Assembly (NCBI RefSeq): GCF_000374085.1
Contig: NZ_KB893488.1
Location: forward strand, 1-64,000
Direction: 5' to 3'
Source: Spirosoma spitsbergense DSM 19989
Lineage (GTDB): Bacteria; Bacteroidota; Bacteroidia; Cytophagales; Spirosomataceae
DNA length: 64,000 bases
Shown: piece by piece, positions 1 to 64,000 of the stretch
Layout: every line of letters begins with the position of its first letter
Position numbering within the stretch: position 1 is the first letter of the stretch
Translations under genes and position numbers: made by a program
The notes under the pieces: model-generated
Database searches by the model: none
What the model saw: only the letters and a program-made list of their open reading frames with translations
Told to the model about the DNA's origin: nothing

Positions 1-255
1 AAGGTCGAGGAATTTCACAAATCCATCAAGTCGAACACGGGCTACGGGGCATCCCCGGCGCACACGGTTCGTAGTCAAAGCAACCATTTGTTTTTGGTGA
101 TGCTGGCCTTTGTTAAGTGGGAAGCCTTACGGCTGTCCACATCAAAAAATCATTTTGCTTTAAAGAAATTGCTGACGCTAAATGCAACTAAGTTGGCTTT
201 GCAGGAACTCAACAGCCTCAAAAGTCAATCTACTCTATTGGCCAAGGCTGCGTAA
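1..255 (+). CDS. DDE transposase, C-terminal part (IS4-like), cut by window edge
   Basis: An open frame runs from the first base to a TAA at 253-255, giving 84 residues. It begins KVEEFHKSIK, which fits the Glu-x6-Lys end of the IS4-type Y(2)R(3)E(6)K catalytic signature. A VRSQSNHLFL segment follows, as is usual after the catalytic domain of such transposases. The tail is Leu/Lys/Ala-rich. Family is assigned by motif resemblance only. The N-terminus lies outside the window, so it cannot be told whether the element is intact, and no terminal inverted repeat was recognised between 256 and 392. Confidence 0.55.
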   Translation, partial: KVEEFHKSIKSNTGYGASPAHTVRSQSNHLFLVMLAFVKWEALRLSTSKNHFALKKLLTLNATKLALQELNSLKSQSTLLAKAA

Positions 256-392
256 CATCAGTTACTTAAGTTACCAGTAACAGCAACCGCTTTGGCCATT
301 GATTGAGGGAACGGCCGGATGCGCTTATTAAGCGGTCGATGAACGCTCCGTTCGTCTGGCAATAGCTTCGACTTTCACTATCTTAGCCCCTG

Positions 393-1931
393 ATGAAACA
401 TGTTGTGCTTATCCTGCTAAGTTTTGTGGTTTTAGGGCTTGTTTATAGCTGTAAGCACGAAGCTGACCCCACGCCACCACAGCCTCCGGTAGTTACCTGG
501 AGTCAGGCGCCCACTTTCTCGATACGCAGCAGTACATCGGCGGTGCTTTCGGCCACTATGACCGAAGCCCCAACCGGGCAGGCCACAACCATAGGATTTG
601 TGTGGTCGAAAACCAATCCGATGCCTACGGTGGCCGATAGTAAAACACGCCAGTCTGTAACGCTGACAAGTCTGCCGTATGCCATGCGGGATTCACTGAC
701 GGGCCTGGAAACCAACGCAACCTATGTTGCCCGCGCTTACCTGACCACAGCTTCCGGCACAGTTTACAGCCCCGCCGTTACATTTCAGGTGACCGTATCG
801 GTGACAGAACTGTTTGCCCAAACGCTGACCGGCTTGCTTCAGAATCGCGACATCGGCTATGGATTTGTGCTGTTCGAGAACGATGAGATGAAGGCATCCG
901 GCAATGGCGGATTGAAAGCCAGAGCGATTGAAGCCGACGGCCCGAAACCGTACACCATCGATACCAAAATGCACATCGCCAGCATGAGTAAAACCATTTC
1001 GGCAATGGCGTTTACGCAGCTGGCCGCCCGGAAAGGAATCCGAACGACCGATAAAATCAGCCCCTATCTACCGCCATCCTGGCCTAAAGGGGAAAACATC
1101 GACCAGATTACCTTTCGCGACTTGTTCACGCACCGGAGCGGCATCATTGGTCTGGGCAGTAACTGCCAGAATGGCGCCTACAGCGAAAATATTTATTCGG
1201 GGCTTAGACAATTGATTGCGAAGGGGGTAAAGGCGCAAAACCGGGGGCAGTACTGCTACCAGAATGCCAATGTTGGCCTGATGCGGGTACTCATTCCCGC
1301 CCTGACCGGCTATGTATTTACGGGCAACGATGATACGGACGATGGGCAAACCCAGCAACTTTACCTGACCTATGTCCAGAAAAATGTATTTGAAAAAGCA
1401 GGACTTACCAATATCGTACCTACTTATCCCGCAAACGACCCTACCTATTGCTACAGCAGCCCGTACACCGCTGGTGAGAAAGGATGGAATCCGGGTAGTT
1501 TTTTCAATACGGTGGGGGCATACGGTTGGTACCTGACTCCGCGCGAAGCCGGGAAACTCTACGCCACCGTCTTGTCGTCGGTCAGTCAGGAAGTATTGCC
1601 AACAGCTTACAAAGACACGTTGCTACTTAATAGCCTGGGATGCTATCGGGTTTCGTCCACGCTGGGGGATTTCCAGTATCACGACGGCTGGTGGTACCTG
1701 ACCAATGCTGCCCCTTACATGGGCTTGCGAACCATCTGGATGAAACTACCCAATAACCTGACCGTTGTCCTGTTCACGAATGCACTAAACCGGCAGGGGG
1801 GTCTGTTTCCGTCCGAGGATGGAACGGATATTGTTCCGTTTGTCTTTCGGGCCTATACCACAGCCCGGCAACTCAGCGGTGGCCGCCTGGCTCCTGTTAC
1901 CTTCACGCTGGAACACCCGGAACCTCATTAA
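393..1931 (+). CDS. Serine hydrolase (beta-lactamase/class C-like) lipoprotein
   Basis: This 512-residue exported protein has a lipobox ending at Cys20 (LVYSC) after a hydrophobic signal, so it is probably a lipoprotein. Residues about 33-135 form a fibronectin/Ig-like beta module. Residues about 140-500 are a penicillin-binding-protein/class C beta-lactamase fold with Ser197-x-x-Lys200 (SMSK), Tyr289-Gln-Asn291 and a His430-Asp-Gly432 triad in the KTG position. The family includes esterases, D-aminopeptidases and beta-lactamases, so the substrate cannot be given. It is preceded by the string CTATCTTAGCCC, also present ahead of the next gene, which suggests a shared promoter type. The second serine hydrolase in the window (58729-62259) differs in architecture. 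Confidence 0.88.
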   Translation: MKHVVLILLSFVVLGLVYSCKHEADPTPPQPPVVTWSQAPTFSIRSSTSAVLSATMTEAPTGQATTIGFVWSKTNPMPTVADSKTRQSVTLTSLPYAMRDSLTGLETNATYVARAYLTTASGTVYSPAVTFQVTVSVTELFAQTLTGLLQNRDIGYGFVLFENDEMKASGNGGLKARAIEADGPKPYTIDTKMHIASMSKTISAMAFTQLAARKGIRTTDKISPYLPPSWPKGENIDQITFRDLFTHRSGIIGLGSNCQNGAYSENIYSGLRQLIAKGVKAQNRGQYCYQNANVGLMRVLIPALTGYVFTGNDDTDDGQTQQLYLTYVQKNVFEKAGLTNIVPTYPANDPTYCYSSPYTAGEKGWNPGSFFNTVGAYGWYLTPREAGKLYATVLSSVSQEVLPTAYKDTLLLNSLGCYRVSSTLGDFQYHDGWWYLTNAAPYMGLRTIWMKLPNNLTVVLFTNALNRQGGLFPSEDGTDIVPFVFRAYTTARQLSGGRLAPVTFTLEHPEPH

Positions 1932-2085
1932 AGCGCAGTTTGGATTTCAGTCCTTCCTGGTGCTGCTATACCGAAAAACCCAACCCCCTTCAGGCGTATA
2001 ATACCGCCAGGACTCTCTGCATCAGGAAGCCCTGCATGTTGATTTCCGCTATCTTAGCCCTCTATATTTCAACAAACGGTATCTT

Positions 2086-5000
2086 ATGCGAAACGTACTA
2101 CTTCTTCTTTGCTCAATCTTATTTATCAGCCCGCTACTGGCGCAGAAACCTAAATCGGCCAAACCAACGAAGGTAACAACGGCCACAGTTAAGGACTCAA
2201 CCCTCAACAATGATCCCTATTTTAAACCCGTCCGGTGGCGAAACATCGGGCCGTTTCGCGGGGGTCGCTCCGTGGCCGGAACGGGCGTCACCTCCGACCC
2301 GCAACTGTACTACATGGGTACCGTGGGCGGGGGCGTCTGGAAAACCGACGATGCCGGCATGACCTGGAAAAACGTGTCCGGTGAGCAGTTGAAAACATCG
2401 TCCGTCGGGGCCATAGGCGTGTGCGAGTCCGACCCGGCGGTGGTATACGTGGGCATGGGCGAACACGCCCCCCGGGGGGTGATGTCCTCCTACGGTGACG
2501 GCGTGTACAAATCGACCGATGCGGGCAAGACCTGGAAACACCTGGGCCTCGACCTCACCCGCCACGTGGCCGCCATCCGGGTACACCCGCAGAACCCGGA
2601 TGTAGTCTACGTAGCCGCCCAGGGTGCACTGCACGGCGCTACCCCCGACCGGGGTATTTACAAAACCACCGATGGCGGCAAGACCTGGAAGAAGGTGCTG
2701 TTCGTGGACAACAATACGGGTTGCAACGACCTGAGTATGGATATGACCAACCCGCGCATTCTGTATGCATCCATGTGGGACTACCGGCGGTTGCCCTGGC
2801 AGGTGCAGAGTGGCGGCAGTGGCAGCGGCCTGTACAAATCCACCGACGCGGGCGAAACCTGGACCAAACTCGAAAAAGGGTTGCCCAAAGAGCTGGGCAA
2901 GATGGGCATTTCGGTATCCAAAGCCAATCCAAACCGGGTGTTTGCCGTGATAGAGTCCGACTCCAAAGCCGACAAAGGGGGCGTTTTTCTCTCCGACGAT
3001 GCGGGTAAAAGCTGGAGCCGGGTCAGTAAAGACCACCGCACCATTCAGCGGGCCTGGTATTACATCGAAATCTTCGCCGACCCGGTAGATGAGAACACGG
3101 TTTACGTCCTGAACACCTCCGTCCTGAAATCCATCGACGGGGGTAAGACGTTCAGCCCGATAACGGGGTCGCACGGGGATAATCACCACCTGTGGATCAA
3201 CCCGAACAACAACAAAAACCTGCTGCTGAACAACGACGGGGGCGCGGCCATCACCTTCAACGGGGGTAAGTCGTGGTCGTCGGAAAACAACCAGCCCACG
3301 GCGCAGTTTTACCGCGTCAATGCCGATAATCGTTTTCCGTACAACGTCTACGGCGGACAGCAGGACAATACGTCGGTCATGATTGCCAGTCGTACTACCA
3401 CCGGCAGCGGCATTACGGAAAAAGACTGGACACCCTCGGCGGGGGGTGAAAGTGCGTTTCTGGCCTTCAATCCCGACGACCCGCGCTACGTGATGGGCGG
3501 CAGTTATCAGGGAACCATCGAAGTACTCGACCAGCAGACCCACGAAGGGAAAGGCATCATGGTGTCGCCGATTCAGTACCAGGCCTTGCAGGCCAAAACG
3601 ATGAAATACCGGTTCAACTGGAACGCCCCCATCATCTGGTCGAAACACGAGCCGGATGCGTTCTACCACGCCGGAAACCGACTCTTCAAAACAACAAATC
3701 TGGGCAAAAGCTGGTCCATCGTATCGCCCGACCTAACCCGCCACGACTCCACCAAACTCGGCTGGGGCGGGGCACCCTATACCAACGAAGGGGCAGGCGG
3801 AGAGAACTATGCCACCATCGCCTACGTGCTGGAATCCCCCGCCGAAAAGGGCGTTATCTGGACCGGCAGCGACGATGGACTCGTGTACCTTACCCGCGAT
3901 GGGGGCACCACCTGGACCAACGTAACACCGAAGGGCCTGGAGGAAACGCTTATTAACTGCATTGACGTGTCGCCCCACGATAAAGCTACGGCCTACATTG
4001 CCACCACCCGCTACAAATTCAACGACTTCGCCCCGGCCATTTACAAAACGACGGACTACGGCAAAAACTGGACGAAACTCGTTAACGGCATTCCGTACGG
4101 GGCGTTTACCCGCGTTGTCCGGGAAGACCCGGAGCGCAAAGGCCTGCTTTACGCCGGTACCGAAACAGGTCTGTACATTTCCTACAACGACGGGGCCAAC
4201 TGGCGACCCTGGCAGTTGAACATGCCCGTCAGCCCCATCAACGACCTGAAAGTACATCAGGGTGATTTGCTGGCGGCAACCGGCGGACGCTCCTTCTGGA
4301 TTCTGGACGACCTTGGCCCCATTCGGCAGTACGATGCCAAAGCCAGCAAAGACAGCCTGCTGGTCTACAAACCCGAAGATGCCCACCGCGTGTCGGGGTC
4401 CAGCGCGCTGGATAAAGTGGTGGAAGAAGAGGACGACGAAGATGCGGGCAGCAGTCCCGGCCGCAGTGGCTTCGCGGGGGTGAACCCCTCGACGGGTGTG
4501 GTGATGTATTACCAGCTACCCGCCAAAGTGGATACCAGTCAGACGCTGACGATGGCTATTCTGTCGGCGCAGGGAACGGTACTGCGGACGCTGAGCAGCA
4601 AAAAAGACAAGAAGTTCGTGAAGTTCCCCGGCGGGCCATCACCGGAACCCACACTGACCATGCGCCCCGGCCTCAACCGCTTTGTGTGGGACATGCGCAC
4701 CGAAACCCTGCCCGCCATCGAGAAGGTGTTTATCGAAGGCAACTACGCCGGGCGCAAAGTAGCTCCCGGCGCGTATCAGGCGAAGTTAAAACTGGGTAAG
4801 CAGGAGAAAACAGTGCCGTTCACCATCCTGCCCGACCCCCGTATCAAAGCAACCGATGCGGACTATGACGAACAGCAAAAAACGCTGGTGGGTGTTGAAG
4901 AGGGTGTAAAAGAGATTCACCAGGGGGTTAACCGAATGCGGAAAGCGCAGAAGCAAATCAACGACCTGGTCAACGTCATCGACGATAAACCCAGTCTGAA

Positions 5001-5343
5001 AGCCGTAGCCGATTCGGGCCGGGCGGTAAGCAAGCGCATCAAAGCGTGGGAGGAGAAAGTGATCCAGCCCAAATCCGAATCCAACGACGACGTCATCAAC
5101 TTCGAGAACAAACTGAGCGCCGATTACATCTTCCTCAAGGGCGAAATGGACACCAACATCCCCTACGTTACAGCGGGTCAGAAGGAACGCCTGTCGGAGT
5201 TAAACGCCACCTGGCAACCCCTGAAAGCCCAGATGGAAAACCTGATTCAAAACGACATCGCCCGGTTCAACAACCAGTGCCGACAGGCCCAACTGGAGAA
5301 AATAACCCTGCCCGACGTAGCCGTTTCGACTCCGAAGCCTTGA
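2086..5343 (+). CDS. Exported VPS10/sortilin-type BNR beta-propeller protein
   Basis: This 1085-residue protein has a short signal peptide (about residues 1-19, ending LLAQ). Most of the chain to about residue 740 consists of BNR/Asp-box repeats, visible as recurrent DGGKTW, DAGKTW and DAGETW strings, which form a sialidase/sortilin-like propeller. A beta-rich domain follows at about 800-910, with a charged helical region to the end. Such proteins are common in Cytophagales and are annotated as glycosyl hydrolase or VPS10 domain proteins, but no glycosidase active site is evident. A role in extracellular binding or degradation is inference. The sequence CTATCTTAGCCC lies upstream as for the previous gene. 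Confidence 0.85.
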
Positions 5344-5430
5344 TGGTGGATTTGATAGTTAGTATTTTGTCGTGTTGAATTATTTTCGTGAGCGGACGAA
5401 TGGAGTAAGTCTACCAACGAACGCAGCAAA

Positions 5431-5469
5431 CCAATATCAATGGGCTCATGGTGAACCTATTGATATTGG
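5431..5469 (+). terminator. Hairpin after the propeller gene
   Basis: Arms 5431-5444 (CCAATATCAATGGG) and 5456-5469 (CCTATTGATATTGG) pair over 14 positions with one mismatch around an 11-nt loop. It lies 87 bases after the stop of the propeller gene and before the IS element. There is no clear T-run, so a transcript-end role is tentative. Confidence 0.35.
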
Positions 5470-5513
5470 CAGCATCCGAATTGTAACCAGGCGCTACTAC
5501 GTAGAAACTAACC

Positions 5514-6399
5514 TAAGAAGCTGTTTGAGTTAGCACTTTTAGAAACGAGAAAGCCGCCTATCGGAGTTAAGTTGTGTGCAGCAACTATATACTTCCGACC
5601 TGACAGCCTCTCAATGGCAAGGTATTGAAAAATTTATTTTGTCTAAACGAAAAAGTATTTGGCCCCTTCAACGCATTGTCGATGCCATCTTTTACGTGAC
5701 TAAAAATGGTATCGTTTGGCGAGATTTGCCCAAGGGTTTCCCCGCCTGGCAGACCGTTTACTGGTACTTCAGGAAATGGGCAAAGGACGACACCTGGTTG
5801 CTATTAGCCAACGAGTTGACGATGCTTCACCGCCTTAAAGTTGATAAGAAACCGTTGCCTACGGTGGCTATCATCGACGCGCAAAGTGTCAAGAACTCCT
5901 CGACCGCAACCGAGCAAATTGGCTTTGATGGGGGTAAGCTCATCAAAGGCCGCAAACGCTTTCTGATCGTTGATACGATGGCGGGGCCGCCCGTGCGGGC
6001 ATTTGTTGTGGACCCATGTGCGCCCGGCCCATGTAGCGGATGGCAAAGCAGGGGTGTTGCTTTGGGAGCAAGCCAAGCTTCTCAACCCGTTGCTGTACGA
6101 TCTGGTACTAATTTATGCTGACAGTACGTTCAGCGGTCATTTTAAAGAGCAGTTAGAAACCATCTATGATATGCAAGTACTGATTCCTAAGTCCCCGATT
6201 AGGGATCAACCTATTGATAGTAAGCTGGTTATTCATCATTGGAGGTGGATAGTGGAGCGAACCATTTCTTGGCTGAACAACAACCGGCGGTTATCAAAAG
6301 ATTACGAACGAACTATTCTGTCAGCCCAAACTTTCATCTGGATCGCTCACATCAGGCGTACCGCAAAGCGAGTTTGGCATTAACTCAAACAGCTTCTTA
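5514..6399 (+). mobile_element. IS5-family-like insertion sequence (886 bp)
   Basis: A perfect 19-bp terminal inverted repeat is visible: TAAGAAGCTGTTTGAGTTA at 5514-5532 and its exact reverse complement at 6381-6399. Between the ends lies one transposase in two overlapping frames. Size, two-frame organisation and transposase motifs fit the IS427 group of the IS5 family. No convincing target duplication can be read outside the repeats. The outermost TAA/TTA may be part of the target. A miniature element with related ends sits at 7080-7195. Confidence 0.85.
5576..6383 (+). pseudogene. IS5-type transposase in two overlapping frames
   Basis: The first frame starts at GTG 5576 and runs to 6121. 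It carries the DUF4096-type N-terminus (LTASQWQGIEKF), the VWRDLPKGFPAW motif and the first catalytic Asp (VAIIDAQSVK). After GRKRFLIVDTM the sequence stops making sense for the family. Coherent sequence resumes in the +1 frame (open 5970-6383) with VADGKAG, the second Asp (YADSTF) and the C-terminal WIVERTISWL with the catalytic Glu. The switch falls at about 5995-6025. IS427-group elements often use programmed frameshifting, so this may be functional. No classical slippery A-run is visible there, so a true lesion is equally possible. Confidence 0.75.
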
Positions 6400-6556
6400 A
6401 AAAGTTTTCATCTTAAAAAAGTATGTGAACAATACATAAACCTCCAGAACGGTAACAAATCCTACCACCGTCCAGGTCGCTACACTTATTAAATCATGTG
6501 ATTTTTTTTTCATAAATTATGTGTTTGCCATTTCGTACGGCGACGGCCAACATCTC

Positions 6557-6949
6557 CTATGAGGTAGACCGCCTGCTTAAGTCAAGCCTGAGCTGTGCTT
6601 GGTAATTCAATTGATTTAATCGAAGGATGTGAGCGGCTAGTTGTTCATGATTTTCCCGGGCAGATAGTTTCGTGAGGCTATCTGTCTGATCCATGTCCTG
6701 GGCTAGCTTTTTTAGCTCCCTTTGCATCCGAGCAGCCATCGTGAGTAGCTGGTCTGTAGTGCATTGGCCTGTACCTATTTTACTGCCTTTTCGTAAGTCC
6801 TGTTCGGCTACGCACTGGCTAACGGTAGTGATTAGCTGATTATAACATAGATGAAAACTGGTGATTGCTTCAAGCCAGCCAATTGGTATGTATTCGAGTG
6901 AATGCCCATTTTTATTTACCGAATCGTTATCGAATAGCGGGTTGATCAT
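6557..6949 (-). CDS. Hypothetical helical protein, 130 aa
   Basis: No family is recognised. The 130-residue product is mostly alpha-helical and polar, with Gln/Leu/Asn-rich heptad-like stretches (RMQRELKKLAQDMDQ, LRLNQLNYQAQLRL) that suggest coiled coils. It has no signal peptide or membrane segment. The gene stands alone between the IS element and a MITE. Its upstream region (6950-7079) is very AT-rich and carries a perfect palindrome. Accessory character is inferred from this location. It could be a small regulatory or structural protein, but no function can be assigned. Confidence 0.5.
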   Translation of the reverse strand: MINPLFDNDSVNKNGHSLEYIPIGWLEAITSFHLCYNQLITTVSQCVAEQDLRKGSKIGTGQCTTDQLLTMAARMQRELKKLAQDMDQTDSLTKLSARENHEQLAAHILRLNQLNYQAQLRLDLSRRSTS

Positions 6950-7014
6950 CTAATTATCGGCTATTATGTATACTTGTTATATACTTTACAGCAAAATTAA
7001 TTACTTATGCGTCA

Positions 7015-7033
7015 AATATTGTTGCACAATATT
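7015..7033. promoter_or_regulatory. Perfect palindrome, candidate operator
   Basis: AATATTGT (7015-7022), spacer TGC, ACAATATT (7026-7033) form a perfect 8+3+8 dyad in the AT-rich region 66 bases upstream of the minus-strand gene starting at 6949. The shape suits a dimeric repressor site. No repressor gene is adjacent, so this is inference. Confidence 0.3.
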
Positions 7034-7079
7034 GAATAATATTTACATAATTTTCACTTTTTTAGGTAATCGTCTTTTT

Positions 7080-7195
7080 GCTTAGAAGCTGTTTAAGTTA
7101 AATTTTAGTGATAGAAAAGAGTGATTTTTTGCGGTAAAATCTGGAAGGAAAGAGCATTTTATAGGCAAAGAGATCAACTCAAACAGCTTCTAAGC
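7080..7195. mobile_element. 116-bp MITE with ends related to the IS at 5514
   Basis: The ends 7080-7101 and 7174-7195 form a 22-bp inverted repeat with two mismatches. They share the GAAGCTGTTT(G/A)AGTT core with the termini of the IS5-like element 0.7 kb away. The roughly 72-bp interior has no coding potential. This is the structure of a miniature inverted-repeat element that could be moved in trans by the neighbouring transposase. No clear target duplication is seen. It sits 183 bases upstream of the small membrane gene at 7379 and may add regulatory sequence. Confidence 0.7.
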
Positions 7196-7378
7196 TTGTA
7201 TGACGGCCTGCAGGCTTGGAAGTGCTTTCTGAAAAGTACCATTATGGTTGACGCCATTCGTAAGATTGGTGGGCGGCAAAGCCACATGACCTGCCCTCTC
7301 TCCCAAGTGTGTCAATCATCCTATTCGCCATCATCAGTATTGTGGACCTGCTTATACACCTGGAAGTGGTCATCAACC

Positions 7379-7666
7379 ATGAGCAAAATGGCAAAATATT
7401 TCACAATCTTCTGCACCGCAATTAACTGTTACTACGTAGGTGTTTGGCTGTACGCATTTAATACTGTTTCTACGCGTAAAGAGCGGGTAGATAAGTTTAT
7501 ACAATTTCCCCCCCTTAACTCTGTGGTAGTGTTGAATGCGCTGCTGTTAACAGCCACTATCCTTTCTATCTTTCTGATAGTCAGAACGAAATCCAACACT
7601 AATTGGGTGATACCGGTAATTTTACAGTTTGTGTTTGCCGCTTTTTATCTGTGGCAATCCCTGTAG
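7379..7666 (+). CDS. Small hypothetical membrane protein, 95 aa
   Basis: The frame is open further upstream into the MITE. The first start giving a sensible protein is ATG 7379 (MSKMAKYF). The product has three likely membrane segments (about 7-25, 43-65 and 73-92) with a short charged loop (TRKERVDK) after the first. No family is recognised. It is a lone gene between the MITE and a gene-poor stretch. A four-pass or SdpI-like membrane fold cannot be excluded. Confidence 0.5.
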   Translation: MSKMAKYFTIFCTAINCYYVGVWLYAFNTVSTRKERVDKFIQFPPLNSVVVLNALLLTATILSIFLIVRTKSNTNWVIPVILQFVFAAFYLWQSL

Positions 7667-7870
7667 GCTATGTCGTTCATTTTTCAACTTTGCCCAAAAC
7701 TCATTGTTGACACGAGCCAATAGGCGAACTACTGATAACAGGCTGAATGGTTATGCAAGTCGAGCTAAGCCCCGAAAATCGGCATCTAAATGTGCGTTAT
7801 TATCGCTCCGCATGGGCCGGCTTGTTGGGCGATAGGCAGCAAGGCCAACATTAACAGCCCCCGTTCGGCC

Positions 7871-7916
7871 TAGTTTGAACTACGTCGTAATGTTATCCGC
7901 TCCCCGACCGGCATTA
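7871..7916. repeat. Diverged palindromic repeat, copy 1
   Basis: It begins TAGTTTGAACTACGTCG and ends GACCGGCATTA, and aligns with copies at 7942-8002 and 8721-8763. It shares TGTTATCCG with copy 2. Confidence 0.5.
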
Positions 7917-7941
7917 AGTGAGATTCCGTTACCTGTAGACG

Positions 7942-8002
7942 TAGTTTGAAGTACCGCACCGGCGAACCGGTCGCGGTGTTATCCGGTCTTATGACCGGCG
8001 TT
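7942..8002. repeat. Diverged palindromic repeat, copy 2 (strong hairpin)
   Basis: It starts TAGTTTGAAGTACCG and contains the hairpin CCGGTC-TTAT-GACCGG at 7983-7998, preceded by a second partial dyad (ACCGGCGAACCGGT, 7958-7971). It resembles extragenic palindromic elements. Confidence 0.55.
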
Positions 8003-8483
8003 GGGCAGGCAGGCCAGGGCAAGAGAATTTTTAGAAATAGGATGAATGGATCTTCCGAAGCGGTTATAATACAAGGTGTGAAGTTACCAATGGCGCATTG
8101 ACGAGCATTTTACTGGTGTACTGCCTTACGCATTCGTGTCACTAAATAAACTTCGGATTCGTAATCATTCAGTGAGTAGAGGTGTTCAATCAGTACCAAC
8201 TTCGGTGGGTGCGTGCTAACCGTCTGTCAGGTGCAGCAGGAGATGATCGACTACCCGGACACTGCCCAAACCAAGCCGCAGTTATTTAGTTGGCCTGATA
8301 GGATTAGCCAACAGCTTGCAGCCTGCATTTTTACTCGCTCAACCCTTTACGAATCAGCGTCAAACACGCTGGTTTGAACGGATAGAGCGGCCTGACGCGG
8401 ACCGAGCAGGGCGTAACTAGCTATAGTAGGTTCTATAATAGCACGCCTTTATCTGGTTAGGTTTCAATTCATAATCGTATACC

Positions 8484-8633
8484 ATGGGTAATCAGGACAA
8501 GGGAAACAAGAATATCAAGAAAGTGGCAACTAAAGCGCCTAAAGCACCGGGTGCCGCTAAAGTTCCTAAGTACGAGCAAGGCGAAACCGGCATAACAGCT
8601 CCTCTCCAGGCCCCTAAAACCCGGAAAAGCTAG
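8484..8633 (+). CDS. Small lysine-rich basic protein, 49 aa
   Basis: The ATG at 8484 opens a 49-residue frame (MGNQDKGNKNIKKVATKAPK) with many Lys, Ala and Pro residues and the tail KTRKS. It is very basic and low-complexity, with no hydrophobic core, like small nucleic-acid-associated or disordered proteins found in Bacteroidota. The composition and clean start are the only support, because it lies in a repeat-rich region with no operon partner. Confidence 0.45.
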   Translation: MGNQDKGNKNIKKVATKAPKAPGAAKVPKYEQGETGITAPLQAPKTRKS

Positions 8634-8720
8634 TTGTTTTGGTGTAGGATTACCCACTCGTTTTTGAGCGTCCTGAAAACACGCCCAGCTACTGCCTTGA
8701 CCTGGCCGTTTTCGCTACAG

Positions 8721-8763
8721 ACTTGACCTACGTCGGGATGTTCTCCGGTCTCCAGTCGGCGTT
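8721..8763. repeat. Diverged palindromic repeat, copy 3
   Basis: ACTTGACCTACGTCGGGATG...CTCCGGTCTCCAGTCGGCGTT aligns along its length with copy 1 (7871-7916) and shares the CCGGTC/GGCGTT portion of copy 2. The inner dyad is degraded. Confidence 0.45.
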
Positions 8764-8816
8764 GGACAGTCAGCTTCGGGAATACCATTTCCTCTACCGG
8801 GCGATTATCCCCTTCT

Positions 8817-9749
8817 TTACAGCATTGCAGCGCCGAAAACGCCCGCGCTGTCGCCCAGTTTTGGTTTGAGAAAACGGGTGTGTATCTCGCGGCTGTTGAA
8901 CACGTATTTTCTGGCCCGTTCTACGCCTTCGGTATACAGCAGGTCGATGTTACCCAGTCCCCCGCCAATCACGATGGCATCGGGGTCCAGCACATTGATG
9001 ATGGTGGAAATACCCCGGCCGAAAAATTCGAGCAACCGGTTCACGGTCTGGCTGGCTACCAGGTCGTTCCCGTCCCGGTACTGCTTTATGATATCCTGCA
9101 TCGTGTGGTCCTGCCCGTTCACCTGCTTGTAGTACCGCTGTAGGGCCGGTCCGGAAATAACCTGCTCCACGCAGCCCCGTTTGCCGCAATAACAGGCATG
9201 GCCATTTTCTTCCAGGACATTGTGGCCCCATTCTCCTCCCAGGCCCTGCAGGCCATTGAGCACAAAAGGACGTTTGTAGGGCTTCTTGAATGTGTTCCTC
9301 ACCACAATACCGCCCCCCACGCCGGTGCCCATAATAACGCCGAACACCGTTTGGTAGTCGGGTAGTATGTCGGGCACGATACCCATCGTTGCTTCGGCCA
9401 GGGCCAGGCAGTTGGCATCATTGGCCAGGGCGACCGGTACGCCCAGCAGACGGCTCAAATCCTGTTTTAATGGTTTGCCATTCAGCACAGTCGTGTTGCA
9501 GTTTTTCATGGCCTGCCGGGCCGGATCGAAGGTGCCGGGAGTAGAAAAACCGATGTGCTGGGGCTGTAACCCCGTTTCGGCTTTGAGCCTTTCCACGAGT
9601 CGAACAATCTGATTCAGAATGTGATCGTAGCCCTCCTGGGCTTCCGTGTCGATTCGCTGTCGAATAACAACGGCATCGGGCGATGCTGCGGAGAGAATGA
9701 CCCCTTCAATTTTAGTACCTCCCAGGTCTATACCCCAATACGATTTCAT
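8817..9749 (-). CDS. ROK-family sugar kinase
   Basis: The 310-residue protein starts MKSYWGIDLGGTKIEG, the ASKHA phosphate-1 motif (DLGGTK). It carries the ROK zinc site near residues 183-195 (CYCGKRGCVEQ) and the adenosine motif IVIGGGLGN near residue 265. ROK kinases phosphorylate glucose, fructose, N-acetylglucosamine or N-acetylmannosamine at the expense of ATP in the cytoplasm. The specificity cannot be fixed from sequence alone. There is no DNA-binding domain, so it is a kinase and not a NagC/XylR-type repressor. It is a single gene divergent from the peroxiredoxin gene. Confidence 0.9.
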   Translation of the reverse strand: MKSYWGIDLGGTKIEGVILSAASPDAVVIRQRIDTEAQEGYDHILNQIVRLVERLKAETGLQPQHIGFSTPGTFDPARQAMKNCNTTVLNGKPLKQDLSRLLGVPVALANDANCLALAEATMGIVPDILPDYQTVFGVIMGTGVGGGIVVRNTFKKPYKRPFVLNGLQGLGGEWGHNVLEENGHACYCGKRGCVEQVISGPALQRYYKQVNGQDHTMQDIIKQYRDGNDLVASQTVNRLLEFFGRGISTIINVLDPDAIVIGGGLGNIDLLYTEGVERARKYVFNSREIHTRFLKPKLGDSAGVFGAAML

Positions 9750-9853
9750 AGATGATGAAGAATTTAGGTAATACGATTTACGATTTTATTCCTTTCGGCC
9801 CGTAGCTTTACAGGTGAAAATTAGCGAACAGTCCATTTTAACGTATAAAAACT

Positions 9854-10321
9854 ATGCTCACGGTTGGTCAGAAAGCCCCCAATTTTACCTTATTCAACAC
9901 TGATAGGAAAGAAATTTCCCTCCACGATTTTCAGGGGAAAAACCTGATTCTTCTATTTTTTCCGATGGCCTTCACCAGCGTCTGCACCGCCGAACTTTGC
10001 GAAATGCGCGATAACATCGCAACTTACGCAAACCTGAACGCCGATGTAGTGGGCATTTCGGTGGATTCGCCGTTTACACTGGCTAAATTCAAAGAAGAAC
10101 AAGAACTACCGTTCAATTTACTATCCGATTTCAACAAAGAGGTGTCGCAGGCGTACGGGTCGTATTACGATACCTTCGTGATGAATTTGAAAGGGGTGAG
10201 CAAACGATCTGCCTTCCTAGTGGATGGCGAAGGAATCATCCGGTACGCCGAAGTGCTCGAAAGTGCGGGCGATACGCCCAGTTTTCAGGCTATTCAGGAA
10301 ACACTTTCTGCGATTAACTGA
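9854..10321 (+). CDS. Peroxiredoxin (AhpC/TSA family, PrxQ/AhpE-like)
   Basis: The 155-residue cytoplasmic thioredoxin-fold peroxidase has the active-site segment FFPMAFTSVC, giving peroxidatic Cys44. A second Cys at position 49 lies five residues later, the resolving-Cys spacing of PrxQ/BCP enzymes. It reduces hydroperoxides using thioredoxin or a similar donor. Surrounding sequence (FPMAFTSVC) is also close to AhpE-type proteins, so subfamily is uncertain. It is followed 48 bases later by prs, which has its own promoter-like box, so it is probably a separate unit. Confidence 0.9.
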   Translation: MLTVGQKAPNFTLFNTDRKEISLHDFQGKNLILLFFPMAFTSVCTAELCEMRDNIATYANLNADVVGISVDSPFTLAKFKEEQELPFNLLSDFNKEVSQAYGSYYDTFVMNLKGVSKRSAFLVDGEGIIRYAEVLESAGDTPSFQAIQETLSAIN

Positions 10322-10341
10322 TAACGACCCTTTTTTTTTCG

Positions 10342-10349
10342 TACCTTTG
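10342..10349 (+). promoter_or_regulatory. Bacteroidota-type -7 box ahead of prs
   Basis: TACCTTTG matches the TAnnTTTG -7 consensus of Bacteroidota exactly and lies 20 bases before the prs ATG. A T-run (10331-10339) lies immediately upstream. Confidence 0.55.
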
Positions 10350-10369
10350 CGGGAAATTTCACTGGCAGC

Positions 10370-11311
10370 ATGGCATCGTTTAATCCGGTTAAGATTTTTT
10401 CGGGGAGTGAATCAACCTACCTGGCCGAGAAAATCGCACACTACTACGGTAAAGATCTGGGCGGGTACACCTGTCGCCGGTTTAGCGATGGCGAAATGTC
10501 GCCGAGTTTTGAGGAGTCGGTGCGGGGATGCGATGTGTTTCTCATTCAGTCTACCCCTCCTCCGGGCGATAATCTGCTGGAGTTGTTACTGATGGTCGAC
10601 GCGGCCCGCCGGGCTTCGGCGCACTACGTAACGGTAGTGATTCCGTATTTTGGTTATGCCCGTCAGGATCGGAAAGATAAGCCCCGCGTGTCTATTGCGG
10701 CCAAGCTGGTGGCCAATATGCTGGCTGCATCGGGCGCCGACCGGCTGATGACGATTGATCTGCACGCGGGACAGATTCAGGGCTTTTTCGACTTTCCGGT
10801 CGATCACCTGGAAGGAACGTCTGTCTTTGTGCCTTATATCAAGAGCCTGGGGCTGGAAAACCTGGTCGTTGCCTCGCCGGATGTAGGCGGAGCCAACCGC
10901 GCCCGTACGTTTGCCCGGCATTTTAACGCCGACATTGTGCTGTGCGACAAACACCGCAAACGGGCCAACGAAATTGCGTCGATGCAGGTGATTGGGGACG
11001 TAGAAGGGGCCAACGTGGTGCTGGTAGATGACCTGATCGACACCGGCGGAACGATGGCTAAGGCGGCCCAGATTATTATGGATAAAGGGGCTACATCGGT
11101 GCGGGCGGTTTGTACGCATCCGATCATGTCGGGTAAAGCCCACGAAATCATCCGTAACTCTGTGCTGGAGGAACTGGTGGTGGCCGATACGCTGCCCATG
11201 CAACAAACCAACGAAAAAATACGCGTGCTGTCGGTGGCGGAGTTATTCGCCAAAGCCATTGGCCGCATCAGAGACCATGAATCTATTAGTTCACTTTTTA
11301 TAAAATATTGA
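10370..11311 (+). CDS. prs: Ribose-phosphate pyrophosphokinase (PRPP synthetase)
   Basis: This 313-residue enzyme makes PRPP from ribose 5-phosphate and ATP for purine, pyrimidine, His, Trp and NAD synthesis. Visible features are the FSDGEM segment near residue 39, the ATP-binding flexible-loop region YARQDRKDK near 97, the LHAGQIQGFF segment near 131 and the PRPP-binding loop VVLVDDLIDTGGT at about 217-228. Length is normal for the class I family. It is followed by rplY after an 83-base spacer that contains strong inverted repeats, so the two genes may be differentially expressed from one transcript. Confidence 0.96.
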   Translation: MASFNPVKIFSGSESTYLAEKIAHYYGKDLGGYTCRRFSDGEMSPSFEESVRGCDVFLIQSTPPPGDNLLELLLMVDAARRASAHYVTVVIPYFGYARQDRKDKPRVSIAAKLVANMLAASGADRLMTIDLHAGQIQGFFDFPVDHLEGTSVFVPYIKSLGLENLVVASPDVGGANRARTFARHFNADIVLCDKHRKRANEIASMQVIGDVEGANVVLVDDLIDTGGTMAKAAQIIMDKGATSVRAVCTHPIMSGKAHEIIRNSVLEELVVADTLPMQQTNEKIRVLSVAELFAKAIGRIRDHESISSLFIKY

Positions 11312-11322
11312 GCGAAAGAGTG

Positions 11323-11383
11323 AAAGAGTGAAAGAGCGGTTTGTCTTTTTTCACTCTTTCGCTCTCCCGCTCTTTCACTCTTT
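11323..11383 (+). terminator. Purine-tract hairpin between prs and rplY
   Basis: AAAGAGTGAAAGAGCGG (11323-11339) pairs perfectly over 17 bp with 11367-11383. The nested segment 11351-11364 (TCACTCTTTCGCTC) can instead pair with GAGCGAAAGAGTGA starting at 11310, so two mutually exclusive folds exist. It may be a terminator, an attenuator or an rplY leader structure. rplY starts 12 bases later. Confidence 0.5.
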
Positions 11384-11394
11384 AAATAATTATC

Positions 11395-11961
11395 ATGAAA
11401 AAACTCGAGATTGTAGGGTATCAACGAGCGAATCTCGGCCGCACGGAATCACAAGCGATTCGGGCCGAGGGCAATGTTCCGTGTGTGTTGTACGGGGGCG
11501 ACGAGCAGGTGCATTTTTACGCGCCCGCCATTCTGTTCCGCGACTTAATTTATACGCCCAATATTTTTGAAGTTGAGCTGAACATCGAAGGGACTATTTA
11601 CCGGTCTATTCTTCAGGAAAGCCAGTTTCACCCAGTAAGTGACGTGCTGATTCACGCCGATTTCCTGCTGGTGACGGATAAGAAGCCCGTCAAAATTGCG
11701 GTTCCGGTTCGGTTGGTTGGTACAGCACCCGGTGTTCAGAAAGGCGGTAAACTGGTAACCCGCGTTCGGAAAATGCGGGTGAAGGGGACTATCGAAAATA
11801 TTCCTGATTTTATTGATGTCGACGTATCCAACCTTGAACTGGGCAAATCCGTTCGGGTGAGTCAGATTTCGGTTAAAAACATCGAGATGCTCGAACAGGC
11901 ATCGAACCCGGTAGCCAGCATCGAAATACCGCGGGCACTTCGGGGCACGATTGCCAAGTAA
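11395..11961 (+). CDS. rplY: 50S ribosomal protein L25/Ctc
   Basis: This 188-residue long-form L25 binds 5S rRNA through the N-terminal domain (about 1-90) and has the C-terminal TL5/Ctc beta domain (about 95-180). The start MKKLEIVGYQRANLG and the RAEGNVPCVLYGG motif are typical. Long forms are normal in Bacteroidota, where the protein is often called general stress protein Ctc. It follows prs in the same order seen in many bacteria (prs-ctc). A strong intrinsic terminator lies 39 bases after the stop. Confidence 0.95.
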   Translation: MKKLEIVGYQRANLGRTESQAIRAEGNVPCVLYGGDEQVHFYAPAILFRDLIYTPNIFEVELNIEGTIYRSILQESQFHPVSDVLIHADFLLVTDKKPVKIAVPVRLVGTAPGVQKGGKLVTRVRKMRVKGTIENIPDFIDVDVSNLELGKSVRVSQISVKNIEMLEQASNPVASIEIPRALRGTIAK

Positions 11962-11999
11962 GGTGGTTGTCCTTTTGTTCTAATACGCTAATAGATTTA

Positions 12000-12037
12000 C
12001 AGCAACACCCGGCCAAAAAATTGGCCGGGTGTTGCTG
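12000..12037 (+). terminator. Intrinsic terminator of rplY
   Basis: A perfect 17-bp stem (12000-12016 with 12021-12037) around an AAAA loop is GC-rich in its lower half and followed by TTTTC. The A-rich loop and perfect symmetry would also allow it to work for the converging minus-strand remnant. Confidence 0.85.
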
Positions 12038-12067
12038 TTTTCAGTGGGTATATTCCCATCGCCACCT

Positions 12068-12862
12068 TCAGGCGTTGCCGCCGTTCACGTCCAGCAGACT
12101 GCCGGTAATGTATGATCCATCGATCCATCATTGGAGGCCAGCAGAACATAGGCTGGGGCCAGTTCATCGGGCTGACCGGGTCGCTGCAGAATTGTTTTAT
12201 TTGCCGCTTCAACGACGCCTTCCGGTCCCATGCCGGCACCCGGCAGAAACGGCGTGTAGATCGGTCCGGGCAGTACGGCATTGACCCGGATTTTACGCTC
12301 GCCTAACTGGGTTGCCAGCGACAGGGTGAAGGCGTGAATCGCGCCCTTTGTGGAGGCATAATCCACCAGTTTGGGTTGCCCTTTCTTCCCCACAATACTC
12401 CCCGTGTTGATAATTGAGTCGCCCTCATGCAGGTGAGGCAACGCGGCTTGTACCATGAAAAAGTACCCGTAGATATTGGTCTCGAAGGTCCGGCTCAGTT
12501 GCTCTTCTGTAATGTCCTCAATCTTCTCGACAATGTGCTGGTAAGCCGCGTTATTGACCCAGCGTCAGGCATTTGCCGCCAAACTGCTCAGCCAGCCGCT
12601 TCGTCTCCTGTGCATCTACCTCTTCCTCTTCCAGGTATGAAATCACCACCGAAGCTCCTTCTTTGGCAAAAGCGACGGCAACGGCCCGTCCTATTCCCGA
12701 ATCGCCCCCGGTCACGATGGCTACTTTACCGGTCAGTTTTCCGGCGGCCTAGTAATTCGTCAGGTCGCTATCTGGCTCAGGGGTCATTTTGGCCTGAATG
12801 GCCGGAAATTCCTGTACGTTACTGTTGAGTTCTTCCGCTTTGGGATAATCGACTGGTTCCAT
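12068..12862 (-). pseudogene. SDR oxidoreductase (YhdF/YghA-like), three lesions
   Basis: The coding remnant starts at ATG 12862 (MEPVDYPKAEELN) and shows the NAD-binding motif VTGGDSGIG and the active-site YASTKGA. Three lesions are visible. A TAG lies in frame at 12749-12751 (after LTNY, where a sense codon is expected). An internal deletion with frame change at about 12556-12566 joins KCLTLG directly to VNNAAYQH and removes roughly 25 codons. A tandem duplication of GATCCATC (12114-12121 and 12122-12129) shifts the frame in NDGS. Removing one copy restores NDGSYITGSLLDVNGGNA and a stop at 12068-12070. It was probably a glucose/aldehyde dehydrogenase-like enzyme of stress-response type. Confidence 0.85.
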
Positions 12863-12964
12863 TAAAAAAACAGGTTTCTAGTGTTGAGTAATACTTGTCT
12901 CCTATACAAACTGCTTCATTCACGGCGATTGTTTGGTACAAATCCTTTTTATGAGGCAGCGGGC

Positions 12965-13018
12965 AAAAAAAGCGGGGGTTACTCCCATACCTGATTGACT
13001 GGTATGGAGGTAACCCCC
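12965..13018 (-). terminator. Terminator of the TonB-type barrel gene
   Basis: GGGGGTTACTCCCATACC (12974-12991) pairs with 13001-13018 with two mismatches. On the minus strand the hairpin is followed by a run of seven T (A-run at 12965-12971). It lies just after the stop of the minus-strand gene ending at 13041. Confidence 0.8.
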
Positions 13019-13040
13019 ACTGGCTGAATGATGCTTACTT

Positions 13041-15635
13041 TTACCGGGGCCGACGGGCACCACCGGCAGCGGGTTGCTGGGGAGCCTGCTGCTGGTCACC
13101 CCCGGCATCGCCACCTTTCACGTCATCGTTTTCGATGGACTTACCCTTTTTCTTCTGGCTATCGTCGAAGGTAAGTTTGCCAATCTTATAGCTGAAATTA
13201 ACCCGTATACCAGCATTGTACAGGCTCGTCAGACTGCTCTGGGTAAAAATGGGCGACGATGATTCGGAACGAACGGTAAATGGGTGGTTGAAAAAGTTTT
13301 CGCCTGCAATACCAAAGCTACCCCGCTTGTTTTTCATATCTTTTTTCACCCCCAGGCTGTAGAAAGCGAATCCACCCTGATATCCCTGCAACTGGACCTG
13401 CTTGCCTCTGGCAAAAGCAAATCCCTGTAGACCCCAGCCGTTCTTAAGGCTCAGGTTGGTGAACAGTCGGCCGGAGACGACCCAGCCGGAGTTAGTCGCC
13501 TGGTAGATTGACGCGGCATTGTTATTGGTCAGGTAGGCATAGTACAGGTCCATCCCCCCGCCAATCTGCCACTTCGAGAACAGCGTTGCGTTACCAAAAA
13601 TATTGGTACCATAGGCCGACTCACGGCCTATGTTCAGGTAGGTTGTCCGAATGGCCTGCGCCAGGGCCGGATTATTTACCTGTCCCAAACTCGTTCTGAC
13701 CGTATCGCGCACACTGGTGATGGAGTTATTAGTTTGCCGGGCAAATAACGATACGTTCAGGTACACACTTTTCACGTATGCACTGGTGCTCAACTCGTAA
13801 TTGTCCGTCAGTTCGGGCGACAGCAATGGGTTACCCTGCGAAATATTCGTCGGGTTGGACGCGTTGATGTTCGGGTTCAGAAACTGAATACCGGGGCGCT
13901 GCAACCGCCGGTTGTAGGCCAGTTTAATGGTTTTACCCCCTTTCAGCGTCTTGGATATGTTAATACTTGGCACAAAGTTGTTGTAGCTCGGGATACCAAG
14001 ATCCTGGCCGGCCTGTACTGCCTGATCACCCACCGTCTGGCTCTGGCTAAAGAAGGCGTTAATCGTTGTGTGCTCAAAGCGCATCCCGGCCTTTACGGAA
14101 TACTTATTTTTGGTGGTTATCAGGTACGAAAAGTAACCTGCACCAATATTCTGATCATAATTGAGCGTGTTGGCAGGTCGCGTAAAATCGGTTTGTAACG
14201 CCCCGTTGCCGGAGGCCAGCAGGTAGCTGTAGTTACTCTCTACCTGGCGAAAGATCCCCTTACCCCCAATCTCGATCTGCTGGTTTTTACCAACCGGTGT
14301 CTGGTAATCGGCCTGGAGTGTCGATTCCTGGTTGTAGCTATCGTTCAGGTTTTGCTGTCGGGCCGTGATCGTAGCGAAATCAGCCGAACTCAGGATATCG
14401 GCGGTAAAGTTATTGTTGCGATTGTTCCGGCTGTATTGTGCCGACATACTGAACTCCTGCTGCGGTTTTGCGTACGTATGGGTATAGTCGATGTTGGCAT
14501 CCAGCGTTCCCGAATTATCTTTCGTTTGCACGTTGCGTGCGTTGTACACGGGGAAGAAAGCACCGGTCGTTTTGGTGATGAAATTATCCTGAAACTGGGT
14601 GTTGTTGCGGGCACCGTAGCGCAGGGTAGCGTTCAGGGAGCTGTTCTTGGTAATGTCATAGTCCCAGCCCAGTCGGTACTGCCCGAACACGCCCTGATTA
14701 CGGGTGTCGGCACTTTGCTCCGTCAGGATGGGGCCATTGGCACTCAACGTCCGCTGGGTGTTGGCAAAGGTACCGAGCACGTTGTAACTGGCCCGGCCGA
14801 AGCCGCCCAGACTGAATCCCATTTTGCCCAGCCGCAAATTACCATTCAGGCCGAGGTTACTGCCGCGGTTCCCCACACCGGAATCGACATTAAGCGTAAA
14901 CCCCTGAATGGTCGTTTTCTTGGTAGTGATGTTGATAATCCCGGCCGACCCTTCTGCATCGTACTTGGCCGAGGGCGAGGTAATGACTTCTACCGTTTTA
15001 ATCATATCGGCAGGAATCTGCTTGAGCGCATCGGCCACGCTACTGGCAATAATGGTACTGGGCTTATTGTTGATCAATACCCGCACGTTGCTACTGCCCC
15101 GCAAACTCACGTTCCCGTCCAGGTCGACCGTTAGCAGGGGCACTTTCCGCATTACTTCGGTGGCATCGCCCCCTTTAGACATAACATCTTTCTCGGCATT
15201 ATACACCAGCCGGTCTACTTTTTCTTCTACCATAGCCGACTGCCCTACTACTTCTACCTCTTTAAGCATTCTGACATCAGCCGCCAGTTTAATGTTTCCG
15301 AGGTTTAATTCCTGCTTCCGGTCGAGGGCAAGTTTAGTAATGGTTTTCTCCCGGTAGCCAACGAACGAGATAAGCAATCTAAAATTACCTTCCGGCAATT
15401 TAGTCAGTGTAAAGGCTCCTTTTTCGTCGGCAATGGTGCCATCAATTGGTTTCTTTGTCGAAATATCAACCAGGGCAATACTGGCAAATTCAACCGGTTT
15501 ACCTGAAGTCGAATCGACAATAATGCCCGTTATTGTGCCATTGCCTTTCGTCTCCGGAATAATCTGCGCCCTGACGGCGTCGGGCAGTATTAGTAATGTA
15601 AAGAAAAATAAAAGAGCGGGTAATATGTTTTTCAT
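13041..15635 (-). CDS. TonB-dependent-receptor-like outer-membrane beta-barrel protein
   Basis: This 864-residue protein has a signal peptide (about 1-23, ending VRAQ) and then a CarboxypepD_reg-like beta-sandwich (about 33-115; GTITGIIVDSTSGKPVEFA). The plug domain lies at about 125-245 (LLTVDLDGNVSLRGSSNVRV) and an OMP_b-brl_3 barrel runs to about 820. The final 45 residues are a low-complexity Gln/Pro/Gly tail ending GGARRPR. Such proteins belong to the SusC/FhuE-like superfamily but often lack a TonB box, so transport of a ligand is inferred. The gene stands alone with its own terminator. Confidence 0.9.
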   Translation of the reverse strand: MKNILPALLFFFTLLILPDAVRAQIIPETKGNGTITGIIVDSTSGKPVEFASIALVDISTKKPIDGTIADEKGAFTLTKLPEGNFRLLISFVGYREKTITKLALDRKQELNLGNIKLAADVRMLKEVEVVGQSAMVEEKVDRLVYNAEKDVMSKGGDATEVMRKVPLLTVDLDGNVSLRGSSNVRVLINNKPSTIIASSVADALKQIPADMIKTVEVITSPSAKYDAEGSAGIINITTKKTTIQGFTLNVDSGVGNRGSNLGLNGNLRLGKMGFSLGGFGRASYNVLGTFANTQRTLSANGPILTEQSADTRNQGVFGQYRLGWDYDITKNSSLNATLRYGARNNTQFQDNFITKTTGAFFPVYNARNVQTKDNSGTLDANIDYTHTYAKPQQEFSMSAQYSRNNRNNNFTADILSSADFATITARQQNLNDSYNQESTLQADYQTPVGKNQQIEIGGKGIFRQVESNYSYLLASGNGALQTDFTRPANTLNYDQNIGAGYFSYLITTKNKYSVKAGMRFEHTTINAFFSQSQTVGDQAVQAGQDLGIPSYNNFVPSINISKTLKGGKTIKLAYNRRLQRPGIQFLNPNINASNPTNISQGNPLLSPELTDNYELSTSAYVKSVYLNVSLFARQTNNSITSVRDTVRTSLGQVNNPALAQAIRTTYLNIGRESAYGTNIFGNATLFSKWQIGGGMDLYYAYLTNNNAASIYQATNSGWVVSGRLFTNLSLKNGWGLQGFAFARGKQVQLQGYQGGFAFYSLGVKKDMKNKRGSFGIAGENFFNHPFTVRSESSSPIFTQSSLTSLYNAGIRVNFSYKIGKLTFDDSQKKKGKSIENDDVKGGDAGGDQQQAPQQPAAGGARRPR

Positions 15636-15811
15636 AATCAGGAAGTTGTTAGAAGTGGTTCAGCTTACAAGCCGGTACCTGTTTTTATAAACGGGCAAAA
15701 CTTGGGATTGTCCCAAAACAGAACGTATTCGGGCAAATTTCAGGGCAGATTCCCTCAAAAAATCTAATTCTACATAAACGGTGTGTAACCCAGACGAACG
15801 GGCCGGACTAC

Positions 15812-16555
15812 TTAGGAAAACAGCTTAGGATTATTACTTAATTCCGGGTAATCGACCGGTTCCATCACTTCCGGCACATCCGTTGGCTCTGTTCGGGACG
15901 TTATCCGTTTGCTGAGACTATAACTATGCATGTGGCTGGCCGGATACTGGTTGGCTAACAGTTTCAGAGCATCCTTTTCGGTCAACTCATCGTTTAACCA
16001 TATTTGTTCAGCTTCCTGTGTCAGCAGGCAGGGCATTCGTTCTTTAGTATTGTGAATGGCCGCCAGCAATGGGTTGGCCTCTCCCGTCAGCAGCGTGTAG
16101 GTCCTCACCAACTCACCCGTTTCGGGGTCGGCCCATTCATCCCAGAGTCCGGCAACAGACGTAATCTTCTGGTCGGTCATGGTGATGTAAAACGGAAATT
16201 TTTTCCCCTTCAGCGTGTGCCATTCGTAAAAACCCGTTACCGGAATCAGACACCGTTTTCCGGATTTTGCCGCCGACCGGAAAGACGGCTTTTCGTAGAT
16301 GGTTTCGGAGCGGGCGTTGATGGTTCGGGTACGTATGTCGGTGGCATCTTCTCCGGTTTTAGTCCAGGGTGGAATCATTCCCCAGTGCATCAGCTGCAAC
16401 CGGTCCGGTTCCTGATGGGTAAGAATGGGCCAGTCCGGTAGCTGCCAGGCATTGGCATGGTAGACCGGCTCGAAATGAGCCGAATCGGGTAATTTAACTG
16501 CGTAGCGGGCCTCCAGTTCCGATGCGGTAACGGCCAGCGATTTATGAAAACACAT
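15812..16555 (-). CDS. SRAP (YedK/HMCES-type) abasic-site protein
   Basis: The 247-residue protein begins Met-Cys2-Phe. Cys2 becomes the N-terminal nucleophile that forms a thiazolidine crosslink with abasic sites in single-stranded DNA. Family motifs NARSETIYEKPSFR and GFYEWH are present, the latter giving the conserved Glu. A His equivalent lies near LLTGEANPLLAAIHNTKERMP. The protein shields stalled replication forks in the SOS-associated YedK/HMCES family. It is a single gene, divergent from the PNPOx-like gene, and no SOS box was recognised. Confidence 0.93.
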   Translation of the reverse strand: MCFHKSLAVTASELEARYAVKLPDSAHFEPVYHANAWQLPDWPILTHQEPDRLQLMHWGMIPPWTKTGEDATDIRTRTINARSETIYEKPSFRSAAKSGKRCLIPVTGFYEWHTLKGKKFPFYITMTDQKITSVAGLWDEWADPETGELVRTYTLLTGEANPLLAAIHNTKERMPCLLTQEAEQIWLNDELTEKDALKLLANQYPASHMHSYSLSKRITSRTEPTDVPEVMEPVDYPELSNNPKLFS

Positions 16556-16660
16556 GCGCGGGTTATTCAGTCGTAACTAATCTGTGATGTCAATTACTGA
16601 AACAAAGAAAGTAACCCCGGGGTTATGCCAATCAAAACAAAGCTATAAAAACGCCCCCTC

Positions 16661-17302
16661 ATGAGCGAGTCGCCCAAGCCACCCACCCACCCGGAAAATA
16701 CAACTACTCCGACTATCGGTACCCTTTCTGAACTTGAACTGAGTAATTGGGAGCAGCTTCTGGCAGGTGTAGAACAACCTGAATCTCACTTTAAGACCAT
16801 GACTATTGCCACCGGTACACAGAGAGGGGCCGACGCGCGACTAGTCGTGTTGCGCAGGGTAGATAAAGCCCGGAAGTACGTATGGTTTTACACCGACTCC
16901 CGCGCCGAAAAAGTACTACAGCTGGAAGCCTGTCCAATGGCAGCACTCCTGTTTTGGGATGGTGAGCAGCAACTACAGCTTCGCCTTTCGATCGAAACCC
17001 GGCTCCATACCGACGATTACATTGCCGATGAGCACTGGAAGAAATTGGCAGTAAGTAGCCGTAAAGCCTATCTCTCGGGGCCGGTTCCGGGCAGCGAACA
17101 ACCGCAGCCCTATCCTGGCTTCCCCGAACAATTTGCCGACAAGCTACCCTCGGCCGAAGAAAGCGAGGCTGGTCGCAAAAACTTCGCGGTCATTGAATGC
17201 CGGGTGTTGGAGATGGAATACCTGCACCTCAGCCGAAGCGGTCAGACAAGGGCCCGTTTCCAGTACGAACCCGAATCCAGAATGGTGTGGCTGGCTCCGT
17301 AA
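16661..17302 (+). CDS. Pyridoxamine 5'-phosphate oxidase-like flavoprotein
   Basis: The 213-residue cytoplasmic split-barrel protein has the PNPOx pattern: a helical N-terminus, MTIATGTQRGADARLVVLR near residue 45, then VWFYTDSRAEKVLQLEACP for FMN contacts. The SSRKAYLSGPVPGS region matches the segment with the PdxH product site. It lacks the classical PdxH C-terminal RLHDRL..W-RL motif, so it is likelier an alr4036/PNPOx-related FMN enzyme than true PdxH. The DUF4385 gene overlaps its 3' end. Confidence 0.82.
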   Translation: MSESPKPPTHPENTTTPTIGTLSELELSNWEQLLAGVEQPESHFKTMTIATGTQRGADARLVVLRRVDKARKYVWFYTDSRAEKVLQLEACPMAALLFWDGEQQLQLRLSIETRLHTDDYIADEHWKKLAVSSRKAYLSGPVPGSEQPQPYPGFPEQFADKLPSAEESEAGRKNFAVIECRVLEMEYLHLSRSGQTRARFQYEPESRMVWLAP

Positions 17303-17793
17303 ACGACCGTGCTTTCAATTACGACCTCAACTATCGGGTTCTAAACCTGCGCGAACAACCCGAACTGTATCGCGTTGGCAAAGGGGAGCAGGGCGTGTTG
17401 TTGGTACAGCCCTATAAAGATGAAATACTGCCACACTGGCGGTTCAAAACACCGGAAATAGCCCGCGAATCGTCCGAAAAAATCTACCAGCTGTTTCTCG
17501 AATACAAGGGAAGAGGAGATTTCATCGGCATGGACATGGCCAGGAAGTTTCTGCAAATGGGCTACACCCGGGCAAGGCGGTACGCGAATCACAAAACCGG
17601 CCAGAAATACGACGGCCCAGTTCCCGACGACCAAAAAGGACGTTCGGGCGCACACGGCCGCGACGAGCTCCCCCGCGAAGAAGACCCCATAAAAGCCGAA
17701 TCGGCCCGTATATTTTACGGTAAATACCTGGATGCCCGGGAAGATGCGGAATACAAAAAACTACGAAAGGAGTGGCAGGAAACATACGGGTAA
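17287..17793 (+). CDS. DUF4385 family protein
   Basis: From the GTG at 17287 the product is 168 residues (MAGSVNDRAFNYDLNY). The DUF4385 signature is clear: RVLNLREQPELYRVGKGEQG, then EILPHWRFKTPEIA, then GMDMARKFLQMGYTRARRYA, with an acidic C-terminal helix. An open frame continues upstream to an ATG at 17197 inside the PNPOx-like gene, but family similarity begins only at about FNYDLNY. The 16-base overlap with the preceding stop suggests translational coupling. Function is unknown. The conserved Arg/Lys-rich helix hints at nucleic-acid contact, which is inference. Confidence 0.8.
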   Translation: MAGSVNDRAFNYDLNYRVLNLREQPELYRVGKGEQGVLLVQPYKDEILPHWRFKTPEIARESSEKIYQLFLEYKGRGDFIGMDMARKFLQMGYTRARRYANHKTGQKYDGPVPDDQKGRSGAHGRDELPREEDPIKAESARIFYGKYLDAREDAEYKKLRKEWQETYG

Positions 17794-17850
17794 TCCAGTG
17801 ATGGCCAACGACCAAAACAGACGAATATCCGGTGAGCAGGTACAATACCA

Positions 17851-18999
17851 TCAGTTTGTTTGTGAACCGTCTGTGCGAGCGGGTTTACGGATAACGTTGC
17901 GGATGTTGACCACTTTAAGCAGTAGTTCGAACCAGAAAGGGGCTCCAAATGAAAGAGCAGCCGCCGTGAGGACCCAACCCAGAAAGGCCCAGCTTCCCAC
18001 TGTATGCCCGATGGTACTGAAAATTTGCCCAATGGTTGCCTGAGGGGGAAACGTCCAGCCAATAGGAAGGCCCAGCCCGGCCAGATTTTCCTGAAGATAT
18101 TGCAGATAAAAATCCTGTACCCGAATACTATCGAGACTTGTCAGTCCTTTGCCAGCCGTCAGCGAGTTAACCAGCGTCACATCACGTTCGCTTAGGTAAG
18201 CCAGGAACATCGTATCGTTTACCGCCCTGGTACCGGTCGTATCCGAATTAGTTAGAGAAGATCCATTTCCCTTGCCCGCTTGCACCGTTGAAGCCGACCC
18301 TGTCGGAGTAGACTTCGGTGAGAACACACCTAGTTTCAAATCCCGGCTGGCAGCGGCTTCGGCCTGTTTAACTAAACTTTCCCGCAAAGCCCTGTCATTG
18401 GAAATGCGTTTGACGATGGTAATCGTATCCACGTTAAACGTCAAGGTCACCCCAATGGATACTGCCCATACAATGCCTTGTGCGTATCGTTTAAACCAGC
18501 CAGATACCTGTTCCATATAACCATCATACCAGCGTTCGAGGGCTGTTATAAAGGCGGGCAGTGTATCGGCCTTTGCCAGCATAGGTTCTATCAATGGCTT
18601 CAGGGGCGCAAAAAGAGGGTCATTGGTGATTGTGTCATGAATAGTAGCCAGCGTAATCTGCGTAGTCGCTGGTATAACGCCCGCCGGGAGGGGCGGTACC
18701 GGTTTCCCACTGACCATCAAATCAATCAGCACGGTAGAAAAGCTGTTGGCAGAGAGATAGGCGATAGGTTTCCAGAATCCACCCACTTTCTGCTCTTTGA
18801 GTTTCGTTAACGGGTGGTTCCAAAGTTGCCCGAATACGGTGGACCCCAGCAACTTGTCAAGTGCCAGTTTGAGTAATTCCGACCGTTTTTCACTAAACGT
18901 ATTGATAAACTCAACAATCCCCGACACGAATATACTTAGTGTCAGGTAGACGAAAATCATCGAAATGGCAACATCCAGTAAAGACGATAGATTAAGCAT
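17851..18999 (-). CDS. Hypothetical membrane protein, 382 aa
   Basis: No named family is recognised. There is an N-terminal membrane segment (about 8-30), a second at about 170-190 (IVWAVSIGVTLTF), and one or two near the C-terminus (about 330-365). Between them lie soluble helical regions including a Ser/Thr/Gly-rich low-complexity stretch near residue 245. It is the last gene of a minus-strand run (patatin, 241-aa membrane protein, this gene) with gaps of 31 and 22 bases, so it probably works with the membrane-embedded phospholipase. Confidence 0.75.
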   Translation of the reverse strand: MLNLSSLLDVAISMIFVYLTLSIFVSGIVEFINTFSEKRSELLKLALDKLLGSTVFGQLWNHPLTKLKEQKVGGFWKPIAYLSANSFSTVLIDLMVSGKPVPPLPAGVIPATTQITLATIHDTITNDPLFAPLKPLIEPMLAKADTLPAFITALERWYDGYMEQVSGWFKRYAQGIVWAVSIGVTLTFNVDTITIVKRISNDRALRESLVKQAEAAASRDLKLGVFSPKSTPTGSASTVQAGKGNGSSLTNSDTTGTRAVNDTMFLAYLSERDVTLVNSLTAGKGLTSLDSIRVQDFYLQYLQENLAGLGLPIGWTFPPQATIGQIFSTIGHTVGSWAFLGWVLTAAALSFGAPFWFELLLKVVNIRNVIRKPARTDGSQTN

Positions 19000-19021
19000 G
19001 GATAGGGTAGTAAAGATGGCG

Positions 19022-19747
19022 TTAATTAAAATTTTTCAGGGCCATACTCATTTCTTTTACGAGTACATAAACGGTAAAGATTGCGAACGTAATCAGCACC
19101 AGATTCGCAAATCGCTGGGCCTGCACTATCGATTCCTGCGTTGATAGCCGTTCGGCAAGGGCAATAATGCCCAAAATAAAAACGCCGACAGACAGGATGG
19201 CGATTCCTTTGGTCCAGTAATTCTGATGCCACAGAAAAGGAACGAGCAGCAGCATCAGTAAGCCGGTAGCTTCCCATTTGATCCAGGTAAATACCGACAA
19301 ACGGGCTAGTTCGGGTTGAAAGCTATCTTTTGCATTTTTCATAACTTTGTCCAGGATACCCAGCATTTGCACATTTTCCAGCACATCGAACAGACCGATA
19401 ACAGGGGCCAGAACCAACGCAGCCGACAGCCAGCCAGACGGCATGGCCTGACCCACGCTCCACGTAAAGGAGAGTACAAAGAGCGTATAGGCCGCTATAA
19501 ACAGAAAATCAAGTCGCGTCAGGTAACGTACCTGCCGGATAAACGGCCCGGCACCCCGCCCCGATGAATCAACGAGAAGTGTTCGTATCTGACCGGCATT
19601 TCTGGCAAACTCAAAGGATATGATTGCCCGGCTGGCAGGTACCGAATTGGGCGGTTTCAGGGTGCGGCTATGCACACCCGTCCAGATAGCAACGGCAATG
19701 GTCAGCAAAGCAAACAGGGCTGATAAGGAGTGTGAAACGACGGGCAT
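19022..19747 (-). CDS. Hypothetical polytopic membrane protein, 241 aa
   Basis: Six hydrophobic segments are evident (about 5-23, 80-98, 108-127, 150-168, 172-190 and 210-232), with a soluble loop at about 25-75 that contains conserved-looking Arg/Ser residues. No family is recognised. It sits between the patatin gene and the 382-aa membrane protein in the same operon. A structural or scaffold role in that unit is inferred from position only. Confidence 0.72.
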   Translation of the reverse strand: MPVVSHSLSALFALLTIAVAIWTGVHSRTLKPPNSVPASRAIISFEFARNAGQIRTLLVDSSGRGAGPFIRQVRYLTRLDFLFIAAYTLFVLSFTWSVGQAMPSGWLSAALVLAPVIGLFDVLENVQMLGILDKVMKNAKDSFQPELARLSVFTWIKWEATGLLMLLLVPFLWHQNYWTKGIAILSVGVFILGIIALAERLSTQESIVQAQRFANLVLITFAIFTVYVLVKEMSMALKNFN

Positions 19748-19778
19748 AGAACAGTTGATTTAGCGAGCATCAGTCTGC

Positions 19779-21857
19779 TCATTTGTACAGCGTATTATCG
19801 ATCATTTGCTGCAATTCCTGCTTATTGGCTGATGCCCGGATTTTGGTAGGTGACTCCCCGGTATTCAGGGCCTCCTGTTCCAGTTTGTATTTCTCCCAGT
19901 CAAACCGAATCAGGAAATCTCTGGCGGCCTGCGCTCCCCTGACGAAAAGTTGTACCTGCTCCTCGTCAGGCAAATTGAAGTTTAGCCAGTTGAAGCCCCG
20001 AACGTCTATGTCGGCCAGCCCCTGCTCAAACTGAGGATGGTTAATCAAAAAATCCTTATCGAAGTAGCCCCGCATGGTATTGATGATCGAACTGGCAATA
20101 CCCTCAAACGAATCAACGGAGCGTGAATCAGCCGGTTCTTCATCCTGAAGTCTGGCACCGAACGTTGGCAGGCGGGGTACAATCGACTTGGTTGGGTTGA
20201 ATAAATTAATTGGAAAGTTTGACAACGTTCCCCCATCGACGAAAACGGCTTCTGTGATATCGCGCCCTTGATATCGTACGTATTTTTTCCATTCAGCAGC
20301 CCGATAGGCCCTTTTAGGAACGTCCGGCACCCGAAAGGCTTCAAAGAAAACAGGAATCGCCATCGATGCCCGCACAAAATCAGCCGGACTTAGCAAACGG
20401 GCGTTTTTCCGGGCTTCATCGGTGTAGAAAAGCTTCCACATTTTAGGAAACACAATCTTGTTTTCAGTAGCGATTTCGGTGGTTATGATAGACAGCGGAG
20501 GGTCTTCCGGATCGTATTTGTCAAGCCCAGCCAGTTTATTATCAAAACCAACCTGACGCGAGTTGGTATCGTATCGCATTCGGTGCGATATGTTCTTCAG
20601 CTTCTTCTCTTCCAGATCAGCCAGCGTACTTACTTCATTTTTGGGGTTAAAAACATCAATACGCTTACCCGAATCGAGTTGTATGCTCAGTGGCTGATCG
20701 GGCTGGTCGGGCGCATGTACTTCCCCATTCTGCATCAAGTCAGCGATCCAGTTCCGAAACTCCTTTCCCGGGTTAATCCCGAAATTACTACCGCTGAAAC
20801 GGGTCAGCAGGTATAGCCCCATCCCACCCACAAGCAGCAACAGAAAAAGTAACAAAGCAATGCCGGCTATGGATAGATAGCGGTATTCGCTCACATTGAC
20901 CGGCATGTACGAAACGAAAAACAACCGATACCCAAAACCATCCACAACGCCATTGACCAGTACACTTCCCAGAATAACAGCATCAACAAGCTGGATAAAT
21001 AACAGGTGATTTTTCCGGCGGGACACCAATACGTATCCCATTAAAAAGCCAATTGGTAGCAGGGCAGCAAACAGCCGATAGTGGCAGGCGGTGGGTATCC
21101 AGACGAATCCGTAGGCAAGAAGAAGTACTACCAGTACGCCTAGCAATGATTTCCTGAAATGAGGGCCTATCAGGTAATTTGCAATGACCCCATTACTAAC
21201 CCGGCCTTTAGCAAACACAATACGGGCCATGAGGCAAGCCAGCAGAATGCCAATACATACACTGATCAGGCTGTTTCCCTCATCGTCCCATAATAACAAA
21301 CTGCTGAACAGAATAAGCCACATACTGATAATCAGCGTTAGCTTAATGGAATTGAGTAAACAACGTAGATAGTCTTTGTAGTTAATCTGTTTTTCAAGCA
21401 GCCAGCGGGCAATGGGGTCGCCATCGACTAAGTCGAAGAGGTTTTTGCTGGCCAGATAATAAAGAATAATGGGCGATTTAGGGCTTCTTATATCAGCAGG
21501 TTGCACAACAGCCATCATGGCCGAGTTAATGGCCCCGGCACTGGTGCCTGCCAGTTTCAGAAACCGGATACCCATCCGTTCCAGTATATACGTATACCCC
21601 AAAAGGGCTATTCCGAGCACACCACCCCCCTGCTGCACCAGGTTTACGTACTGAAAATAGCGCGGCTCTTTGTTACCTGCCGAATCGGCTCCGACATTAT
21701 CTTCTATTACATCCGATACTTTCTTGACGTTTCCGCCCGGCTTCATGACATCCGGATTAGCCTGCAGGTTTTCTATAATCTGCTCCCCTGCTTCGAGCAT
21801 TTCCCTAAGCAGGTTATACGTTTGATTATGGTTCCGTTTCGTGTTGGTCTGATGCAT
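19779..21857 (-). CDS. Membrane-embedded patatin-like phospholipase
   Basis: A patatin acyl hydrolase of 692 residues counted from ATG 21857; the frame is also open back to a TTG at 21926. The glycine-rich oxyanion segment is VQQGGGVLGIALLG near residue 75. The nucleophile elbow is GTSAG with Ser106, and the dyad Asp is in FVDGGTLSNFPINLF (Asp541). Unusually, about 180 residues with five or six transmembrane helices (about 170-350) are inserted between Ser and Asp. Patatins cleave acyl chains from phospholipids, and this one should act at the inner membrane. It heads a three-gene membrane operon. Confidence 0.88.
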   Translation of the reverse strand: MHQTNTKRNHNQTYNLLREMLEAGEQIIENLQANPDVMKPGGNVKKVSDVIEDNVGADSAGNKEPRYFQYVNLVQQGGGVLGIALLGYTYILERMGIRFLKLAGTSAGAINSAMMAVVQPADIRSPKSPIILYYLASKNLFDLVDGDPIARWLLEKQINYKDYLRCLLNSIKLTLIISMWLILFSSLLLWDDEGNSLISVCIGILLACLMARIVFAKGRVSNGVIANYLIGPHFRKSLLGVLVVLLLAYGFVWIPTACHYRLFAALLPIGFLMGYVLVSRRKNHLLFIQLVDAVILGSVLVNGVVDGFGYRLFFVSYMPVNVSEYRYLSIAGIALLLFLLLLVGGMGLYLLTRFSGSNFGINPGKEFRNWIADLMQNGEVHAPDQPDQPLSIQLDSGKRIDVFNPKNEVSTLADLEEKKLKNISHRMRYDTNSRQVGFDNKLAGLDKYDPEDPPLSIITTEIATENKIVFPKMWKLFYTDEARKNARLLSPADFVRASMAIPVFFEAFRVPDVPKRAYRAAEWKKYVRYQGRDITEAVFVDGGTLSNFPINLFNPTKSIVPRLPTFGARLQDEEPADSRSVDSFEGIASSIINTMRGYFDKDFLINHPQFEQGLADIDVRGFNWLNFNLPDEEQVQLFVRGAQAARDFLIRFDWEKYKLEQEALNTGESPTKIRASANKQELQQMIDNTLYK

Positions 21858-22190
21858 AACAGGGAGCCGGAGTCGTTCTTTAATATACGGGCAGGTAGCC
21901 ACAAGCCCACTCAACTTCTCTGACAAAGTACCGCCCCCCTCCCGTCAGTAACAATGGGAAAATTCCCGTATTTACGTTGCCTTTCCAGCCAATAAATATC
22001 ACCTGAGTCACTCCATATTTTCGCGTAACCTGAAGCGGCAATTCAAATACCAACAATCATTTTAGTACCTTTATTTCTGAATCTTTACGACCTTTGTACC
22101 TTCTCTCTGCGTCTTTTCGCCGGGCCGCCGGTGCGGCTGATAGTACCTCTGGTATCCCCTTAAAGACGTTATGAACACTAGAACAACACT

Positions 22191-23081
22191 ATGCAACTCC
22201 TTGACGGTAAATTTCTTTCGGCACAAATCAAACAGGAAATAGCGGCTGAAGTCGCCCAGATTCGCGAACAGGGCGGCAAAATCCCGCACCTCGTTGCCAT
22301 TCTGGTTGGGAATAAAGGTGCTTCGGAAACCTACGTGGCGTCCAAAATGAAGAACTGCGAGGAAGTAGGTATGCACTCCACCCTCATCCGGTTAGACACC
22401 TCGGTTTCGGAAGAAGAACTGCTGGACAATGTGCGGGCGGTAAACGAAAACCCCGACATGGACGGGTTGATTGTGCAACTCCCCCTCCCCGACCATATTA
22501 ACCCCGACCGCATCATGGAAACCATCGACCCCGCCAAAGATGTGGACGGTTTTCACCCCATCAACATTGGTCGCATGGCCAAAGGATTACCCGCCTATGT
22601 TTCGGCTACACCCCAGGGCGTGCTGGAAATGATCAAACGGTACGATATCAAGACCGCCGGCAAACACTGCGTGGTGGTAGGACGGAGTCAGATTGTTGGG
22701 CTGCCGATGTCCATTCTGATGCAGCGCAACACCTACCCCGGCAACTGTACCGTTACCGTCACCCACAGCCGTACCCAGAACCTGGCCGAGATTTGCCGTT
22801 CGGCCGATATTTTGATAGCGGCTCTGGGCAAACCCGAATTCGTCACCGCTGACATGGTGAAGGAAGGGGCCGTAGTGATTGACGTTGGGCTGGAGCGGGT
22901 GCCTGATGCCAGCAAAAAAAGCGGCTTTGCCCTCAAAGGCGATGTAAAGTTTGATGAAGTAGCCCCGAAAACCAGTTTCATCACCCCCGTTCCCGGTGGC
23001 GTGGGACTAATGACTATCTGCTCGCTGATGCAAAACACCCTGAAAGCCGCCCGGGGTGAGGTGTACGGAACAAATCAGTAA
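22191..23081 (+). CDS. folD: Bifunctional methylenetetrahydrofolate dehydrogenase/cyclohydrolase
   Basis: This 296-residue enzyme interconverts 5,10-methylene- and 10-formyl-tetrahydrofolate in the cytoplasm. Motifs include the substrate region [15 protein letters not shown] with the catalytic Lys, [13 protein letters not shown], the Rossmann signature [13 protein letters not shown] and the C-terminal [11 protein letters not shown]. Its last 51 sense bases before GTNQ (23018-23068) recur exactly at 24444-24494. There they run on into an alternative in-frame tail ending at a TAG. So the current C-terminus (VYGTNQ) seems to have been supplied by the inserted cassette. Confidence 0.97.
23018..23068 (+). 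repeat. 51-bp direct repeat, left copy (inside folD 3' end)
   Basis: Starts CTGCTCGCTGATGCAAAAC and ends GAGGTGTACGG. It is identical over 51 bases to 24444-24494. It is the coding 3' end of folD and behaves like the left attachment site of an insertion. Confidence 0.9.
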
Positions 23082-23111
23082 TCTATAATCCTATCTCAAA
23101 CCAAGTAAGAC

Positions 23112-23552
23112 GTGTATAGCTTTATTATCAGCACTCGTCCCAAATCGTACAACAGCAAAAAATCTCTTGCTTATGAAAACCAGTTGAGGGTTACTTATTC
23201 GGCCAACTATCCGATTCATGTTCCTGTCGAAACAGACTTATACGGATTGGTTCATCACTTTTTTCGGCGTGATATAGGTATTGATGCCGATAACCTGAGT
23301 AAACCGGTCTGGGACGCATTGAGAGGTTTACTTTTTGCAGACGATAAGCAAGTGAAACTGCGTATTGCCGGCAGTTTTAACCTATCAACCAACGATTTCA
23401 CAACCATAGACTTTTCCGGATTGTCGGGTAGCATGATTACTTCTTTGCTTGATGCTTTGCAGGAAGAAACTGATGAGCACATACTTTACGTTGAATGTGG
23501 TAAATTCACTACCGACATGATTAAGCTAAATCTGGAAAGGAATGGAAATTAG
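23112..23552 (+). CDS. RusA-like endonuclease
   Basis: GTG-started, 146 residues. The core DIGIDADNLSKPVWDALRG continues to LFADDKQV and fits the RusA Holliday-junction resolvase pattern: Asp58-x-Asp60-Asn, Lys64, and a third acidic position at Asp77/Asp78. RusA dimers cut branched DNA. The N-terminal part is beta-rich as in the family, but the C-terminal helix-rich tail differs. It overlaps the next gene by 11 bases. Because phage RusA proteins usually sit beside replication genes, this pairing with a restriction-like nuclease is unusual. Family assignment rests on the Asp/Lys motif. Confidence 0.65.
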   Translation: MYSFIISTRPKSYNSKKSLAYENQLRVTYSANYPIHVPVETDLYGLVHHFFRRDIGIDADNLSKPVWDALRGLLFADDKQVKLRIAGSFNLSTNDFTTIDFSGLSGSMITSLLDALQEETDEHILYVECGKFTTDMIKLNLERNGN

Positions 23553-24165
23553 ACAGCAATATCTGCAACGCTATCTTCACGACATAGCCATAGATCAGCT
23601 AATGGCAGACTATGAGGCTAAAGGCTATACCGTTCTGAAAGAAGAAAAAGTGGGTAAATACAAGGCAGATCTAGTGGCCAAAAAAGAGGATGAAGTAGTC
23701 GTTGTTGAAGTTAAAACCGGGCGAATGACACCACAAAAACGCCAACAGGTTGCCGACATTGGTGACTACGTTCGTACCCACAAGAATTACAAGTTTTTAG
23801 TCGTATTGGCAACTCCTCCTAAACCAAAGAAAATCGATATTCCAAATCTTGATCTATTGCTATTCCATTATTTGCTCAACCATCTCCCTGATAGTCTTAA
23901 CGCATTATCTCCTCAAACACGTATTACTGATGTAGTTGACACGGCTGCTAACGAAGTCACGGTAGGTAGAGACGGCAGTATGGTTGTAAAAGGAATGGGA
24001 ACGGTGGAAGTACAACTGCAATATGGTTCAGGTGACGATGAGTCAATATCACATGACGCTTTTCCATTTGATTTCGACATTGTCCTCAAATACAATCAAA
24101 AGCAGGAACTGATTATAGAAGATACGCACACGATTGATGTCGATATCTCGTCATTCTATGAATAA
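23542..24165 (+). CDS. PD-(D/E)XK-like nuclease with C-terminal beta domain
   Basis: 207 residues. The N-terminal half has the restriction-endonuclease-fold pattern GKYKADLVAKKEDEVVVVEVK: Asp43, then Glu56-Val-Lys58, with a conserved-looking Thr/Gly after it and an upstream helix (about 10-28). The C-terminal half (about 120-207) is a separate beta-rich acidic domain (GMGTVEVQLQYGSGDDES, then IDVDISSFYE). A similar ending is seen in some defence-associated nucleases, though this is from memory and unverified. It overlaps the RusA-like gene and precedes the YgiT-like gene by 3 bases. Nothing suggests a methyltransferase partner, so host protection, if any, must be by another route. Confidence 0.68.
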   Translation: MEIRQQYLQRYLHDIAIDQLMADYEAKGYTVLKEEKVGKYKADLVAKKEDEVVVVEVKTGRMTPQKRQQVADIGDYVRTHKNYKFLVVLATPPKPKKIDIPNLDLLLFHYLLNHLPDSLNALSPQTRITDVVDTAANEVTVGRDGSMVVKGMGTVEVQLQYGSGDDESISHDAFPFDFDIVLKYNQKQELIIEDTHTIDVDISSFYE

Positions 24166-24168
24166 AGT

Positions 24169-24426
24169 ATGGGAAACGAATCTGAAAACCAGAGAATCAT
24201 GACCTGGCCTGACGAGACGCTGGTAGATTCCCGCGTTCGGTACATTCTGGACCTCGACGGAAAACTGCTTGTTTTTGAGGACGTTCCGGCCCGCGTCAAC
24301 CCCGTTACGGGTGAGCAATTTTTCTCCCCGGCTACGATCCGCCAGATTCAGCAGATTGCGTTTTCGGCCAATGCTCCCGCCCGAACAATTGAAGCCAGCG
24401 TATACGACTGGGCTAACGCAGCCTGA
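24169..24426 (+). CDS. YgiT/MqsA-like small protein without zinc cysteines
   Basis: 85 residues. The block LLVFEDVPARVNPVTGEQFF continues SPATIRQIQQIA and ends with IEASVYDWA. It matches the C-terminal half of YgiT-type antitoxin zinc-finger domains (VPAxVCxxCGExxxxPExxxxL). The Cys positions are replaced (Asn-Pro-Val), so zinc is unlikely to be bound there. Such proteins usually act as antitoxins or transcriptional partners of small toxins. Starting 3 bases after the nuclease, it may be the regulator or antidote of the cassette. That role is inference. Confidence 0.6.
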   Translation: MGNESENQRIMTWPDETLVDSRVRYILDLDGKLLVFEDVPARVNPVTGEQFFSPATIRQIQQIAFSANAPARTIEASVYDWANAA

Positions 24427-24443
24427 TTTTTTTTACTGCCCAC

Positions 24444-24494
24444 CTGCTCGCTGATGCAAAACACCCTGAAAGCCGCCCGGGGTGAGGTGTACGG
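24444..24494 (+). repeat. 51-bp direct repeat, right copy
   Basis: Identical to 23018-23068. In the folD frame it continues VYGLPTQPDRL and then TAG at about 24520, which would be the ancestral folD C-terminus before insertion. Confidence 0.9.
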
Positions 24495-24798
24495 GTTGCC
24501 AACCCAGCCTGATAGACTATAGTGAGTGGTCAGATAAAGGAGCCCTACCAACGCAGCCACGGCGTTCATAAACCAGACGGCTTACTACCGTTCGGGCCTG
24601 AAATGGCCAGCGATGCTACCGAAATTCAGGTGAGCACCGCTGGCGTTCTGGATGCGGTCCGGTAGGTAGTTAACCAATTACCTGGTGGCATTATGAGCGT
24701 ACTGTCGCTGCGGGAGCAGGGTTTCACCTACCAGGTTACCGCAGCATTTTCAGGAATGCAGGGGCATCCGCCCGCCCGGATAGTCGAGTGGCGTACTA
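24495..24798. other. Intergenic stretch after the cassette
   Basis: The first 28 bases are the presumed former folD end. The rest holds no recognisable gene. A 20-codon open piece at 24603-24665 (MASDATEIQVSTAGVLDAVR) reads like a fragment of a protein, but nothing supports expression. Confidence 0.4.
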
Positions 24799-25155
24799 TC
24801 AGGGACGACTTTCTGGTCTGCCGACAATGGTCTCCAGCGTATTTCCTTTTCGGCCATTACAGTGCTGGCACATGGGCTGGTAATTGGCCAGTTCACTGGC
24901 TCCCCCCCTGGATTTGGGCAGTATGTGGTCAACGGTCATCAGTACGAAGCTGGCCGTGTACAGGTCGACGTGATGCCCGCCACTGGGATTAACCGACGAC
25001 AGCAGGTGCACCCCTTCAACGCCACAACGCACGCAGACTGTACCCTTGCTGGCAAATACCTGTAATCGCCGGTGGTTCTTGTACCTGGTCTGTAATAGCT
25101 CAAAATTCAACCGCTTGAGCACGCGGTTCCCGTTCAGGGTATGCGGTAATTTCAT
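24799..25155 (-). CDS. HNH endonuclease
   Basis: 118 residues from ATG 25155; a GTG at 25179 would add eight. The HNH site is plain. CVRC forms the first zinc knuckle, MTVDHILPKSRGG has the Asp-His pair of the first beta strand, and NYQPMCQHCNGRKGN gives the second CxxC and the catalytic Asn/His region. HNH proteins nick or cut DNA in restriction, mobile introns and phage packaging. No partner gene is adjacent on this strand. It faces the folD cassette, only 304 bases from the right repeat, so it may belong to the same nuclease-rich hotspot. Confidence 0.85.
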   Translation of the reverse strand: MKLPHTLNGNRVLKRLNFELLQTRYKNHRRLQVFASKGTVCVRCGVEGVHLLSSVNPSGGHHVDLYTASFVLMTVDHILPKSRGGASELANYQPMCQHCNGRKGNTLETIVGRPESRP

Positions 25156-25224
25156 AAGAATAGTCACTGGATCAGGCACAGAGGGTATTTCCCTACAATC
25201 TACCTGATCGCTCTATAATTAACC

Positions 25225-25247
25225 ACAGCCCGCACTCGCCGGGCTGT
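25225..25247 (+). terminator. Hairpin with T-run
   Basis: ACAGCCCG (25225-25232) pairs with CGGGCTGT (25240-25247), followed by TTTTT on the plus strand. No plus-strand gene ends nearby, so it may mark an unrecognised short transcript or serve the minus-strand esterase gene ending at 25304. Confidence 0.5.
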
Positions 25248-25303
25248 TTTTGTCAGAACACCAATCATGAAAGCGAGGTTCAACGGATAGTCGACGGGTC
25301 TTT

Positions 25304-27049
25304 TTAGTACTTCCAGCTCGTTAAATCGGCGCCCGCCGGGTGGCTGTCTTCCATGCGTTTCAGCATTTTGTCGATGTACATCGTATTGTAGCGCAGTCGG
25401 CTGATGTAGTTAGGCACGTTAGGGTCGCCGTTCCAGCAGTGCTCGAACCGGTCACCGTAGGCTACCTCGCTGTTGGCCGCCGGATTCTTAACGTTTTTCA
25501 GGAAATCCTCCATCAGGTACACCGCATTATTGAGGTAATAATTGTCCATATCGCCACAGTAGATATGGATTTTTCCGGTCACTTTGGGGCCGAGGGTTTT
25601 CCAGTCGCGTTTGAGAATATGCATCAGGTCGAAGTGTTCGCGCCAGTAGTCGGCCACGGATTTATCGATGACGCCGGTCTTTTTATCCCAGATGCGTTTG
25701 GGGTAGCCATCCGGTCCGGCGGGGGAATACACCGCTTCCCAGATGTCGAACTGATCGCCGGACCGAGAGTGGGTGCCGAGGGCCAGTTCGCGGTGGTTGG
25801 TTTGTTCGAGCGTCGACTGAATCTGCCCTAAGTTGTTGCGGTGAGCAGGCCGGGGCGTTTGCCGGAACGGGCCTTCTTCATAGTACGCGTTTTTGTCTTT
25901 ATAGAGATTAAACACCGTGTAGGCATCGAACGCGATGGGGTCAGGGCAGGCGGCAAAACAGCCGTTGAACTCGTCGGGGTAAAACACCTGCGCGGCCAGG
26001 GCTTCCCAGCCACCTGTGCTACCGCCGTACGTGAACCGCGCCCACCCCTGCCCAATACCCCGAAACTGCTTTTCGATTTCGGGCAGGAGTTCATACATGA
26101 TAGCATCGCCGTAGGGACCAATGTTTTCAGAATTCACGGCATACGAATCGTCATAGTACGGGTTGGCGTGCTGGATTTCGACAATCAGCATCCGGGGAAA
26201 GTCTTTGCTGGTCCATTTCTGGTAAAAATCATACGCTTCCTGCGCCACAATTTTTTTATAGCCGTAGATATGGAACCGATCAATGTAGTCGGTGGTATCC
26301 ATGTTGGCGGGTGGGGGCGTTTCACTGAAGCCGGAAAAATCGTCGGGGAAGTGGCCGTGGAAAATCGCGAGCGGGTATTTGGCTTCGGGGTGTTCAGCAA
26401 AGCCAGCCGGAATGAGCACGTTGGCCCCCACGAACATGGGACGGCCCCAGAACTCGGTCAGTTTCTGACTCTGTATTTTTATGTGTTTGATAAACTTCGT
26501 GTCTTTCGGGGCAGGGATAGCCGGATTCACCTGGTCCAAAACCACCGCAACCGACTGTTTGCCGCCCGCTTTCAGCGAGATTTTCTGCGGCTTGCTAAAC
26601 AGATTTCCCGGAGCCGTACGCCAGTTTTGTCCCTCGCCCCGATCCATCGGCAATTTCACGGTGCGCCGGGTTCCATTGGGGCCGTTTTTGATTTGAAATG
26701 TTTCGTATTTATGGAGTACTGCCTGCACAAAGTACTCACCGGGGGGCAGTTTCGTAAGGCTTTCCTGCGGATAGCCATACGAACTCGCATCCACCACAGC
26801 CGCCTGACCGGGTTTTAGTCCGTTCACATCCACACCGAACACCTGGGCCGTTTCCACCGCATCGCTCACCTGCTGACGCGGCTCGGACGCGTTGGTTTTG
26901 GCCAGAATCAGCAGTACACGCCCGTCCAGCGGTTGGTTGCTTTGCGATGCTGGAAAGGAGACAGAGAAGGTGGTCGGTCCAATTCTGGACTGTCCATAAG
27001 TAGTGGTTAAAATCAGGCCACAAAAGAAACTGAGTAGCAATCGGTTCAT
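25304..27049 (-). CDS. Secreted esterase-family alpha/beta hydrolase
   Basis: 581 residues with a signal peptide (about 1-19, ending TYGQ). An N-terminal beta domain (about 20-215) precedes a putative-esterase fold. The nucleophile motif is TYGGSTGGW (Gly-Gly-Ser-Thr-Gly), with a later CPDPIAFD and GDMDNYY providing Asp candidates and RFEHCW the likely His. Enzymes of this esterase D/feruloyl-esterase-like superfamily hydrolyse carboxylic esters. The large N-terminal domain suggests a polysaccharide or peptide target, which is inference. It stands alone with its own upstream region. Confidence 0.85.
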   Translation of the reverse strand: MNRLLLSFFCGLILTTTYGQSRIGPTTFSVSFPASQSNQPLDGRVLLILAKTNASEPRQQVSDAVETAQVFGVDVNGLKPGQAAVVDASSYGYPQESLTKLPPGEYFVQAVLHKYETFQIKNGPNGTRRTVKLPMDRGEGQNWRTAPGNLFSKPQKISLKAGGKQSVAVVLDQVNPAIPAPKDTKFIKHIKIQSQKLTEFWGRPMFVGANVLIPAGFAEHPEAKYPLAIFHGHFPDDFSGFSETPPPANMDTTDYIDRFHIYGYKKIVAQEAYDFYQKWTSKDFPRMLIVEIQHANPYYDDSYAVNSENIGPYGDAIMYELLPEIEKQFRGIGQGWARFTYGGSTGGWEALAAQVFYPDEFNGCFAACPDPIAFDAYTVFNLYKDKNAYYEEGPFRQTPRPAHRNNLGQIQSTLEQTNHRELALGTHSRSGDQFDIWEAVYSPAGPDGYPKRIWDKKTGVIDKSVADYWREHFDLMHILKRDWKTLGPKVTGKIHIYCGDMDNYYLNNAVYLMEDFLKNVKNPAANSEVAYGDRFEHCWNGDPNVPNYISRLRYNTMYIDKMLKRMEDSHPAGADLTSWKY

Positions 27050-27102
27050 CGCGTAGTGCCGGTTAAGTGAGTGCTTAAACTACGCAAAAAATGATAATAT
27101 AC

Positions 27103-27144
27103 AACAGCGTAGCCAGGCTTATAAGATAGCCCGGCCACGCTGTT
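27103..27144 (-). terminator. Hairpin after the 158-aa secreted protein gene
   Basis: AACAGCGTAGCCAGGCT (27103-27119) pairs with 27128-27144 with two mismatches. It lies downstream of the minus-strand gene ending at 27189 and upstream of the esterase start. Confidence 0.55.
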
Positions 27145-27188
27145 ACTTACAAAATAAGCAGGCACATAACAATTGGCCTGGAACACAC

Positions 27189-27665
27189 TTATTGATTGCT
27201 CGTCAGCCGTTTTCCTTTAAAATTCGGCTGGTCGGGAGTGTCCTGTTTAGCTGGCATCTCCATGGTAATCCAGTTCGTTGCTGGCGGATTGATCGCGAAT
27301 ATCCGGGCAACTTTCTCATTCCGCTTGCTGAGTTCGACGGTATAATCACCAACCGGCAGGCCAGACAGGTCGAAGTTCCGGCGATAAAGCGCTATCGACT
27401 CGTACGCATCGTAATGAATTTTACCTTTCCCATCCCGAATCACAACCCGCACCGCACCACTTGTTCGATTATTGAAGATAACTTTAATGGTTGCGGGACG
27501 ATTCGACAGTGGATATACATTGGCTTCGATTTGGTCTGATGCGTCGGCCAGTTTCAACTGACCATTGTACGTTTGGGCCATAGTAGTTAGAGACGAGGCC
27601 GACAGCAGGCAGGTAATCAGCGCGGCTAATGCGCTACGGTGTAGAATAATGCACTTGGTTTTCAT
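27189..27665 (-). CDS. Secreted beta-sandwich protein, 158 aa
   Basis: A signal peptide (about 1-30, ending TMAQ) is followed by a single Ig-like/DUF3244-type beta domain. It has strands such as ATIKVIFNNRTSGAVRVVI and FDLSGLPVGDYTVEL, a pattern typical of small Bacteroidota secreted proteins and of Ig modules next to sorting domains. No enzyme motif is present. The last 25 residues are polar and probably disordered. It is a separate gene with a terminator. Role unknown. Confidence 0.72.
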   Translation of the reverse strand: MKTKCIILHRSALAALITCLLSASSLTTMAQTYNGQLKLADASDQIEANVYPLSNRPATIKVIFNNRTSGAVRVVIRDGKGKIHYDAYESIALYRRNFDLSGLPVGDYTVELSKRNEKVARIFAINPPATNWITMEMPAKQDTPDQPNFKGKRLTSNQ

Positions 27666-27766
27666 TTGGGTATTGTTTTAGTTGTGAATAGAATTGATAA
27701 TGGAACACTTAAACAGGTACGGTAAAGCAGTTAAAAAGAAGCGGGGCGCAACAACCTGAAAACGAT

Positions 27767-28129
27767 TCAGGGACGAAAGACTGCGACTGTAGCCGGGGCA
27801 GGTCGGGCATTGAGCACCGAATAAAGTCGCCTGTTCAACCGAACGACAACGGCGCGTTCTTTCAGATTAAGTCGCTTACGGAGCAGCGTATCAGTACGGA
27901 TCTCAAGCCATCCATCTGTATAAAAATGGACAATAACAGGCGTTTTGGCATTTTCTTCGACCACCCAAAATCCACCGGCGGGTGGCGGGGATGACCGCCT
28001 GAACCGGTTATGGAGTTGAGCCATGTGTGCTTTCGTCCCGGTACCGGTTTGGGGATGATTTGGATCGGGAATCTGCCCAAAAGTAAGTCTGGACGAAAGT
28101 GCCAATAGTGCAATCAGGTAAGTTTTCAT
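27767..28129 (-). CDS. Small secreted hypothetical protein, 120 aa
   Basis: The signal peptide is about residues 1-18 (LTFGQ). The mature part is Pro-rich (PDPNHPQTGTG), then a compact region FWVVEENAKTPVIVHFYTDG followed by basic LRKRLNLKERAVVVRLNRRL. No family is recognised. It could interact with the neighbouring secreted protein, which is on the same strand, but the 101-base gap and a separate upstream region argue for independent expression. Confidence 0.6.
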   Translation of the reverse strand: MKTYLIALLALSSRLTFGQIPDPNHPQTGTGTKAHMAQLHNRFRRSSPPPAGGFWVVEENAKTPVIVHFYTDGWLEIRTDTLLRKRLNLKERAVVVRLNRRLYSVLNARPAPATVAVFRP

Positions 28130-28207
28130 AAAAAGAGGAAGGTTTATGATGTGGATAGATGAACCAGCCTGGTTTAGTGTACTGGTCTGCTGGTTAGTCG
28201 AAATAAA

Positions 28208-28231
28208 GGCGGCTATGGAAACATAGCCGCC
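28208..28231 (-). terminator. Perfect GGCGGCTATG hairpin
   Basis: GGCGGCTATG (28208-28217) pairs perfectly with 28222-28231 across a 4-base loop. On the minus strand it is followed by TTTATTT, so it is a good intrinsic terminator for minus-strand transcription arriving from the region at 28379. Confidence 0.65.
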
Positions 28232-28315
28232 TAAATAATTAACGATACGCTTACGCTGAAGGGAGCCCTTTGCTTATGGCCTGCTTTGCCCGGAAACTTC
28301 AGACCTAACTTAACG

Positions 28316-28346
28316 TGAATACGGGATTAGTTTTTGCCCGTATTCA
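28316..28346 (-). terminator. Hairpin after the broken lipoprotein gene
   Basis: TGAATACGGG (28316-28325) pairs perfectly with CCCGTATTCA (28337-28346). It lies 33 bases past the stop of the minus-strand remnant. Confidence 0.6.
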
Positions 28347-28378
28347 AATTAACCAGAAAAATAAGGCTGTTTTCACGC

Positions 28379-28658
28379 TCAGTTCTGATTAGTAGCAAAC
28401 TCCACCCGCACCGGCGCGAACTCAATGCCGACAATCCAGGTATCGTCGTTACAGTTATTGTCATCGCTGATGTCGCCCACGATGGTAAAAAATTTCACAA
28501 GGCGCGTTGTAGGACACTTGGGTAACACTCGCATTGCCAGCAGCCCCCGTTGGCCCGGCTGGACCCGTTTCGCCGGGTATACAGACGGCAAAGAAGAATG
28601 CGATGGTCAACGCTATCAGCAGCGGACGCAAAAGTTAGATAATTGTGGCGTGGAACAT
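28379..28658 (-). pseudogene. Broken lipoprotein gene with collagen-like segment
   Basis: Reading leftwards from 28658, one frame gives a short start (MFHATII) and a TAA. It then shows a hydrophobic signal and Cys (TIAFFFAVC) followed by GETGPAGPTGAAGNASVTQV, the collagen-like linker common in Bacteroidota lipoproteins. After about YNAPCE the sensible reading moves to another frame: VKFFTIVGDISDDNN, then WIVGIEFAPVRVEF and a stop at 28379-28381. At least one frameshift near 28505 and a disrupted start are therefore present. The terminator at 28316 still follows it. Confidence 0.55.
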
Positions 28659-28887
28659 GGTTATAAAAGGTTGATTGTGGATGTAGCCGAATGGCCGGTT
28701 TGATTTAACTGGACTGAAAGAGACGTACTGATTGGTAACGATAAATGGGGAAGTAGTCATTTTCAGGCGGATGGGGTGAATAGAAGCGAAAAGATTCGGA
28801 TATACACATCGATGCTATCCATTAGTCACAGGGTTAGACGGGTATGGAAACAGGGGTATTATTATTTTAAAAATTCTATTTTTAATG

Positions 28888-28895
28888 TACCTTTC
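28888..28895 (+). promoter_or_regulatory. Possible -7 box for the sigma-factor operon
   Basis: TACCTTTC differs by one base from TAnnTTTG and sits 18 bases before the sigma-factor ATG at 28914 in an AT-rich region. Autoregulation is conceivable but not shown by the sequence. Confidence 0.35.
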
Positions 28896-28913
28896 TACCT
28901 TCAACCACACGCT

Positions 28914-29507
28914 ATGAGCCTTTTTTCCAGACACTTACCGGATGCCGATATCATTGCTGGTATACAGGCTGGAGGCTCCACCCGCCACAGCATAGAAAAC
29001 CGGTTCTACGAAAAACACCTGTTCATGGTTCGGGCGGGAGAACGCAAGCACCACCTTGCCTACGAAGACTGCGTTTCGGCCTACGACGATGCGATTCTGG
29101 CTGTTATTGACCACATCAGTACCGGACGTTTTAGGGGCCAGTCCAAACTGGAAACCTATCTCTATCAACTATTTACAAACAAGTGTGTTGACCAGATCCG
29201 AAAAAAAACGACTAACCGGGAGCAGGTTCACAACGCTATGTCTATCGACGATTCACTGTTGCAATTACCCGATTTGGCCCATACGGTGGTGCAGCAACTT
29301 ATTACGCAAAATGATGCCGAGAAGCTACACCAACATTTACAACGTATTGGTGACAAGTGTCGACAGATGTTACTGGCCTGGGGTGAGGGATACAGCGATG
29401 AAGAAATTGCTCAACAGATGAATTATAACACGGCATCCGTAGCCAAAACCAGCCGACTGCGTTGCCTGGAACGATTGCGGGATGCGTATAAACTGACAAA
29501 CAAATGA
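28914..29507 (+). CDS. ECF-type sigma-70 family sigma factor
   Basis: From ATG 28914 the product is 197 residues (MSLFSRHLPDADIIAGIQAGG); the open frame extends 46 codons upstream but without family similarity. Region 2 is seen at about 25-90 (FYEKHLFMV, SAYDDAILAVIDHI, YLYQLFTNKCVDQIRKK). Region 4 is at about 145-190 with the helix-turn-helix GYSDEEIAQQMNYNTASVAKT. ECF factors direct RNA polymerase to a small regulon. The ATGA overlap (29504-29507) with the TPR protein gene makes that protein its likely antagonist. Confidence 0.88.
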   Translation: MSLFSRHLPDADIIAGIQAGGSTRHSIENRFYEKHLFMVRAGERKHHLAYEDCVSAYDDAILAVIDHISTGRFRGQSKLETYLYQLFTNKCVDQIRKKTTNREQVHNAMSIDDSLLQLPDLAHTVVQQLITQNDAEKLHQHLQRIGDKCRQMLLAWGEGYSDEEIAQQMNYNTASVAKTSRLRCLERLRDAYKLTNK

Positions 29508-30220
29508 ACGATCTGGACACCATCGACAACTACTTTTCCGGACAATTAACTGGCCCGGAAAAGGCGCAGTTCGAGCAGCAGATTGTGACTGATCCCAATC
29601 TGGCGGAAACCGTAGCCTTCTATGTACAGGCCCGTCAAACCGCCCGGCAGCAGGCGCAGGCCGGGCGTAAGGCCGAGTGGGCTGCACTCCGGCAACGACA
29701 GGAACCTGTGAGCCAACCCGTTTGGCGGCCCATGTCCTACGCGGCTGCGGCCTGTGTTGTATTACTGCTGGGTTTATTCGTGTTCTGGCCAAACCCATCG
29801 GCTCCAGCTATAGCCGACCGCTACATTCAGGAAAATCTCACCACCCTGTCCGTAACGATGAGCAGCCAGCCCGATACGCTTCAACTGGCCCGGCAAGCCT
29901 ACAACGAAGGGCAGTTTACCCAAGCCGATACGCTGATTACTACCCTGCAACAGCGGGATGCCGTCAACACGGATGCGCTAAAATTAGCCGGGCTTGTTTC
30001 CCTGCGGCAGGATAAGTACGACAAAGCCATCGAGCAGTTTCACCGCCTGAGTCAGCGCACCGATTTGCGGGCCAACCCCGGCCTGTTTTACGAAGCCCTG
30101 GCCCGCATGAAGCGTAATCAGCCTGATGATAAAGCCACCGCCCGGCAGTTGCTGAACACGGTTATCGACCAGAATCTGGAAGGCAGAAAAGCCGCGAAAG
30201 AGTTGATTGACGAGTTATAA
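29504..30220 (+). CDS. Membrane-anchored TPR protein in anti-sigma position
   Basis: 238 residues. The N-terminal about 75 residues form a charged helical domain (IDNYFSGQLTGPEKAQFEQQ) like the zinc-less anti-sigma domains of Bacteroidota. One membrane helix follows (about 78-96, AAAACVVLLLGLFVFW) and then TPR-like helical pairs in the outer part (about 125-235; AYNEGQFTQADTLITTL, KYDKAIEQFHRL). This gives a cytoplasmic sigma-binding part and a periplasmic sensor part. It overlaps the sigma gene by 4 bases and precedes the subtilase by 26. Confidence 0.78.
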   Translation: MNDLDTIDNYFSGQLTGPEKAQFEQQIVTDPNLAETVAFYVQARQTARQQAQAGRKAEWAALRQRQEPVSQPVWRPMSYAAAACVVLLLGLFVFWPNPSAPAIADRYIQENLTTLSVTMSSQPDTLQLARQAYNEGQFTQADTLITTLQQRDAVNTDALKLAGLVSLRQDKYDKAIEQFHRLSQRTDLRANPGLFYEALARMKRNQPDDKATARQLLNTVIDQNLEGRKAAKELIDEL

Positions 30221-30246
30221 AAATGACCTGACCATCTCTCCCACTT

Positions 30247-31806
30247 ATGGAAACTACACCTAACTCTGAAGACCCGAATCTATCCCATCCAGGCCAGCAA
30301 ATTCAGTACACGCTGGCACCTGTTCTTTTCAAGGCACTATACGCAAAACGGTATAGTTCCAAGCAAACCGGTCCCCCTCCGCCAAGTAAGTCCTTGTTTC
30401 CAGGCAGTATTGTTCGCCAGGGTTTGTTGATAATCCCTGAGGAATATATTCTGGTTGAGAAAGATGAAAATCTTCAGTTGTACAACCTGGGCGAAGGAGG
30501 AGTTTTCACACTCGACGTTGTAACTGATAATGTGTTCGGAAAGTTGAACCGGCCAAAGATAAAAATTATCAAAAACCGGCGGTGTGTTGGTGCTGAAGAG
30601 AAAGGGGATGCTAAAAAGGCAGGATGTGATGGTCGTACACTTTTACTAATCCGCTCAACCGTATCGCTTGACCCGTTGAGCCTGCTTCCGGACAACACTG
30701 AATTGCCATTATTATCGCGCGGTAAAGCCGTCGGTAAAATTCATCCCGGACAGGGTGATTTTACGGGGAGCGGGCATGAAAACGCTCAGGGGCGTGGCCA
30801 CGAGAACGCGCAGGGACGTGGGCATACCAATTGCTACGGATCAGCCATTTATGATGATATGGAGAGTCTTGTCAATAGTAATCTGGTTGTCACGGCCGAC
30901 CGGCTGAATACATCGGAATGCGCCCCTATTGTTGCCGTGCTCGACACGGGTATTATTTACACCGAAGAATCGCCCGAAAAGCAGGAGTTGACCTCCTGCC
31001 GTACAAATCATACGGGCTGGAATTTTGTTGACCCTGATACTTTGCCGCAAGATGACCACCCGCATCATCATGGTACTCGCATTGCAACCATCATTCGTCA
31101 ACAAAGCCCAAAAGCTAGCATTGTGCCGGTAAAAGTATCAAACCAGGATAATGTCTGTACGCTTTACGATGTACTTTGTGGCCTGGAATATTCAAGGGTT
31201 ATTGGCGCGAAAGTAATTAACGCCAGCTGGTCATTCCCCGCCAGCAGTGAAACGCCCATTCCGCTACTTCGGGCGGCTATTGAGCGGTTTGATGGTTGGT
31301 TTGTGTGTGCAGCTGGGAACACCAGCCAGTATTTTCCAGACGTAAGCAATCATGGAAATCCCTTACCCCTGGGTGCTGATAATCATTACCTCTATCCAGC
31401 CTGTTACAGTTGCACGATTGACAAAGTAATTACGGTTACAACTGCTATTACCTTTCGTTTGCCCGATGCACGTGCCTGCCCTGCTGGTGAACGTATAAAA
31501 TGGTTAGATGTAAGACAGGTGACTGAAAACCGGTCCAACCTCTTTGTGGATGTAGGCGTAATAGCCAATGCTCCCCTGCCGGGAAGTGTAACAAATCGAG
31601 GTTTTCTTACCAGGGGCTTTTCGCCATCCGATGGTTCATCGTTTGCCACCCCTTGTATTACGGGTGCTGTGGCAAACTTTTTGGTGAAGCACGAGAACCC
31701 TCCCCTGCCTGTTACAAACCATGCCCTGCTGAAAAAGCTTGCCCCTAAAACAGATGCAGGACAACTGGGCAAGGATATTAAAGATGGTCGTTTTTTTATT
31801 ATATAG
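30247..31806 (+). CDS. S8 subtilisin-like protease, cytoplasmic
   Basis: 519 residues without a signal peptide. The catalytic set is complete: Asp233 (VAVLDTG), His275 (HHHGTRIA), oxyanion Asn358 (AAGNTS) and Ser465 (DGSSFATP). The first about 165 residues are a beta-rich domain of unknown type. Between it and the protease lies a tandem Gly/His/Asn/Gln repeat (GHENAQGR twice, then GHTN; about 176-195). An intact, apparently intracellular subtilase coded 8 bases before a CHAT protein points to a proteolytic activation or execution step. That function is inference. Confidence 0.85.
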   Translation: METTPNSEDPNLSHPGQQIQYTLAPVLFKALYAKRYSSKQTGPPPPSKSLFPGSIVRQGLLIIPEEYILVEKDENLQLYNLGEGGVFTLDVVTDNVFGKLNRPKIKIIKNRRCVGAEEKGDAKKAGCDGRTLLLIRSTVSLDPLSLLPDNTELPLLSRGKAVGKIHPGQGDFTGSGHENAQGRGHENAQGRGHTNCYGSAIYDDMESLVNSNLVVTADRLNTSECAPIVAVLDTGIIYTEESPEKQELTSCRTNHTGWNFVDPDTLPQDDHPHHHGTRIATIIRQQSPKASIVPVKVSNQDNVCTLYDVLCGLEYSRVIGAKVINASWSFPASSETPIPLLRAAIERFDGWFVCAAGNTSQYFPDVSNHGNPLPLGADNHYLYPACYSCTIDKVITVTTAITFRLPDARACPAGERIKWLDVRQVTENRSNLFVDVGVIANAPLPGSVTNRGFLTRGFSPSDGSSFATPCITGAVANFLVKHENPPLPVTNHALLKKLAPKTDAGQLGKDIKDGRFFII

Positions 31807-31814
31807 CCTACCCT

Positions 31815-34466
31815 ATGACTATCAGGCTTATTTGTTGCAGTTTAGGCCTACTGGTGAGTACCGTAGTCCTTTCTCAGCCAAAACCTGACTCTACCCGTAT
31901 AGTGGCTACTATCGAACAGGCACGTATATACTATGATGCCAATCAGCTTCCCGAAGCGATACACACGCTCACCCCCCTTGTCCGCGAATACCAGAAAACC
32001 CCACTATCGTCCACCCTGCGCCCTGTCGATAGGCTAAAAGCGTTCTACCGGCTCGCGTTTTACCAAAGTAAACTGAATGAATTGTCGGCCTCGCGGCAAA
32101 CGGCCATAGCGGGTCTGACGTTGGGAAATCGCTACCCGCATTATTTCTGGACCGCCGACCTGTACGGCCTGATTGCTTACCTCGATAATACGACCGGCGA
32201 TTACGAACAGGCTGCAAAAATGGGCGAACGGGGTGGGGAACTGGGACAACTGGCTCCCAACACCTATAGTGCAGCAAACGGTTTTTTTGAACAGGCCAAA
32301 GCCCTGCGGTCGCTTGAACGTTTTGACCAGGGGCATATAGCCATCGACCGCGCTATCCGACTGGCTGAAGCGGACAATAGTATCCCCTATGACTTGACCC
32401 TGTATTACAGTTGCAAAGCCACACTATATGTGAAACAGCAGCAATACCAAGCAGCTGAAACCTATTTCAATAAGGCAATTAAATTGAATAACTCTTTACG
32501 GGATGACCAGGGGCTGGGTGACAACCTGACCGACCTGGGTCGGTTTTATTTTCAGAGACGGCAATACCAGAAAGCGATACCCGTCCTGGAAAGCGTGATA
32601 CGCATACACCCTATGCCCCATGCACGGGCAAGAGCCCTGGACATTCTGTCGTTGGTATGTGAGCAACAGGCCCGGTACGAAAAAGCACTGGATTACAATG
32701 AGGCAGGGCTGAATCAGCTGCTTGCCGGCACGTCTAGTAAGCGCACAGGCAAACTACTCCAGTCACCCCAGCTCCGCATTGCCCCTCATCATGACTATCT
32801 GTTCGATTTGATTCAACATCAGGCCGATACCTGGTTCTATTGGGCTTCGGCCACCCAAAACAACCCCACCCGGCTCCGTAATGCGCTCCGCACATACGCC
32901 CTGGCCGATACCATGATTGACTTTATGCGCTGGGAACATACCGGGCAACAGTCCAAACTCTTCTGGCGGGGCAAAACCCACCGACTCTACGAACAGGCCA
33001 TCGAAACCGCTTTCCGGCTCAACGATGCAGCCAGTGCCTTCCGCTTCATGGAAAAAAGTCGGGCCGTTTTGCTCAACGACAAACTCAATGAACTGGGTGC
33101 CAGCCGCCAGCTTGACCCTGCTCAATTCGCGCGGGAACAGCAACTCCGACAGCACGTAGCCGACTGGCAGGCCAAAGTCGCCACTGAAAAGCCTAATACC
33201 CCCATTTATGCCAAGTATCTCGATAGTCTGCGTACTGTCCAGGAACGGCAGGAAGCCTTTGTGCGTGAACTGGAACGCACTAACCCGGCCTACTACCGCT
33301 ACAAGTACGACAACCAGACCATTCCACTAAGTCGGGTGATAGACCAGCTTACCAATCGCAAAGCCTCCCTCCTTACCTATTTCATTGGCGACAGCACCCT
33401 CTACGCCATCAGCATTACCCCCAACGGCACCAAACTCCTGCGCCTGCCTGCAACGGCCTATACCAAACCAGCCGCTGAACTGCTGGCGCTTAACGCCAAC
33501 CCCGACGCGCTCAACCGGCAGTTTACGCATTACCTCACCGTAGCCAACCAACTCTACCGCACATTGCTGTCTCCGTTGAAGCTGCCACCCGGCCGGGTCA
33601 TCGTGTCGCCGGATGGGGTACTGCTGCCCTTTGAGGCCCTGAGCACATCGGCCACCAAACCCGATTTTCTGGTGAACCAATACGCCTTCAGCTACGCTTA
33701 TTCGCTGAATCAACTGTTTAAAGAAACGACCGATACGGGTAGAGAAACGAGTTGGTTTGGGCAATCGGGGACATTTCTGGGTATTGCGCCAGTTACGTTT
33801 TCGGCCCGACTGGGGCAGGTTCCGCTGGCGGGTTCGGATGCGGTGCTGAGCCGAATTGGCGGGCAGTTTTCGACTCCCGCCCTGCTCACCGGAGTGTCAG
33901 CAACGCGACGGGCGTTTAGCGGGCAGGCGGGGCAATACCGCATTATCCAGTTATTTACCCATGCCGATGCCGACAGTACCGACCGCGAACCCACACTGTT
34001 CTTTGCGGACTCTACCCTGCGCCTGTCGGAGTTGACCACCACCGGGCAGTTGCCCGCCGAACTGGTCGGTTTATCGGCCTGCAAAACGGGTATTGGGGCC
34101 AATCAGCGGGGCGAAGGGGTATTTAGTCTGGCGCGGGGCTTTGCCTCATTAGGCGTTCCGAGCGTATTGACCACGCTCTGGAACGTCGAAAATCAGGCCA
34201 CCTACGCCCTTACCGAACTCTTTTACACCAAACTGGCGGAGGGCTTACCCAAAGACGTAGCCCTACAGCAAGCCAAGATTGCCTACCTCGCCAATGCGGA
34301 CCTATCAGACCAATTACCCAACCGATGGGCGGGTTTGTTGCTCGTCGGCAATGCCGAACCGATTAAAAAACAACTGCCTTACACTAGTTGGGTCGGTGGT
34401 TTTGGCGTAGTAGCGGGTCTTGGGGGGGCATGGTGGATCCACCGTCGCAGGCAGCGGCTTCACTGA
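31815..34466 (+). CDS. Exported TPR-CHAT (caspase-like) protein
   Basis: 883 residues. A signal peptide (about 1-20, VVLSQ) is followed by TPR repeats at about 30-420. A CHAT peptidase domain occupies about 590-850 with the catalytic pair His716 (FTHAD) and Cys756 (LSACKTG). A final membrane helix (about 857-875) and a basic end (HRRRQRLH) follow, so the caspase-like domain should face the periplasm tethered to the inner membrane. CHAT proteases cleave specific partners in several bacterial immunity and regulatory systems. Being last in the sigma/TPR/subtilase operon, it is the probable effector or signal-processing enzyme. Confidence 0.88.
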   Translation: MTIRLICCSLGLLVSTVVLSQPKPDSTRIVATIEQARIYYDANQLPEAIHTLTPLVREYQKTPLSSTLRPVDRLKAFYRLAFYQSKLNELSASRQTAIAGLTLGNRYPHYFWTADLYGLIAYLDNTTGDYEQAAKMGERGGELGQLAPNTYSAANGFFEQAKALRSLERFDQGHIAIDRAIRLAEADNSIPYDLTLYYSCKATLYVKQQQYQAAETYFNKAIKLNNSLRDDQGLGDNLTDLGRFYFQRRQYQKAIPVLESVIRIHPMPHARARALDILSLVCEQQARYEKALDYNEAGLNQLLAGTSSKRTGKLLQSPQLRIAPHHDYLFDLIQHQADTWFYWASATQNNPTRLRNALRTYALADTMIDFMRWEHTGQQSKLFWRGKTHRLYEQAIETAFRLNDAASAFRFMEKSRAVLLNDKLNELGASRQLDPAQFAREQQLRQHVADWQAKVATEKPNTPIYAKYLDSLRTVQERQEAFVRELERTNPAYYRYKYDNQTIPLSRVIDQLTNRKASLLTYFIGDSTLYAISITPNGTKLLRLPATAYTKPAAELLALNANPDALNRQFTHYLTVANQLYRTLLSPLKLPPGRVIVSPDGVLLPFEALSTSATKPDFLVNQYAFSYAYSLNQLFKETTDTGRETSWFGQSGTFLGIAPVTFSARLGQVPLAGSDAVLSRIGGQFSTPALLTGVSATRRAFSGQAGQYRIIQLFTHADADSTDREPTLFFADSTLRLSELTTTGQLPAELVGLSACKTGIGANQRGEGVFSLARGFASLGVPSVLTTLWNVENQATYALTELFYTKLAEGLPKDVALQQAKIAYLANADLSDQLPNRWAGLLLVGNAEPIKKQLPYTSWVGGFGVVAGLGGAWWIHRRRQRLH

Positions 34467-34759
34467 CCCGGGCCTTGCGGTTCCTCTCCCGTTACTTAGC
34501 GAAACCCCTCCCGTTTTCGGTAGTTTGGCCAGGTCGGGTGTACATCGTATTGGTAGCAGGTCGTATTGCTCATACCCTTATATTCGTAGCCAGACTTACC
34601 CTACGGCATGAAAAAACAAGTACCCGACCTGTTCCAGCATTTCCTCTTTCTCCTCCCCTTCCCAGTCCTGATAAAAAACCGGGAAACGGATCGTGTGGCA
34701 TCTGGTTCAGCAGCGCGAAACCACCGTACATTGCCCGGCCGATTCCTGATAAGCAACCC
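34467..34759. other. Spacer between the CHAT gene and the DUF819 gene
   Basis: A 51-codon frame at 34608-34763 (MKKQVPDLFQHFLFLLPFPV) ends in TGA overlapping the next ATG, which would be an ATGA coupling. Its second half is Arg-rich and unlike a real protein, so it is at best a leader peptide or a remnant. Nothing else is seen. Confidence 0.3.
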
Positions 34760-36013
34760 ATGAGCCAGCCCCTCATCACCAACGATGCTATTACGCTCGG
34801 CCTGTTCCTGGTGGTTCTGACCCTTATTTTTACTACCTCGCAGTCCGAACGTCCCTTCTGGCAACGGCTATATACATACATGCCGTCGCTGTTACTGTGC
34901 TACATTTTTCCGGCTACGCTGAATAGCCTGGGCATCATTTCGGGCGAGCAGTCCAGTTTATACAACGTAGCGACCACCTATCTGCTGCCAGCAGCTTTGG
35001 TACTGCTCACCTCCACCGCCGATTTACGGTCCATTGCCCGGCTGGGCAGCAAAGCACTCATCACCTTTTTATCCGGTACGGTGGGGATAATTATCGGTGC
35101 CCCCATTGCGTTTTCCATCGTTATGGCCCTGATTCCCGGCTTCCGCGAACAGGCTATTGCGGGCGAGTACTGGAAAGGACTGGTGACCATTTCGGGGAGC
35201 TGGATTGGGGGCAGCAGCAGTCAGCTGGCCCTGAAAGAGATTTATGGCTGTAGTGAAGCACTCTTCGCCGTGGTACTGGTAGTCGATGCGGTGGTTTCGA
35301 CCAGCTGGACGGCCTGCCTGATCTGGGGAGCGGCTCACAAAGACAAAATAGATAGCTGGCTCCACGCCGATACAGCGTCCATTGAGGAAGTCAAACAGCG
35401 CATCCTACAGTATAAGGAAACGCCCGACCGCCCGGCTAATCTGCTGGATTTGAGCACCATTTTGGCTCTGGGCTTTGGTGGAGGAGCCGTTGCTCACGGG
35501 CTGGCCTACGTAATTTCATCCCGGCTGCAACCCTACAAAATCGCGCTGGCGGAGTACGGACTGGACCCGTTCACATCCAACTTCCTATGGGTCGTGATGC
35601 TCTCTACTACGCTGGGTATCATTCTGTCGTTCACGCGCCTGCGCAAGCTCGAAAAACTCGGCACCACCGACCTGGCCACCCTCTTCGTTTACTTCCTGAT
35701 TATGACCATTGGGATGCGACTCGACCTCTCCAACCTGGGCGGTAACATGGGCCTGTTTCTGGTGGCGGTTATCTGGATGCTTATTCACGTACTGGTCATG
35801 CTGGTAACGGCCCGTATCATCCACGCCCCTTATTTTTTTGTGGCTGTGGGCAGTCAGGCCAACATTGGCGGGGTGTCCACAGCGCCGGCAGTGGCCTCCA
35901 TTTTTCATCCGGCGCTGGCCCCGGTGGGCGTATTGCTGGCCGTACTGAGTCACGTACTCGGTACATACGGCGGCTTGCTCACCGCCTGGCTCATGCGACT
36001 GGTTGAGGACTAA
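34760..36013 (+). CDS. DUF819 (YjcL-like) membrane protein
   Basis: 417 residues from ATG 34760 (MSQPLITNDAITLG); upstream in-frame sequence is not family-like. Ten or so membrane segments run along the chain with conserved loops such as TISGSWIGGSSSQLALKE and VAVGSQANIGGVSTAPAVAS, characteristic of DUF819. The two Gly/Ser-rich re-entrant-looking loops resemble those of elevator-type transporters, so solute transport is plausible but the substrate is unknown. It follows the CHAT operon by 293 bases and probably is a separate unit. Confidence 0.85.
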   Translation: MSQPLITNDAITLGLFLVVLTLIFTTSQSERPFWQRLYTYMPSLLLCYIFPATLNSLGIISGEQSSLYNVATTYLLPAALVLLTSTADLRSIARLGSKALITFLSGTVGIIIGAPIAFSIVMALIPGFREQAIAGEYWKGLVTISGSWIGGSSSQLALKEIYGCSEALFAVVLVVDAVVSTSWTACLIWGAAHKDKIDSWLHADTASIEEVKQRILQYKETPDRPANLLDLSTILALGFGGGAVAHGLAYVISSRLQPYKIALAEYGLDPFTSNFLWVVMLSTTLGIILSFTRLRKLEKLGTTDLATLFVYFLIMTIGMRLDLSNLGGNMGLFLVAVIWMLIHVLVMLVTARIIHAPYFFVAVGSQANIGGVSTAPAVASIFHPALAPVGVLLAVLSHVLGTYGGLLTAWLMRLVED

Positions 36014-36046
36014 CTAAACAGCTAATGCTTTCGGGGTTGGTTTGGA

Positions 36047-37120
36047 CTAATTCACCGTCGGCACCCCTACCCGGTACAAGTCGAAGCCTCCTTTACCGCC
36101 GGGCCGGTTGGAGGAGAAAATCATTAGCTGGTTCGTGTATGGTTCGATGCCGGTCAGTATGGGCCGGTACTCATCGCTGCTGGTGTTTATGGCAGGACCA
36201 AAATTAACAGGTACCGCCCAGCGACTGCCATCCCACTGGCTGTAGTACAAATCGTACCCCCCATAGCCACCGGGCCGGTTCGAGGTAAAGACCAGTCGGT
36301 TACCCGAAATGAACGGACATTTATCATCGGCCGGCGACGACAGTTCAGCCACGCGCTCGGTGGCTGCGTCGGTTAGGGTGATTAATTGATTTTGTAACTC
36401 CGTGGGCGCAACAGCGGGCAGGGTCGCCTTAAAGATATCGAACGAGCCACCCCGGTTCGAGGTGAAGTAAACCGACTTAAAGTCCTTGTCGAAGGTCGGA
36501 TAGGCATCGTCGGCGGAGGAATTCAGGAACGCAACCGGCACCGGGTCCGAAAACGTCTTGTTGGCGGTAGCCGTTGTACTGCCCGGAATGGCCGATGCAC
36601 CCGTTGGGTTATTGCGGTAGTTATGCGTCAGGTACATGTCAAGATTACCGGTTCGGTCGGAAGCAAACAGCATCAGGTATTCGCCATAGTGCCGGTTGAA
36701 ACCATCTTTGATTAAATCCCGCTCGTACGACTGAATGTATGGCCCCAATTCATTGGCGTTGGAATTCGCTTTGCTGGCGGCCCAGCCAATGGGGGCCAGC
36801 TCCTGCAACACACTCAGGCCACTGTAGGGGGTATAATCGAATGAAAACAGCCCGGAACGTAAATCGAACGAGTAATTGAGCGACTCCCGGACGAAGTCGA
36901 AATCGCTTCTACCACCCCGTTTTGAGGAAAATGTCAGGGCCGATACCGCACCTACGGTTTGCAGGGCCGAGTTGTAATCATCATCGACCGAATTGATGTC
37001 GCCCATATTCTCAACTTTTTCGGGAAAGGCCACTTCATCGTACCCGTGCAGTTTTTGTTTCGCCGGATCACAACCCAAAAACAGCCCAAGCAGGCAGCCA
37101 CCCAGTAGTACGCGCTTCAT
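36047..37120 (-). CDS. PD40-repeat (TolB-like propeller) lipoprotein
   Basis: 357 residues from ATG 37120 (MKRVLLGGCLLGLFLGC), where the lipobox Cys follows LFLG. An open frame continues 18 codons upstream without sense. At least four WD40-like PD40 blades are visible by their SNR motifs: FASDRTGNLDMYL, YFTSNRGGSFDIFK, FTSNRPGGYGGYDLYYS and FSSNRPGGKGGFDLYR. Such lipoproteins bind peptidoglycan-associated or gliding/T9SS partners in Bacteroidota, usually with an OmpA domain, which is absent here. It converges with the DUF819 gene. Confidence 0.85.
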   Translation of the reverse strand: MKRVLLGGCLLGLFLGCDPAKQKLHGYDEVAFPEKVENMGDINSVDDDYNSALQTVGAVSALTFSSKRGGRSDFDFVRESLNYSFDLRSGLFSFDYTPYSGLSVLQELAPIGWAASKANSNANELGPYIQSYERDLIKDGFNRHYGEYLMLFASDRTGNLDMYLTHNYRNNPTGASAIPGSTTATANKTFSDPVPVAFLNSSADDAYPTFDKDFKSVYFTSNRGGSFDIFKATLPAVAPTELQNQLITLTDAATERVAELSSPADDKCPFISGNRLVFTSNRPGGYGGYDLYYSQWDGSRWAVPVNFGPAINTSSDEYRPILTGIEPYTNQLMIFSSNRPGGKGGFDLYRVGVPTVN

Positions 37121-37203
37121 CGTTCCTATCGTTTTTTTACAGGACCCGAATGTATCCAAAACCGTTGGAATCACAAACCCGGCAAATTGATTTCAGGCAG
37201 CCA

Positions 37204-38160
37204 TCAGGCCTTCTTCATCACGGATACCTCCGCAACCAACTGTTTGCTGGTTGTCCATAAATCCTGTGCTTTCGCCAAATCATACGAATCCGGCGACGAT
37301 GGTTTCTCCCGCCGGTCGCCCGGCCGATGGAAGTAAAAGTACTTACCCCTTACATCAGCAAAAGCGGGGTCGCTGATTAATCCGGCCAGCAATGGCCCCG
37401 ACGTTTGCACACTACCAACTCCGGGCAACAGCCGAAGCACGGGTAACACATTAGTCCAAACCCATTTCAGCAGGCCGCTTTGTTGCCGGGCAAGGCCGGA
37501 ACCGGGCATCAGGCCGGGGTCGTAGGCATTGACAGTCAGGTCGGCGCGACCCAGTGCGGGCAGTCGGCGAATGAGTTCGTAGGCAAACAACAGATTCAGG
37601 AGTTTCGAGGTAGCGTACCGAATTGTGCCTGTCACAGCGAGTTTACGGGTAGTCGGTTCAGGATACGCCAGTTCCCCGGCGGTTGTATAGGCTGGAGGCA
37701 ACACGCCTAACGCCCGCGCAAAAGGATCATCGGGGTAATGCGTCCCGCTGCTGACAACTACGATTCGGCCCTGCCGGGCAAAATGAGGCAGCAGCAGCGT
37801 AGTGAGCAGAAAATGACCGAGGTGATTAACACCAAACGTCATTTCAAACCCGTCTGCCGTGTATTCGGTGGGTCCAATAATTTGCAACCCGGCGTTGTTG
37901 ACCAGGCCCAACAGGGGTGGCAAATCCGTTCGGCTGGCGAACGCGTTCACGAACTGCCGTACCGATGCCAGCGAAGCCAGATCAAGCATCATGGCATATA
38001 CGTGTTGATTATTGGTCGCCCGTCGAATGGTGCTGGCAGCGTTTTCGTTTTTTACCTGATTACGGCCTGCCAGTACGACTGCGTAGTGCTGCCGGGCCAG
38101 CGTTTGAGCCGCGTAGTAGCCAAGTCCCTGCGTGGCGCCGGTAATGATAATCGTTTGCAT
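37204..38160 (-). CDS. Short-chain dehydrogenase/reductase (retinol-dehydrogenase-like)
   Basis: 318 residues from ATG 38160 (MQTIIITGATQGLGYYAA). The cofactor motif TGATQGLG, the NNAG motif (LVNNAGLQI), a catalytic Ser (VVSSGTHY) and the Tyr-x-x-x-Lys pair (YATSK) are all present. It is an NADP-type SDR close to protochlorophyllide/retinol dehydrogenase-like enzymes. The substrate is unknown. The Crp-type regulator gene lies 82 bases upstream on the same strand and may control it. Confidence 0.88.
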   Translation of the reverse strand: MQTIIITGATQGLGYYAAQTLARQHYAVVLAGRNQVKNENAASTIRRATNNQHVYAMMLDLASLASVRQFVNAFASRTDLPPLLGLVNNAGLQIIGPTEYTADGFEMTFGVNHLGHFLLTTLLLPHFARQGRIVVVSSGTHYPDDPFARALGVLPPAYTTAGELAYPEPTTRKLAVTGTIRYATSKLLNLLFAYELIRRLPALGRADLTVNAYDPGLMPGSGLARQQSGLLKWVWTNVLPVLRLLPGVGSVQTSGPLLAGLISDPAFADVRGKYFYFHRPGDRREKPSSPDSYDLAKAQDLWTTSKQLVAEVSVMKKA

Positions 38161-38242
38161 AGTCAATGGGCTGAATGTACCCTGCAAACTTCCGGTATCC
38201 GACGTTCCCGATTTTTACCATTTGGCAAAAAATGAGTTCTGT

Positions 38243-38824
38243 TCAGGCATGCTCTATGGCCAACTGCTTTCGCAAACGGCTCAGCGAGGGCAGCGTAATC
38301 CCAATGTACGACGCAATAATGCCCAGCGGTACCTGCTGTACTACGTCAGGCTGTTCGGTCATCAGGCGGATGTAGCGGGTGCGGGCATCTTCATACAATA
38401 GTCGGCTGCGTTTCTGTACTTTCTCCATCAACGTCCGCTCGGTAATGCGACGAACAACGTCCGGCCAGACTGAAATTGCGTGTACAAGCCGCTGATAACC
38501 GTCATAGCTGATAACCCGCGCCTGGCAGTCGGTACTGGTTTGTACACTGACAACAGTTGGAATCTGCTGACCGAAACTCTCCGGATCAGCGAATAACTGC
38601 CCGGCACTAACGAAGTAGACTGTTTGCTCTTCCCCCGCTACCGGCTCCTCAAAAAGACGAAGAATACCGCGTTCCAGAAACCAGATGTAGCGATCAACTT
38701 GCCCTACCTGTAGCAGAAACGCGCCTTTTCGGTACGTTTTTGGCAAGAACTCAGCCTCAATCAAACGCAGTTCATCCCGGCTAAATGAATGCTGGGCCAG
38801 TAGGTAGTCGTGCAGATGCGTCAT
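38243..38824 (-). CDS. Crp/Fnr-family transcriptional regulator
   Basis: 193 residues: a cyclic-nucleotide-binding-like beta roll (about 15-115; KGAFLLQVGQVDRYIWFLERG) and a C-terminal helix-turn-helix (IPLGIIASYIGITLPSLSRL-type, about 160-185). No Cys cluster for an iron-sulfur centre is present and the canonical cAMP pocket is not obvious. The product is cytoplasmic and dimeric in known relatives. The adjacent SDR gene, in the same direction, is a likely target. Confidence 0.86.
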   Translation of the reverse strand: MTHLHDYLLAQHSFSRDELRLIEAEFLPKTYRKGAFLLQVGQVDRYIWFLERGILRLFEEPVAGEEQTVYFVSAGQLFADPESFGQQIPTVVSVQTSTDCQARVISYDGYQRLVHAISVWPDVVRRITERTLMEKVQKRSRLLYEDARTRYIRLMTEQPDVVQQVPLGIIASYIGITLPSLSRLRKQLAIEHA

Positions 38825-38890
38825 GGTTTCCTGGGTTGTCTATCACACGAACAAGGATTGTTTTTAGTCCTCAAACCCCGTTCTTTATTC

Positions 38891-39775
38891 TTATTTTACC
38901 TGATCGAAAGGCATGCCCATTAAAAGCGCTACACTTATTCCTTCACCCAACATGGCATCCGTTACGGCACCAAATTTAAACAGTTTCACCTCTCTGCCAA
39001 TGAAGTCGCTAATGCCGTTTGATATTGCCACTTGTTCGCGTAGCAGCAACGGTTTTTCTTTACCGGTGCTTGTAATCAGCAGGATGCGGTCAACAACGGG
39101 TCCGCCCTTTGTTTGCGCCTGTATCTGACCAATCAGCGCATTAACCGTGTCAATCGCCCGGTTATCTCCCTTTCCAGTTGCGGTGGCCACCGCCATACGG
39201 GCCTTCCCAACCACTTTTTTAACATCCGGAAAGTCAGCCGTATCAATAGTCGATTCGCAGAAACTAGCCAGTATGCTTACCGAAAAGGCTACTTGTTCGA
39301 CCCGCTTAAGATAGTCTTCCTGCTCCTGGGTACATATCCAGACACTATCCGCCTGCTGTTGCAGGTTAAGTATCATGCGATCAACCCGTTTTCGTTGCTC
39401 AGGGTCAGTATCCGGGTATAGGCCAATCGTAGGAACCGTTAACTTTCCCTGTTCCTTAAAAAGTTGAATGAGTAATGCCATCTGGCGGTACTCGTCAGAA
39501 CTACTTAGATCAGATATGATAATGGCCATCTTGCCGGGTAACTCCGGATTGCTAAGCGCGTCTGTCAGATGCCACCTGGCTTCGTCGTCGGGTCTGTTGG
39601 TCTCAAACAGCACCTTGTTAGGCGCTGCAGAAGCCCGCAATACATCGGCATCACCATGGCAGATGAGTAAACTGGCACTGTAGAGTGGCGTTTTGAGGAG
39701 TTGATTAACCACAGCCGCCCCCATTTCGCCTACACCAACAATGGTCAGCGTTGGCACTTCTTCGTCGTCATACAT
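38891..39775 (-). CDS. Degenerate FtsZ-like protein lacking the GTP-binding signature
   Basis: 294 residues. The order of FtsZ landmarks is kept: T1-like VGVGEMGAAVVN (13-24), a T3/T4 region, LTVPTIGLYPDTDPEQRKR (T5-like), the T7-like TADFPDVKKVVG with Asp181 and Asp184, then ATATGKGDNRAIDTV and a C-terminal beta domain ending GEGISVALLMG. The tubulin signature GGGTGTG is missing; the position reads ISDLSSSDEY (87-96). FtsZ C-terminal linker and tail peptide are absent. It should therefore polymerise or cap without normal GTP binding, if it does so at all. It follows a Mrr-type nuclease by 35 bases on the same strand. Confidence 0.72.
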   Translation of the reverse strand: MYDDEEVPTLTIVGVGEMGAAVVNQLLKTPLYSASLLICHGDADVLRASAAPNKVLFETNRPDDEARWHLTDALSNPELPGKMAIIISDLSSSDEYRQMALLIQLFKEQGKLTVPTIGLYPDTDPEQRKRVDRMILNLQQQADSVWICTQEQEDYLKRVEQVAFSVSILASFCESTIDTADFPDVKKVVGKARMAVATATGKGDNRAIDTVNALIGQIQAQTKGGPVVDRILLITSTGKEKPLLLREQVAISNGISDFIGREVKLFKFGAVTDAMLGEGISVALLMGMPFDQVK

Positions 39776-39810
39776 GGTATAGGTTATTTAGTCAGAAGCG
39801 TTTTCGTTTT

Positions 39811-40731
39811 TTACTCGTCGAAGTAATCGTTATCAATCCGTTTGATTTCGTACGTCTGCTGAACGGTTACACCGAGGTTATAATCAATCATGAGCTGGGT
39901 TAGCTCTTCCCCGTCAATCAGCACAATCTTGGTTTCGTTGCGGGGCGCGTAGTCTCTGGCTTCTCTGGTGAAACTGGATGTGGTAATAAAAACGCCTTTC
40001 TTGGCTCCCTGTCCTGCCAGTGCTCCAACAAATTTATGCAATTCCGGACGTCCCACTACGTTTCCGGGTGCCCATTTTTTAGCCTGAATATAGATTACAT
40101 CAAGTCCGAGTTTATCTTCCTTTATGGTTCCGTCAATACCTTCATCGCCACTTTTACCAATGGCTTTACCCGCATCTTTAATTGACCCTCCGTAACCCAT
40201 TTTAACGAGTAACTCAACGACCAGTTTTTCAAAAAAGGCGGGAGACAGAGAAACGATTTTACTCAGAAGATCCTGAGAAAGTGTTTTACGAATGCTTTGA
40301 TAAACGCTGTCCAGCGTTTCATCAGGTGTTTGAGTTGATACTTCGTCGTTCGGGTGGTTTATTTCCGCCGTACCATTCTCATCACGCTTCGGCGATTGAA
40401 AATCAACATACTCGGGAAATTGCCGAAGAAATGCTATGTTAATTTTAGGTAGCCTTTGCTCTAGAACCTTTCTCCCTCGTTCTGTTCTTTTGAAGTAAGC
40501 ACGTCTGGACGACTCAAGTAAACCCGCTTTTAGTAAATGGGTTTTTGTCCATGAAACACGATTTTCAAATATCCGTTGAGTTCCTGACGGCAATAATTCT
40601 TCCCGTTCTAATTCAGAAAGCCCAAACTCATTAGCTAGAAACCCTACGGCTTCTCGCGTTGTATGTTCATTCCCGTCGTTACTGAACTCCAGGAACGGCA
40701 ACATAATAGATTGAAAGTCAGGGATAGGCAT
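39811..40731 (-). CDS. Mrr-type restriction endonuclease
   Basis: 306 residues. The N-terminal winged-helix Mrr_N domain (about 8-100; FSNDGNEHTTREAVGFLA, then WTKTHLLKAGLLE) is followed by the Mrr_cat domain (about 160-300) with Glu169, Asp200 (GDEGIDGTI) and the Gln216-Ala-Lys218 pair (YIQAKKW). Mrr enzymes cut DNA carrying certain methylated bases (type IV restriction). The gene is locally AT-rich (near 40% G+C in a sampled 60 bases), which suggests transfer. The FtsZ-like gene follows in the same transcript, and no methyltransferase is present. Confidence 0.92.
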   Translation of the reverse strand: MPIPDFQSIMLPFLEFSNDGNEHTTREAVGFLANEFGLSELEREELLPSGTQRIFENRVSWTKTHLLKAGLLESSRRAYFKRTERGRKVLEQRLPKINIAFLRQFPEYVDFQSPKRDENGTAEINHPNDEVSTQTPDETLDSVYQSIRKTLSQDLLSKIVSLSPAFFEKLVVELLVKMGYGGSIKDAGKAIGKSGDEGIDGTIKEDKLGLDVIYIQAKKWAPGNVVGRPELHKFVGALAGQGAKKGVFITTSSFTREARDYAPRNETKIVLIDGEELTQLMIDYNLGVTVQQTYEIKRIDNDYFDE

Positions 40732-41132
40732 CGGTATGAATTTAGGTACACAAAGATAATGCCGATGTGATTAAGCAATCATATGACTGTCTGAAAAGAG
40801 GGGGAACGTTCTGTAATCTCCTCTACCCCTCAATTTTCCTTTCCAGGAGCGCGTAGCTTAAACTTTTGCCGTGGGTGTCCATGGTTAGGGAGGTGGTCAT
40901 GGCACCAGTCAATGCTTGCTGGCACACGACCTGAAGGGCGGGCAGGCTGGGTGGTTCGCAACTACGCCCAACGGGGGATTGATCAGCCCGGAAGAGGGCT
41001 GGGACTTACATTTTTTCAAATCTGGGTATTTCGCCCAACGACCACCGGAGCCGATGACGCGGAGGGGAGGTGTACTCCTGCCGTCGTTGGGCTATAAAGG
41101 AACCGGTTGTGTCCCGTCATAAACGGGCAACG
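40732..41132. other. Intergenic with possible gene fragment
   Basis: Most of the 400 bases hold no gene. A plus-strand piece at 40916-41122 (AGWFATTPNGGLISPEEGWD, then GGVLLPSLGYKGTG) reads like a fragment of a secreted or phage-tail-type protein with no supported start. The GGAGG at 41075 has no gene behind it. Confidence 0.35.
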
Positions 41133-42065
41133 TCAGGTCAAATCAGCCTTAGTTGACGCAGGCAGTTTCTCGAACTGATTGTGAATGGCCAGAACCGCCA
41201 CGCCAAACAGCACCGCCACCACAATCAGGATGGTATTGAGCAGCCCATCAATACCGAACGAGAGCCGGATCAGGATGGTAGAGATGATAAACCCGGAGTT
41301 GCGGATCACCTTGTTGAATTTATCGGTGTTCAAAAACGAAATCAGCAGCAACAGTACGTCGGTCAGGATCAGCACCGTGAAAAATTCATCGAAAAATATT
41401 TTGTTCACATCTTTCATTGAGTCGACCATCTGGCCAATGGAGAAGAAATTTTCATATATCCAGTGACTAAGGCTATAGACCGACATACCCACGAAAATAG
41501 GCACCAAACACGTGGCAATCAGTTTTTTGAGGGTAATAAACCGTTTGGTCTCTAGGGAATGGGATTGTTTTTGTCCGGGCTCACCCTGCTTTTGCTTGAG
41601 CCGGTAGAAGATCAGAATAAGCGAAAACAGCAGCACAGTCGCCACCAGATCGTAGGTAAACTGCAGGTCGTCCCGCACTTTGAACCAATCGTCGGTAAAT
41701 TCCAGTTTAGACAGGTCTTTATAGAGCCGCCGGATCACGATCAGCGTAATAATCTCATACTGCTTGCCGATGTAATTATAGATCGACTTGGGCAAATAAT
41801 AGACCAGCAGATAGACCTCGTAGATCAGGATAAACGAGAACGGCGTGTAGATCGCGGCAATTGGACTGTCCAGGAGTTTGGAGTGGTCCTGCGGCCGGAT
41901 GAGGTCCAGACTGACGGCTGCAATGAGAAGCAGGTGAACTCCGAAACCTATAATAGCCATCAGCACGATGACAAACTCGCTTTTCTCTTTTATTTTTTCA
42001 GACAGTAAGGACGAATAAAATCGGTCTAGTAATCGGTTACGGTTGGTCGGAGCTTCGGCTATCAT
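41133..42065 (-). CDS. Hypothetical polytopic membrane protein, 310 aa
   Basis: No named family is recognised. About seven hydrophobic helices are seen: residues about 28-48, 70-92, 135-160 and 185-205 and three near the C-terminus, where the final 90 residues alternate hydrophobic and short polar loops. Charged loops (RRLYKDLSKLEFTDDW, RLKQKQGEPGQKQS) face the cytoplasm by the positive-inside rule. It is a single gene without close neighbours on its strand. No catalytic motif is apparent. Confidence 0.72.
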   Translation of the reverse strand: MIAEAPTNRNRLLDRFYSSLLSEKIKEKSEFVIVLMAIIGFGVHLLLIAAVSLDLIRPQDHSKLLDSPIAAIYTPFSFILIYEVYLLVYYLPKSIYNYIGKQYEIITLIVIRRLYKDLSKLEFTDDWFKVRDDLQFTYDLVATVLLFSLILIFYRLKQKQGEPGQKQSHSLETKRFITLKKLIATCLVPIFVGMSVYSLSHWIYENFFSIGQMVDSMKDVNKIFFDEFFTVLILTDVLLLLISFLNTDKFNKVIRNSGFIISTILIRLSFGIDGLLNTILIVVAVLFGVAVLAIHNQFEKLPASTKADLT

Positions 42066-42425
42066 ACATCGCTACCAGAAAGTGGCCAATGAATATATGG
42101 ATTGAGTTATTGCTAATCAACTATTTGCTTTCAGTTGACCTGGTATGGACGTACCAGGATCGTTTACAGACTATATCATTAATAGTTCACCCAATGCATT
42201 CATGTACGCAAAGGCAATCAACATAAAACCATTGATAATCAGCAAATTAACATCAATTTCCCGAGGAATTATCCGCACTTTCACTAAAGCAGTTCACTAA
42301 ACCAACTTTGGTTATAAGAAAGAACGAAAGGGTGCAGATAAATAGCAAAGTGGCAGGAAAAGGTACAATGATTATGCTGGATTCACCATACGGTAGACTG
42401 TACCGGTAGCCTCCCTCGCTCCTGC
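42066..42425. other. Gene-free stretch
   Basis: About 360 AT-rich bases between two minus-strand genes. I see no gene, RNA or strong hairpin. It may hold the promoter of the 310-aa membrane protein. Confidence 0.4.
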
Positions 42426-43112
42426 TCACTTTACCGGTCGGATGATAAAATTCTTGAGGGAGTTTTTCTTGATGATTTTCACTAACTGACCGCCTTCGTA
42501 CTCGTATTCATCTTCCCGGTCGCTGAGTCGGGCGGTATAAGCTCCTTTCGCGGGGGACGTAAAAGCGAAGTAGTCGCCGAAGTACTCCGAATAGATACGG
42601 CTTCGGCCAACGGGTTCACCAAAGTACACGTTGCTCAGAATGTAGGTGATGGGCCGGGTTTCGGTTGCTTTTCGGGAATACTTGTACTGTTCGGCCACGA
42701 TGTCGTAATGGTCACTTTTCCACTCCGTTTTGGTCAGAAAACTACCCTTGTTGGTCTGGGCTTCCACAGTAGAACGGGTGAGTTTGCCCTGTTGCATCAG
42801 GCTCACCATCTTGTAATACACTTTCACTTTGTAAACCAGCAAATTGACACTTACATCACTGATAATGGTGTACAAAACAGTTTGGTTGCCTTTTGGCTGA
42901 CGCATGGCCGTCATGGTACCTACTTTAATACCGGCTATGTCGATAACAAACTGCCGGGTCTGCGTGCTATCAGGTGCCTGCCCCAACCCAGAAAGGGAGG
43001 TACCCAATACGATAATCAGGAAAAGCACCCCCTTTTTGGGGAGTTTCCGAAAGACCGGATTATAACCCGGCACACGTAATTTTGCGCTACTATTACCTAT
43101 TCTTACCATCAT
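42426..43112 (-). CDS. DUF6134-type exported protein
   Basis: 228 residues. A long N-terminal region with a hydrophobic signal (KGVLFLIIVLGTSLSGLGQA) precedes a beta-rich domain (FVIDIAGIKVGTMTAMRQ, then LLVYKVKVYYKM and TYILSNVYFGEPVGRSRIYS) that fits the DUF6134 family of Bacteroidota. Function is unknown. Its start overlaps the stop of the polyferredoxin gene (ATGA at 43109-43112), so it is the last gene of the redox operon 46879-42426. Confidence 0.7.
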   Translation of the reverse strand: MMVRIGNSSAKLRVPGYNPVFRKLPKKGVLFLIIVLGTSLSGLGQAPDSTQTRQFVIDIAGIKVGTMTAMRQPKGNQTVLYTIISDVSVNLLVYKVKVYYKMVSLMQQGKLTRSTVEAQTNKGSFLTKTEWKSDHYDIVAEQYKYSRKATETRPITYILSNVYFGEPVGRSRIYSEYFGDYFAFTSPAKGAYTARLSDREDEYEYEGGQLVKIIKKNSLKNFIIRPVK

Positions 43113-44662
43113 ACGTTTACGCGGATACCGTCATTTCCCAGCAAAATTGGGTTTATGGCAGGCATACGGTTTGTCTCATCATCATTTTCCAGGTTCAATA
43201 CGCCCCGTGGGCACACAGCCGAACAAACTCCACACCCCACGCACGACGACCGGACAATATCCTGACCACGTTGCGCGTACCACCGAACATCGATACCCAT
43301 CTCGCAGTAGGTCGAGCAGTTGCCACAGGAAATGCACTGCCCGCCGTTGGTTGTAATGCGAAAACGGGATTTAAAGCGTTGGACCAGACCCAGGTAAGCA
43401 GCCAGCGGACAGCCAAACCGGCACCACACCCGGTTACCCATAACGGGATAGAAACCAGTACCCACCACCCCGGCAAAGATGGAGCCAATGGCAAAACCAT
43501 AACCGGAACGCAGGCTGTACGAATCCAGAAACCCAAACAGCGCCGACTGGCCGCTTACATAGGTGTATAGCACGGCTACCGTCATCACCACGGCAAAAAC
43601 GAGCACGCCATGCACCACCACCCGTTCAAACTTCCAGGCAACCAGCCGTTTGTCAGACAATTGGCGGTACGGGTCGCCCAGCGTTTCGGCCAGGCCACCG
43701 CAACCACACACCCAGGAGCAATACCAGCGTTTGCCAAAGAAATACGTCATAACCGGCACACCAATCAGCCAGAGGGCCGTTCCCCACACCAGCAGAAAAA
43801 GACCGAACGTACCAGCCTGAATTTTCTGGTCGAGCCGGTAGTCGAAGTAAAAACTATAGTCGAGCGGCCACATATTTTTCAAATCCTGCGCGGGCTGGTT
43901 GAACAGCGACAGCAGTTCGGGGATGAGGAACGCAAAGCAGGTCTGGAAGAACATGACCGACACCGTGCGGATTTGCTGGTAGGGATTGCCCCGGTACTTG
44001 ACCAGCATCCGAACACCCATCACCAGAATGGCCAGTGTATAAAGGGTGCCGTACACGAACCACTGGCTGGCGGGTCCGCCGTTCAGCAGTCGGCTCAACG
44101 GGTCGAACATGAGTACCCAGTTGGTCAGGTATTCGGGGTAGAAATAGAGCAGCACGTAAAAGCCAATCAGGAAACTGCCGATGACGATGCCAATCCAGCC
44201 CCGGTTGGTGGCTGGATTATGAAAAACACCGTTGTTTTTGATACCCGGCAACTGCCTCTTTTTCGGTATGATGTACAGCAATGCGCCCCCCACGCACAGT
44301 AGCAGACTCAGGCAGAAAAACAGCAGACTGTTATCCGGGAAGAAGCCAATACTGGCGGCTTTGGTAACCGGAAATGCGTAGTCGTCATTGATGATTTTGT
44401 CTTTCTCGTTCCGCGCTTTGTACCCGTCATTCAGTTTGGCGATGGCGGATTTGAAATCGCTTACAAACCCAAAAGCCGACCCGTACACGGTACCCTGCAT
44501 ACCCGACGTGGCCGATTCAACAGCAGCCAACTGCTCTTTCTTAACGGTGCTGGTCAAAACCGCATCGGTCAACTGATAACGGCTCAGGCTGAGCGAACCG
44601 ACGAACAGGGCAAAGCCAATCAGGAAAAGCGTTAAACCAATACGTTGGGTGTTTGTAAGCAT
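43109..44662 (-). CDS. Membrane polyferredoxin (NosR/NapH-like 4Fe-4S protein)
   Basis: 517 residues with about seven membrane helices. Two Cys-rich membrane motifs (WYCSWVCGCGGLAE and WCRFGCPLAAY) of NapH/NosR type are followed by two classical 4Fe-4S clusters near the C-terminus: Cys443/446/449/453 and Cys474/477/480/484 (CVGCGVCSAVCP). Such proteins pass electrons across or along the membrane to reductases or to maturation systems. No FMN-binding domain or nos/nap gene is nearby. Transcription runs from the FAD oxidoreductase, with an 89-base gap. Confidence 0.85.
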   Translation of the reverse strand: MLTNTQRIGLTLFLIGFALFVGSLSLSRYQLTDAVLTSTVKKEQLAAVESATSGMQGTVYGSAFGFVSDFKSAIAKLNDGYKARNEKDKIINDDYAFPVTKAASIGFFPDNSLLFFCLSLLLCVGGALLYIIPKKRQLPGIKNNGVFHNPATNRGWIGIVIGSFLIGFYVLLYFYPEYLTNWVLMFDPLSRLLNGGPASQWFVYGTLYTLAILVMGVRMLVKYRGNPYQQIRTVSVMFFQTCFAFLIPELLSLFNQPAQDLKNMWPLDYSFYFDYRLDQKIQAGTFGLFLLVWGTALWLIGVPVMTYFFGKRWYCSWVCGCGGLAETLGDPYRQLSDKRLVAWKFERVVVHGVLVFAVVMTVAVLYTYVSGQSALFGFLDSYSLRSGYGFAIGSIFAGVVGTGFYPVMGNRVWCRFGCPLAAYLGLVQRFKSRFRITTNGGQCISCGNCSTYCEMGIDVRWYAQRGQDIVRSSCVGCGVCSAVCPRGVLNLENDDETNRMPAINPILLGNDGIRVNV

Positions 44663-44751
44663 AGGGTTTGGGGTTTGTGGCTTAGGGCATGGGGGTGGAA
44701 CTTAAGGGTTAGCGATTGGACCGCATACCTCCTCCCTCCCCCGACCCTTTG

Positions 44752-46068
44752 CTAAAATAATCGCTGCAACCAGCTTTTCCGGGGGGGCGCTTTTCCGGCC
44801 AGCTGGTCTGTGTAATTCTCCGAAAATTCCGGATTGAAATCGGCTTGCTGAAACTGGCTCAACACCTCCGGCAAAGGGCGGTGCTCCCGAATCCAGCGTT
44901 CGCAAACGGCGTGGCGCAGGCGCAGGCCAAAGGCGTGAATACCCACCACACCTTCCCCTTTCGCTGCGTAATTGATGCGCAGGCACTGCTGCCCGTTTGG
45001 ATGTTCCCAGTAATATGTCTTCTCACCCTCGGCCAGTCTGGCGTTCATGGTGCCGTAGGTCTGGTACTCGATGTCGAAAAACTTGGCGGAGTTGAAAAAC
45101 ACGCCCGGCTGGTAGGCGGTTCGGTTGCCACACAGCGTTTGCGCCACGGTTTCGCCGTGCATCCGGCCCGTGTACCAGATTTGTTCGATGGCTTTTCGCG
45201 GGCTGCCGTCCGTGCCGGCTATCGGAGCCCGAAACTCATTACAGTCGCCGATGGCATACACATCCGGGATATTCGTCTCGAAGTATTCATTGACCAGAAC
45301 GCCTTTTCCCAGTTCGATGCCGGACGTTTTCAGAAAGCTGACATTGGGCGTTACGCCCACGCCCAACCCTACAAACTGACAGGCAATCTCCCGCTCATCG
45401 GTGGTGACAATGGCCCGTACGTGCCCGTTATCATCAGCCAGAATTTCGTTCAGCTCCGTTTGCAGTTGCAGGTCAACGCCGTGCTGGCGAACGTGACGAC
45501 CAATAAGTTCTCCTTCTTCAGCCGGGATGGTCGAACTCCAGTAGTGCGTATCGCGTACGAGCATCGTTACGGCAATATGGCGGGAATGGAGCATTTCGGC
45601 CATCTCGATACCGATAAGCCCCCCGCCTACCACTACGGCCCGGTCAATATCCCGGGTATGATGCTCCATGCTTTCCAGGTCCGGCAACCCATATAGCCCC
45701 TGCACCCCTGTGGCATCCAGACCCGGCCAGTTGACGGTACTGGAAACGGAGCCGGTGGCAATGACCAGCGCATCATAATCCAGCCACGTATCGTCGATGA
45801 GCCGAATACGTTTAGCACCCGTGTCTACCTCTCCCACATAGCCTCTGACCAGATCAATCCGGTTTTTCTTCCAGAACCAGTCCTCATAGGGCTTGGTGTG
45901 TTCGTAGGTCATGTGCCCCATGTAAATGTACATGAGGGCCGTACGCGAATAAAAGTGCTCGGATTCCGCCGAAATGACGGTAATCCGAGCACTGTCGTCC
46001 TGCTGGCGAACGTGTCTGGCGGTGGTGATACCGGCAATGCCGTTACCGATAATGATGATATGCTTCAT
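44752..46068 (-). CDS. FAD-dependent pyridine nucleotide-disulphide oxidoreductase
   Basis: 438 residues from ATG 46068 (MKHIIIIGNGIAGITTAR). It has the FAD motif GNGIAG, the central NAD(P) motif VVVGGGLIGIEMAEML, and the second FAD-binding GDCNEF (YAIGDCNEF). The architecture fits the NirB/rubredoxin-reductase-type group. The C-terminal about 90 residues carry an additional domain ending in a hydrophobic WLQRLF. The conserved redox Cys pair of the disulphide reductases is not seen. It most likely supplies electrons from NAD(P)H to the polyferredoxin coded next. Confidence 0.87.
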   Translation of the reverse strand: MKHIIIIGNGIAGITTARHVRQQDDSARITVISAESEHFYSRTALMYIYMGHMTYEHTKPYEDWFWKKNRIDLVRGYVGEVDTGAKRIRLIDDTWLDYDALVIATGSVSSTVNWPGLDATGVQGLYGLPDLESMEHHTRDIDRAVVVGGGLIGIEMAEMLHSRHIAVTMLVRDTHYWSSTIPAEEGELIGRHVRQHGVDLQLQTELNEILADDNGHVRAIVTTDEREIACQFVGLGVGVTPNVSFLKTSGIELGKGVLVNEYFETNIPDVYAIGDCNEFRAPIAGTDGSPRKAIEQIWYTGRMHGETVAQTLCGNRTAYQPGVFFNSAKFFDIEYQTYGTMNARLAEGEKTYYWEHPNGQQCLRINYAAKGEGVVGIHAFGLRLRHAVCERWIREHRPLPEVLSQFQQADFNPEFSENYTDQLAGKAPPRKSWLQRLF

Positions 46069-46090
46069 GGAAAGCCGGTTCGGCAACGAA

Positions 46091-46879
46091 TTACTTCTGC
46101 TCGTTGAGGTTCCAGTTATAATCCATATAATCGATTTTGGTGTTGTCGGTTATTTTAGTTGTCGAGTATTTATTGACCCACTTCACCACCGACTGCCCGC
46201 TTTCTTTCCAGTCACCCTTGTACCAGTCGAAGTACTTCGATAGTTTGGATTCATCTTTACTGATTTTGTTTTTAGCCGGATTATTCAGGAAATCATTTCC
46301 CTGGTCATTCAGCTGGGCTTCCAGTTTATCAGCCATGTACGCTTCATTCCGCAACCGGGGGCAGGAGATCGATGCACATACCAGCGCGAAGTGAATCCGG
46401 GGGTCGTTGTATTTCTTGCGTAACGTACCGTGTTCAATGTTGTCGAGACTCATTTTCTCCCCGCCAATGGTAAAAAACTTCTCCGCCCAGGGGGTATTGA
46501 CAAAAGGAATCTGGATTTTCGACCCAATGTCCTTGATGCTCTCAATGGGATAATGTTTTACAACATCCTTAATGGTGAAGGCATTATAGGCATTGATCCA
46601 GTAAGCCATCTGCTCGTTCTTGCTCCAGGACGATGCCGGTGGGTTCTTGCTCAGCATATCCAGGTACTGATCCAGTACTTTTACGTCCGACTTAAACCCT
46701 TTGTAGTTAACAAGCCCTTTATCATTGACGTATTTTTTCAGCAGTTTATCGAAAATGCTGTGATCAACGGGAGCTGCGCCGGTTGTATCGTACGTGGTTT
46801 TGTTCGTGCAGGTAAAAGCCGTAAGCAGGGTGATAAGCAACCCCGTTAAAGCCAGTGTAAGAAATGATGTTTTTTTCAT
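46091..46879 (-). CDS. DUF547 lipoprotein
   Basis: 262 residues. A signal with a likely lipobox (LLTAFTC) is followed by DUF547, seen in FDKLLKKYVNDKGLVNYKGF, MAYWINAYNAFTIKDVVKHY and the conserved HFALVCASISCPRLRNEAY. DUF547 proteins are widespread exported proteins of unknown activity, often with redox or metal-related neighbours. It is first in the operon, 22 bases before the FAD oxidoreductase start, and diverges from the Omp85-like gene. Confidence 0.9.
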   Translation of the reverse strand: MKKTSFLTLALTGLLITLLTAFTCTNKTTYDTTGAAPVDHSIFDKLLKKYVNDKGLVNYKGFKSDVKVLDQYLDMLSKNPPASSWSKNEQMAYWINAYNAFTIKDVVKHYPIESIKDIGSKIQIPFVNTPWAEKFFTIGGEKMSLDNIEHGTLRKKYNDPRIHFALVCASISCPRLRNEAYMADKLEAQLNDQGNDFLNNPAKNKISKDESKLSKYFDWYKGDWKESGQSVVKWVNKYSTTKITDNTKIDYMDYNWNLNEQK

Positions 46880-47006
46880 AGTACCTTTAAAAAATTTGTT
46901 ACTAATTGATATACGACCCGAAAGCCCAAAAGGTTTTTGATTCGTTCGGGTCCAAACTCTGTTGGTTACTTTATCGTATGCTAAAGTACGTCAACTTCTA
47001 TGTCAA

Positions 47007-48104
47007 ATGCTCCTTTTAACCCTGTTTACTGCATTATCCATTTCTTCCCCTGCCGATAGTGTTCCGAAAGCATTTAGTTTGTTGCCCTTACCCCTTATTT
47101 ACTACACCCCCGAAACCCGATTCGCCTACGGGGTTGCCCCTACGTTTACATTTAGATTCAAGCGCGATATGACGGCCCTCCGTGCCGATTCCGCAGCTAC
47201 CGTACGCCCCTCGCAGGTCACGCTTGGAGCTGCCTATACGCAAAATAAACAGTTGCTGTTTTACATCCCTTTCCAGTTGTTCTACGACCGGGATAAATAC
47301 TACATCAACGGCGAGGCAGGGTACTACAAATACAGTTATTTCTTTTTTGGCGTGGGCCAGCGGGAAGTACCCCGTGAGTTATACGCCGTCAATTTTCCGC
47401 GTATCCGGGTCAATGCGTTCCGTCAGATAGCGGCTTCGGTCATTCCGGTTGGAAAACTGTACGCCGGGGTGCGGTATCAATACGAAGATTATCAGGTAAC
47501 CAGCGTAGATCCCGATGGGCTGCTGGCTACGGGTACGGTACCGGGCGGGCTGGGCAGTAAGCTGGCCGGTGCAGGACTGGGCCTGTTTTACGATTCCCGG
47601 AACCAGATTTTCTTTCCCACCAGCGGCATGGTTGCCGATGTGGCGTTCCTGAATCAGAGCCGGGTATGGGGCAGCAACGTCCGGTTCGACCGGTACTCCG
47701 CCGACGTGTCGTCTTACCACGCGTTGAGCAGGCACGCAATCTTAGCCCTCAATTATTTCGTAAGTTTTACAACGGGTGTCGCGCCGTTCAACGCCATGTC
47801 GTTGCTGGGCGGCACCAAACGAATGCGGGGCTATTATGAAGGCCGGTTTCGGGATCAGAATGCAGCGCTGATACAAAGCGAAGTACGGTTTGATATTTAT
47901 AAACGCCTGGGCGGTGTTGTTTTTGGTGGGGTAGGAATCTTGGGCGACGATGCATCGCTCCTGCGCCCTGCCGACCCGAAGGCTGCTTATGGTGCCGGGC
48001 TACGGTTCACCATCAATCGGCGGGACCATCTCAACATTCGGGTTGATTATGGATTTGGTCAGCAATCGAGTGGATTCTACCTCACCATCGGGGAAGCGTT
48101 TTAA
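47007..48104 (+). CDS. Omp85/BamA-type outer-membrane barrel protein
   Basis: 365 residues from ATG 47007 (MLLLTLFTALSISSPADS), which gives a clean signal peptide; the frame is also open from TTG 46962. The chain is almost entirely beta-barrel: short strands with aromatic girdles, and near the C-terminus GGVVFGGVGILGD and VDYGFGQQSSGFYLTIGEAF ending in Phe, as expected for BamA-recognised barrels. There are no visible POTRA domains, so it is a short surface-antigen (D15) type protein. Its substrate is unknown. Confidence 0.8.
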   Translation: MLLLTLFTALSISSPADSVPKAFSLLPLPLIYYTPETRFAYGVAPTFTFRFKRDMTALRADSAATVRPSQVTLGAAYTQNKQLLFYIPFQLFYDRDKYYINGEAGYYKYSYFFFGVGQREVPRELYAVNFPRIRVNAFRQIAASVIPVGKLYAGVRYQYEDYQVTSVDPDGLLATGTVPGGLGSKLAGAGLGLFYDSRNQIFFPTSGMVADVAFLNQSRVWGSNVRFDRYSADVSSYHALSRHAILALNYFVSFTTGVAPFNAMSLLGGTKRMRGYYEGRFRDQNAALIQSEVRFDIYKRLGGVVFGGVGILGDDASLLRPADPKAAYGAGLRFTINRRDHLNIRVDYGFGQQSSGFYLTIGEAF

Positions 48105-48184
48105 ACAAAATCCCGCGCGAATCGCCTTTTGCTGTTGTTCAGGGCCAATAAATGTAGTAGTTTGCCATTTATAATTAGTTACTA

Positions 48185-48877
48185 ATGACGTTTAGTGCCA
48201 TCATCCCGACCCACAATGAAGCTAGTAATATCGGGCAGTTAGTGCATGATTTACGAGCCTATGGTGGGCCACAACTTATCGAAATTCTGGTTATCGATGC
48301 CGGCAGTACGGATGGCACCCCCAACGTAGCCCGGCAGGCGGGTGCCTGCGTGCATCAATCACCCAAACCGGGCCGGGCAGCCCAGATGAACTTCGGGGCC
48401 AGCGTTGCCACCGGGGAACTACTCTATTTCGTACACGCTGATGTTCGGATTCACCCCGACTTCAACCAGGATATTGTACAAGCCGTACAATCGGGGTATG
48501 AATCGGGCTGCTACCGGTTTCGGTTCAACTCCCCCAAACCACTGCTGCGCTTCAACAGCTACGGAACCCGTTTTCCGGGGATTATGAGCCGGGGGGGCGA
48601 CCAGACCCTGTTCATCACCCGTATCCTGTTCGACCGGCTGGAAGGCTTTAACGAACGCTACGTCATCATGGAAGATTTTGACATGATCGTGCGTATCCGG
48701 AAGGTTGCCCGCTTTGCCATCATCCCCAAAGATGTTCTCGTTTCGGCCCGGAAATATGATACCAATAGCTGGCTGCGGGTACAGGTAGCAAACCTAACCG
48801 CTTTCTCCCTCTTTTTCCTGAACGTATGCCCTACCCGGATTGCCCGTACTTATAAAGCGCTGCTCAACTATCGCTGA
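48185..48877 (+). CDS. Family 2 glycosyltransferase, arsenosugar-cluster type
   Basis: 230 residues. The GT-A start FSAIIPTHNEASNIGQLV, the DAGSTDGT nucleotide loop, the divalent-metal motif HADVR and the later GGDQTLF and IMEDFD motifs match the TIGR04283 group that accompanies ArsS. It transfers a sugar from a nucleotide donor; in these clusters the acceptor is presumably the dimethylarsinoyl ribose, which is inference. The last base of its stop is the first of the next gene's ATG (TGATG). Confidence 0.85.
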   Translation: MTFSAIIPTHNEASNIGQLVHDLRAYGGPQLIEILVIDAGSTDGTPNVARQAGACVHQSPKPGRAAQMNFGASVATGELLYFVHADVRIHPDFNQDIVQAVQSGYESGCYRFRFNSPKPLLRFNSYGTRFPGIMSRGGDQTLFITRILFDRLEGFNERYVIMEDFDMIVRIRKVARFAIIPKDVLVSARKYDTNSWLRVQVANLTAFSLFFLNVCPTRIARTYKALLNYR

Positions 48878-49887
48878 TGAATAAAACAGTACTGGTCACT
48901 GGCGCCAATGGCTTTCTGGGTTCTCATCTGACACGCGAGCTGCTCAGTCGTAACTACCATGTCCGGGCGTTCGTGCGGCCGGGTAGCAACTGCCAGACGC
49001 TGGCCGGATTACCCATCACGTATTGCGAAGGAGACATCCGCGAGCCGGATTCGCTGGAACGGGCTATCGACGGTTGTGATGCCCTGATTCATGCAGCCGC
49101 GTTGGCACAGGTCAATCCGGCCCGCAGCCCGGCCATCTGGGCCATGAATCTGGCGGGTACCGAAACCCTTATTGAGGTAGCTCACCGCAGCCGGGTAAAC
49201 CGATTCGTGTATGTCGGTACGGCCAATGTGTTTGGCTTTGGCAGCCGGGAAAATCCCGGTACCGAAACCACTCCCTTTGCCGGGCAGGGCTACGGCTCGG
49301 ACTACATCGACAGTAAACGGGCCGCTACCCAAAAAGTACAGCAGGCCGTGCGCGAACTGGGCTTACCGGCGGTATTGGTTCATCCTACCTTTATGCTGGG
49401 GCCGCTGGATGCCAAACCAACATCGGGACGGATGCTGATTGAACTATTCCGGGGTAAGGTCATCGGGTATCCAATGGGCGGTAAGAATTTTGTCCACGTT
49501 CAGGATGTGGCCGTCGCCACGGTCAATGCCCTGACGCAGGGGCGAATTGGCGAGTCCTATATTCTGGGCAATCAGAACATGAGCTATCAGGAATCGTTTC
49601 AATTAATGGCCGGGCTACTCGGTGTTGCTCCGCCCCGATTGCCCATTCCGCCGGATTTGGCCCGATTGTACGGTTTTTTGTGCGATGCCTGGGCACGGTT
49701 AACCGGGCATCCGGGTCAGCTTAATTCGGCTATGATTGCCGTTGCCAGCGACGGGCATTATTTCTCGTCCCAAAAAGCCATTCTGGAACTGGCCCTTCCG
49801 CAAACACCCATTGTCGAAGCAATCCGTGATGCCTTCGACTGGTTTAAAAAACATGACTATGTTACAACGAATGCCGGAAATAAATAA
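48877..49887 (+). CDS. NAD-dependent epimerase/dehydratase
   Basis: 336 residues. The Rossmann start VLVTGANGFLGSHLTREL, the catalytic Tyr-x-x-x-Lys (YIDSK) and later HPTFMLGP place it in the extended SDR family of sugar epimerases and dihydroflavonol-4-reductase-like enzymes. It probably alters the sugar nucleotide or lipid used by the glycosyltransferase. It is translationally coupled to both neighbours, sharing one base upstream and about 29 downstream. Confidence 0.88.
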   Translation: MNKTVLVTGANGFLGSHLTRELLSRNYHVRAFVRPGSNCQTLAGLPITYCEGDIREPDSLERAIDGCDALIHAAALAQVNPARSPAIWAMNLAGTETLIEVAHRSRVNRFVYVGTANVFGFGSRENPGTETTPFAGQGYGSDYIDSKRAATQKVQQAVRELGLPAVLVHPTFMLGPLDAKPTSGRMLIELFRGKVIGYPMGGKNFVHVQDVAVATVNALTQGRIGESYILGNQNMSYQESFQLMAGLLGVAPPRLPIPPDLARLYGFLCDAWARLTGHPGQLNSAMIAVASDGHYFSSQKAILELALPQTPIVEAIRDAFDWFKKHDYVTTNAGNK

Positions 49888-50809
49888 ACCCTCAGTCCTG
49901 TTGATGCCGGACAAATCCGGGCAGGCAGTTTGCGAGACAGTTGAGTTAGATCCAGACGAAAAGCCAATCGGTATTCGCCGACCGGCCCAGGGCATACCCG
50001 GCCCTTTCGCCGGAAAAGTAGCCATCGTTACAGGTTCCGAATCAGGCATTGGTAAAGCAACCGCCCGCGCCCTGTGCGAAGCCGGGGCTTCCGTTATCCT
50101 CAACGGACGAACGGCCGAGCGGCTGACCCAAACCGAGCAGGAATTTCTGGCCGGGGAACTCCCGGTCGTAAGTTGCCTGGCCGATGTAACGGTCTATGCC
50201 GACTGCGAACGCCTGATCAGTACCGCCATCGACGCCTTTGGCCAACTGGATATTCTGATTACCAACGCCAGTATTTCCATGCGGGCATACTTCGCCGATA
50301 TGCAGCCCGACGTGTTTCGGGAGGTGTTCGACAGTAATGTGTATGGCAGCGTTTACCCCCTCAAAGTGGCCCTGCCGCATCTGATCAAAACAAGGGGCAG
50401 CGTTACGTTTATTTCGTCCATTTCGGCCCTCAACGGGATGCCCAGCGGCTCGGCCTATTGCGCCGGGAAAGCCGCTCTGACCAATCTGGCGCACACGCTC
50501 CGGCTGGAACTGGACCACACGGGTATTCAGTTTGGCGTGGTCCACATTGGCTTTACCCAGAACGACCCCGAAAAGCGGGTTATGGATGCTGAAGGGCAAC
50601 CGGTACCCATTGCTCACCGCCCACCCCGCTGGCAGAAAAGCCAGAAAGAGGTAGCAGCTATCATTCTCAAGCACATTCGCCGTCGGCAAAAACGAACGGT
50701 TATTTCGGCTTTAGGTTTGTTGATTGCGGTGGTGCATACCTATTTTCCCCGCATTGGCGACTGGGTGGTACTAACCAGCATCCGGCGCATGCGTCATTTT
50801 TACGAATGA
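49859..50809 (+). CDS. Classical SDR oxidoreductase
   Basis: 316 residues from ATG 49859 (MLQRMPEINKPSVLLMPD); an ATG at 49871 is an alternative. A 45-residue leader of unknown role precedes the SDR fold: VAIVTGSESGIGKATARAL, LITNASISM (NNAG variant), catalytic Ser (FISSISAL) and YCAGK. The C-terminus has a hydrophobic segment (VISALGLLIAVVHTYFP) that could anchor it to the membrane. It belongs to the glycosyltransferase/ArsS gene run. Substrate unknown. Confidence 0.86.
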   Translation: MLQRMPEINKPSVLLMPDKSGQAVCETVELDPDEKPIGIRRPAQGIPGPFAGKVAIVTGSESGIGKATARALCEAGASVILNGRTAERLTQTEQEFLAGELPVVSCLADVTVYADCERLISTAIDAFGQLDILITNASISMRAYFADMQPDVFREVFDSNVYGSVYPLKVALPHLIKTRGSVTFISSISALNGMPSGSAYCAGKAALTNLAHTLRLELDHTGIQFGVVHIGFTQNDPEKRVMDAEGQPVPIAHRPPRWQKSQKEVAAIILKHIRRRQKRTVISALGLLIAVVHTYFPRIGDWVVLTSIRRMRHFYE

Positions 50810-50917
50810 ACTCGTAGTCATCAGGTTGTCATTTCTGGTCAGTGGTACTCATTCATTGGCATTTGTGGTCGAGTGGAACGATGAATGACTACCCCTGACA
50901 ACTTGATGACCACGAGT
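50810..50917. repeat. Long imperfect hairpin before the AhpD-like gene
   Basis: 22-nt arms at 50810-50831 and 50896-50917 match at 20 of 22 positions. The interior contains a further dyad (ACTCATTCAT near 50848 and ATGAATGACT at 50881). It fills the spacer between the SDR and AhpD-like genes and may control transcription through the cluster. Confidence 0.6.
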
Positions 50918-50974
50918 GACTTTCAATCTAAAAACAGTCTATTTTCGTTTATATATCAAGATTCTTTCAAGCAA

Positions 50975-51307
50975 ATGGAAACGTATTACAATCCTGAAGA
51001 CCTCAAAAAGTTCGGTAAAATCGGCGAGTTTCAAAAAGAACTGGCCGACAAGTTTTTCTCCTACTACGGTTCCGTTTTTGCCGAAGGTGCCCTGACAGCC
51101 CGCGAGAAATCGCTGATTGCCCTGGCCGTTTCGCATACGGTACAATGCCCCTACTGCATCGACGCCTACACCAGCGACACGCTCGAAAAAGGCTGCTCGG
51201 AAGCGGAAATGATGGAAGCTGTTCACGTAGCAGCCGCCATTCGGGGAGGTGCCTCCCTGGTTCATGGCGTCCAGATGATGAACAAAGCAAAGAGCCTTTC
51301 CATGTAA
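50975..51307 (+). CDS. AhpD/carboxymuconolactone-decarboxylase-like protein of the ArsS cluster
   Basis: 110 residues from ATG 50975 (METYYNPEDLKKFGKIGEFQ); 30 more codons are open upstream but are less conserved in style. The CxxC pair Cys58/Cys61 (TVQCPYCIDAYT) with a following Glu/His region (EAVHVAAAIRGG) is the AhpD-type peroxidase-like site. Members of this subgroup sit next to ArsS in many genomes as the arsenosugar-associated peroxidase-like protein. A role in handling reactive arsenic or thiol intermediates is inference. Confidence 0.85.
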   Translation: METYYNPEDLKKFGKIGEFQKELADKFFSYYGSVFAEGALTAREKSLIALAVSHTVQCPYCIDAYTSDTLEKGCSEAEMMEAVHVAAAIRGGASLVHGVQMMNKAKSLSM

Positions 51308-51336
51308 GCAAAATCAATTTATGATTTATAGTTTAT

Positions 51337-51402
51337 GGTATTCAGTTTACGGTGGCTGACGCAACCGTATTATTGGGCGTCAGCTACCGTAAACTGAATA
51401 CC
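51337..51402. repeat. 26-bp near-perfect inverted repeat before arsS
   Basis: 51337-51362 (starting GGTATTCAGTTTACGG) pairs with 51377-51402 at 25 of 26 positions around a 14-base loop, and the pairing continues outward with some mismatches. The arsS ATG follows 28 bases later, so transcription or translation control is possible. Confidence 0.7.
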
Positions 51403-51429
51403 GTATACTGTAAACCAGTTACCTACTCT

Positions 51430-52476
51430 ATGAAATCACTTAAAGCCAGTGGCCACCAGTTAGCCAGTTCAGCGGTTCAATTGCAGTCGCTGCACGACGA
51501 GGTTGCCGATACCTTACAGCTCCCGCTTTTTCACGAAAAACTGCAGGATGCCGGACTCTTTCCATTATTACCCAACCAACCTGCTATCTTTCAGGTCAAC
51601 GTGGGTAAGATGTGCAACCAGGTTTGCAAGCATTGCCACGTCGATGCCGGGCCAGACCGGAAGGAAATCATGACCCGCGAAACGATGCAGCAATGCCTCG
51701 ATGCGCTGGCCAAAACAAGCATCGCTACGGTCGACCTGACCGGTGGTGCCCCGGAAATGAATCCCGATTTCCGGTGGTTTGTGGAAGAAATCCGGAAGCT
51801 GGGTCGGCACGTTATTGTACGCTGCAACCTGACCATCATTGTAGCGAATCCCAAATACAATGACCTGCCCGAGTTCTTCCGCCAGCATCGGGTGGAAGTG
51901 GTGAGTTCACTCCCCTTCTACAATGCCGACAAAACGGACCGTCAACGCGGAAAAGGCGTTTTTAGTGACTCCATCAAGGCGCTGGGTATGCTCAATGCCG
52001 TTGGGTACGGCCAACCCGATTCGGACCTGAAACTAAATCTGGTGTACAACCCGAACGGGGCGTTCCTGCCCGGTTCGCAGGATAGTTTGACCCGTCAGTT
52101 CAAACGGGTACTGTTCGATGAGTTTGGTATTGTGTTCAACGACCTGTTCGCCATCACCAACATCCCCATCAGCCGGTACCTGGATTACCTGATTTCGTCG
52201 GGCAACTATGATGCCTATATGGAAAAGCTGGTGAATGCCTTCAACCCCGTAGCGGCTATGGGCGTTATGTGCCGGGATACCATCTCGATTAGCTGGGACG
52301 GTTTCCTGTATGACTGCGACTTCAACCAGATGCTGGATTTGAAAGTGGCCAGTCCGGTACAGCACGTCCAGAACTTCGACGTAGACACGCTGAGTCAGCG
52401 CACAGTGGTCATCAACCAGCACTGCTACGGCTGCACCGCCGGAGCCGGTTCGAGCTGTGGCGGTACTACCGCTTAG
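51430..52476 (+). CDS. arsS: Radical SAM protein ArsS (arsenosugar biosynthesis)
   Basis: 348 residues from ATG 51430. The radical SAM cluster is Cys62-x3-Cys66-x2-Cys69 (CNQVCKHCH). Further family marks are LTGGAPEMNP and the C-terminal HCYGCTAGAGSSCGG, typical of ArsS. ArsS joins dimethylarsenic to a 5'-deoxyadenosyl group, the first committed step to arsenosugars. The window contains no arsM methyltransferase, so it must lie elsewhere or the substrate differs. It is last in the run GT2-epimerase-SDR-AhpD-ArsS and is followed by a strong terminator. Confidence 0.93.
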   Translation: MKSLKASGHQLASSAVQLQSLHDEVADTLQLPLFHEKLQDAGLFPLLPNQPAIFQVNVGKMCNQVCKHCHVDAGPDRKEIMTRETMQQCLDALAKTSIATVDLTGGAPEMNPDFRWFVEEIRKLGRHVIVRCNLTIIVANPKYNDLPEFFRQHRVEVVSSLPFYNADKTDRQRGKGVFSDSIKALGMLNAVGYGQPDSDLKLNLVYNPNGAFLPGSQDSLTRQFKRVLFDEFGIVFNDLFAITNIPISRYLDYLISSGNYDAYMEKLVNAFNPVAAMGVMCRDTISISWDGFLYDCDFNQMLDLKVASPVQHVQNFDVDTLSQRTVVINQHCYGCTAGAGSSCGGTTA

Positions 52477-52511
52477 GCTAGCCTAAACTAACGGAGTAAC
52501 AGTTTTTTTTC

Positions 52512-52568
52512 ACCAAAACGGTCTGGTATGTTGTCAGTTTCTGAGACAACATACCAGACCGTTTTGGT
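52512..52568 (+). terminator. Terminator after arsS
   Basis: A perfect 24-bp stem (52512-52535 with 52545-52568) with a 9-base loop, flanked by a T-run upstream (52503-52510) and TTTG downstream, so it could work in both directions. Confidence 0.85.
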
Positions 52569-52578
52569 TTGTTCTGTA

Positions 52579-52683
52579 CTACGAACTAGGCTCGCAGGCA
52601 AACTGAATAAGTTCAGCCAGATTATTGATAGCCAGTTTGTAGTAAATAGTTCCCCAGTGCAGCTTAGTTTGCCAGCAGGGAGG
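52579..52683 (-). pseudogene. C-terminal remnant of a LuxR-type response regulator
   Basis: Minus-strand reading gives KLHWGTIYYKLAINNLAELI then QFA and a TAG at 52579-52581. It lines up residue for residue with the end of the intact regulator at 53142 (KSHRKNIYRKLAITNLSELI). The reading is blocked upstream by a TAA at 52684-52686, so only the end of the helix-turn-helix survives. Confidence 0.7.
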
Positions 52684-52794
52684 TTAGCCAGAATATATAT
52701 ACTTGATGTATTTTAACCTTCGGGCGGCTGGATGTCTATCCTTCTTTTAAAAAAACCCAGGTAAATAAGCTACGAAACTCCAGACCAGAGTTTC

Positions 52795-53037
52795 GTGGTA
52801 AAGGCATTATGTTGGACGTTCCTGTCCACCTGGAAAAGGTTTTTGGCCAAAATCAAAAGTACCTGTAAGGTATTTCAACCCTTCTTCACCACCAAGCCCA
52901 CGAGACAGGGTACGGGGTTGAGTATATCGCTGAGTTACGACATCATCACCAAGGGACAAGGGACACAGGGTGAGATGTGGGTGGAGAGCCAGGAGGGGCA
53001 GGGAACCCAATTTATTATCAGCCTACCGATTCAGTAG
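52795..53037 (+). pseudogene. C-terminal remnant of a histidine kinase ATPase domain
   Basis: The plus-strand frame ends with FQPFFTTKPTRQGTGLSISL, then YDIITKGQGTQGEMWVESQEG, then FIISLP and TAG. The G2 box (normally GTGLGLS) and the final strand of a HATPase_c domain are recognisable. Nothing of the His box, G1 or N box precedes it, so about four fifths of the kinase is missing. It is not from the intact kinase at 53761, which is of HisKA_3 type. It therefore represents another lost two-component system. Confidence 0.7.
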
Positions 53038-53141
53038 TAAATTCCAAAGTGAATAAGAAACCTAACTTTAGCCATTGAGTAGAAGCCTGCCGGGGCTTTT
53101 GATGTAGTATAAAGCGCCTAATCACTTGTGATTTATTGTTC

Positions 53142-53780
53142 CTACAATCCGTATTCTATTGCAAAGTTGATTAGTTCTGAAAGATTAGTAATAGCCAGCT
53201 TACGATAAATATTCTTGCGGTGCGATTTCACCGTTTCGACTGCGATGAACAACTTATGGCCAATTTCTGGATTGCTCAGTCCCAGCCGAATTAGTTTGAT
53301 GATTTTGATTTCAGTAGGTGTTAGTTTAAAGCGCACCACGAAACTATCGTCAGCGTGGAGATCGATAGTGGGTGGGGTCGGAAAAATACGTTCGCCTGCA
53401 AGAACGCGCCGTATGGTATCGAGTATAGCGGGAACGCGAACGTGTTTAAGCAGGTATGCAGCGGCTCCAGCATCGTAACATTCATTGATGAACCGTCGAT
53501 AGGCGTACATCGTCAGCATGATCGTTTTAACCGACGGGAATGTAGCTGATAACTGCCGGACGCACTCAATGCCATTGGGAGCAGGGAGGTTAATATCCAG
53601 CAACACGATGTCTGGGCTACATTCATGGACGGCAGGAAGTACATCGCTCCCCCGGAACACCTGCGCTACGACCGTTACTGAGGAGTCTGACTGGGTGAGT
53701 TGCAGGGCTAAACCATCACTGAAAAGAGCATGATCATCGGCTAAGAGAATGCGAATCGGTTCAGGAAGGATGGGGATCAT
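53142..53780 (-). CDS. NarL/FixJ-family response regulator
   Basis: 212 residues. The receiver domain (about 8-125) has the acidic pair ADDHALF, the phosphorylated Asp in DIVLLDINLP, Thr (LTMYA) and Lys (LLKHV). The LuxR-type helix-turn-helix (about 145-205; LTPTEIKIIKLIRLGLSN) is at the C-terminus. The start overlaps the end of the histidine kinase gene by 20 bases, so the two are translated as a pair. Confidence 0.93.
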   Translation of the reverse strand: MIPILPEPIRILLADDHALFSDGLALQLTQSDSSVTVVAQVFRGSDVLPAVHECSPDIVLLDINLPAPNGIECVRQLSATFPSVKTIMLTMYAYRRFINECYDAGAAAYLLKHVRVPAILDTIRRVLAGERIFPTPPTIDLHADDSFVVRFKLTPTEIKIIKLIRLGLSNPEIGHKLFIAVETVKSHRKNIYRKLAITNLSELINFAIEYGL

Positions 53781-55599
53781 ACGGAATTTCGAGCCGAATG
53801 GTTGTGCCTGCTACTGATGAGTCGATGGCCATCAGGCCCCTTAACCATTCGGTTCGTGAAGCTACACTATTCAGTCCAATTCCGTTCATTAATTCAGTGT
53901 TTTTATTCGTAAACCCTCGGCCATTATCTTCTACGATAATACTCAACAGATCAGGATGATATACTAACTGAACAAGCGATTCAGTAGCCCCACTATGGCG
54001 TACCACGTTGTTCATTAATTCCAATACAGCACGATATAAAGTCAGTTCGGCCATTGGAGAAAGTGGCACGGTCTCGCCCGCGCTTATGAATAAAAACTTA
54101 ATTCCTGATGACTCTGCTAACCGATGTGCCACTTCACTTAACGCGCCAGCCAGACCAAGCGTTGCCAATTCGTCAGGCATGAGGTTATGTGACACCGCCC
54201 GTACGTCGGCAATAATCTGATCGAGGAAATTGTGTGCATCGGGGCTATCAGTGGGAAGTTTACCACGCAGGGCAATGAGCGAGGTACCGATGTCGTCGTG
54301 CAGATCCCTGGCAATACGTCGGCGTTCGATTTCCTGGGCGTTGAGGAGTTGTTCAACATACTGCTGTTTCATCGCACTAACAGCGGTTAACGATTCTTCT
54401 TTCTCCCGAATTAATTTAAACCCTACACCAATGCCCAACACGATGATCTGGACAAATGGAATAGCATAGCCCAACTTGTAAAATAGCCAACTTATATCAA
54501 CAGAAAATAACACCGAAATGGAGAACCAGCTAATGCTTATTAGCAGTGGTAAAAAACTGATTAAATACACCAGCGCTTCGTACTTCCGACGAGTTAGGCC
54601 AAAAATAACAAGGCATACTATCAGCAATTCGATAACCAGGCCAACGCCTGATATAATGGATGAGTTTGTATAACTGAAGGGCCAGATTAAAGTATAAATC
54701 GCTGCCGAGAGTGATAATAAGGAAATAATTTTTATGCCAGTAAGCCATTTGCGCTTTAATAGACTACGAAGCTGCAAAAACTCAGTTGTGAAGTTTAATT
54801 GCGCAAATCCGGCTATGCCAAACATAACTAAATGCGTATTCTCATCTAACAAGGGAATATTTGGCACATAGTGGTTCCAAATACCTATTAGGCTCATAAA
54901 AGCAATGCCATAGGTTAAGGTGTACAGCGCATAATAGAACAATAGGTTTTTTTTAGTGGCCAGAAACAGGGTTAAACTGGTTAAAAATGCAATGAGCCAA
55001 ATACCCATACCCAGCGAGATCAGCAGATCGAACGAAAACCCGTTTGTTATAAATTCATGCTGGCTGAATAGCGTGATGGGTAACAGTAACACACTCTTCT
55101 TCCGGATTGCCCTGCAATAGAGCGTCAGAGTCTGATTTGGCTTTATGGTAACCGGAAAGGCAAACATACGGTGAGCAATAGGCCGATTAACAATCGGTGT
55201 CTTACGGTTAATTTGTTCCTTCCTATAGAGTAGTTGCCGCTGTTCATCAACGACGAAGAATGAAAGATCGTCGATATAGGCAAAGTCAACCCCAAATACT
55301 AACGATTTTTCATGGCTTGTTTCATTTCGGATGTTGCATCGAATCCAATGGGGCCAGGGGGAAAATCCCACATTAAGTATCTCATTATCAATCAAGCGAA
55401 ATGCATTGTGATTAGCAGTGCCTGCTAAAAGAGTCTCAATCGTTACGATTTGGGAGGTATCACTAAAACAGGCTGTGTATCCAAAGAGCGAATTTTTTGT
55501 AAAATGGTCATCTATCCGCAATACGTTCAGCGTAGGCTGTGCCATAGCGGTATAGCTACCCCATAAAAACATAAACCACAGGCAAGTACGTAGCAGCAT
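53761..55599 (-). CDS. 7TMR-DISM sensor histidine kinase (HisKA_3)
   Basis: 612 residues. The signal peptide (about 1-20, TAMAQ) is followed by a periplasmic 7TMR-DISMED2 domain (about 30-165), seven membrane helices (about 178-400) and a cytoplasmic HisKA_3 dimer domain with the phospho-His (RRRIARDLHDDIGTSL). A HATPase_c domain follows (ELMNNVVRHSGA, VEDNGRGF). DISM kinases sense extracellular sugars or other small ligands. It drives the response regulator coded next. Confidence 0.92.
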   Translation of the reverse strand: MLLRTCLWFMFLWGSYTAMAQPTLNVLRIDDHFTKNSLFGYTACFSDTSQIVTIETLLAGTANHNAFRLIDNEILNVGFSPWPHWIRCNIRNETSHEKSLVFGVDFAYIDDLSFFVVDEQRQLLYRKEQINRKTPIVNRPIAHRMFAFPVTIKPNQTLTLYCRAIRKKSVLLLPITLFSQHEFITNGFSFDLLISLGMGIWLIAFLTSLTLFLATKKNLLFYYALYTLTYGIAFMSLIGIWNHYVPNIPLLDENTHLVMFGIAGFAQLNFTTEFLQLRSLLKRKWLTGIKIISLLSLSAAIYTLIWPFSYTNSSIISGVGLVIELLIVCLVIFGLTRRKYEALVYLISFLPLLISISWFSISVLFSVDISWLFYKLGYAIPFVQIIVLGIGVGFKLIREKEESLTAVSAMKQQYVEQLLNAQEIERRRIARDLHDDIGTSLIALRGKLPTDSPDAHNFLDQIIADVRAVSHNLMPDELATLGLAGALSEVAHRLAESSGIKFLFISAGETVPLSPMAELTLYRAVLELMNNVVRHSGATESLVQLVYHPDLLSIIVEDNGRGFTNKNTELMNGIGLNSVASRTEWLRGLMAIDSSVAGTTIRLEIPYDPHPS

Positions 55600-56086
55600 G
55601 ATCGCGAAACAGAAATCCCCCGCAAATTAAAAGTGGTTGACCGATACAAAAAATCCCCCAATTGGGGGATAGTGCGGGGCTTTGGTGCATCACAACTTTG
55701 TTTTATCCAACGGCCTAAAAGCAGACAAAGGGAAAAAGCCCATAACCTGGCCCTAAGCGTGTCGGTGGCGTTGACAAAGACATACGGAGGGACGACCATC
55801 ATCGGACCGAATGGTCAGGTTTTCAATATGCTGTGACTTGCCACATAGATTAGCCAACCAGCAAAAAACCTGGCGAAAAACCAAACGTCTGCTACCGCTT
55901 TTAGGGGAAATTTCCCCTTGTTTTAACGTGGCCTTATTTGCTACGTTTGTTATAGGTTACGGAAAAGCTCAACGTCGATAATTTCCAAGAAATACCCTTT
56001 TTAGGATTCCAGGATTTTCCGGAAAAATTCTTAACCAATTCCAGCCACACGGTTCACATAAGTCAGTACCTAACAATTGCTTAGCC
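55600..56086. other. Intergenic with two perfect palindromes
   Basis: Upstream of the kinase gene lie two perfect dyads: ATCCCCCAATTGGGGGAT at 55653-55670 and AGGGGAAATTTCCCCT at 55903-55918. An open plus-strand frame at 55633-55836 (67 codons, ending TTIIGPNGQVFNML) is probably not expressed. No other gene is seen. Confidence 0.4.
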
Positions 56087-56677
56087 ATGAAACTTCACTC
56101 ACGCCGTTCGTTTTTACACCAAGGCAGCACGGCCTGCGCCCTCACACCGTTTCTCGTCACTGAACGACCCGCGCCCGCGCTGGACGACGACTTTTCGCTG
56201 AAAGAGGCTCATCTGCTACAGGACATGACTGGCTGGGAGTATAAATCACTTTGGGGTAATCTGAAAGGCATTACCGAAAAGGAAGCCGACTGGCAACCTA
56301 ACCCCGAATCGAACCCCGTTCGTTGGGTAGTGGGGCATATATGCTGGTATGAGGAATGGATGGCCGATGCAATGGAGAATAAAGGCCGCTACCTGACCGA
56401 TAAAAACCCAATGTCCGTTCAGGAGCCTACGATGGAGGCCATGCGGGCGCGTTTTGATGCGGCCCGCGCCCGGTCCATAAGCATTGTGAACGGCTTAACG
56501 CCTGATAGACTGGGCCAAAAAGTGATTTTCGTGGGTCGTGTCCCCGTAACTCTTTTCAATTTGCTGCAAACACAAACGACGCACATGTCAGGCCACCGGT
56601 ATCAGATTCGCTATATCCGGGGCACATATAGCCGGGTGTTCCACATCACCAGCAAGGCGGATTTTGATCCGTGGTGA
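56087..56677 (+). CDS. DinB-family protein
   Basis: 196 residues. The N-terminus MKLHSRRSFLHQGSTACALT resembles a twin-arginine/exported start. The DinB_2 four-helix bundle follows with the metal-binding His triad candidates in GHICWYEEW and TTHMSGHRYQIRYI. DinB-like proteins are metal-dependent thiol transferases or of unknown enzymatic function. It overlaps the next gene's open frame by 7 bases, but the real start there is 51 bases further on. Confidence 0.85.
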   Translation: MKLHSRRSFLHQGSTACALTPFLVTERPAPALDDDFSLKEAHLLQDMTGWEYKSLWGNLKGITEKEADWQPNPESNPVRWVVGHICWYEEWMADAMENKGRYLTDKNPMSVQEPTMEAMRARFDAARARSISIVNGLTPDRLGQKVIFVGRVPVTLFNLLQTQTTHMSGHRYQIRYIRGTYSRVFHITSKADFDPW

Positions 56678-56727
56678 GCCACAGCTTGGTTTGTTATCGT
56701 TACAGGCAACCTTATTCGGGCAAACGT

Positions 56728-57921
56728 ATGCGCTTTTTCATAAAATTCAGGGGCATTTTATTGATTATCCTGCTCACTACTACCGGTAGTTTTAGCCAGA
56801 CAAAACCCTATACGGCTTCCTTCGTTGGGAAAATTGGGCCAGACACCGTATTCGTTGAAACGTATAGTATCGTCAATAATCACCTGTATGGGAAAGTCCT
56901 GTTCCGGATGTTCGAGAATCACATTGGTGTATTCAACGTCCATTTTTATCCGAACGGCACAATCCGGGAATTCAATTGGGCGGCTATGGACCCCGTCAAT
57001 AGCTCACTGCCTTATCAGGCTACCACTGCCTGGAGGTTCCCGTATAACCGCACCATGGTTTGTTCCGATGATACGTGTACGTTCTTTATTTCACAGAAAG
57101 ACAGTCCGCAGGAGATAATTAGAAAGCAGGCTACTGCCAGTATGGATTTTTACGGTGGTACGAACCCGTTATTTTCACTGATGGAATGGAACTGCGTCCG
57201 TCTGGCAAAATCGGGCAAACAAGTGCTTGGTCCACTGACAATGACAAATTCTGGTGTAGTCAGTACCGTTAGCGTTCGCTATACGGCTAAAGATACCATG
57301 ATTTTTGGCGGACCGTTTATCGAGTACACAAAAATTAACGTTGATGACGAAGGTAAAATAATCAGTTCAGATGGCACCGGCACAGTTTACAATTTTCTGG
57401 TAACGAAACACGACCCCATCGACATTGATCAACTGGCGAAACGGATGGCAAAATCACCGGGTATTGGTGACCCCTCCCCGCGAGACACGCTGAACGTCAG
57501 CGTTCAGAATAGCCTGATCAGTGTTGCCTACAGCCGACCCTATAAACGAGGACGTAAAATCTTTGGTGGTGTGGTTCCCTATGATTCGGTATGGCGAACA
57601 GGGGCCAGCAATGCCACCGTACTGACGCTTCAGCAATCGATTCAGATTGGAGAGACCGTAATTCCCGAAGGCAAATACAGTCTGTATACAATTCCGGGTC
57701 GGCAGGCATGGCGACTTATTTTCAATACCAACACAACACGGTGGCCCACCGACCCGGACCGGAGTAAAGATTTTGCCGAAGTACCCCTCCAGATAAAAAC
57801 CCTGGATACGCCGAAAGACAAGTTCACCATTGCTATTCGGGAAACAAAAGTAGGTGGCGTACTAAAATTTCAGTGGGATACCATAGAGGCCTTTACCGAC
57901 TTTAAGCTACTCAACCGATAA
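56728..57921 (+). CDS. DUF2911 secreted protein
   Basis: 397 residues from ATG 56728 (MRFFIKFRGILLIILLTTTG), which provides a signal peptide ending SFSQ; the frame is open from 56671 but those 19 codons are not signal-like. The first about 230 residues are beta-rich and unassigned. The C-terminal about 150 residues are DUF2911: ISVAYSRPYKRGRKIFGGVV, YDSVWRTGASNATVLT, IPEGKYSLYTIPG. Function unknown. Confidence 0.88.
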   Translation: MRFFIKFRGILLIILLTTTGSFSQTKPYTASFVGKIGPDTVFVETYSIVNNHLYGKVLFRMFENHIGVFNVHFYPNGTIREFNWAAMDPVNSSLPYQATTAWRFPYNRTMVCSDDTCTFFISQKDSPQEIIRKQATASMDFYGGTNPLFSLMEWNCVRLAKSGKQVLGPLTMTNSGVVSTVSVRYTAKDTMIFGGPFIEYTKINVDDEGKIISSDGTGTVYNFLVTKHDPIDIDQLAKRMAKSPGIGDPSPRDTLNVSVQNSLISVAYSRPYKRGRKIFGGVVPYDSVWRTGASNATVLTLQQSIQIGETVIPEGKYSLYTIPGRQAWRLIFNTNTTRWPTDPDRSKDFAEVPLQIKTLDTPKDKFTIAIRETKVGGVLKFQWDTIEAFTDFKLLNR

Positions 57922-58036
57922 AGTCGATGAACATCAACTACCTAAAAAATACCCCTTTGTGGGTATAGGATATCCACCGAAGCCCCTAGACATTTACATC
58001 AGTCAATTAACCGTTTCACTAAAACCAATCCAACTC

Positions 58037-58207
58037 ATGAAAACATTACACTGCAAAGATGTGGGCTTCGATTGCCCCGGTATCATTCAGGCCGACAGCG
58101 AAGCCGAGGTACTCCAGCTAGCCGCCCAGCACGCGCTGGAAGCCCATCAAACTACGGTTACGCCGGAGATGGCCGAACAGATCAAGCCCCTGATTCACGA
58201 GGAGTAA
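58037..58207 (+). CDS. DUF1059 small protein
   Basis: 56 residues from ATG 58037 (MKTLHCKDVGFDCPGIIQAD). The family features are the Cys pair (HCKDVGFDCPG) and the helical AEVLQLAAQHALEAH. DUF1059 proteins are small and cytoplasmic, with an unproven metal- or redox-related role. It is 17 bases ahead of the DsrE-like gene, with which it is probably cotranscribed. The upstream open frame from 57959 is not family-like. Confidence 0.85.
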   Translation: MKTLHCKDVGFDCPGIIQADSEAEVLQLAAQHALEAHQTTVTPEMAEQIKPLIHEE

Positions 58208-58224
58208 GACAACCATCGTACGCC

Positions 58225-58680
58225 ATGAATCACAAACGCTCCCTGTTCACCCTGCTCCTGACGCTGATGGTTTGCGCTACCCTGTACGCGCAGCCATCAG
58301 CCACTAACCCCGCTAAAAAGATGACATTCCTGATTCACGTTACCTGCGGCCCCGAAAATCCCACGAAAGCGGCCCTGGCTTTTCTAGTGGCCAAAACTGC
58401 CCTGGACGAAGGGCACACCGTTTCACTCTTTCTGGCGGGCGATGCCGCTCCCCTGCTTAAAGATGCCGAACTGGACAAAGTAGTTGGAGTAGGCACCGGC
58501 AAACTTCGTGAACATTACGAGGCCATCGTAAAAGCAGGTGGCCGGTTTTATGTGTCGGGGATGTCGGCCAAAGCGCGGGGCATGACCGAGGCCGATATAG
58601 CCGGAAAACCAGCCGAGTTGGCCATGCCAACGAAGCTGGTCAATCTGGCAACCGCGAGTGACCGGATGTTTACGTATTGA
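58225..58680 (+). CDS. DsrE-family protein
   Basis: 151 residues. The signal peptide (about 1-24, TLYAQ) precedes a DsrE/TusD-type fold: TFLIHVTCGPENPTKAALAF, EGHTVSLFLAGDAAPLLKD and the C-terminal RFYVSGMSAKARGM. The Cys in THVTCGPE-type position and the absence of a C-terminal Cys make sulfur-relay chemistry uncertain. Export suggests a periplasmic role. It forms a pair with the DUF1059 gene. Confidence 0.82.
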   Translation: MNHKRSLFTLLLTLMVCATLYAQPSATNPAKKMTFLIHVTCGPENPTKAALAFLVAKTALDEGHTVSLFLAGDAAPLLKDAELDKVVGVGTGKLREHYEAIVKAGGRFYVSGMSAKARGMTEADIAGKPAELAMPTKLVNLATASDRMFTY

Positions 58681-58728
58681 TTGTCTTATTGTGAAACCGC
58701 ATACCTTACTTTCTATCCACACCACTTT

Positions 58729-61700
58729 ATGACAAGAACGCTACTTTGTCTCCTTGCTTTCGTTTGCTCCGTGCTGCCAGGCACACGTATTCATGCCGGC
58801 TCGCCCGAACGGCTTATGCCATTGGCATCCAATGAGAAATCCCTGCTCTCGTTTTCATTCCTGCAAGCCAGCAACCCCAGCTTACCCGGTGATGTTTCAC
58901 TGACCGGAACAATTGAAAGTCACAACATCATCACCCTGCCCGCCGGAACGAACGTATCGAGCCTGAAACCCGCCTTCACCCTATCGGCCGGGGCGAAAAT
59001 TACGGTGAATGGGGTGGTGCAAACCAGTGATGCTTCGGTCAATGATTTCACAAAACCCGTCGTTTATCGCATTACCGCTGAAGATGGCAGCACGCGGAAC
59101 TATACCATTGAGGTAAGTATGCAGGTCGATATTGCCACGGTAGAAGATGCCGTAAAGGCATTCATGACCAAATACAGCGTGCCGGGTCTGTCCATTGCTA
59201 TCACCAAAGATGAGCGGTTGATTTATGCGAAAGGGTACGGTATGGCAGATAAAGATAAAGGAGAGCCTATTACCACAAATAGCCTGTTTCGGATGGCGAG
59301 CATCTCCAAATCAATTACGGCCCGAGCGGTTTTAAAATTAGTGGACGATGGCAAACTTAGCCTGGACCAAAAGGTATTCGGCGCGGGTAGTCTTTTGGGG
59401 ACAAAGTTCGGCACAAAGCCCTATACACCTCAATTGGAACAGATTACAGTTCGGCAATTACTGAATCATACGGCCGGTGGCGACCCCTGGACCAGCGAAT
59501 GGGACTACTCTACAAACACATTTGACCCCTTTTATCAGAAAGAGTGGATCGGCTACACCAATGAGCAGGTGCTTTCAGCTGTACTCGACAATCGCCCGGT
59601 CACGCAAACACCCGGCAGCAAATTCGTTTACTCGAACATTGGCATCAATGTTCTTGGGCGGATTATCGAGAAAGTAACCGGCATCAAGTATGAAAAATAC
59701 GTGCAGGATAACCTGCTAAAACCCATTGGTATCGACCCTTCTACCATGAAAATGGGTGGTACAACGCTGGCCGAACGATTCCCGAATGAAGTCGTTTATT
59801 ACAATCCCTATCCGGGCTACGACCAACCCTACGATTTCCCGGTTCCCCGGATGGATGCCCATAGTGGCTGGATTACAACGGCAATCAACATGGCCCGGCT
59901 ACTGGCGTTTACCGATGGTTATTCACGCAAAAAAGACATTTTATCGTCGAAGAGCATTCAGGACATGTATACACCGTCGGCTGTAAGTATCCCGCAGTCA
60001 GGTGGCATTGGGTATGGATTAGGTTGTTATACGTATCCTACGTCGCCCACCAGTACGCATCGGGGTGGTATGGCCGGCACGGCGACCGTCTGGTGGCGAT
60101 TTAACGGATACCTATGGGTCATTCTGCTGAATACAAGGCCTAATAACGGAGCCTACCTGAATGAGTTGGATAACCTTATGAACCCGTTTCTGGCGGTACC
60201 CGCTTCATCGCTGATGAAAGGAGACCAATTCGATTTGTACTACGGACGGTCTGAACCATCGGACTATTGCACACCCATGCAGCGCGACAGTTACAGTTGT
60301 TCATCCAGCGATGGAACCATTGGCATCGAGTCGGTCAAAATCTGGTCGGCAGGTAAAGCATCCGTTCTTTTGGATAGCAAAGGCGTTTGTAGTCAGAACG
60401 GTAATGCCTACTCCGATCTGACGGGTAACCCGGCTATCAAACTGACTTCCGGTACCAGTTTTCCGTTTCAGGTCGATGCCATGCGGATACAGTCCGGGGC
60501 CAGCAAGGATAAGTTATTCGTCAATCCGGTTAGTATCTGGGTGGATTTAGATCAGAACAAGGTGTTTACGGACGATGAGCGGGTTTATTACACCAGTTCC
60601 GTTCAGGCGTACCCGAATCCTACACTGGAGAATCAGTTCACGATTCCGGCCACGGCTAAACCCGGCCTGACCCGGATGCGTATACGACTCGGTACCGCCT
60701 TCACAAACGCACCCGAAACACCCTGTGAGCAGATTGATGGGGAAACAGAAGATTACCTGGTCAATATTATCAGTACCTGCCCGCTATCAGCCAGTATTGC
60801 CGGAGCAGCCTCGATTTGTCCGGGCACAAGCACAACCCTTACGGCCAGTGCAACTGGTGGACAAGGTACACTGAATTACGCCTGGAAATTAGGTAACACC
60901 GCTGTTGGTACCAATTCGCCAACACTCCCGGCAACGGCCACCGGCACGTATAGCGTCAGCATTACCGACGCATCGTCCGGGTGTGCGGCTGTGGCATCCT
61001 TCGACCTAACGGTTTCAGGCCCCACCCCAACCTACACCGGCGCAGTCCAGTTTTGCAGCGGAGCCTCAACCGTTCTGAGTGCGTCGGCAAGTGGGGGCAA
61101 GGGGCCTTATGCATTCAACTGGAAACGCGATGGGCTTTCTATTGGGCAAGCCACTTCCCTAACGCTCACCCAACCCGGCAGTATCGTGCTGGAAGCTACT
61201 GACCAGGCCGGGTGTGTGGGTCGTACCAATGCGTTTACTGTCAGTGCGAAACCGGCACCAGTGGCCAATGCCGGGCCGGGGGCTACGCTTACCGGGACGG
61301 AACTGTACAGGACCGAAAGCGTTACAACGGCCCAGGGAGGTACTCCGGCCTACACCTATCAATGGCAAACAACGCCAGCTAGTGTATCGGGCAACAACGC
61401 CACTACCGCCAACCCCACCTTTGGACCATTCACGACGACGACAACCATTACCCTGACCGTTGGCGATCAGACCGGTTGCAGCAGCACTACCGCAGCAACC
61501 ATTACGTATGTTTCCTGTTCACTAACGGCCGGGGTGTCGGGAACACCTACCCTGTGCGGAGGAGCGTCGACGAAGCTGACCGCCCTAACCACGAATGGCA
61601 ACGGCGCACTCACTTACGAATGGAAACGGGGGAACACGGTCATCGGCACGGCTATCGATCAGACCATTAGTACGGCCGATTCGTACAGCCTGCGCATTAC

Positions 61701-62259
61701 CGATGCAAAAGGGTGTAGTTCCGGCAACAGTTTCAGCGTTAGTTCGGTTGCTTCACCCGCTGCGCAGATTACGGCCTCCAGTCTAGACCTGTTACCAAAC
61801 GGCACTGTGTCGCTCAGTGCCAATACCGGGGCGGGTTTGGGGTATCAGTGGAATCTGGCGGGGAGTGCGCTTGCCGGAGCTACTGCCAGCATTTACCCGG
61901 CTCGGCAGCCGGGTGTTTATACGGTATCGGTCAGCAAAGAGGGTTGCACGACCACATCGCCCGGTGTTACGATAAATCTCATCACCGCCATCGAGCCAGC
62001 CACGCCGGGCAGCCAGTTGTCCGTATCGCCAAACCCATCGTCGGGTCAGGCCACGATTACGCTCACCCTCGACAAACCCGCTAAAGCCAGGCTGTCGATG
62101 ACCGATGCAACGGGCCAAAACCTGCATCAGTGGAACTTACCCAATACCCTGATGAAGCATGACGTATCGGTTGATTTCAGTCCGCTGGCACCGGGAATTT
62201 ACTTTATCAAAGCCGACATAGACGGTCGGCAGATGGTAAAAAAAGTAGTGAAAGAATGA
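58729..62259 (+). CDS. T9SS-exported serine hydrolase with GEVED, Ig/PKD-like and sorting domains
   Basis: 1176 residues from ATG 58729 (MTRTLLCLLAFVCSVLPG). After the signal come a DUF5018-like beta domain (about 35-135) and a beta-lactamase-type serine hydrolase (about 140-480) with SISK, YSN (FVYSNIGIN) and HRGG. A GEVED-type domain (about 525-680; FVNPVSIWVDLDQNKVF), three to four Ig/SprB/PKD-like repeats with repeated GSTL/GASTKL motifs (about 690-1070), and a type IX sorting domain (SVSPNPSSGQATI, then FSPLAPGIYFIKADIDG, MVKKVVKE) follow. It is thus secreted and probably surface-attached. The substrate is unknown. Confidence 0.9.
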   Translation: MTRTLLCLLAFVCSVLPGTRIHAGSPERLMPLASNEKSLLSFSFLQASNPSLPGDVSLTGTIESHNIITLPAGTNVSSLKPAFTLSAGAKITVNGVVQTSDASVNDFTKPVVYRITAEDGSTRNYTIEVSMQVDIATVEDAVKAFMTKYSVPGLSIAITKDERLIYAKGYGMADKDKGEPITTNSLFRMASISKSITARAVLKLVDDGKLSLDQKVFGAGSLLGTKFGTKPYTPQLEQITVRQLLNHTAGGDPWTSEWDYSTNTFDPFYQKEWIGYTNEQVLSAVLDNRPVTQTPGSKFVYSNIGINVLGRIIEKVTGIKYEKYVQDNLLKPIGIDPSTMKMGGTTLAERFPNEVVYYNPYPGYDQPYDFPVPRMDAHSGWITTAINMARLLAFTDGYSRKKDILSSKSIQDMYTPSAVSIPQSGGIGYGLGCYTYPTSPTSTHRGGMAGTATVWWRFNGYLWVILLNTRPNNGAYLNELDNLMNPFLAVPASSLMKGDQFDLYYGRSEPSDYCTPMQRDSYSCSSSDGTIGIESVKIWSAGKASVLLDSKGVCSQNGNAYSDLTGNPAIKLTSGTSFPFQVDAMRIQSGASKDKLFVNPVSIWVDLDQNKVFTDDERVYYTSSVQAYPNPTLENQFTIPATAKPGLTRMRIRLGTAFTNAPETPCEQIDGETEDYLVNIISTCPLSASIAGAASICPGTSTTLTASATGGQGTLNYAWKLGNTAVGTNSPTLPATATGTYSVSITDASSGCAAVASFDLTVSGPTPTYTGAVQFCSGASTVLSASASGGKGPYAFNWKRDGLSIGQATSLTLTQPGSIVLEATDQAGCVGRTNAFTVSAKPAPVANAGPGATLTGTELYRTESVTTAQGGTPAYTYQWQTTPASVSGNNATTANPTFGPFTTTTTITLTVGDQTGCSSTTAATITYVSCSLTAGVSGTPTLCGGASTKLTALTTNGNGALTYEWKRGNTVIGTAIDQTISTADSYSLRITDAKGCSSGNSFSVSSVASPAAQITASSLDLLPNGTVSLSANTGAGLGYQWNLAGSALAGATASIYPARQPGVYTVSVSKEGCTTTSPGVTINLITAIEPATPGSQLSVSPNPSSGQATITLTLDKPAKARLSMTDATGQNLHQWNLPNTLMKHDVSVDFSPLAPGIYFIKADIDGRQMVKKVVKE

Positions 62260-62290
62260 TGTAAACCCTGATTAACTTTCCTTAAGGTCT

Positions 62291-62336
62291 AACCGCCGTT
62301 CAATCAAAGGTTTTTGCCTTATATTGAATGGCGGTT
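62291..62336 (+). terminator. Terminator after the T9SS serine hydrolase gene
   Basis: AACCGCCGTTCAAT (62291-62304) pairs with 62323-62336 with one mismatch (a G-U pair on one strand), with an inner AAGG/CCTT extension. The hydrolase gene stops 31 bases earlier. Confidence 0.7.
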
Positions 62337-62373
62337 TAGTTTGCCGTTACTAAACCTATAAACCGGCCTTCCT

Positions 62374-62844
62374 ATGCATCGCTCATTCATCTTCACCTTA
62401 TTCATTACGCTGGTTGGAACGGCCTACCGTCCTACCCTACCATCAACGTTCGACGGGGTTACCGGAACATGGAAACGAACGGCCATGACGATGGTCGATA
62501 CCAGTGGTAAAACAACCGATATGCTACAAATGATGACGAAGTCGATGCACTGCATTAAAGATATTACCTACACCTTCTCGGGCGATGGTCGGTTAAAATC
62601 GAATGTTCCAGATGCTTGCGGCTCACTAAAGAAAACCATTGAATCGATGAATAGCGAGGCTAGGTGGTCAATAAGTGGTCGGAAAATAACGGTTACAACC
62701 ACCACGAAGGGCTTCCCACCGGCAACGTGCGCTATAAGTTTCCAGGGCAATACCATGACCTGGGTGTTTATTTACGCCGATAACCCTGAAACGCCCAATC
62801 CGACAAAAGCGCAAAAAATAACGACGGTCTATCAGCGAATCTAA
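62374..62844 (+). CDS. Lipocalin-like secreted protein, 156 aa
   Basis: A signal (about 1-18) is followed by a small beta-barrel-type domain with the lipocalin-like opening VTGTWKRTAMTMVDTSGKT, central DITYTFSGDGRLKSN and a closing MTWVFIYADNPE. Four Cys in the mature part may form two disulphides. Similar short lipocalin-like proteins are common in Cytophagales, with no established ligand. It converges with the DUF2490 gene. Confidence 0.7.
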   Translation: MHRSFIFTLFITLVGTAYRPTLPSTFDGVTGTWKRTAMTMVDTSGKTTDMLQMMTKSMHCIKDITYTFSGDGRLKSNVPDACGSLKKTIESMNSEARWSISGRKITVTTTTKGFPPATCAISFQGNTMTWVFIYADNPETPNPTKAQKITTVYQRI

Positions 62845-62926
62845 CTCACCAATCGCTGCCTATACCTTTGGGACAGCTACAGCTTATCACAGAAACGCAC
62901 TGGTCTCCTGAAATTATTCCTACTTT

Positions 62927-62966
62927 AACGTGACTACGGGGTTAATTTTAGCCCCGTAGTCACGTT
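62927..62966. terminator. Bidirectional terminator
   Basis: AACGTGACTACGGGG (62927-62941) pairs perfectly with 62952-62966 around a 10-base loop. It lies between two convergent genes, so it can end both transcripts. Confidence 0.8.
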
Positions 62967-62987
62967 AGTCTGTTTAACGGTCCCGCT

Positions 62988-63776
62988 TTACTTTTTATAA
63001 AAGTGCAGCCGGATACCGGTGCAGATAAAGCTGTTGAGTGGCTCGTTGAAATGGCCCGCTTCCTGGTACCGGTAGTACGTATAGAGTGTGGCCCGCTCCG
63101 AGAAATCATATTCGCAGTCTACCTGCGCGAAGGGTTCGTGGAGATTATACGGGTTGAATACATCGTAGGTGCCAAATTCCACACCCGCAAAGCCCCTCGG
63201 ACTGAATTCGTAGTGAATAGCGGCTTTGTAGATAAGGTGATTGTTTTCTATACCATCCGCTACGGATGCTCCCTCAAGGTAATTAGCCTTTTTGAACGAA
63301 TACAAATACCCGGCCCCGCCCGCGAACAGGAATTTCTTCGATAGTGGGTACTTCACCTCGGCTACGCCCAGATAATTGCTCCGGGTATAGGGGTCGCCCA
63401 GGTCAGGCCCCGTGCTTTCGATCACATTCGTCGACATGCGGGCAATAAACCGCAGTACGTTCCAGAACGACTTTGTTTGTAGCTCTACCTTGTAATGATA
63501 ATAGGAATTCAGATTATGCGGACGTTCGCCCAGTCGGAAGCCCACCTGTAGTTTCAGGAAATTGCTCAGGCGAAAAGTCGGTACGATGTTCTGGTCAGTG
63601 CGAATGTTGCCTTTCGCATCGATGATCAGCCGATTGTAAAGCAATAAACTGACTGCTTCTGTTCTTCTTACTGCGTGCTCAGGCCTGGCTCTTTGAAGGC
63701 TGTCCATCTGGTCAATTCGTTGCGCTGTTACATTGATGGCGCTGAAGATACTCAGGAAGAGAAGCAATTTTTTCAT
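62988..63776 (-). CDS. DUF2490 family outer-membrane-associated protein
   Basis: 262 residues from ATG 63776 (MKKLLLFLSIFSAINVTAQ), giving a signal peptide; the frame is open 19 codons further. The mature chain is a beta-strand-rich barrel (FRLSNFLKLQVGFRLGE, then KKFLFAGGAGYLY and LYTYYRYQEAGHFNEP) ending RLHFYKK, as in DUF2490 proteins. Role unknown, but probably an outer-membrane barrel. Confidence 0.82.
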   Translation of the reverse strand: MKKLLLFLSIFSAINVTAQRIDQMDSLQRARPEHAVRRTEAVSLLLYNRLIIDAKGNIRTDQNIVPTFRLSNFLKLQVGFRLGERPHNLNSYYHYKVELQTKSFWNVLRFIARMSTNVIESTGPDLGDPYTRSNYLGVAEVKYPLSKKFLFAGGAGYLYSFKKANYLEGASVADGIENNHLIYKAAIHYEFSPRGFAGVEFGTYDVFNPYNLHEPFAQVDCEYDFSERATLYTYYRYQEAGHFNEPLNSFICTGIRLHFYKK

Positions 63777-63908
63777 CGGTACTGCTTGTGCCTTATAAAG
63801 TGGCAATAAACTAAGTACGATGGAATTTCCCACTATGTGTCAGGTAATTTTAACCACTTAAAAACCTCTCGATGGGGCGTGTCTGCTCGTCCGGTGGCGG
63901 GTAACCAA

Positions 63909-64000
63909 TTATACAGTTAGTAACTGCGCTGCTTTTAGTTCCGGAAATAGCTTGATAAAATGGGCTTTGATGAGTTGGCTCAGCAACAAACGCTTGTATG
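63909..64000 (-). CDS. C-terminal fragment of an unidentified gene, cut by window edge
   Basis: A minus-strand frame enters from the right edge and ends at TAA 63909-63911 with 30 residues (KRLLLSQLIKAHFIKLFPEL, then KAAQLLTV). It is Leu/Lys/Ala-rich and looks like a real helical C-terminus. No family can be assigned from so little; a transposase tail is possible. Confidence 0.4.
   Translation of the reverse strand, partial: YKRLLLSQLIKAHFIKLFPELKAAQLLTV

Follow-up and report, generated by a model that had tools for sequence, protein, structure and literature searches.

A nuclease cassette between repeats of the folD 3' end, and cassettes of the same anatomy at other housekeeping genes in Spirosoma

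A nuclease cassette lies between two copies of the folD 3' end

The window, by which we mean the whole stretch of 64,000 nucleotides analysed here, belongs to the Spirosoma genome G000, a draft of 237 contigs. It contains a complete folD gene followed directly by three small genes and then by a second copy of the folD 3' end (Table 1). The two copies agree at 51/51 bases, as the initial annotation had reported, and they form a unique pair in G000: a 63-base query that includes 50 of the 51 repeat bases matched only these two places at E <= 0.001. The chance expectation for such a repeat pair in 64 kb is 4e-22. The only other direct-repeat family in the window (copies of at least 28 bp, no more than 6 kb apart) consists of five imperfect 32-nt copies at positions 2338-4073. 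The folD reading frame in the second copy continues to GEVYGLPTQPDRL and a stop codon, again in agreement with the annotation. An artefact of draft assembly is an unlikely origin for the repeat, because the same anatomy is present in the 3-contig assembly of G020 and the 1-contig assembly of G032. A tRNA-based island was rejected, as tRNA genes are absent from the window.

Table 1. Features of the folD locus in G000, with positions in the window
Feature	Position	Strand	Evidence	G+C
folD, host gene	22191..23081	+	Pfam THF_DHG_CYH and THF_DHG_CYH_C (latter 6.3e-64)	0.543
Repeat copy 1, within folD 3' end	23018..23068	+	Sequence comparison	
RusA-like Holliday-junction resolvase gene, GTG start	23112..23552	+	Pfam RusA 2e-7; PHROG RusA-like 2.5e-6	0.406
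PD-(D/E)XK nuclease gene	23542..24165	+	Pfam AHJR-like 5.7e-11, pP_pnuc_2 2.7e-10; PADLOC Aga_Nuclease 8.7e-11	0.407
Putative orphan YgiT-type antitoxin-like gene	24169..24426	+	NCBIfam YgiT_finger E 0.0028, below cut-off	0.547
Repeat copy 2, 17 nt past the stop of the antitoxin-like gene	24444..24494	+	Sequence comparison	
302-bp unmatched stretch	24495..24796	.	No relative in 35 other Spirosoma genomes searched	
HNH endonuclease gene, right flank common to the cassette-free site in G028	24799..25179	-	Pfam HNH 1.3e-10	

The RusA model scored 32.1 bits with the first cassette gene, above the Pfam cut-off of 22.8, and the residues D58-A-D60-N61-L-S-K64 are invariant across the five RusA-like sequences aligned; we take D-x-D-N-x-x-K to be the RusA resolvase motif. 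In the AHJR-like domain of the nuclease, D43, E56 and K58 are invariant across the three sequences aligned and presumably act as the PD-(D/E)XK motif residues. The C-terminal domain of this protein is of a type found in pPIWI/Argonaute-associated nucleases. The two genes may function in defence and may be co-transcribed with folD. Searches of the three cassette genes with Pfam, PHROG, PADLOC and NCBIfam returned no recombinase, integrase or transposase family, which upholds the view that the cassette has no recombinase of its own. The initial annotation had also described three compact genes of lower G+C content. The three ORFs are there, but the lower G+C content holds for the resolvase and nuclease genes only and not for the third (window mean, 0.508).

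For a YgiT zinc finger, this small third gene scored 17.9 bits, below the cut-off of 20.2, and its sequence lacks cysteine. In G032, a DUF4258 gene (1.6e-24) lies upstream of the small gene and overlaps it; a DUF4258-like gene before the small gene in G011 is broken (by eye). It is because of the DUF4258 neighbour in G032 that we liken the small gene to a YgiT-type antitoxin, in its working only, and DUF4258 and the small gene would together form a toxin-antitoxin pair. The nuclease gene of G000 ends three bases before the start of the small gene, which is where DUF4258 ends in G032. Since the G+C contents differ (0.41 vs 0.55) and the nuclease gene takes the position of DUF4258, the G000 cassette appears to be composite and its antitoxin-like gene an orphan.

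The folD locus across the genus

Of the 36 Spirosoma genomes surveyed, four (G000, G020, G030 and G032) have a second folD tail, 0.6-1.4 kb downstream of the gene. Ten further secondary tail matches fall elsewhere, one of them being the decayed folD of G017. RusA and nuclease genes are found in 5/36 genomes and always behind folD, although this is the decayed folD in G017, and the nuclease of G018 is truncated. A reading of the G017 locus as a cassette that had moved off folD was rejected, as the arrangement is the usual one behind a decayed folD, an intact folD being present elsewhere. Strong matches to the small antitoxin-like gene occur in 4/36 genomes and solely behind folD, with eight weaker matches elsewhere (E 2.7e-5 to 0.06). 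The last codons of this gene persist in G003 as a 3' remnant, recognised by eye.

The initial annotation had treated the three genes as a single unit, and had named relatives with the same genes but no repeat as evidence against its reading. What we found comes close to that: the second folD tail is absent at 4/5 RusA-nuclease loci, and the repeat goes instead with the antitoxin-like gene, which it accompanies in three of the four genomes carrying that gene. The single three-gene unit was accordingly abandoned. The stop codon of the small gene seems to lie in folD-derived DNA in G030 and G032, because the repeat starts before the stop in G030, so that the stop falls inside it, and a weak folD-tail match (16/24 bases) also reaches the stop in G032.

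Different cargo between the same folD repeats and insert-free sites in near relatives, both of which had been anticipated, were observed. The folD tails of G020 enclose a 392-aa ORF (WG-repeat-like by eye), and the cargo in G030 and G032 is partly different. The G028 genome, which the folD tree places as sister to G000 (support 100/99), has a cassette-free site, in which folD is followed by 50 bp and by the HNH and esterase genes also present in G000; the right flanks of the two genomes are alike at 514/610 bases. For G020, the comparison is with G022, which shares a clade with both G020 and G030. G022 has a single folD tail, and its downstream flank is that found after the second tail of G020, with a spacing of 231 bp in G022 vs 228 bp in G020. 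That copy 2 represents the original end of folD is not shown for G000: the 302 bp downstream differ from the flank of the sister genome, and a search of the 35 other Spirosoma genomes gave no source for them. The flank after copy 2 in G030 is also unmatched among relatives. In G000 and in G030, the closest match of the folD tails is the folD of the same genome.

An order-wide FolD-tail search covered 241 genomes, nine of them Spirosoma, and gave a match in 224. In none of the 24 genomes other than G000 and G030 that had multiple matches was there a second one near folD on the same contig, in a search that is blind to weak tails in distant genera and to tails split over contigs. A pattern scan of genome contigs gave two loci, both in Spirosoma, and of 130 stretches of viral contigs that fitted a pattern none was confirmed. 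A phage or plasmid origin was rejected after searches of 50,697 phage records and 72,556 plasmid records, in which the nuclease had no relative at E <= 0.01.

The same anatomy at other genes

The folD case is one instance of a wider Spirosoma anatomy, in which a complete housekeeping gene is followed immediately by a small recombinase-free cassette and then by a repeat of the gene end, mostly of 45-140 bp. The interest lies in this recurrent anatomy more than in the single folD island. We sampled 2.04 Mb, made up of 439 kb of G000, a figure that takes in the window, and 400-kb portions of G020, G032, G024 and G148, the last representing another genus of the same family. Repeats were limited to two direct copies of 36-260 bp, at least 80% identical and 0.25-3.5 kb apart. 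Nine repeats fell within these limits and six of them, sorted by eye, enclose a cassette: four in 0.44 Mb of G000 and one in each 0.4-Mb sample of G020 and G032. No cassette was found in 400 kb of G024, a fourth Spirosoma, nor in 400 kb of G148. The other three repeats were rejected, L134 being a G+C-rich repeat and L222 and L227 lying within genes.

Besides folD, G000 carries a PIN system at the end of a TIM-barrel gene (L187), HipBA with a split HipA at the end of comM (L190), and a second PIN system at the head of a methyltransferase gene (L179). DUF2281-like and MazF/PemK genes lie at the end of an oxidoreductase gene in G020 (L152), and ParDE lies at the end of tyrA in G032 (L168). The toxins scored with Pfam PIN_3 (6.9e-17), PIN_2 (1.8e-24), HipA_C (1.2e-53), ParE (2.4e-17) and PemK (3e-13), and the antitoxins of L187, L168 and L179, which have no Pfam match, were assigned by position. 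The last cassette gene stops 0-34 nt ahead of copy 2 at five loci.

In a gene-end control, a repeat was present at 13/1532 tails vs 7/1461 heads, or 9 vs 5 once paralogues were removed; tails are mildly preferred over heads. Three of the tail matches (L186, L150 and a further one within the window) do not represent cassettes. The view that only 3' ends are used was rejected, as L179 is a real cassette at a gene head. Inverted repeats gave 16 pairs, and the one inspected, L213, holds two recombinase-like genes (by eye).

Small and large inserts at comM and tyrA

We take the two host genes to be comM and tyrA, names that are supported by Pfam Mg_chelatase and PDH_C. Second comM tails are present in four of the 35 genomes with a match, and the inserts comprise 1.7 kb with HipBA, 6.8 kb with SspA (6e-162) and SspD (7.6e-95), 10.4 kb with metabolic genes, and 55 kb. 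The 244 bp after comM copy 2 in G000 match no relative. Second tyrA tails are present in 2/35 genomes, G032 (0.5-kb insert) and G016 (28 kb). Among 30 tyrA loci, ParDE occurs in 6 (in pieces in G016), the next gene stands in its stead in 16, and 8 have neither; a second tyrA tail within 1.5 kb is present only in G032.

No integrase or transposase family was found at E <= 0.001 in the 18 listed ORFs (at least 75 aa) of the 6.8- and 10.4-kb comM inserts, 2 of which are without any family match. The 28-kb tyrA insert contains IS-like ORFs by eye, two ORFs having been searched for families, and the 55-kb comM insert contains one resolvase-like ORF and IS-like ORFs, judged by eye alone.

Repeat boundaries vary

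Native flank follows copy 2 at 7/10 loci (folD in G020 and G032; comM in G034, G035 and G032; tyrA in G032 and G016), a count that leaves out L152, L187 and L179. In 9/10 cases the repeat terminates within -13 to +19 relative to the stop codon, and in one it reaches +65. The repeat starts vary more widely, those at comM lying at -656, -133, -104 and -92 relative to the stop, and for this reason the folD 3' end is unlikely to be a fixed attachment site, as had been proposed; several unrelated genes share the anatomy as well.

A looser version of that proposal would have an integrase acting in trans on gene 3' ends as att sites, the cassettes being non-autonomous islands or satellites. Consistent with this, gene 3' ends are used and the host genes are left whole, and the starts are nearly equal at tyrA (-59 and -56 in two genomes) and at folD (-63 and -66 in G000 and G030, and about there in G032 by the weak match of 16/24 bases). 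However, the comM starts are scattered, the genes used are unrelated, one gene head is used, the 6.8- and 10.4-kb comM inserts yielded no integrase family, and most repeats are 82-97% alike and do not present an identical core. We therefore consider integration at att sites unlikely.

Differences between repeat copies point to two alleles in four pairs

Third codon positions account for 69/90 differences between the copies over nine pairs. Counted at codon positions 1/2/3, the differences are 0/0/9 (G000), 0/0/4 (G035), 1/0/40 (G032) and 1/1/4 (G034) for comM; 0/0/2 (G032) and 2/1/2 (G016) for tyrA; and 2/5/4 for the TIM-barrel gene, 2/2/3 for the oxidoreductase gene and 2/2/1 for folD of G030. 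The folD copies of G000 have no differences, being identical, and thus give no information on an allelic model.

Four pairs, comM in G000, G035 and G032 and tyrA in G032, have 55/56 of their differences at third positions, a grouping made after seeing the data. If random decay of copy 2 made up half of the changes, the probability of a share of this size would be 4e-9. Because 55/56 differences fall at third codon positions, these four pairs argue for divergence as two working genes, which would be the donor and resident alleles. The five remaining pairs, with 14/34, have no strong bias; they fit older inserts with a decaying copy 2 and lend no support of their own to the allelic reading. Comparison with sister species does not clearly favour one copy over the other, so that donor and resident copies are indistinguishable.

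A proposed route of entry

We put at slightly better than even the chance that these cassettes represent insertion with long target duplication, with toxin-antitoxin or defence cargo, by way of host recombination with related DNA. DNA of a related strain, comprising the gene end of the donor allele and the cargo behind it, would enter the cell. Host homologous recombination would join this DNA within the resident gene, which would stay whole with the end of the donor, and the other junction would be illegitimate and fall inside the tail of the resident gene. Alternatively, the whole event may be a single crossover of a small circle. By either route, the resident tail would remain as copy 2, usually beside native flank, and would decay later. 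At folD, a cassette of DUF4258 and antitoxin may form the older layer; in G000, the low-G+C RusA-nuclease pair would then have replaced the toxin and left the antitoxin as an orphan. The mechanism, donor, transfer route, illegitimate junction and order of events at folD are what we infer from these genome comparisons.

Several observations sit less easily with this route. If illegitimate joins were made at random, repeat lengths would be expected to spread more widely. At folD in G000, copy 2 is followed by non-native DNA, and the flanks of comM in G000 and of folD in G030 are unmatched. The RusA-nuclease pair is without a repeat at 4/5 loci, ParDE at tyrA has a nearby second tail in G032 alone, five repeat pairs are free of strong third-position bias, the G024 sample yielded no cassette, and the control at gene heads is not clean.

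A more specific proposal, which we offer tentatively and hold to be rather doubtful, is that of Spirosoma 'homology-arm' cassettes, in which toxin-antitoxin or defence genes would carry the 3' end of a host gene and land behind that gene through host recombination, the gene being kept whole. If true, addiction and defence genes would have a form of mobility that is free of recombinases, and the number of 'homology-arm' cassettes per genome would vary. The wider question is how solitary chromosomal toxin-antitoxin genes and small defence genes travel when neither transposons nor integrases carry them. In this single genus the marks of entry can be read from gene-end repeats that look allelic, from insert-free sites and from cargo that changes at folD, tyrA and comM, and the route is therefore testable by transformation in laboratory strains.

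We also weighed an account without mobility, in which an old folD cassette would have been inherited by descent with many losses, and a local duplication of the tail kept alike by gene conversion. The strong antitoxin and RusA-nuclease matches are found only at folD, a 3' remnant of the antitoxin is left in G003 (by eye), clean loss is easy between direct repeats, and conversion would explain why the G000 and G030 tails each match best the folD of the same genome. Against this, the cargo between the tails differs, the inserts of G000 and G020 are missing from near relatives, the same anatomy recurs at other genes and four pairs have a third-position bias, which together make descent improbable.

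The larger inserts at the same gene ends (6.8, 10.4 and 55 kb at comM, 28 kb at tyrA), together with ORFs that were judged by eye to be resolvase-like or IS-like in the 55-kb insert and IS-like in the 28-kb insert, would suit relics of integrase-bearing islands that have been reduced to an addiction module between att sites. Yet the 6.8- and 10.4-kb comM inserts are likewise without an integrase family, and repeated random deletion is unlikely to leave only 0-34 nt between the last cassette gene and copy 2 at five loci, or to put the G030 stop codon inside the repeat; we give such reduction little credence. Self-homing, with the cassette nuclease cutting folD tails, repair from the cassette and RusA aiding resolution, could draw on the conserved RusA and PD-(D/E)XK motif residues and on the confinement of RusA to folD in 5/5 genomes, but is very improbable given that the repeat is absent at 4/5 RusA-nuclease loci and that other cargo (the 392-aa ORF in G020, toxin-antitoxin pairs) has the same anatomy.

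Comparison with known systems

Insertion with long target duplication, our preferred reading, was first seen in Helicobacter pylori, while Spirosoma is a genus of the Bacteroidota. Nobusato (2000) and Furuta (2010) are said to have described such insertion for restriction-modification genes, first in that species. In Spirosoma, as there, the target is present once in the insert-free site and twice around the insert (G022 vs G020; comM in G034, G035 and G032; tyrA in G032 and G016; also G028 vs G000, but with 302 bp of extra unmatched DNA), and neither the cassette genes nor the 6.8- and 10.4-kb comM inserts yielded a transposase or integrase. The Spirosoma cargo differs in consisting of toxin-antitoxin, RusA-nuclease and Ssp-type genes and not of restriction-modification genes. 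Further differences are that the ends of particular housekeeping genes hold Spirosoma inserts more than once, and that four repeat pairs look like two alleles and not like a copied target, whereas the five other pairs with differences do not argue for two alleles. We claim the Spirosoma cassettes as a cargo variant of insertion with long target duplication, a likeness in working and not strict membership. In print, such insertion is reported for restriction-modification genes (PMC3031569, PMC1643837, PMC3874152); cassettes of these genes seem to self-insert between variable direct target repeats 'in the order of 100 bp' (PMC3874152).

The proposed entry would also resemble homology-facilitated illegitimate recombination in having one homologous junction and one that is not, the Spirosoma case being read from genomes only. 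In a conjugation test in E. coli, 56/60 clones were PCR-positive for a partial duplication of lacZ, and the 14 clones sequenced had duplications of 109-950 bp, which were ascribed to a single crossover of a circle (PMC3240628). The measured frequency of the illegitimate kind was very low (PMC3240628).

Integrase-type genomic islands lie at gene ends such as those of trmE, dusA and tRNA genes. The Spirosoma cassettes share the gene-end position and the whole host gene, but are without a recombinase, and a fixed core was not seen. Titles and abstract openings of open-licence PMC papers yielded no toxin-antitoxin cassettes with gene-end duplications.

A parallel for the cassette genes themselves comes from the type VI effector-immunity modules of Vibrio cholerae, where an incoming module is proposed to insert ahead of the resident one, whose immunity gene is kept as an orphan (PMC5361080). 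Unlike those modules, the Spirosoma site is no secretion locus and the host gene end is duplicated, but the putative orphan antitoxin behind the nuclease pair resembles the immunity gene left behind in Vibrio cholerae.

Duplicated gene ends and heads at other loci

At comM, a second housekeeping gene whose duplicated 3' end encloses inserts, the insert of another Spirosoma genome (G035) carries SspA, SspD, a partial PbeA-like gene, a Tpt1-like gene and HNH, a cargo of phosphorothioate-type defence genes; no integrase family was found among its genes (listed ORFs of at least 75 aa against family models, E <= 0.001). The mirror image of this gene-end anatomy occurs at locus L179, where the head of a methyltransferase gene is duplicated, with the cassette in front: the second copy, 84% alike, lies upstream of the PIN operon.

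Other comM loci differed in content. The comM 3' part of G032 is duplicated over 655 bp and encloses 55 kb (L298-L300), in which inspection by eye showed one resolvase-like ORF, several that look IS-like, and some of great length, reaching 2925 aa. In S. spitsbergense itself, a HipA-like gene 3' of comM is divided between two overlapping ORFs (L190:15128-16380).

Features and their coordinates
Feature	Position	Length
PIN toxin-antitoxin-like operon 5' of methyltransferase gene	L179:1246-2146	
Insert 3' of comM, G035	L297:1145-7716	6.8 kb
Unmatched stretch, copy 2 to native HNH flank	24495-24796	302 bp

The folD locus

The stretch right of copy 2, the second folD repeat, found no relative in 35 other Spirosoma genomes. 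Close to its start, 16 bp nearly repeat the end of the antitoxin gene (14/16), a resemblance that may be due to chance.

The usual folD locus of G017 holds a decayed folD, and an intact folD adjoins other genes ~158 kb away (L047 and L048). The folD gene of G016 is fragmented, with pieces in different frames (L096:2588-3461), reflecting either decay or sequencing errors.
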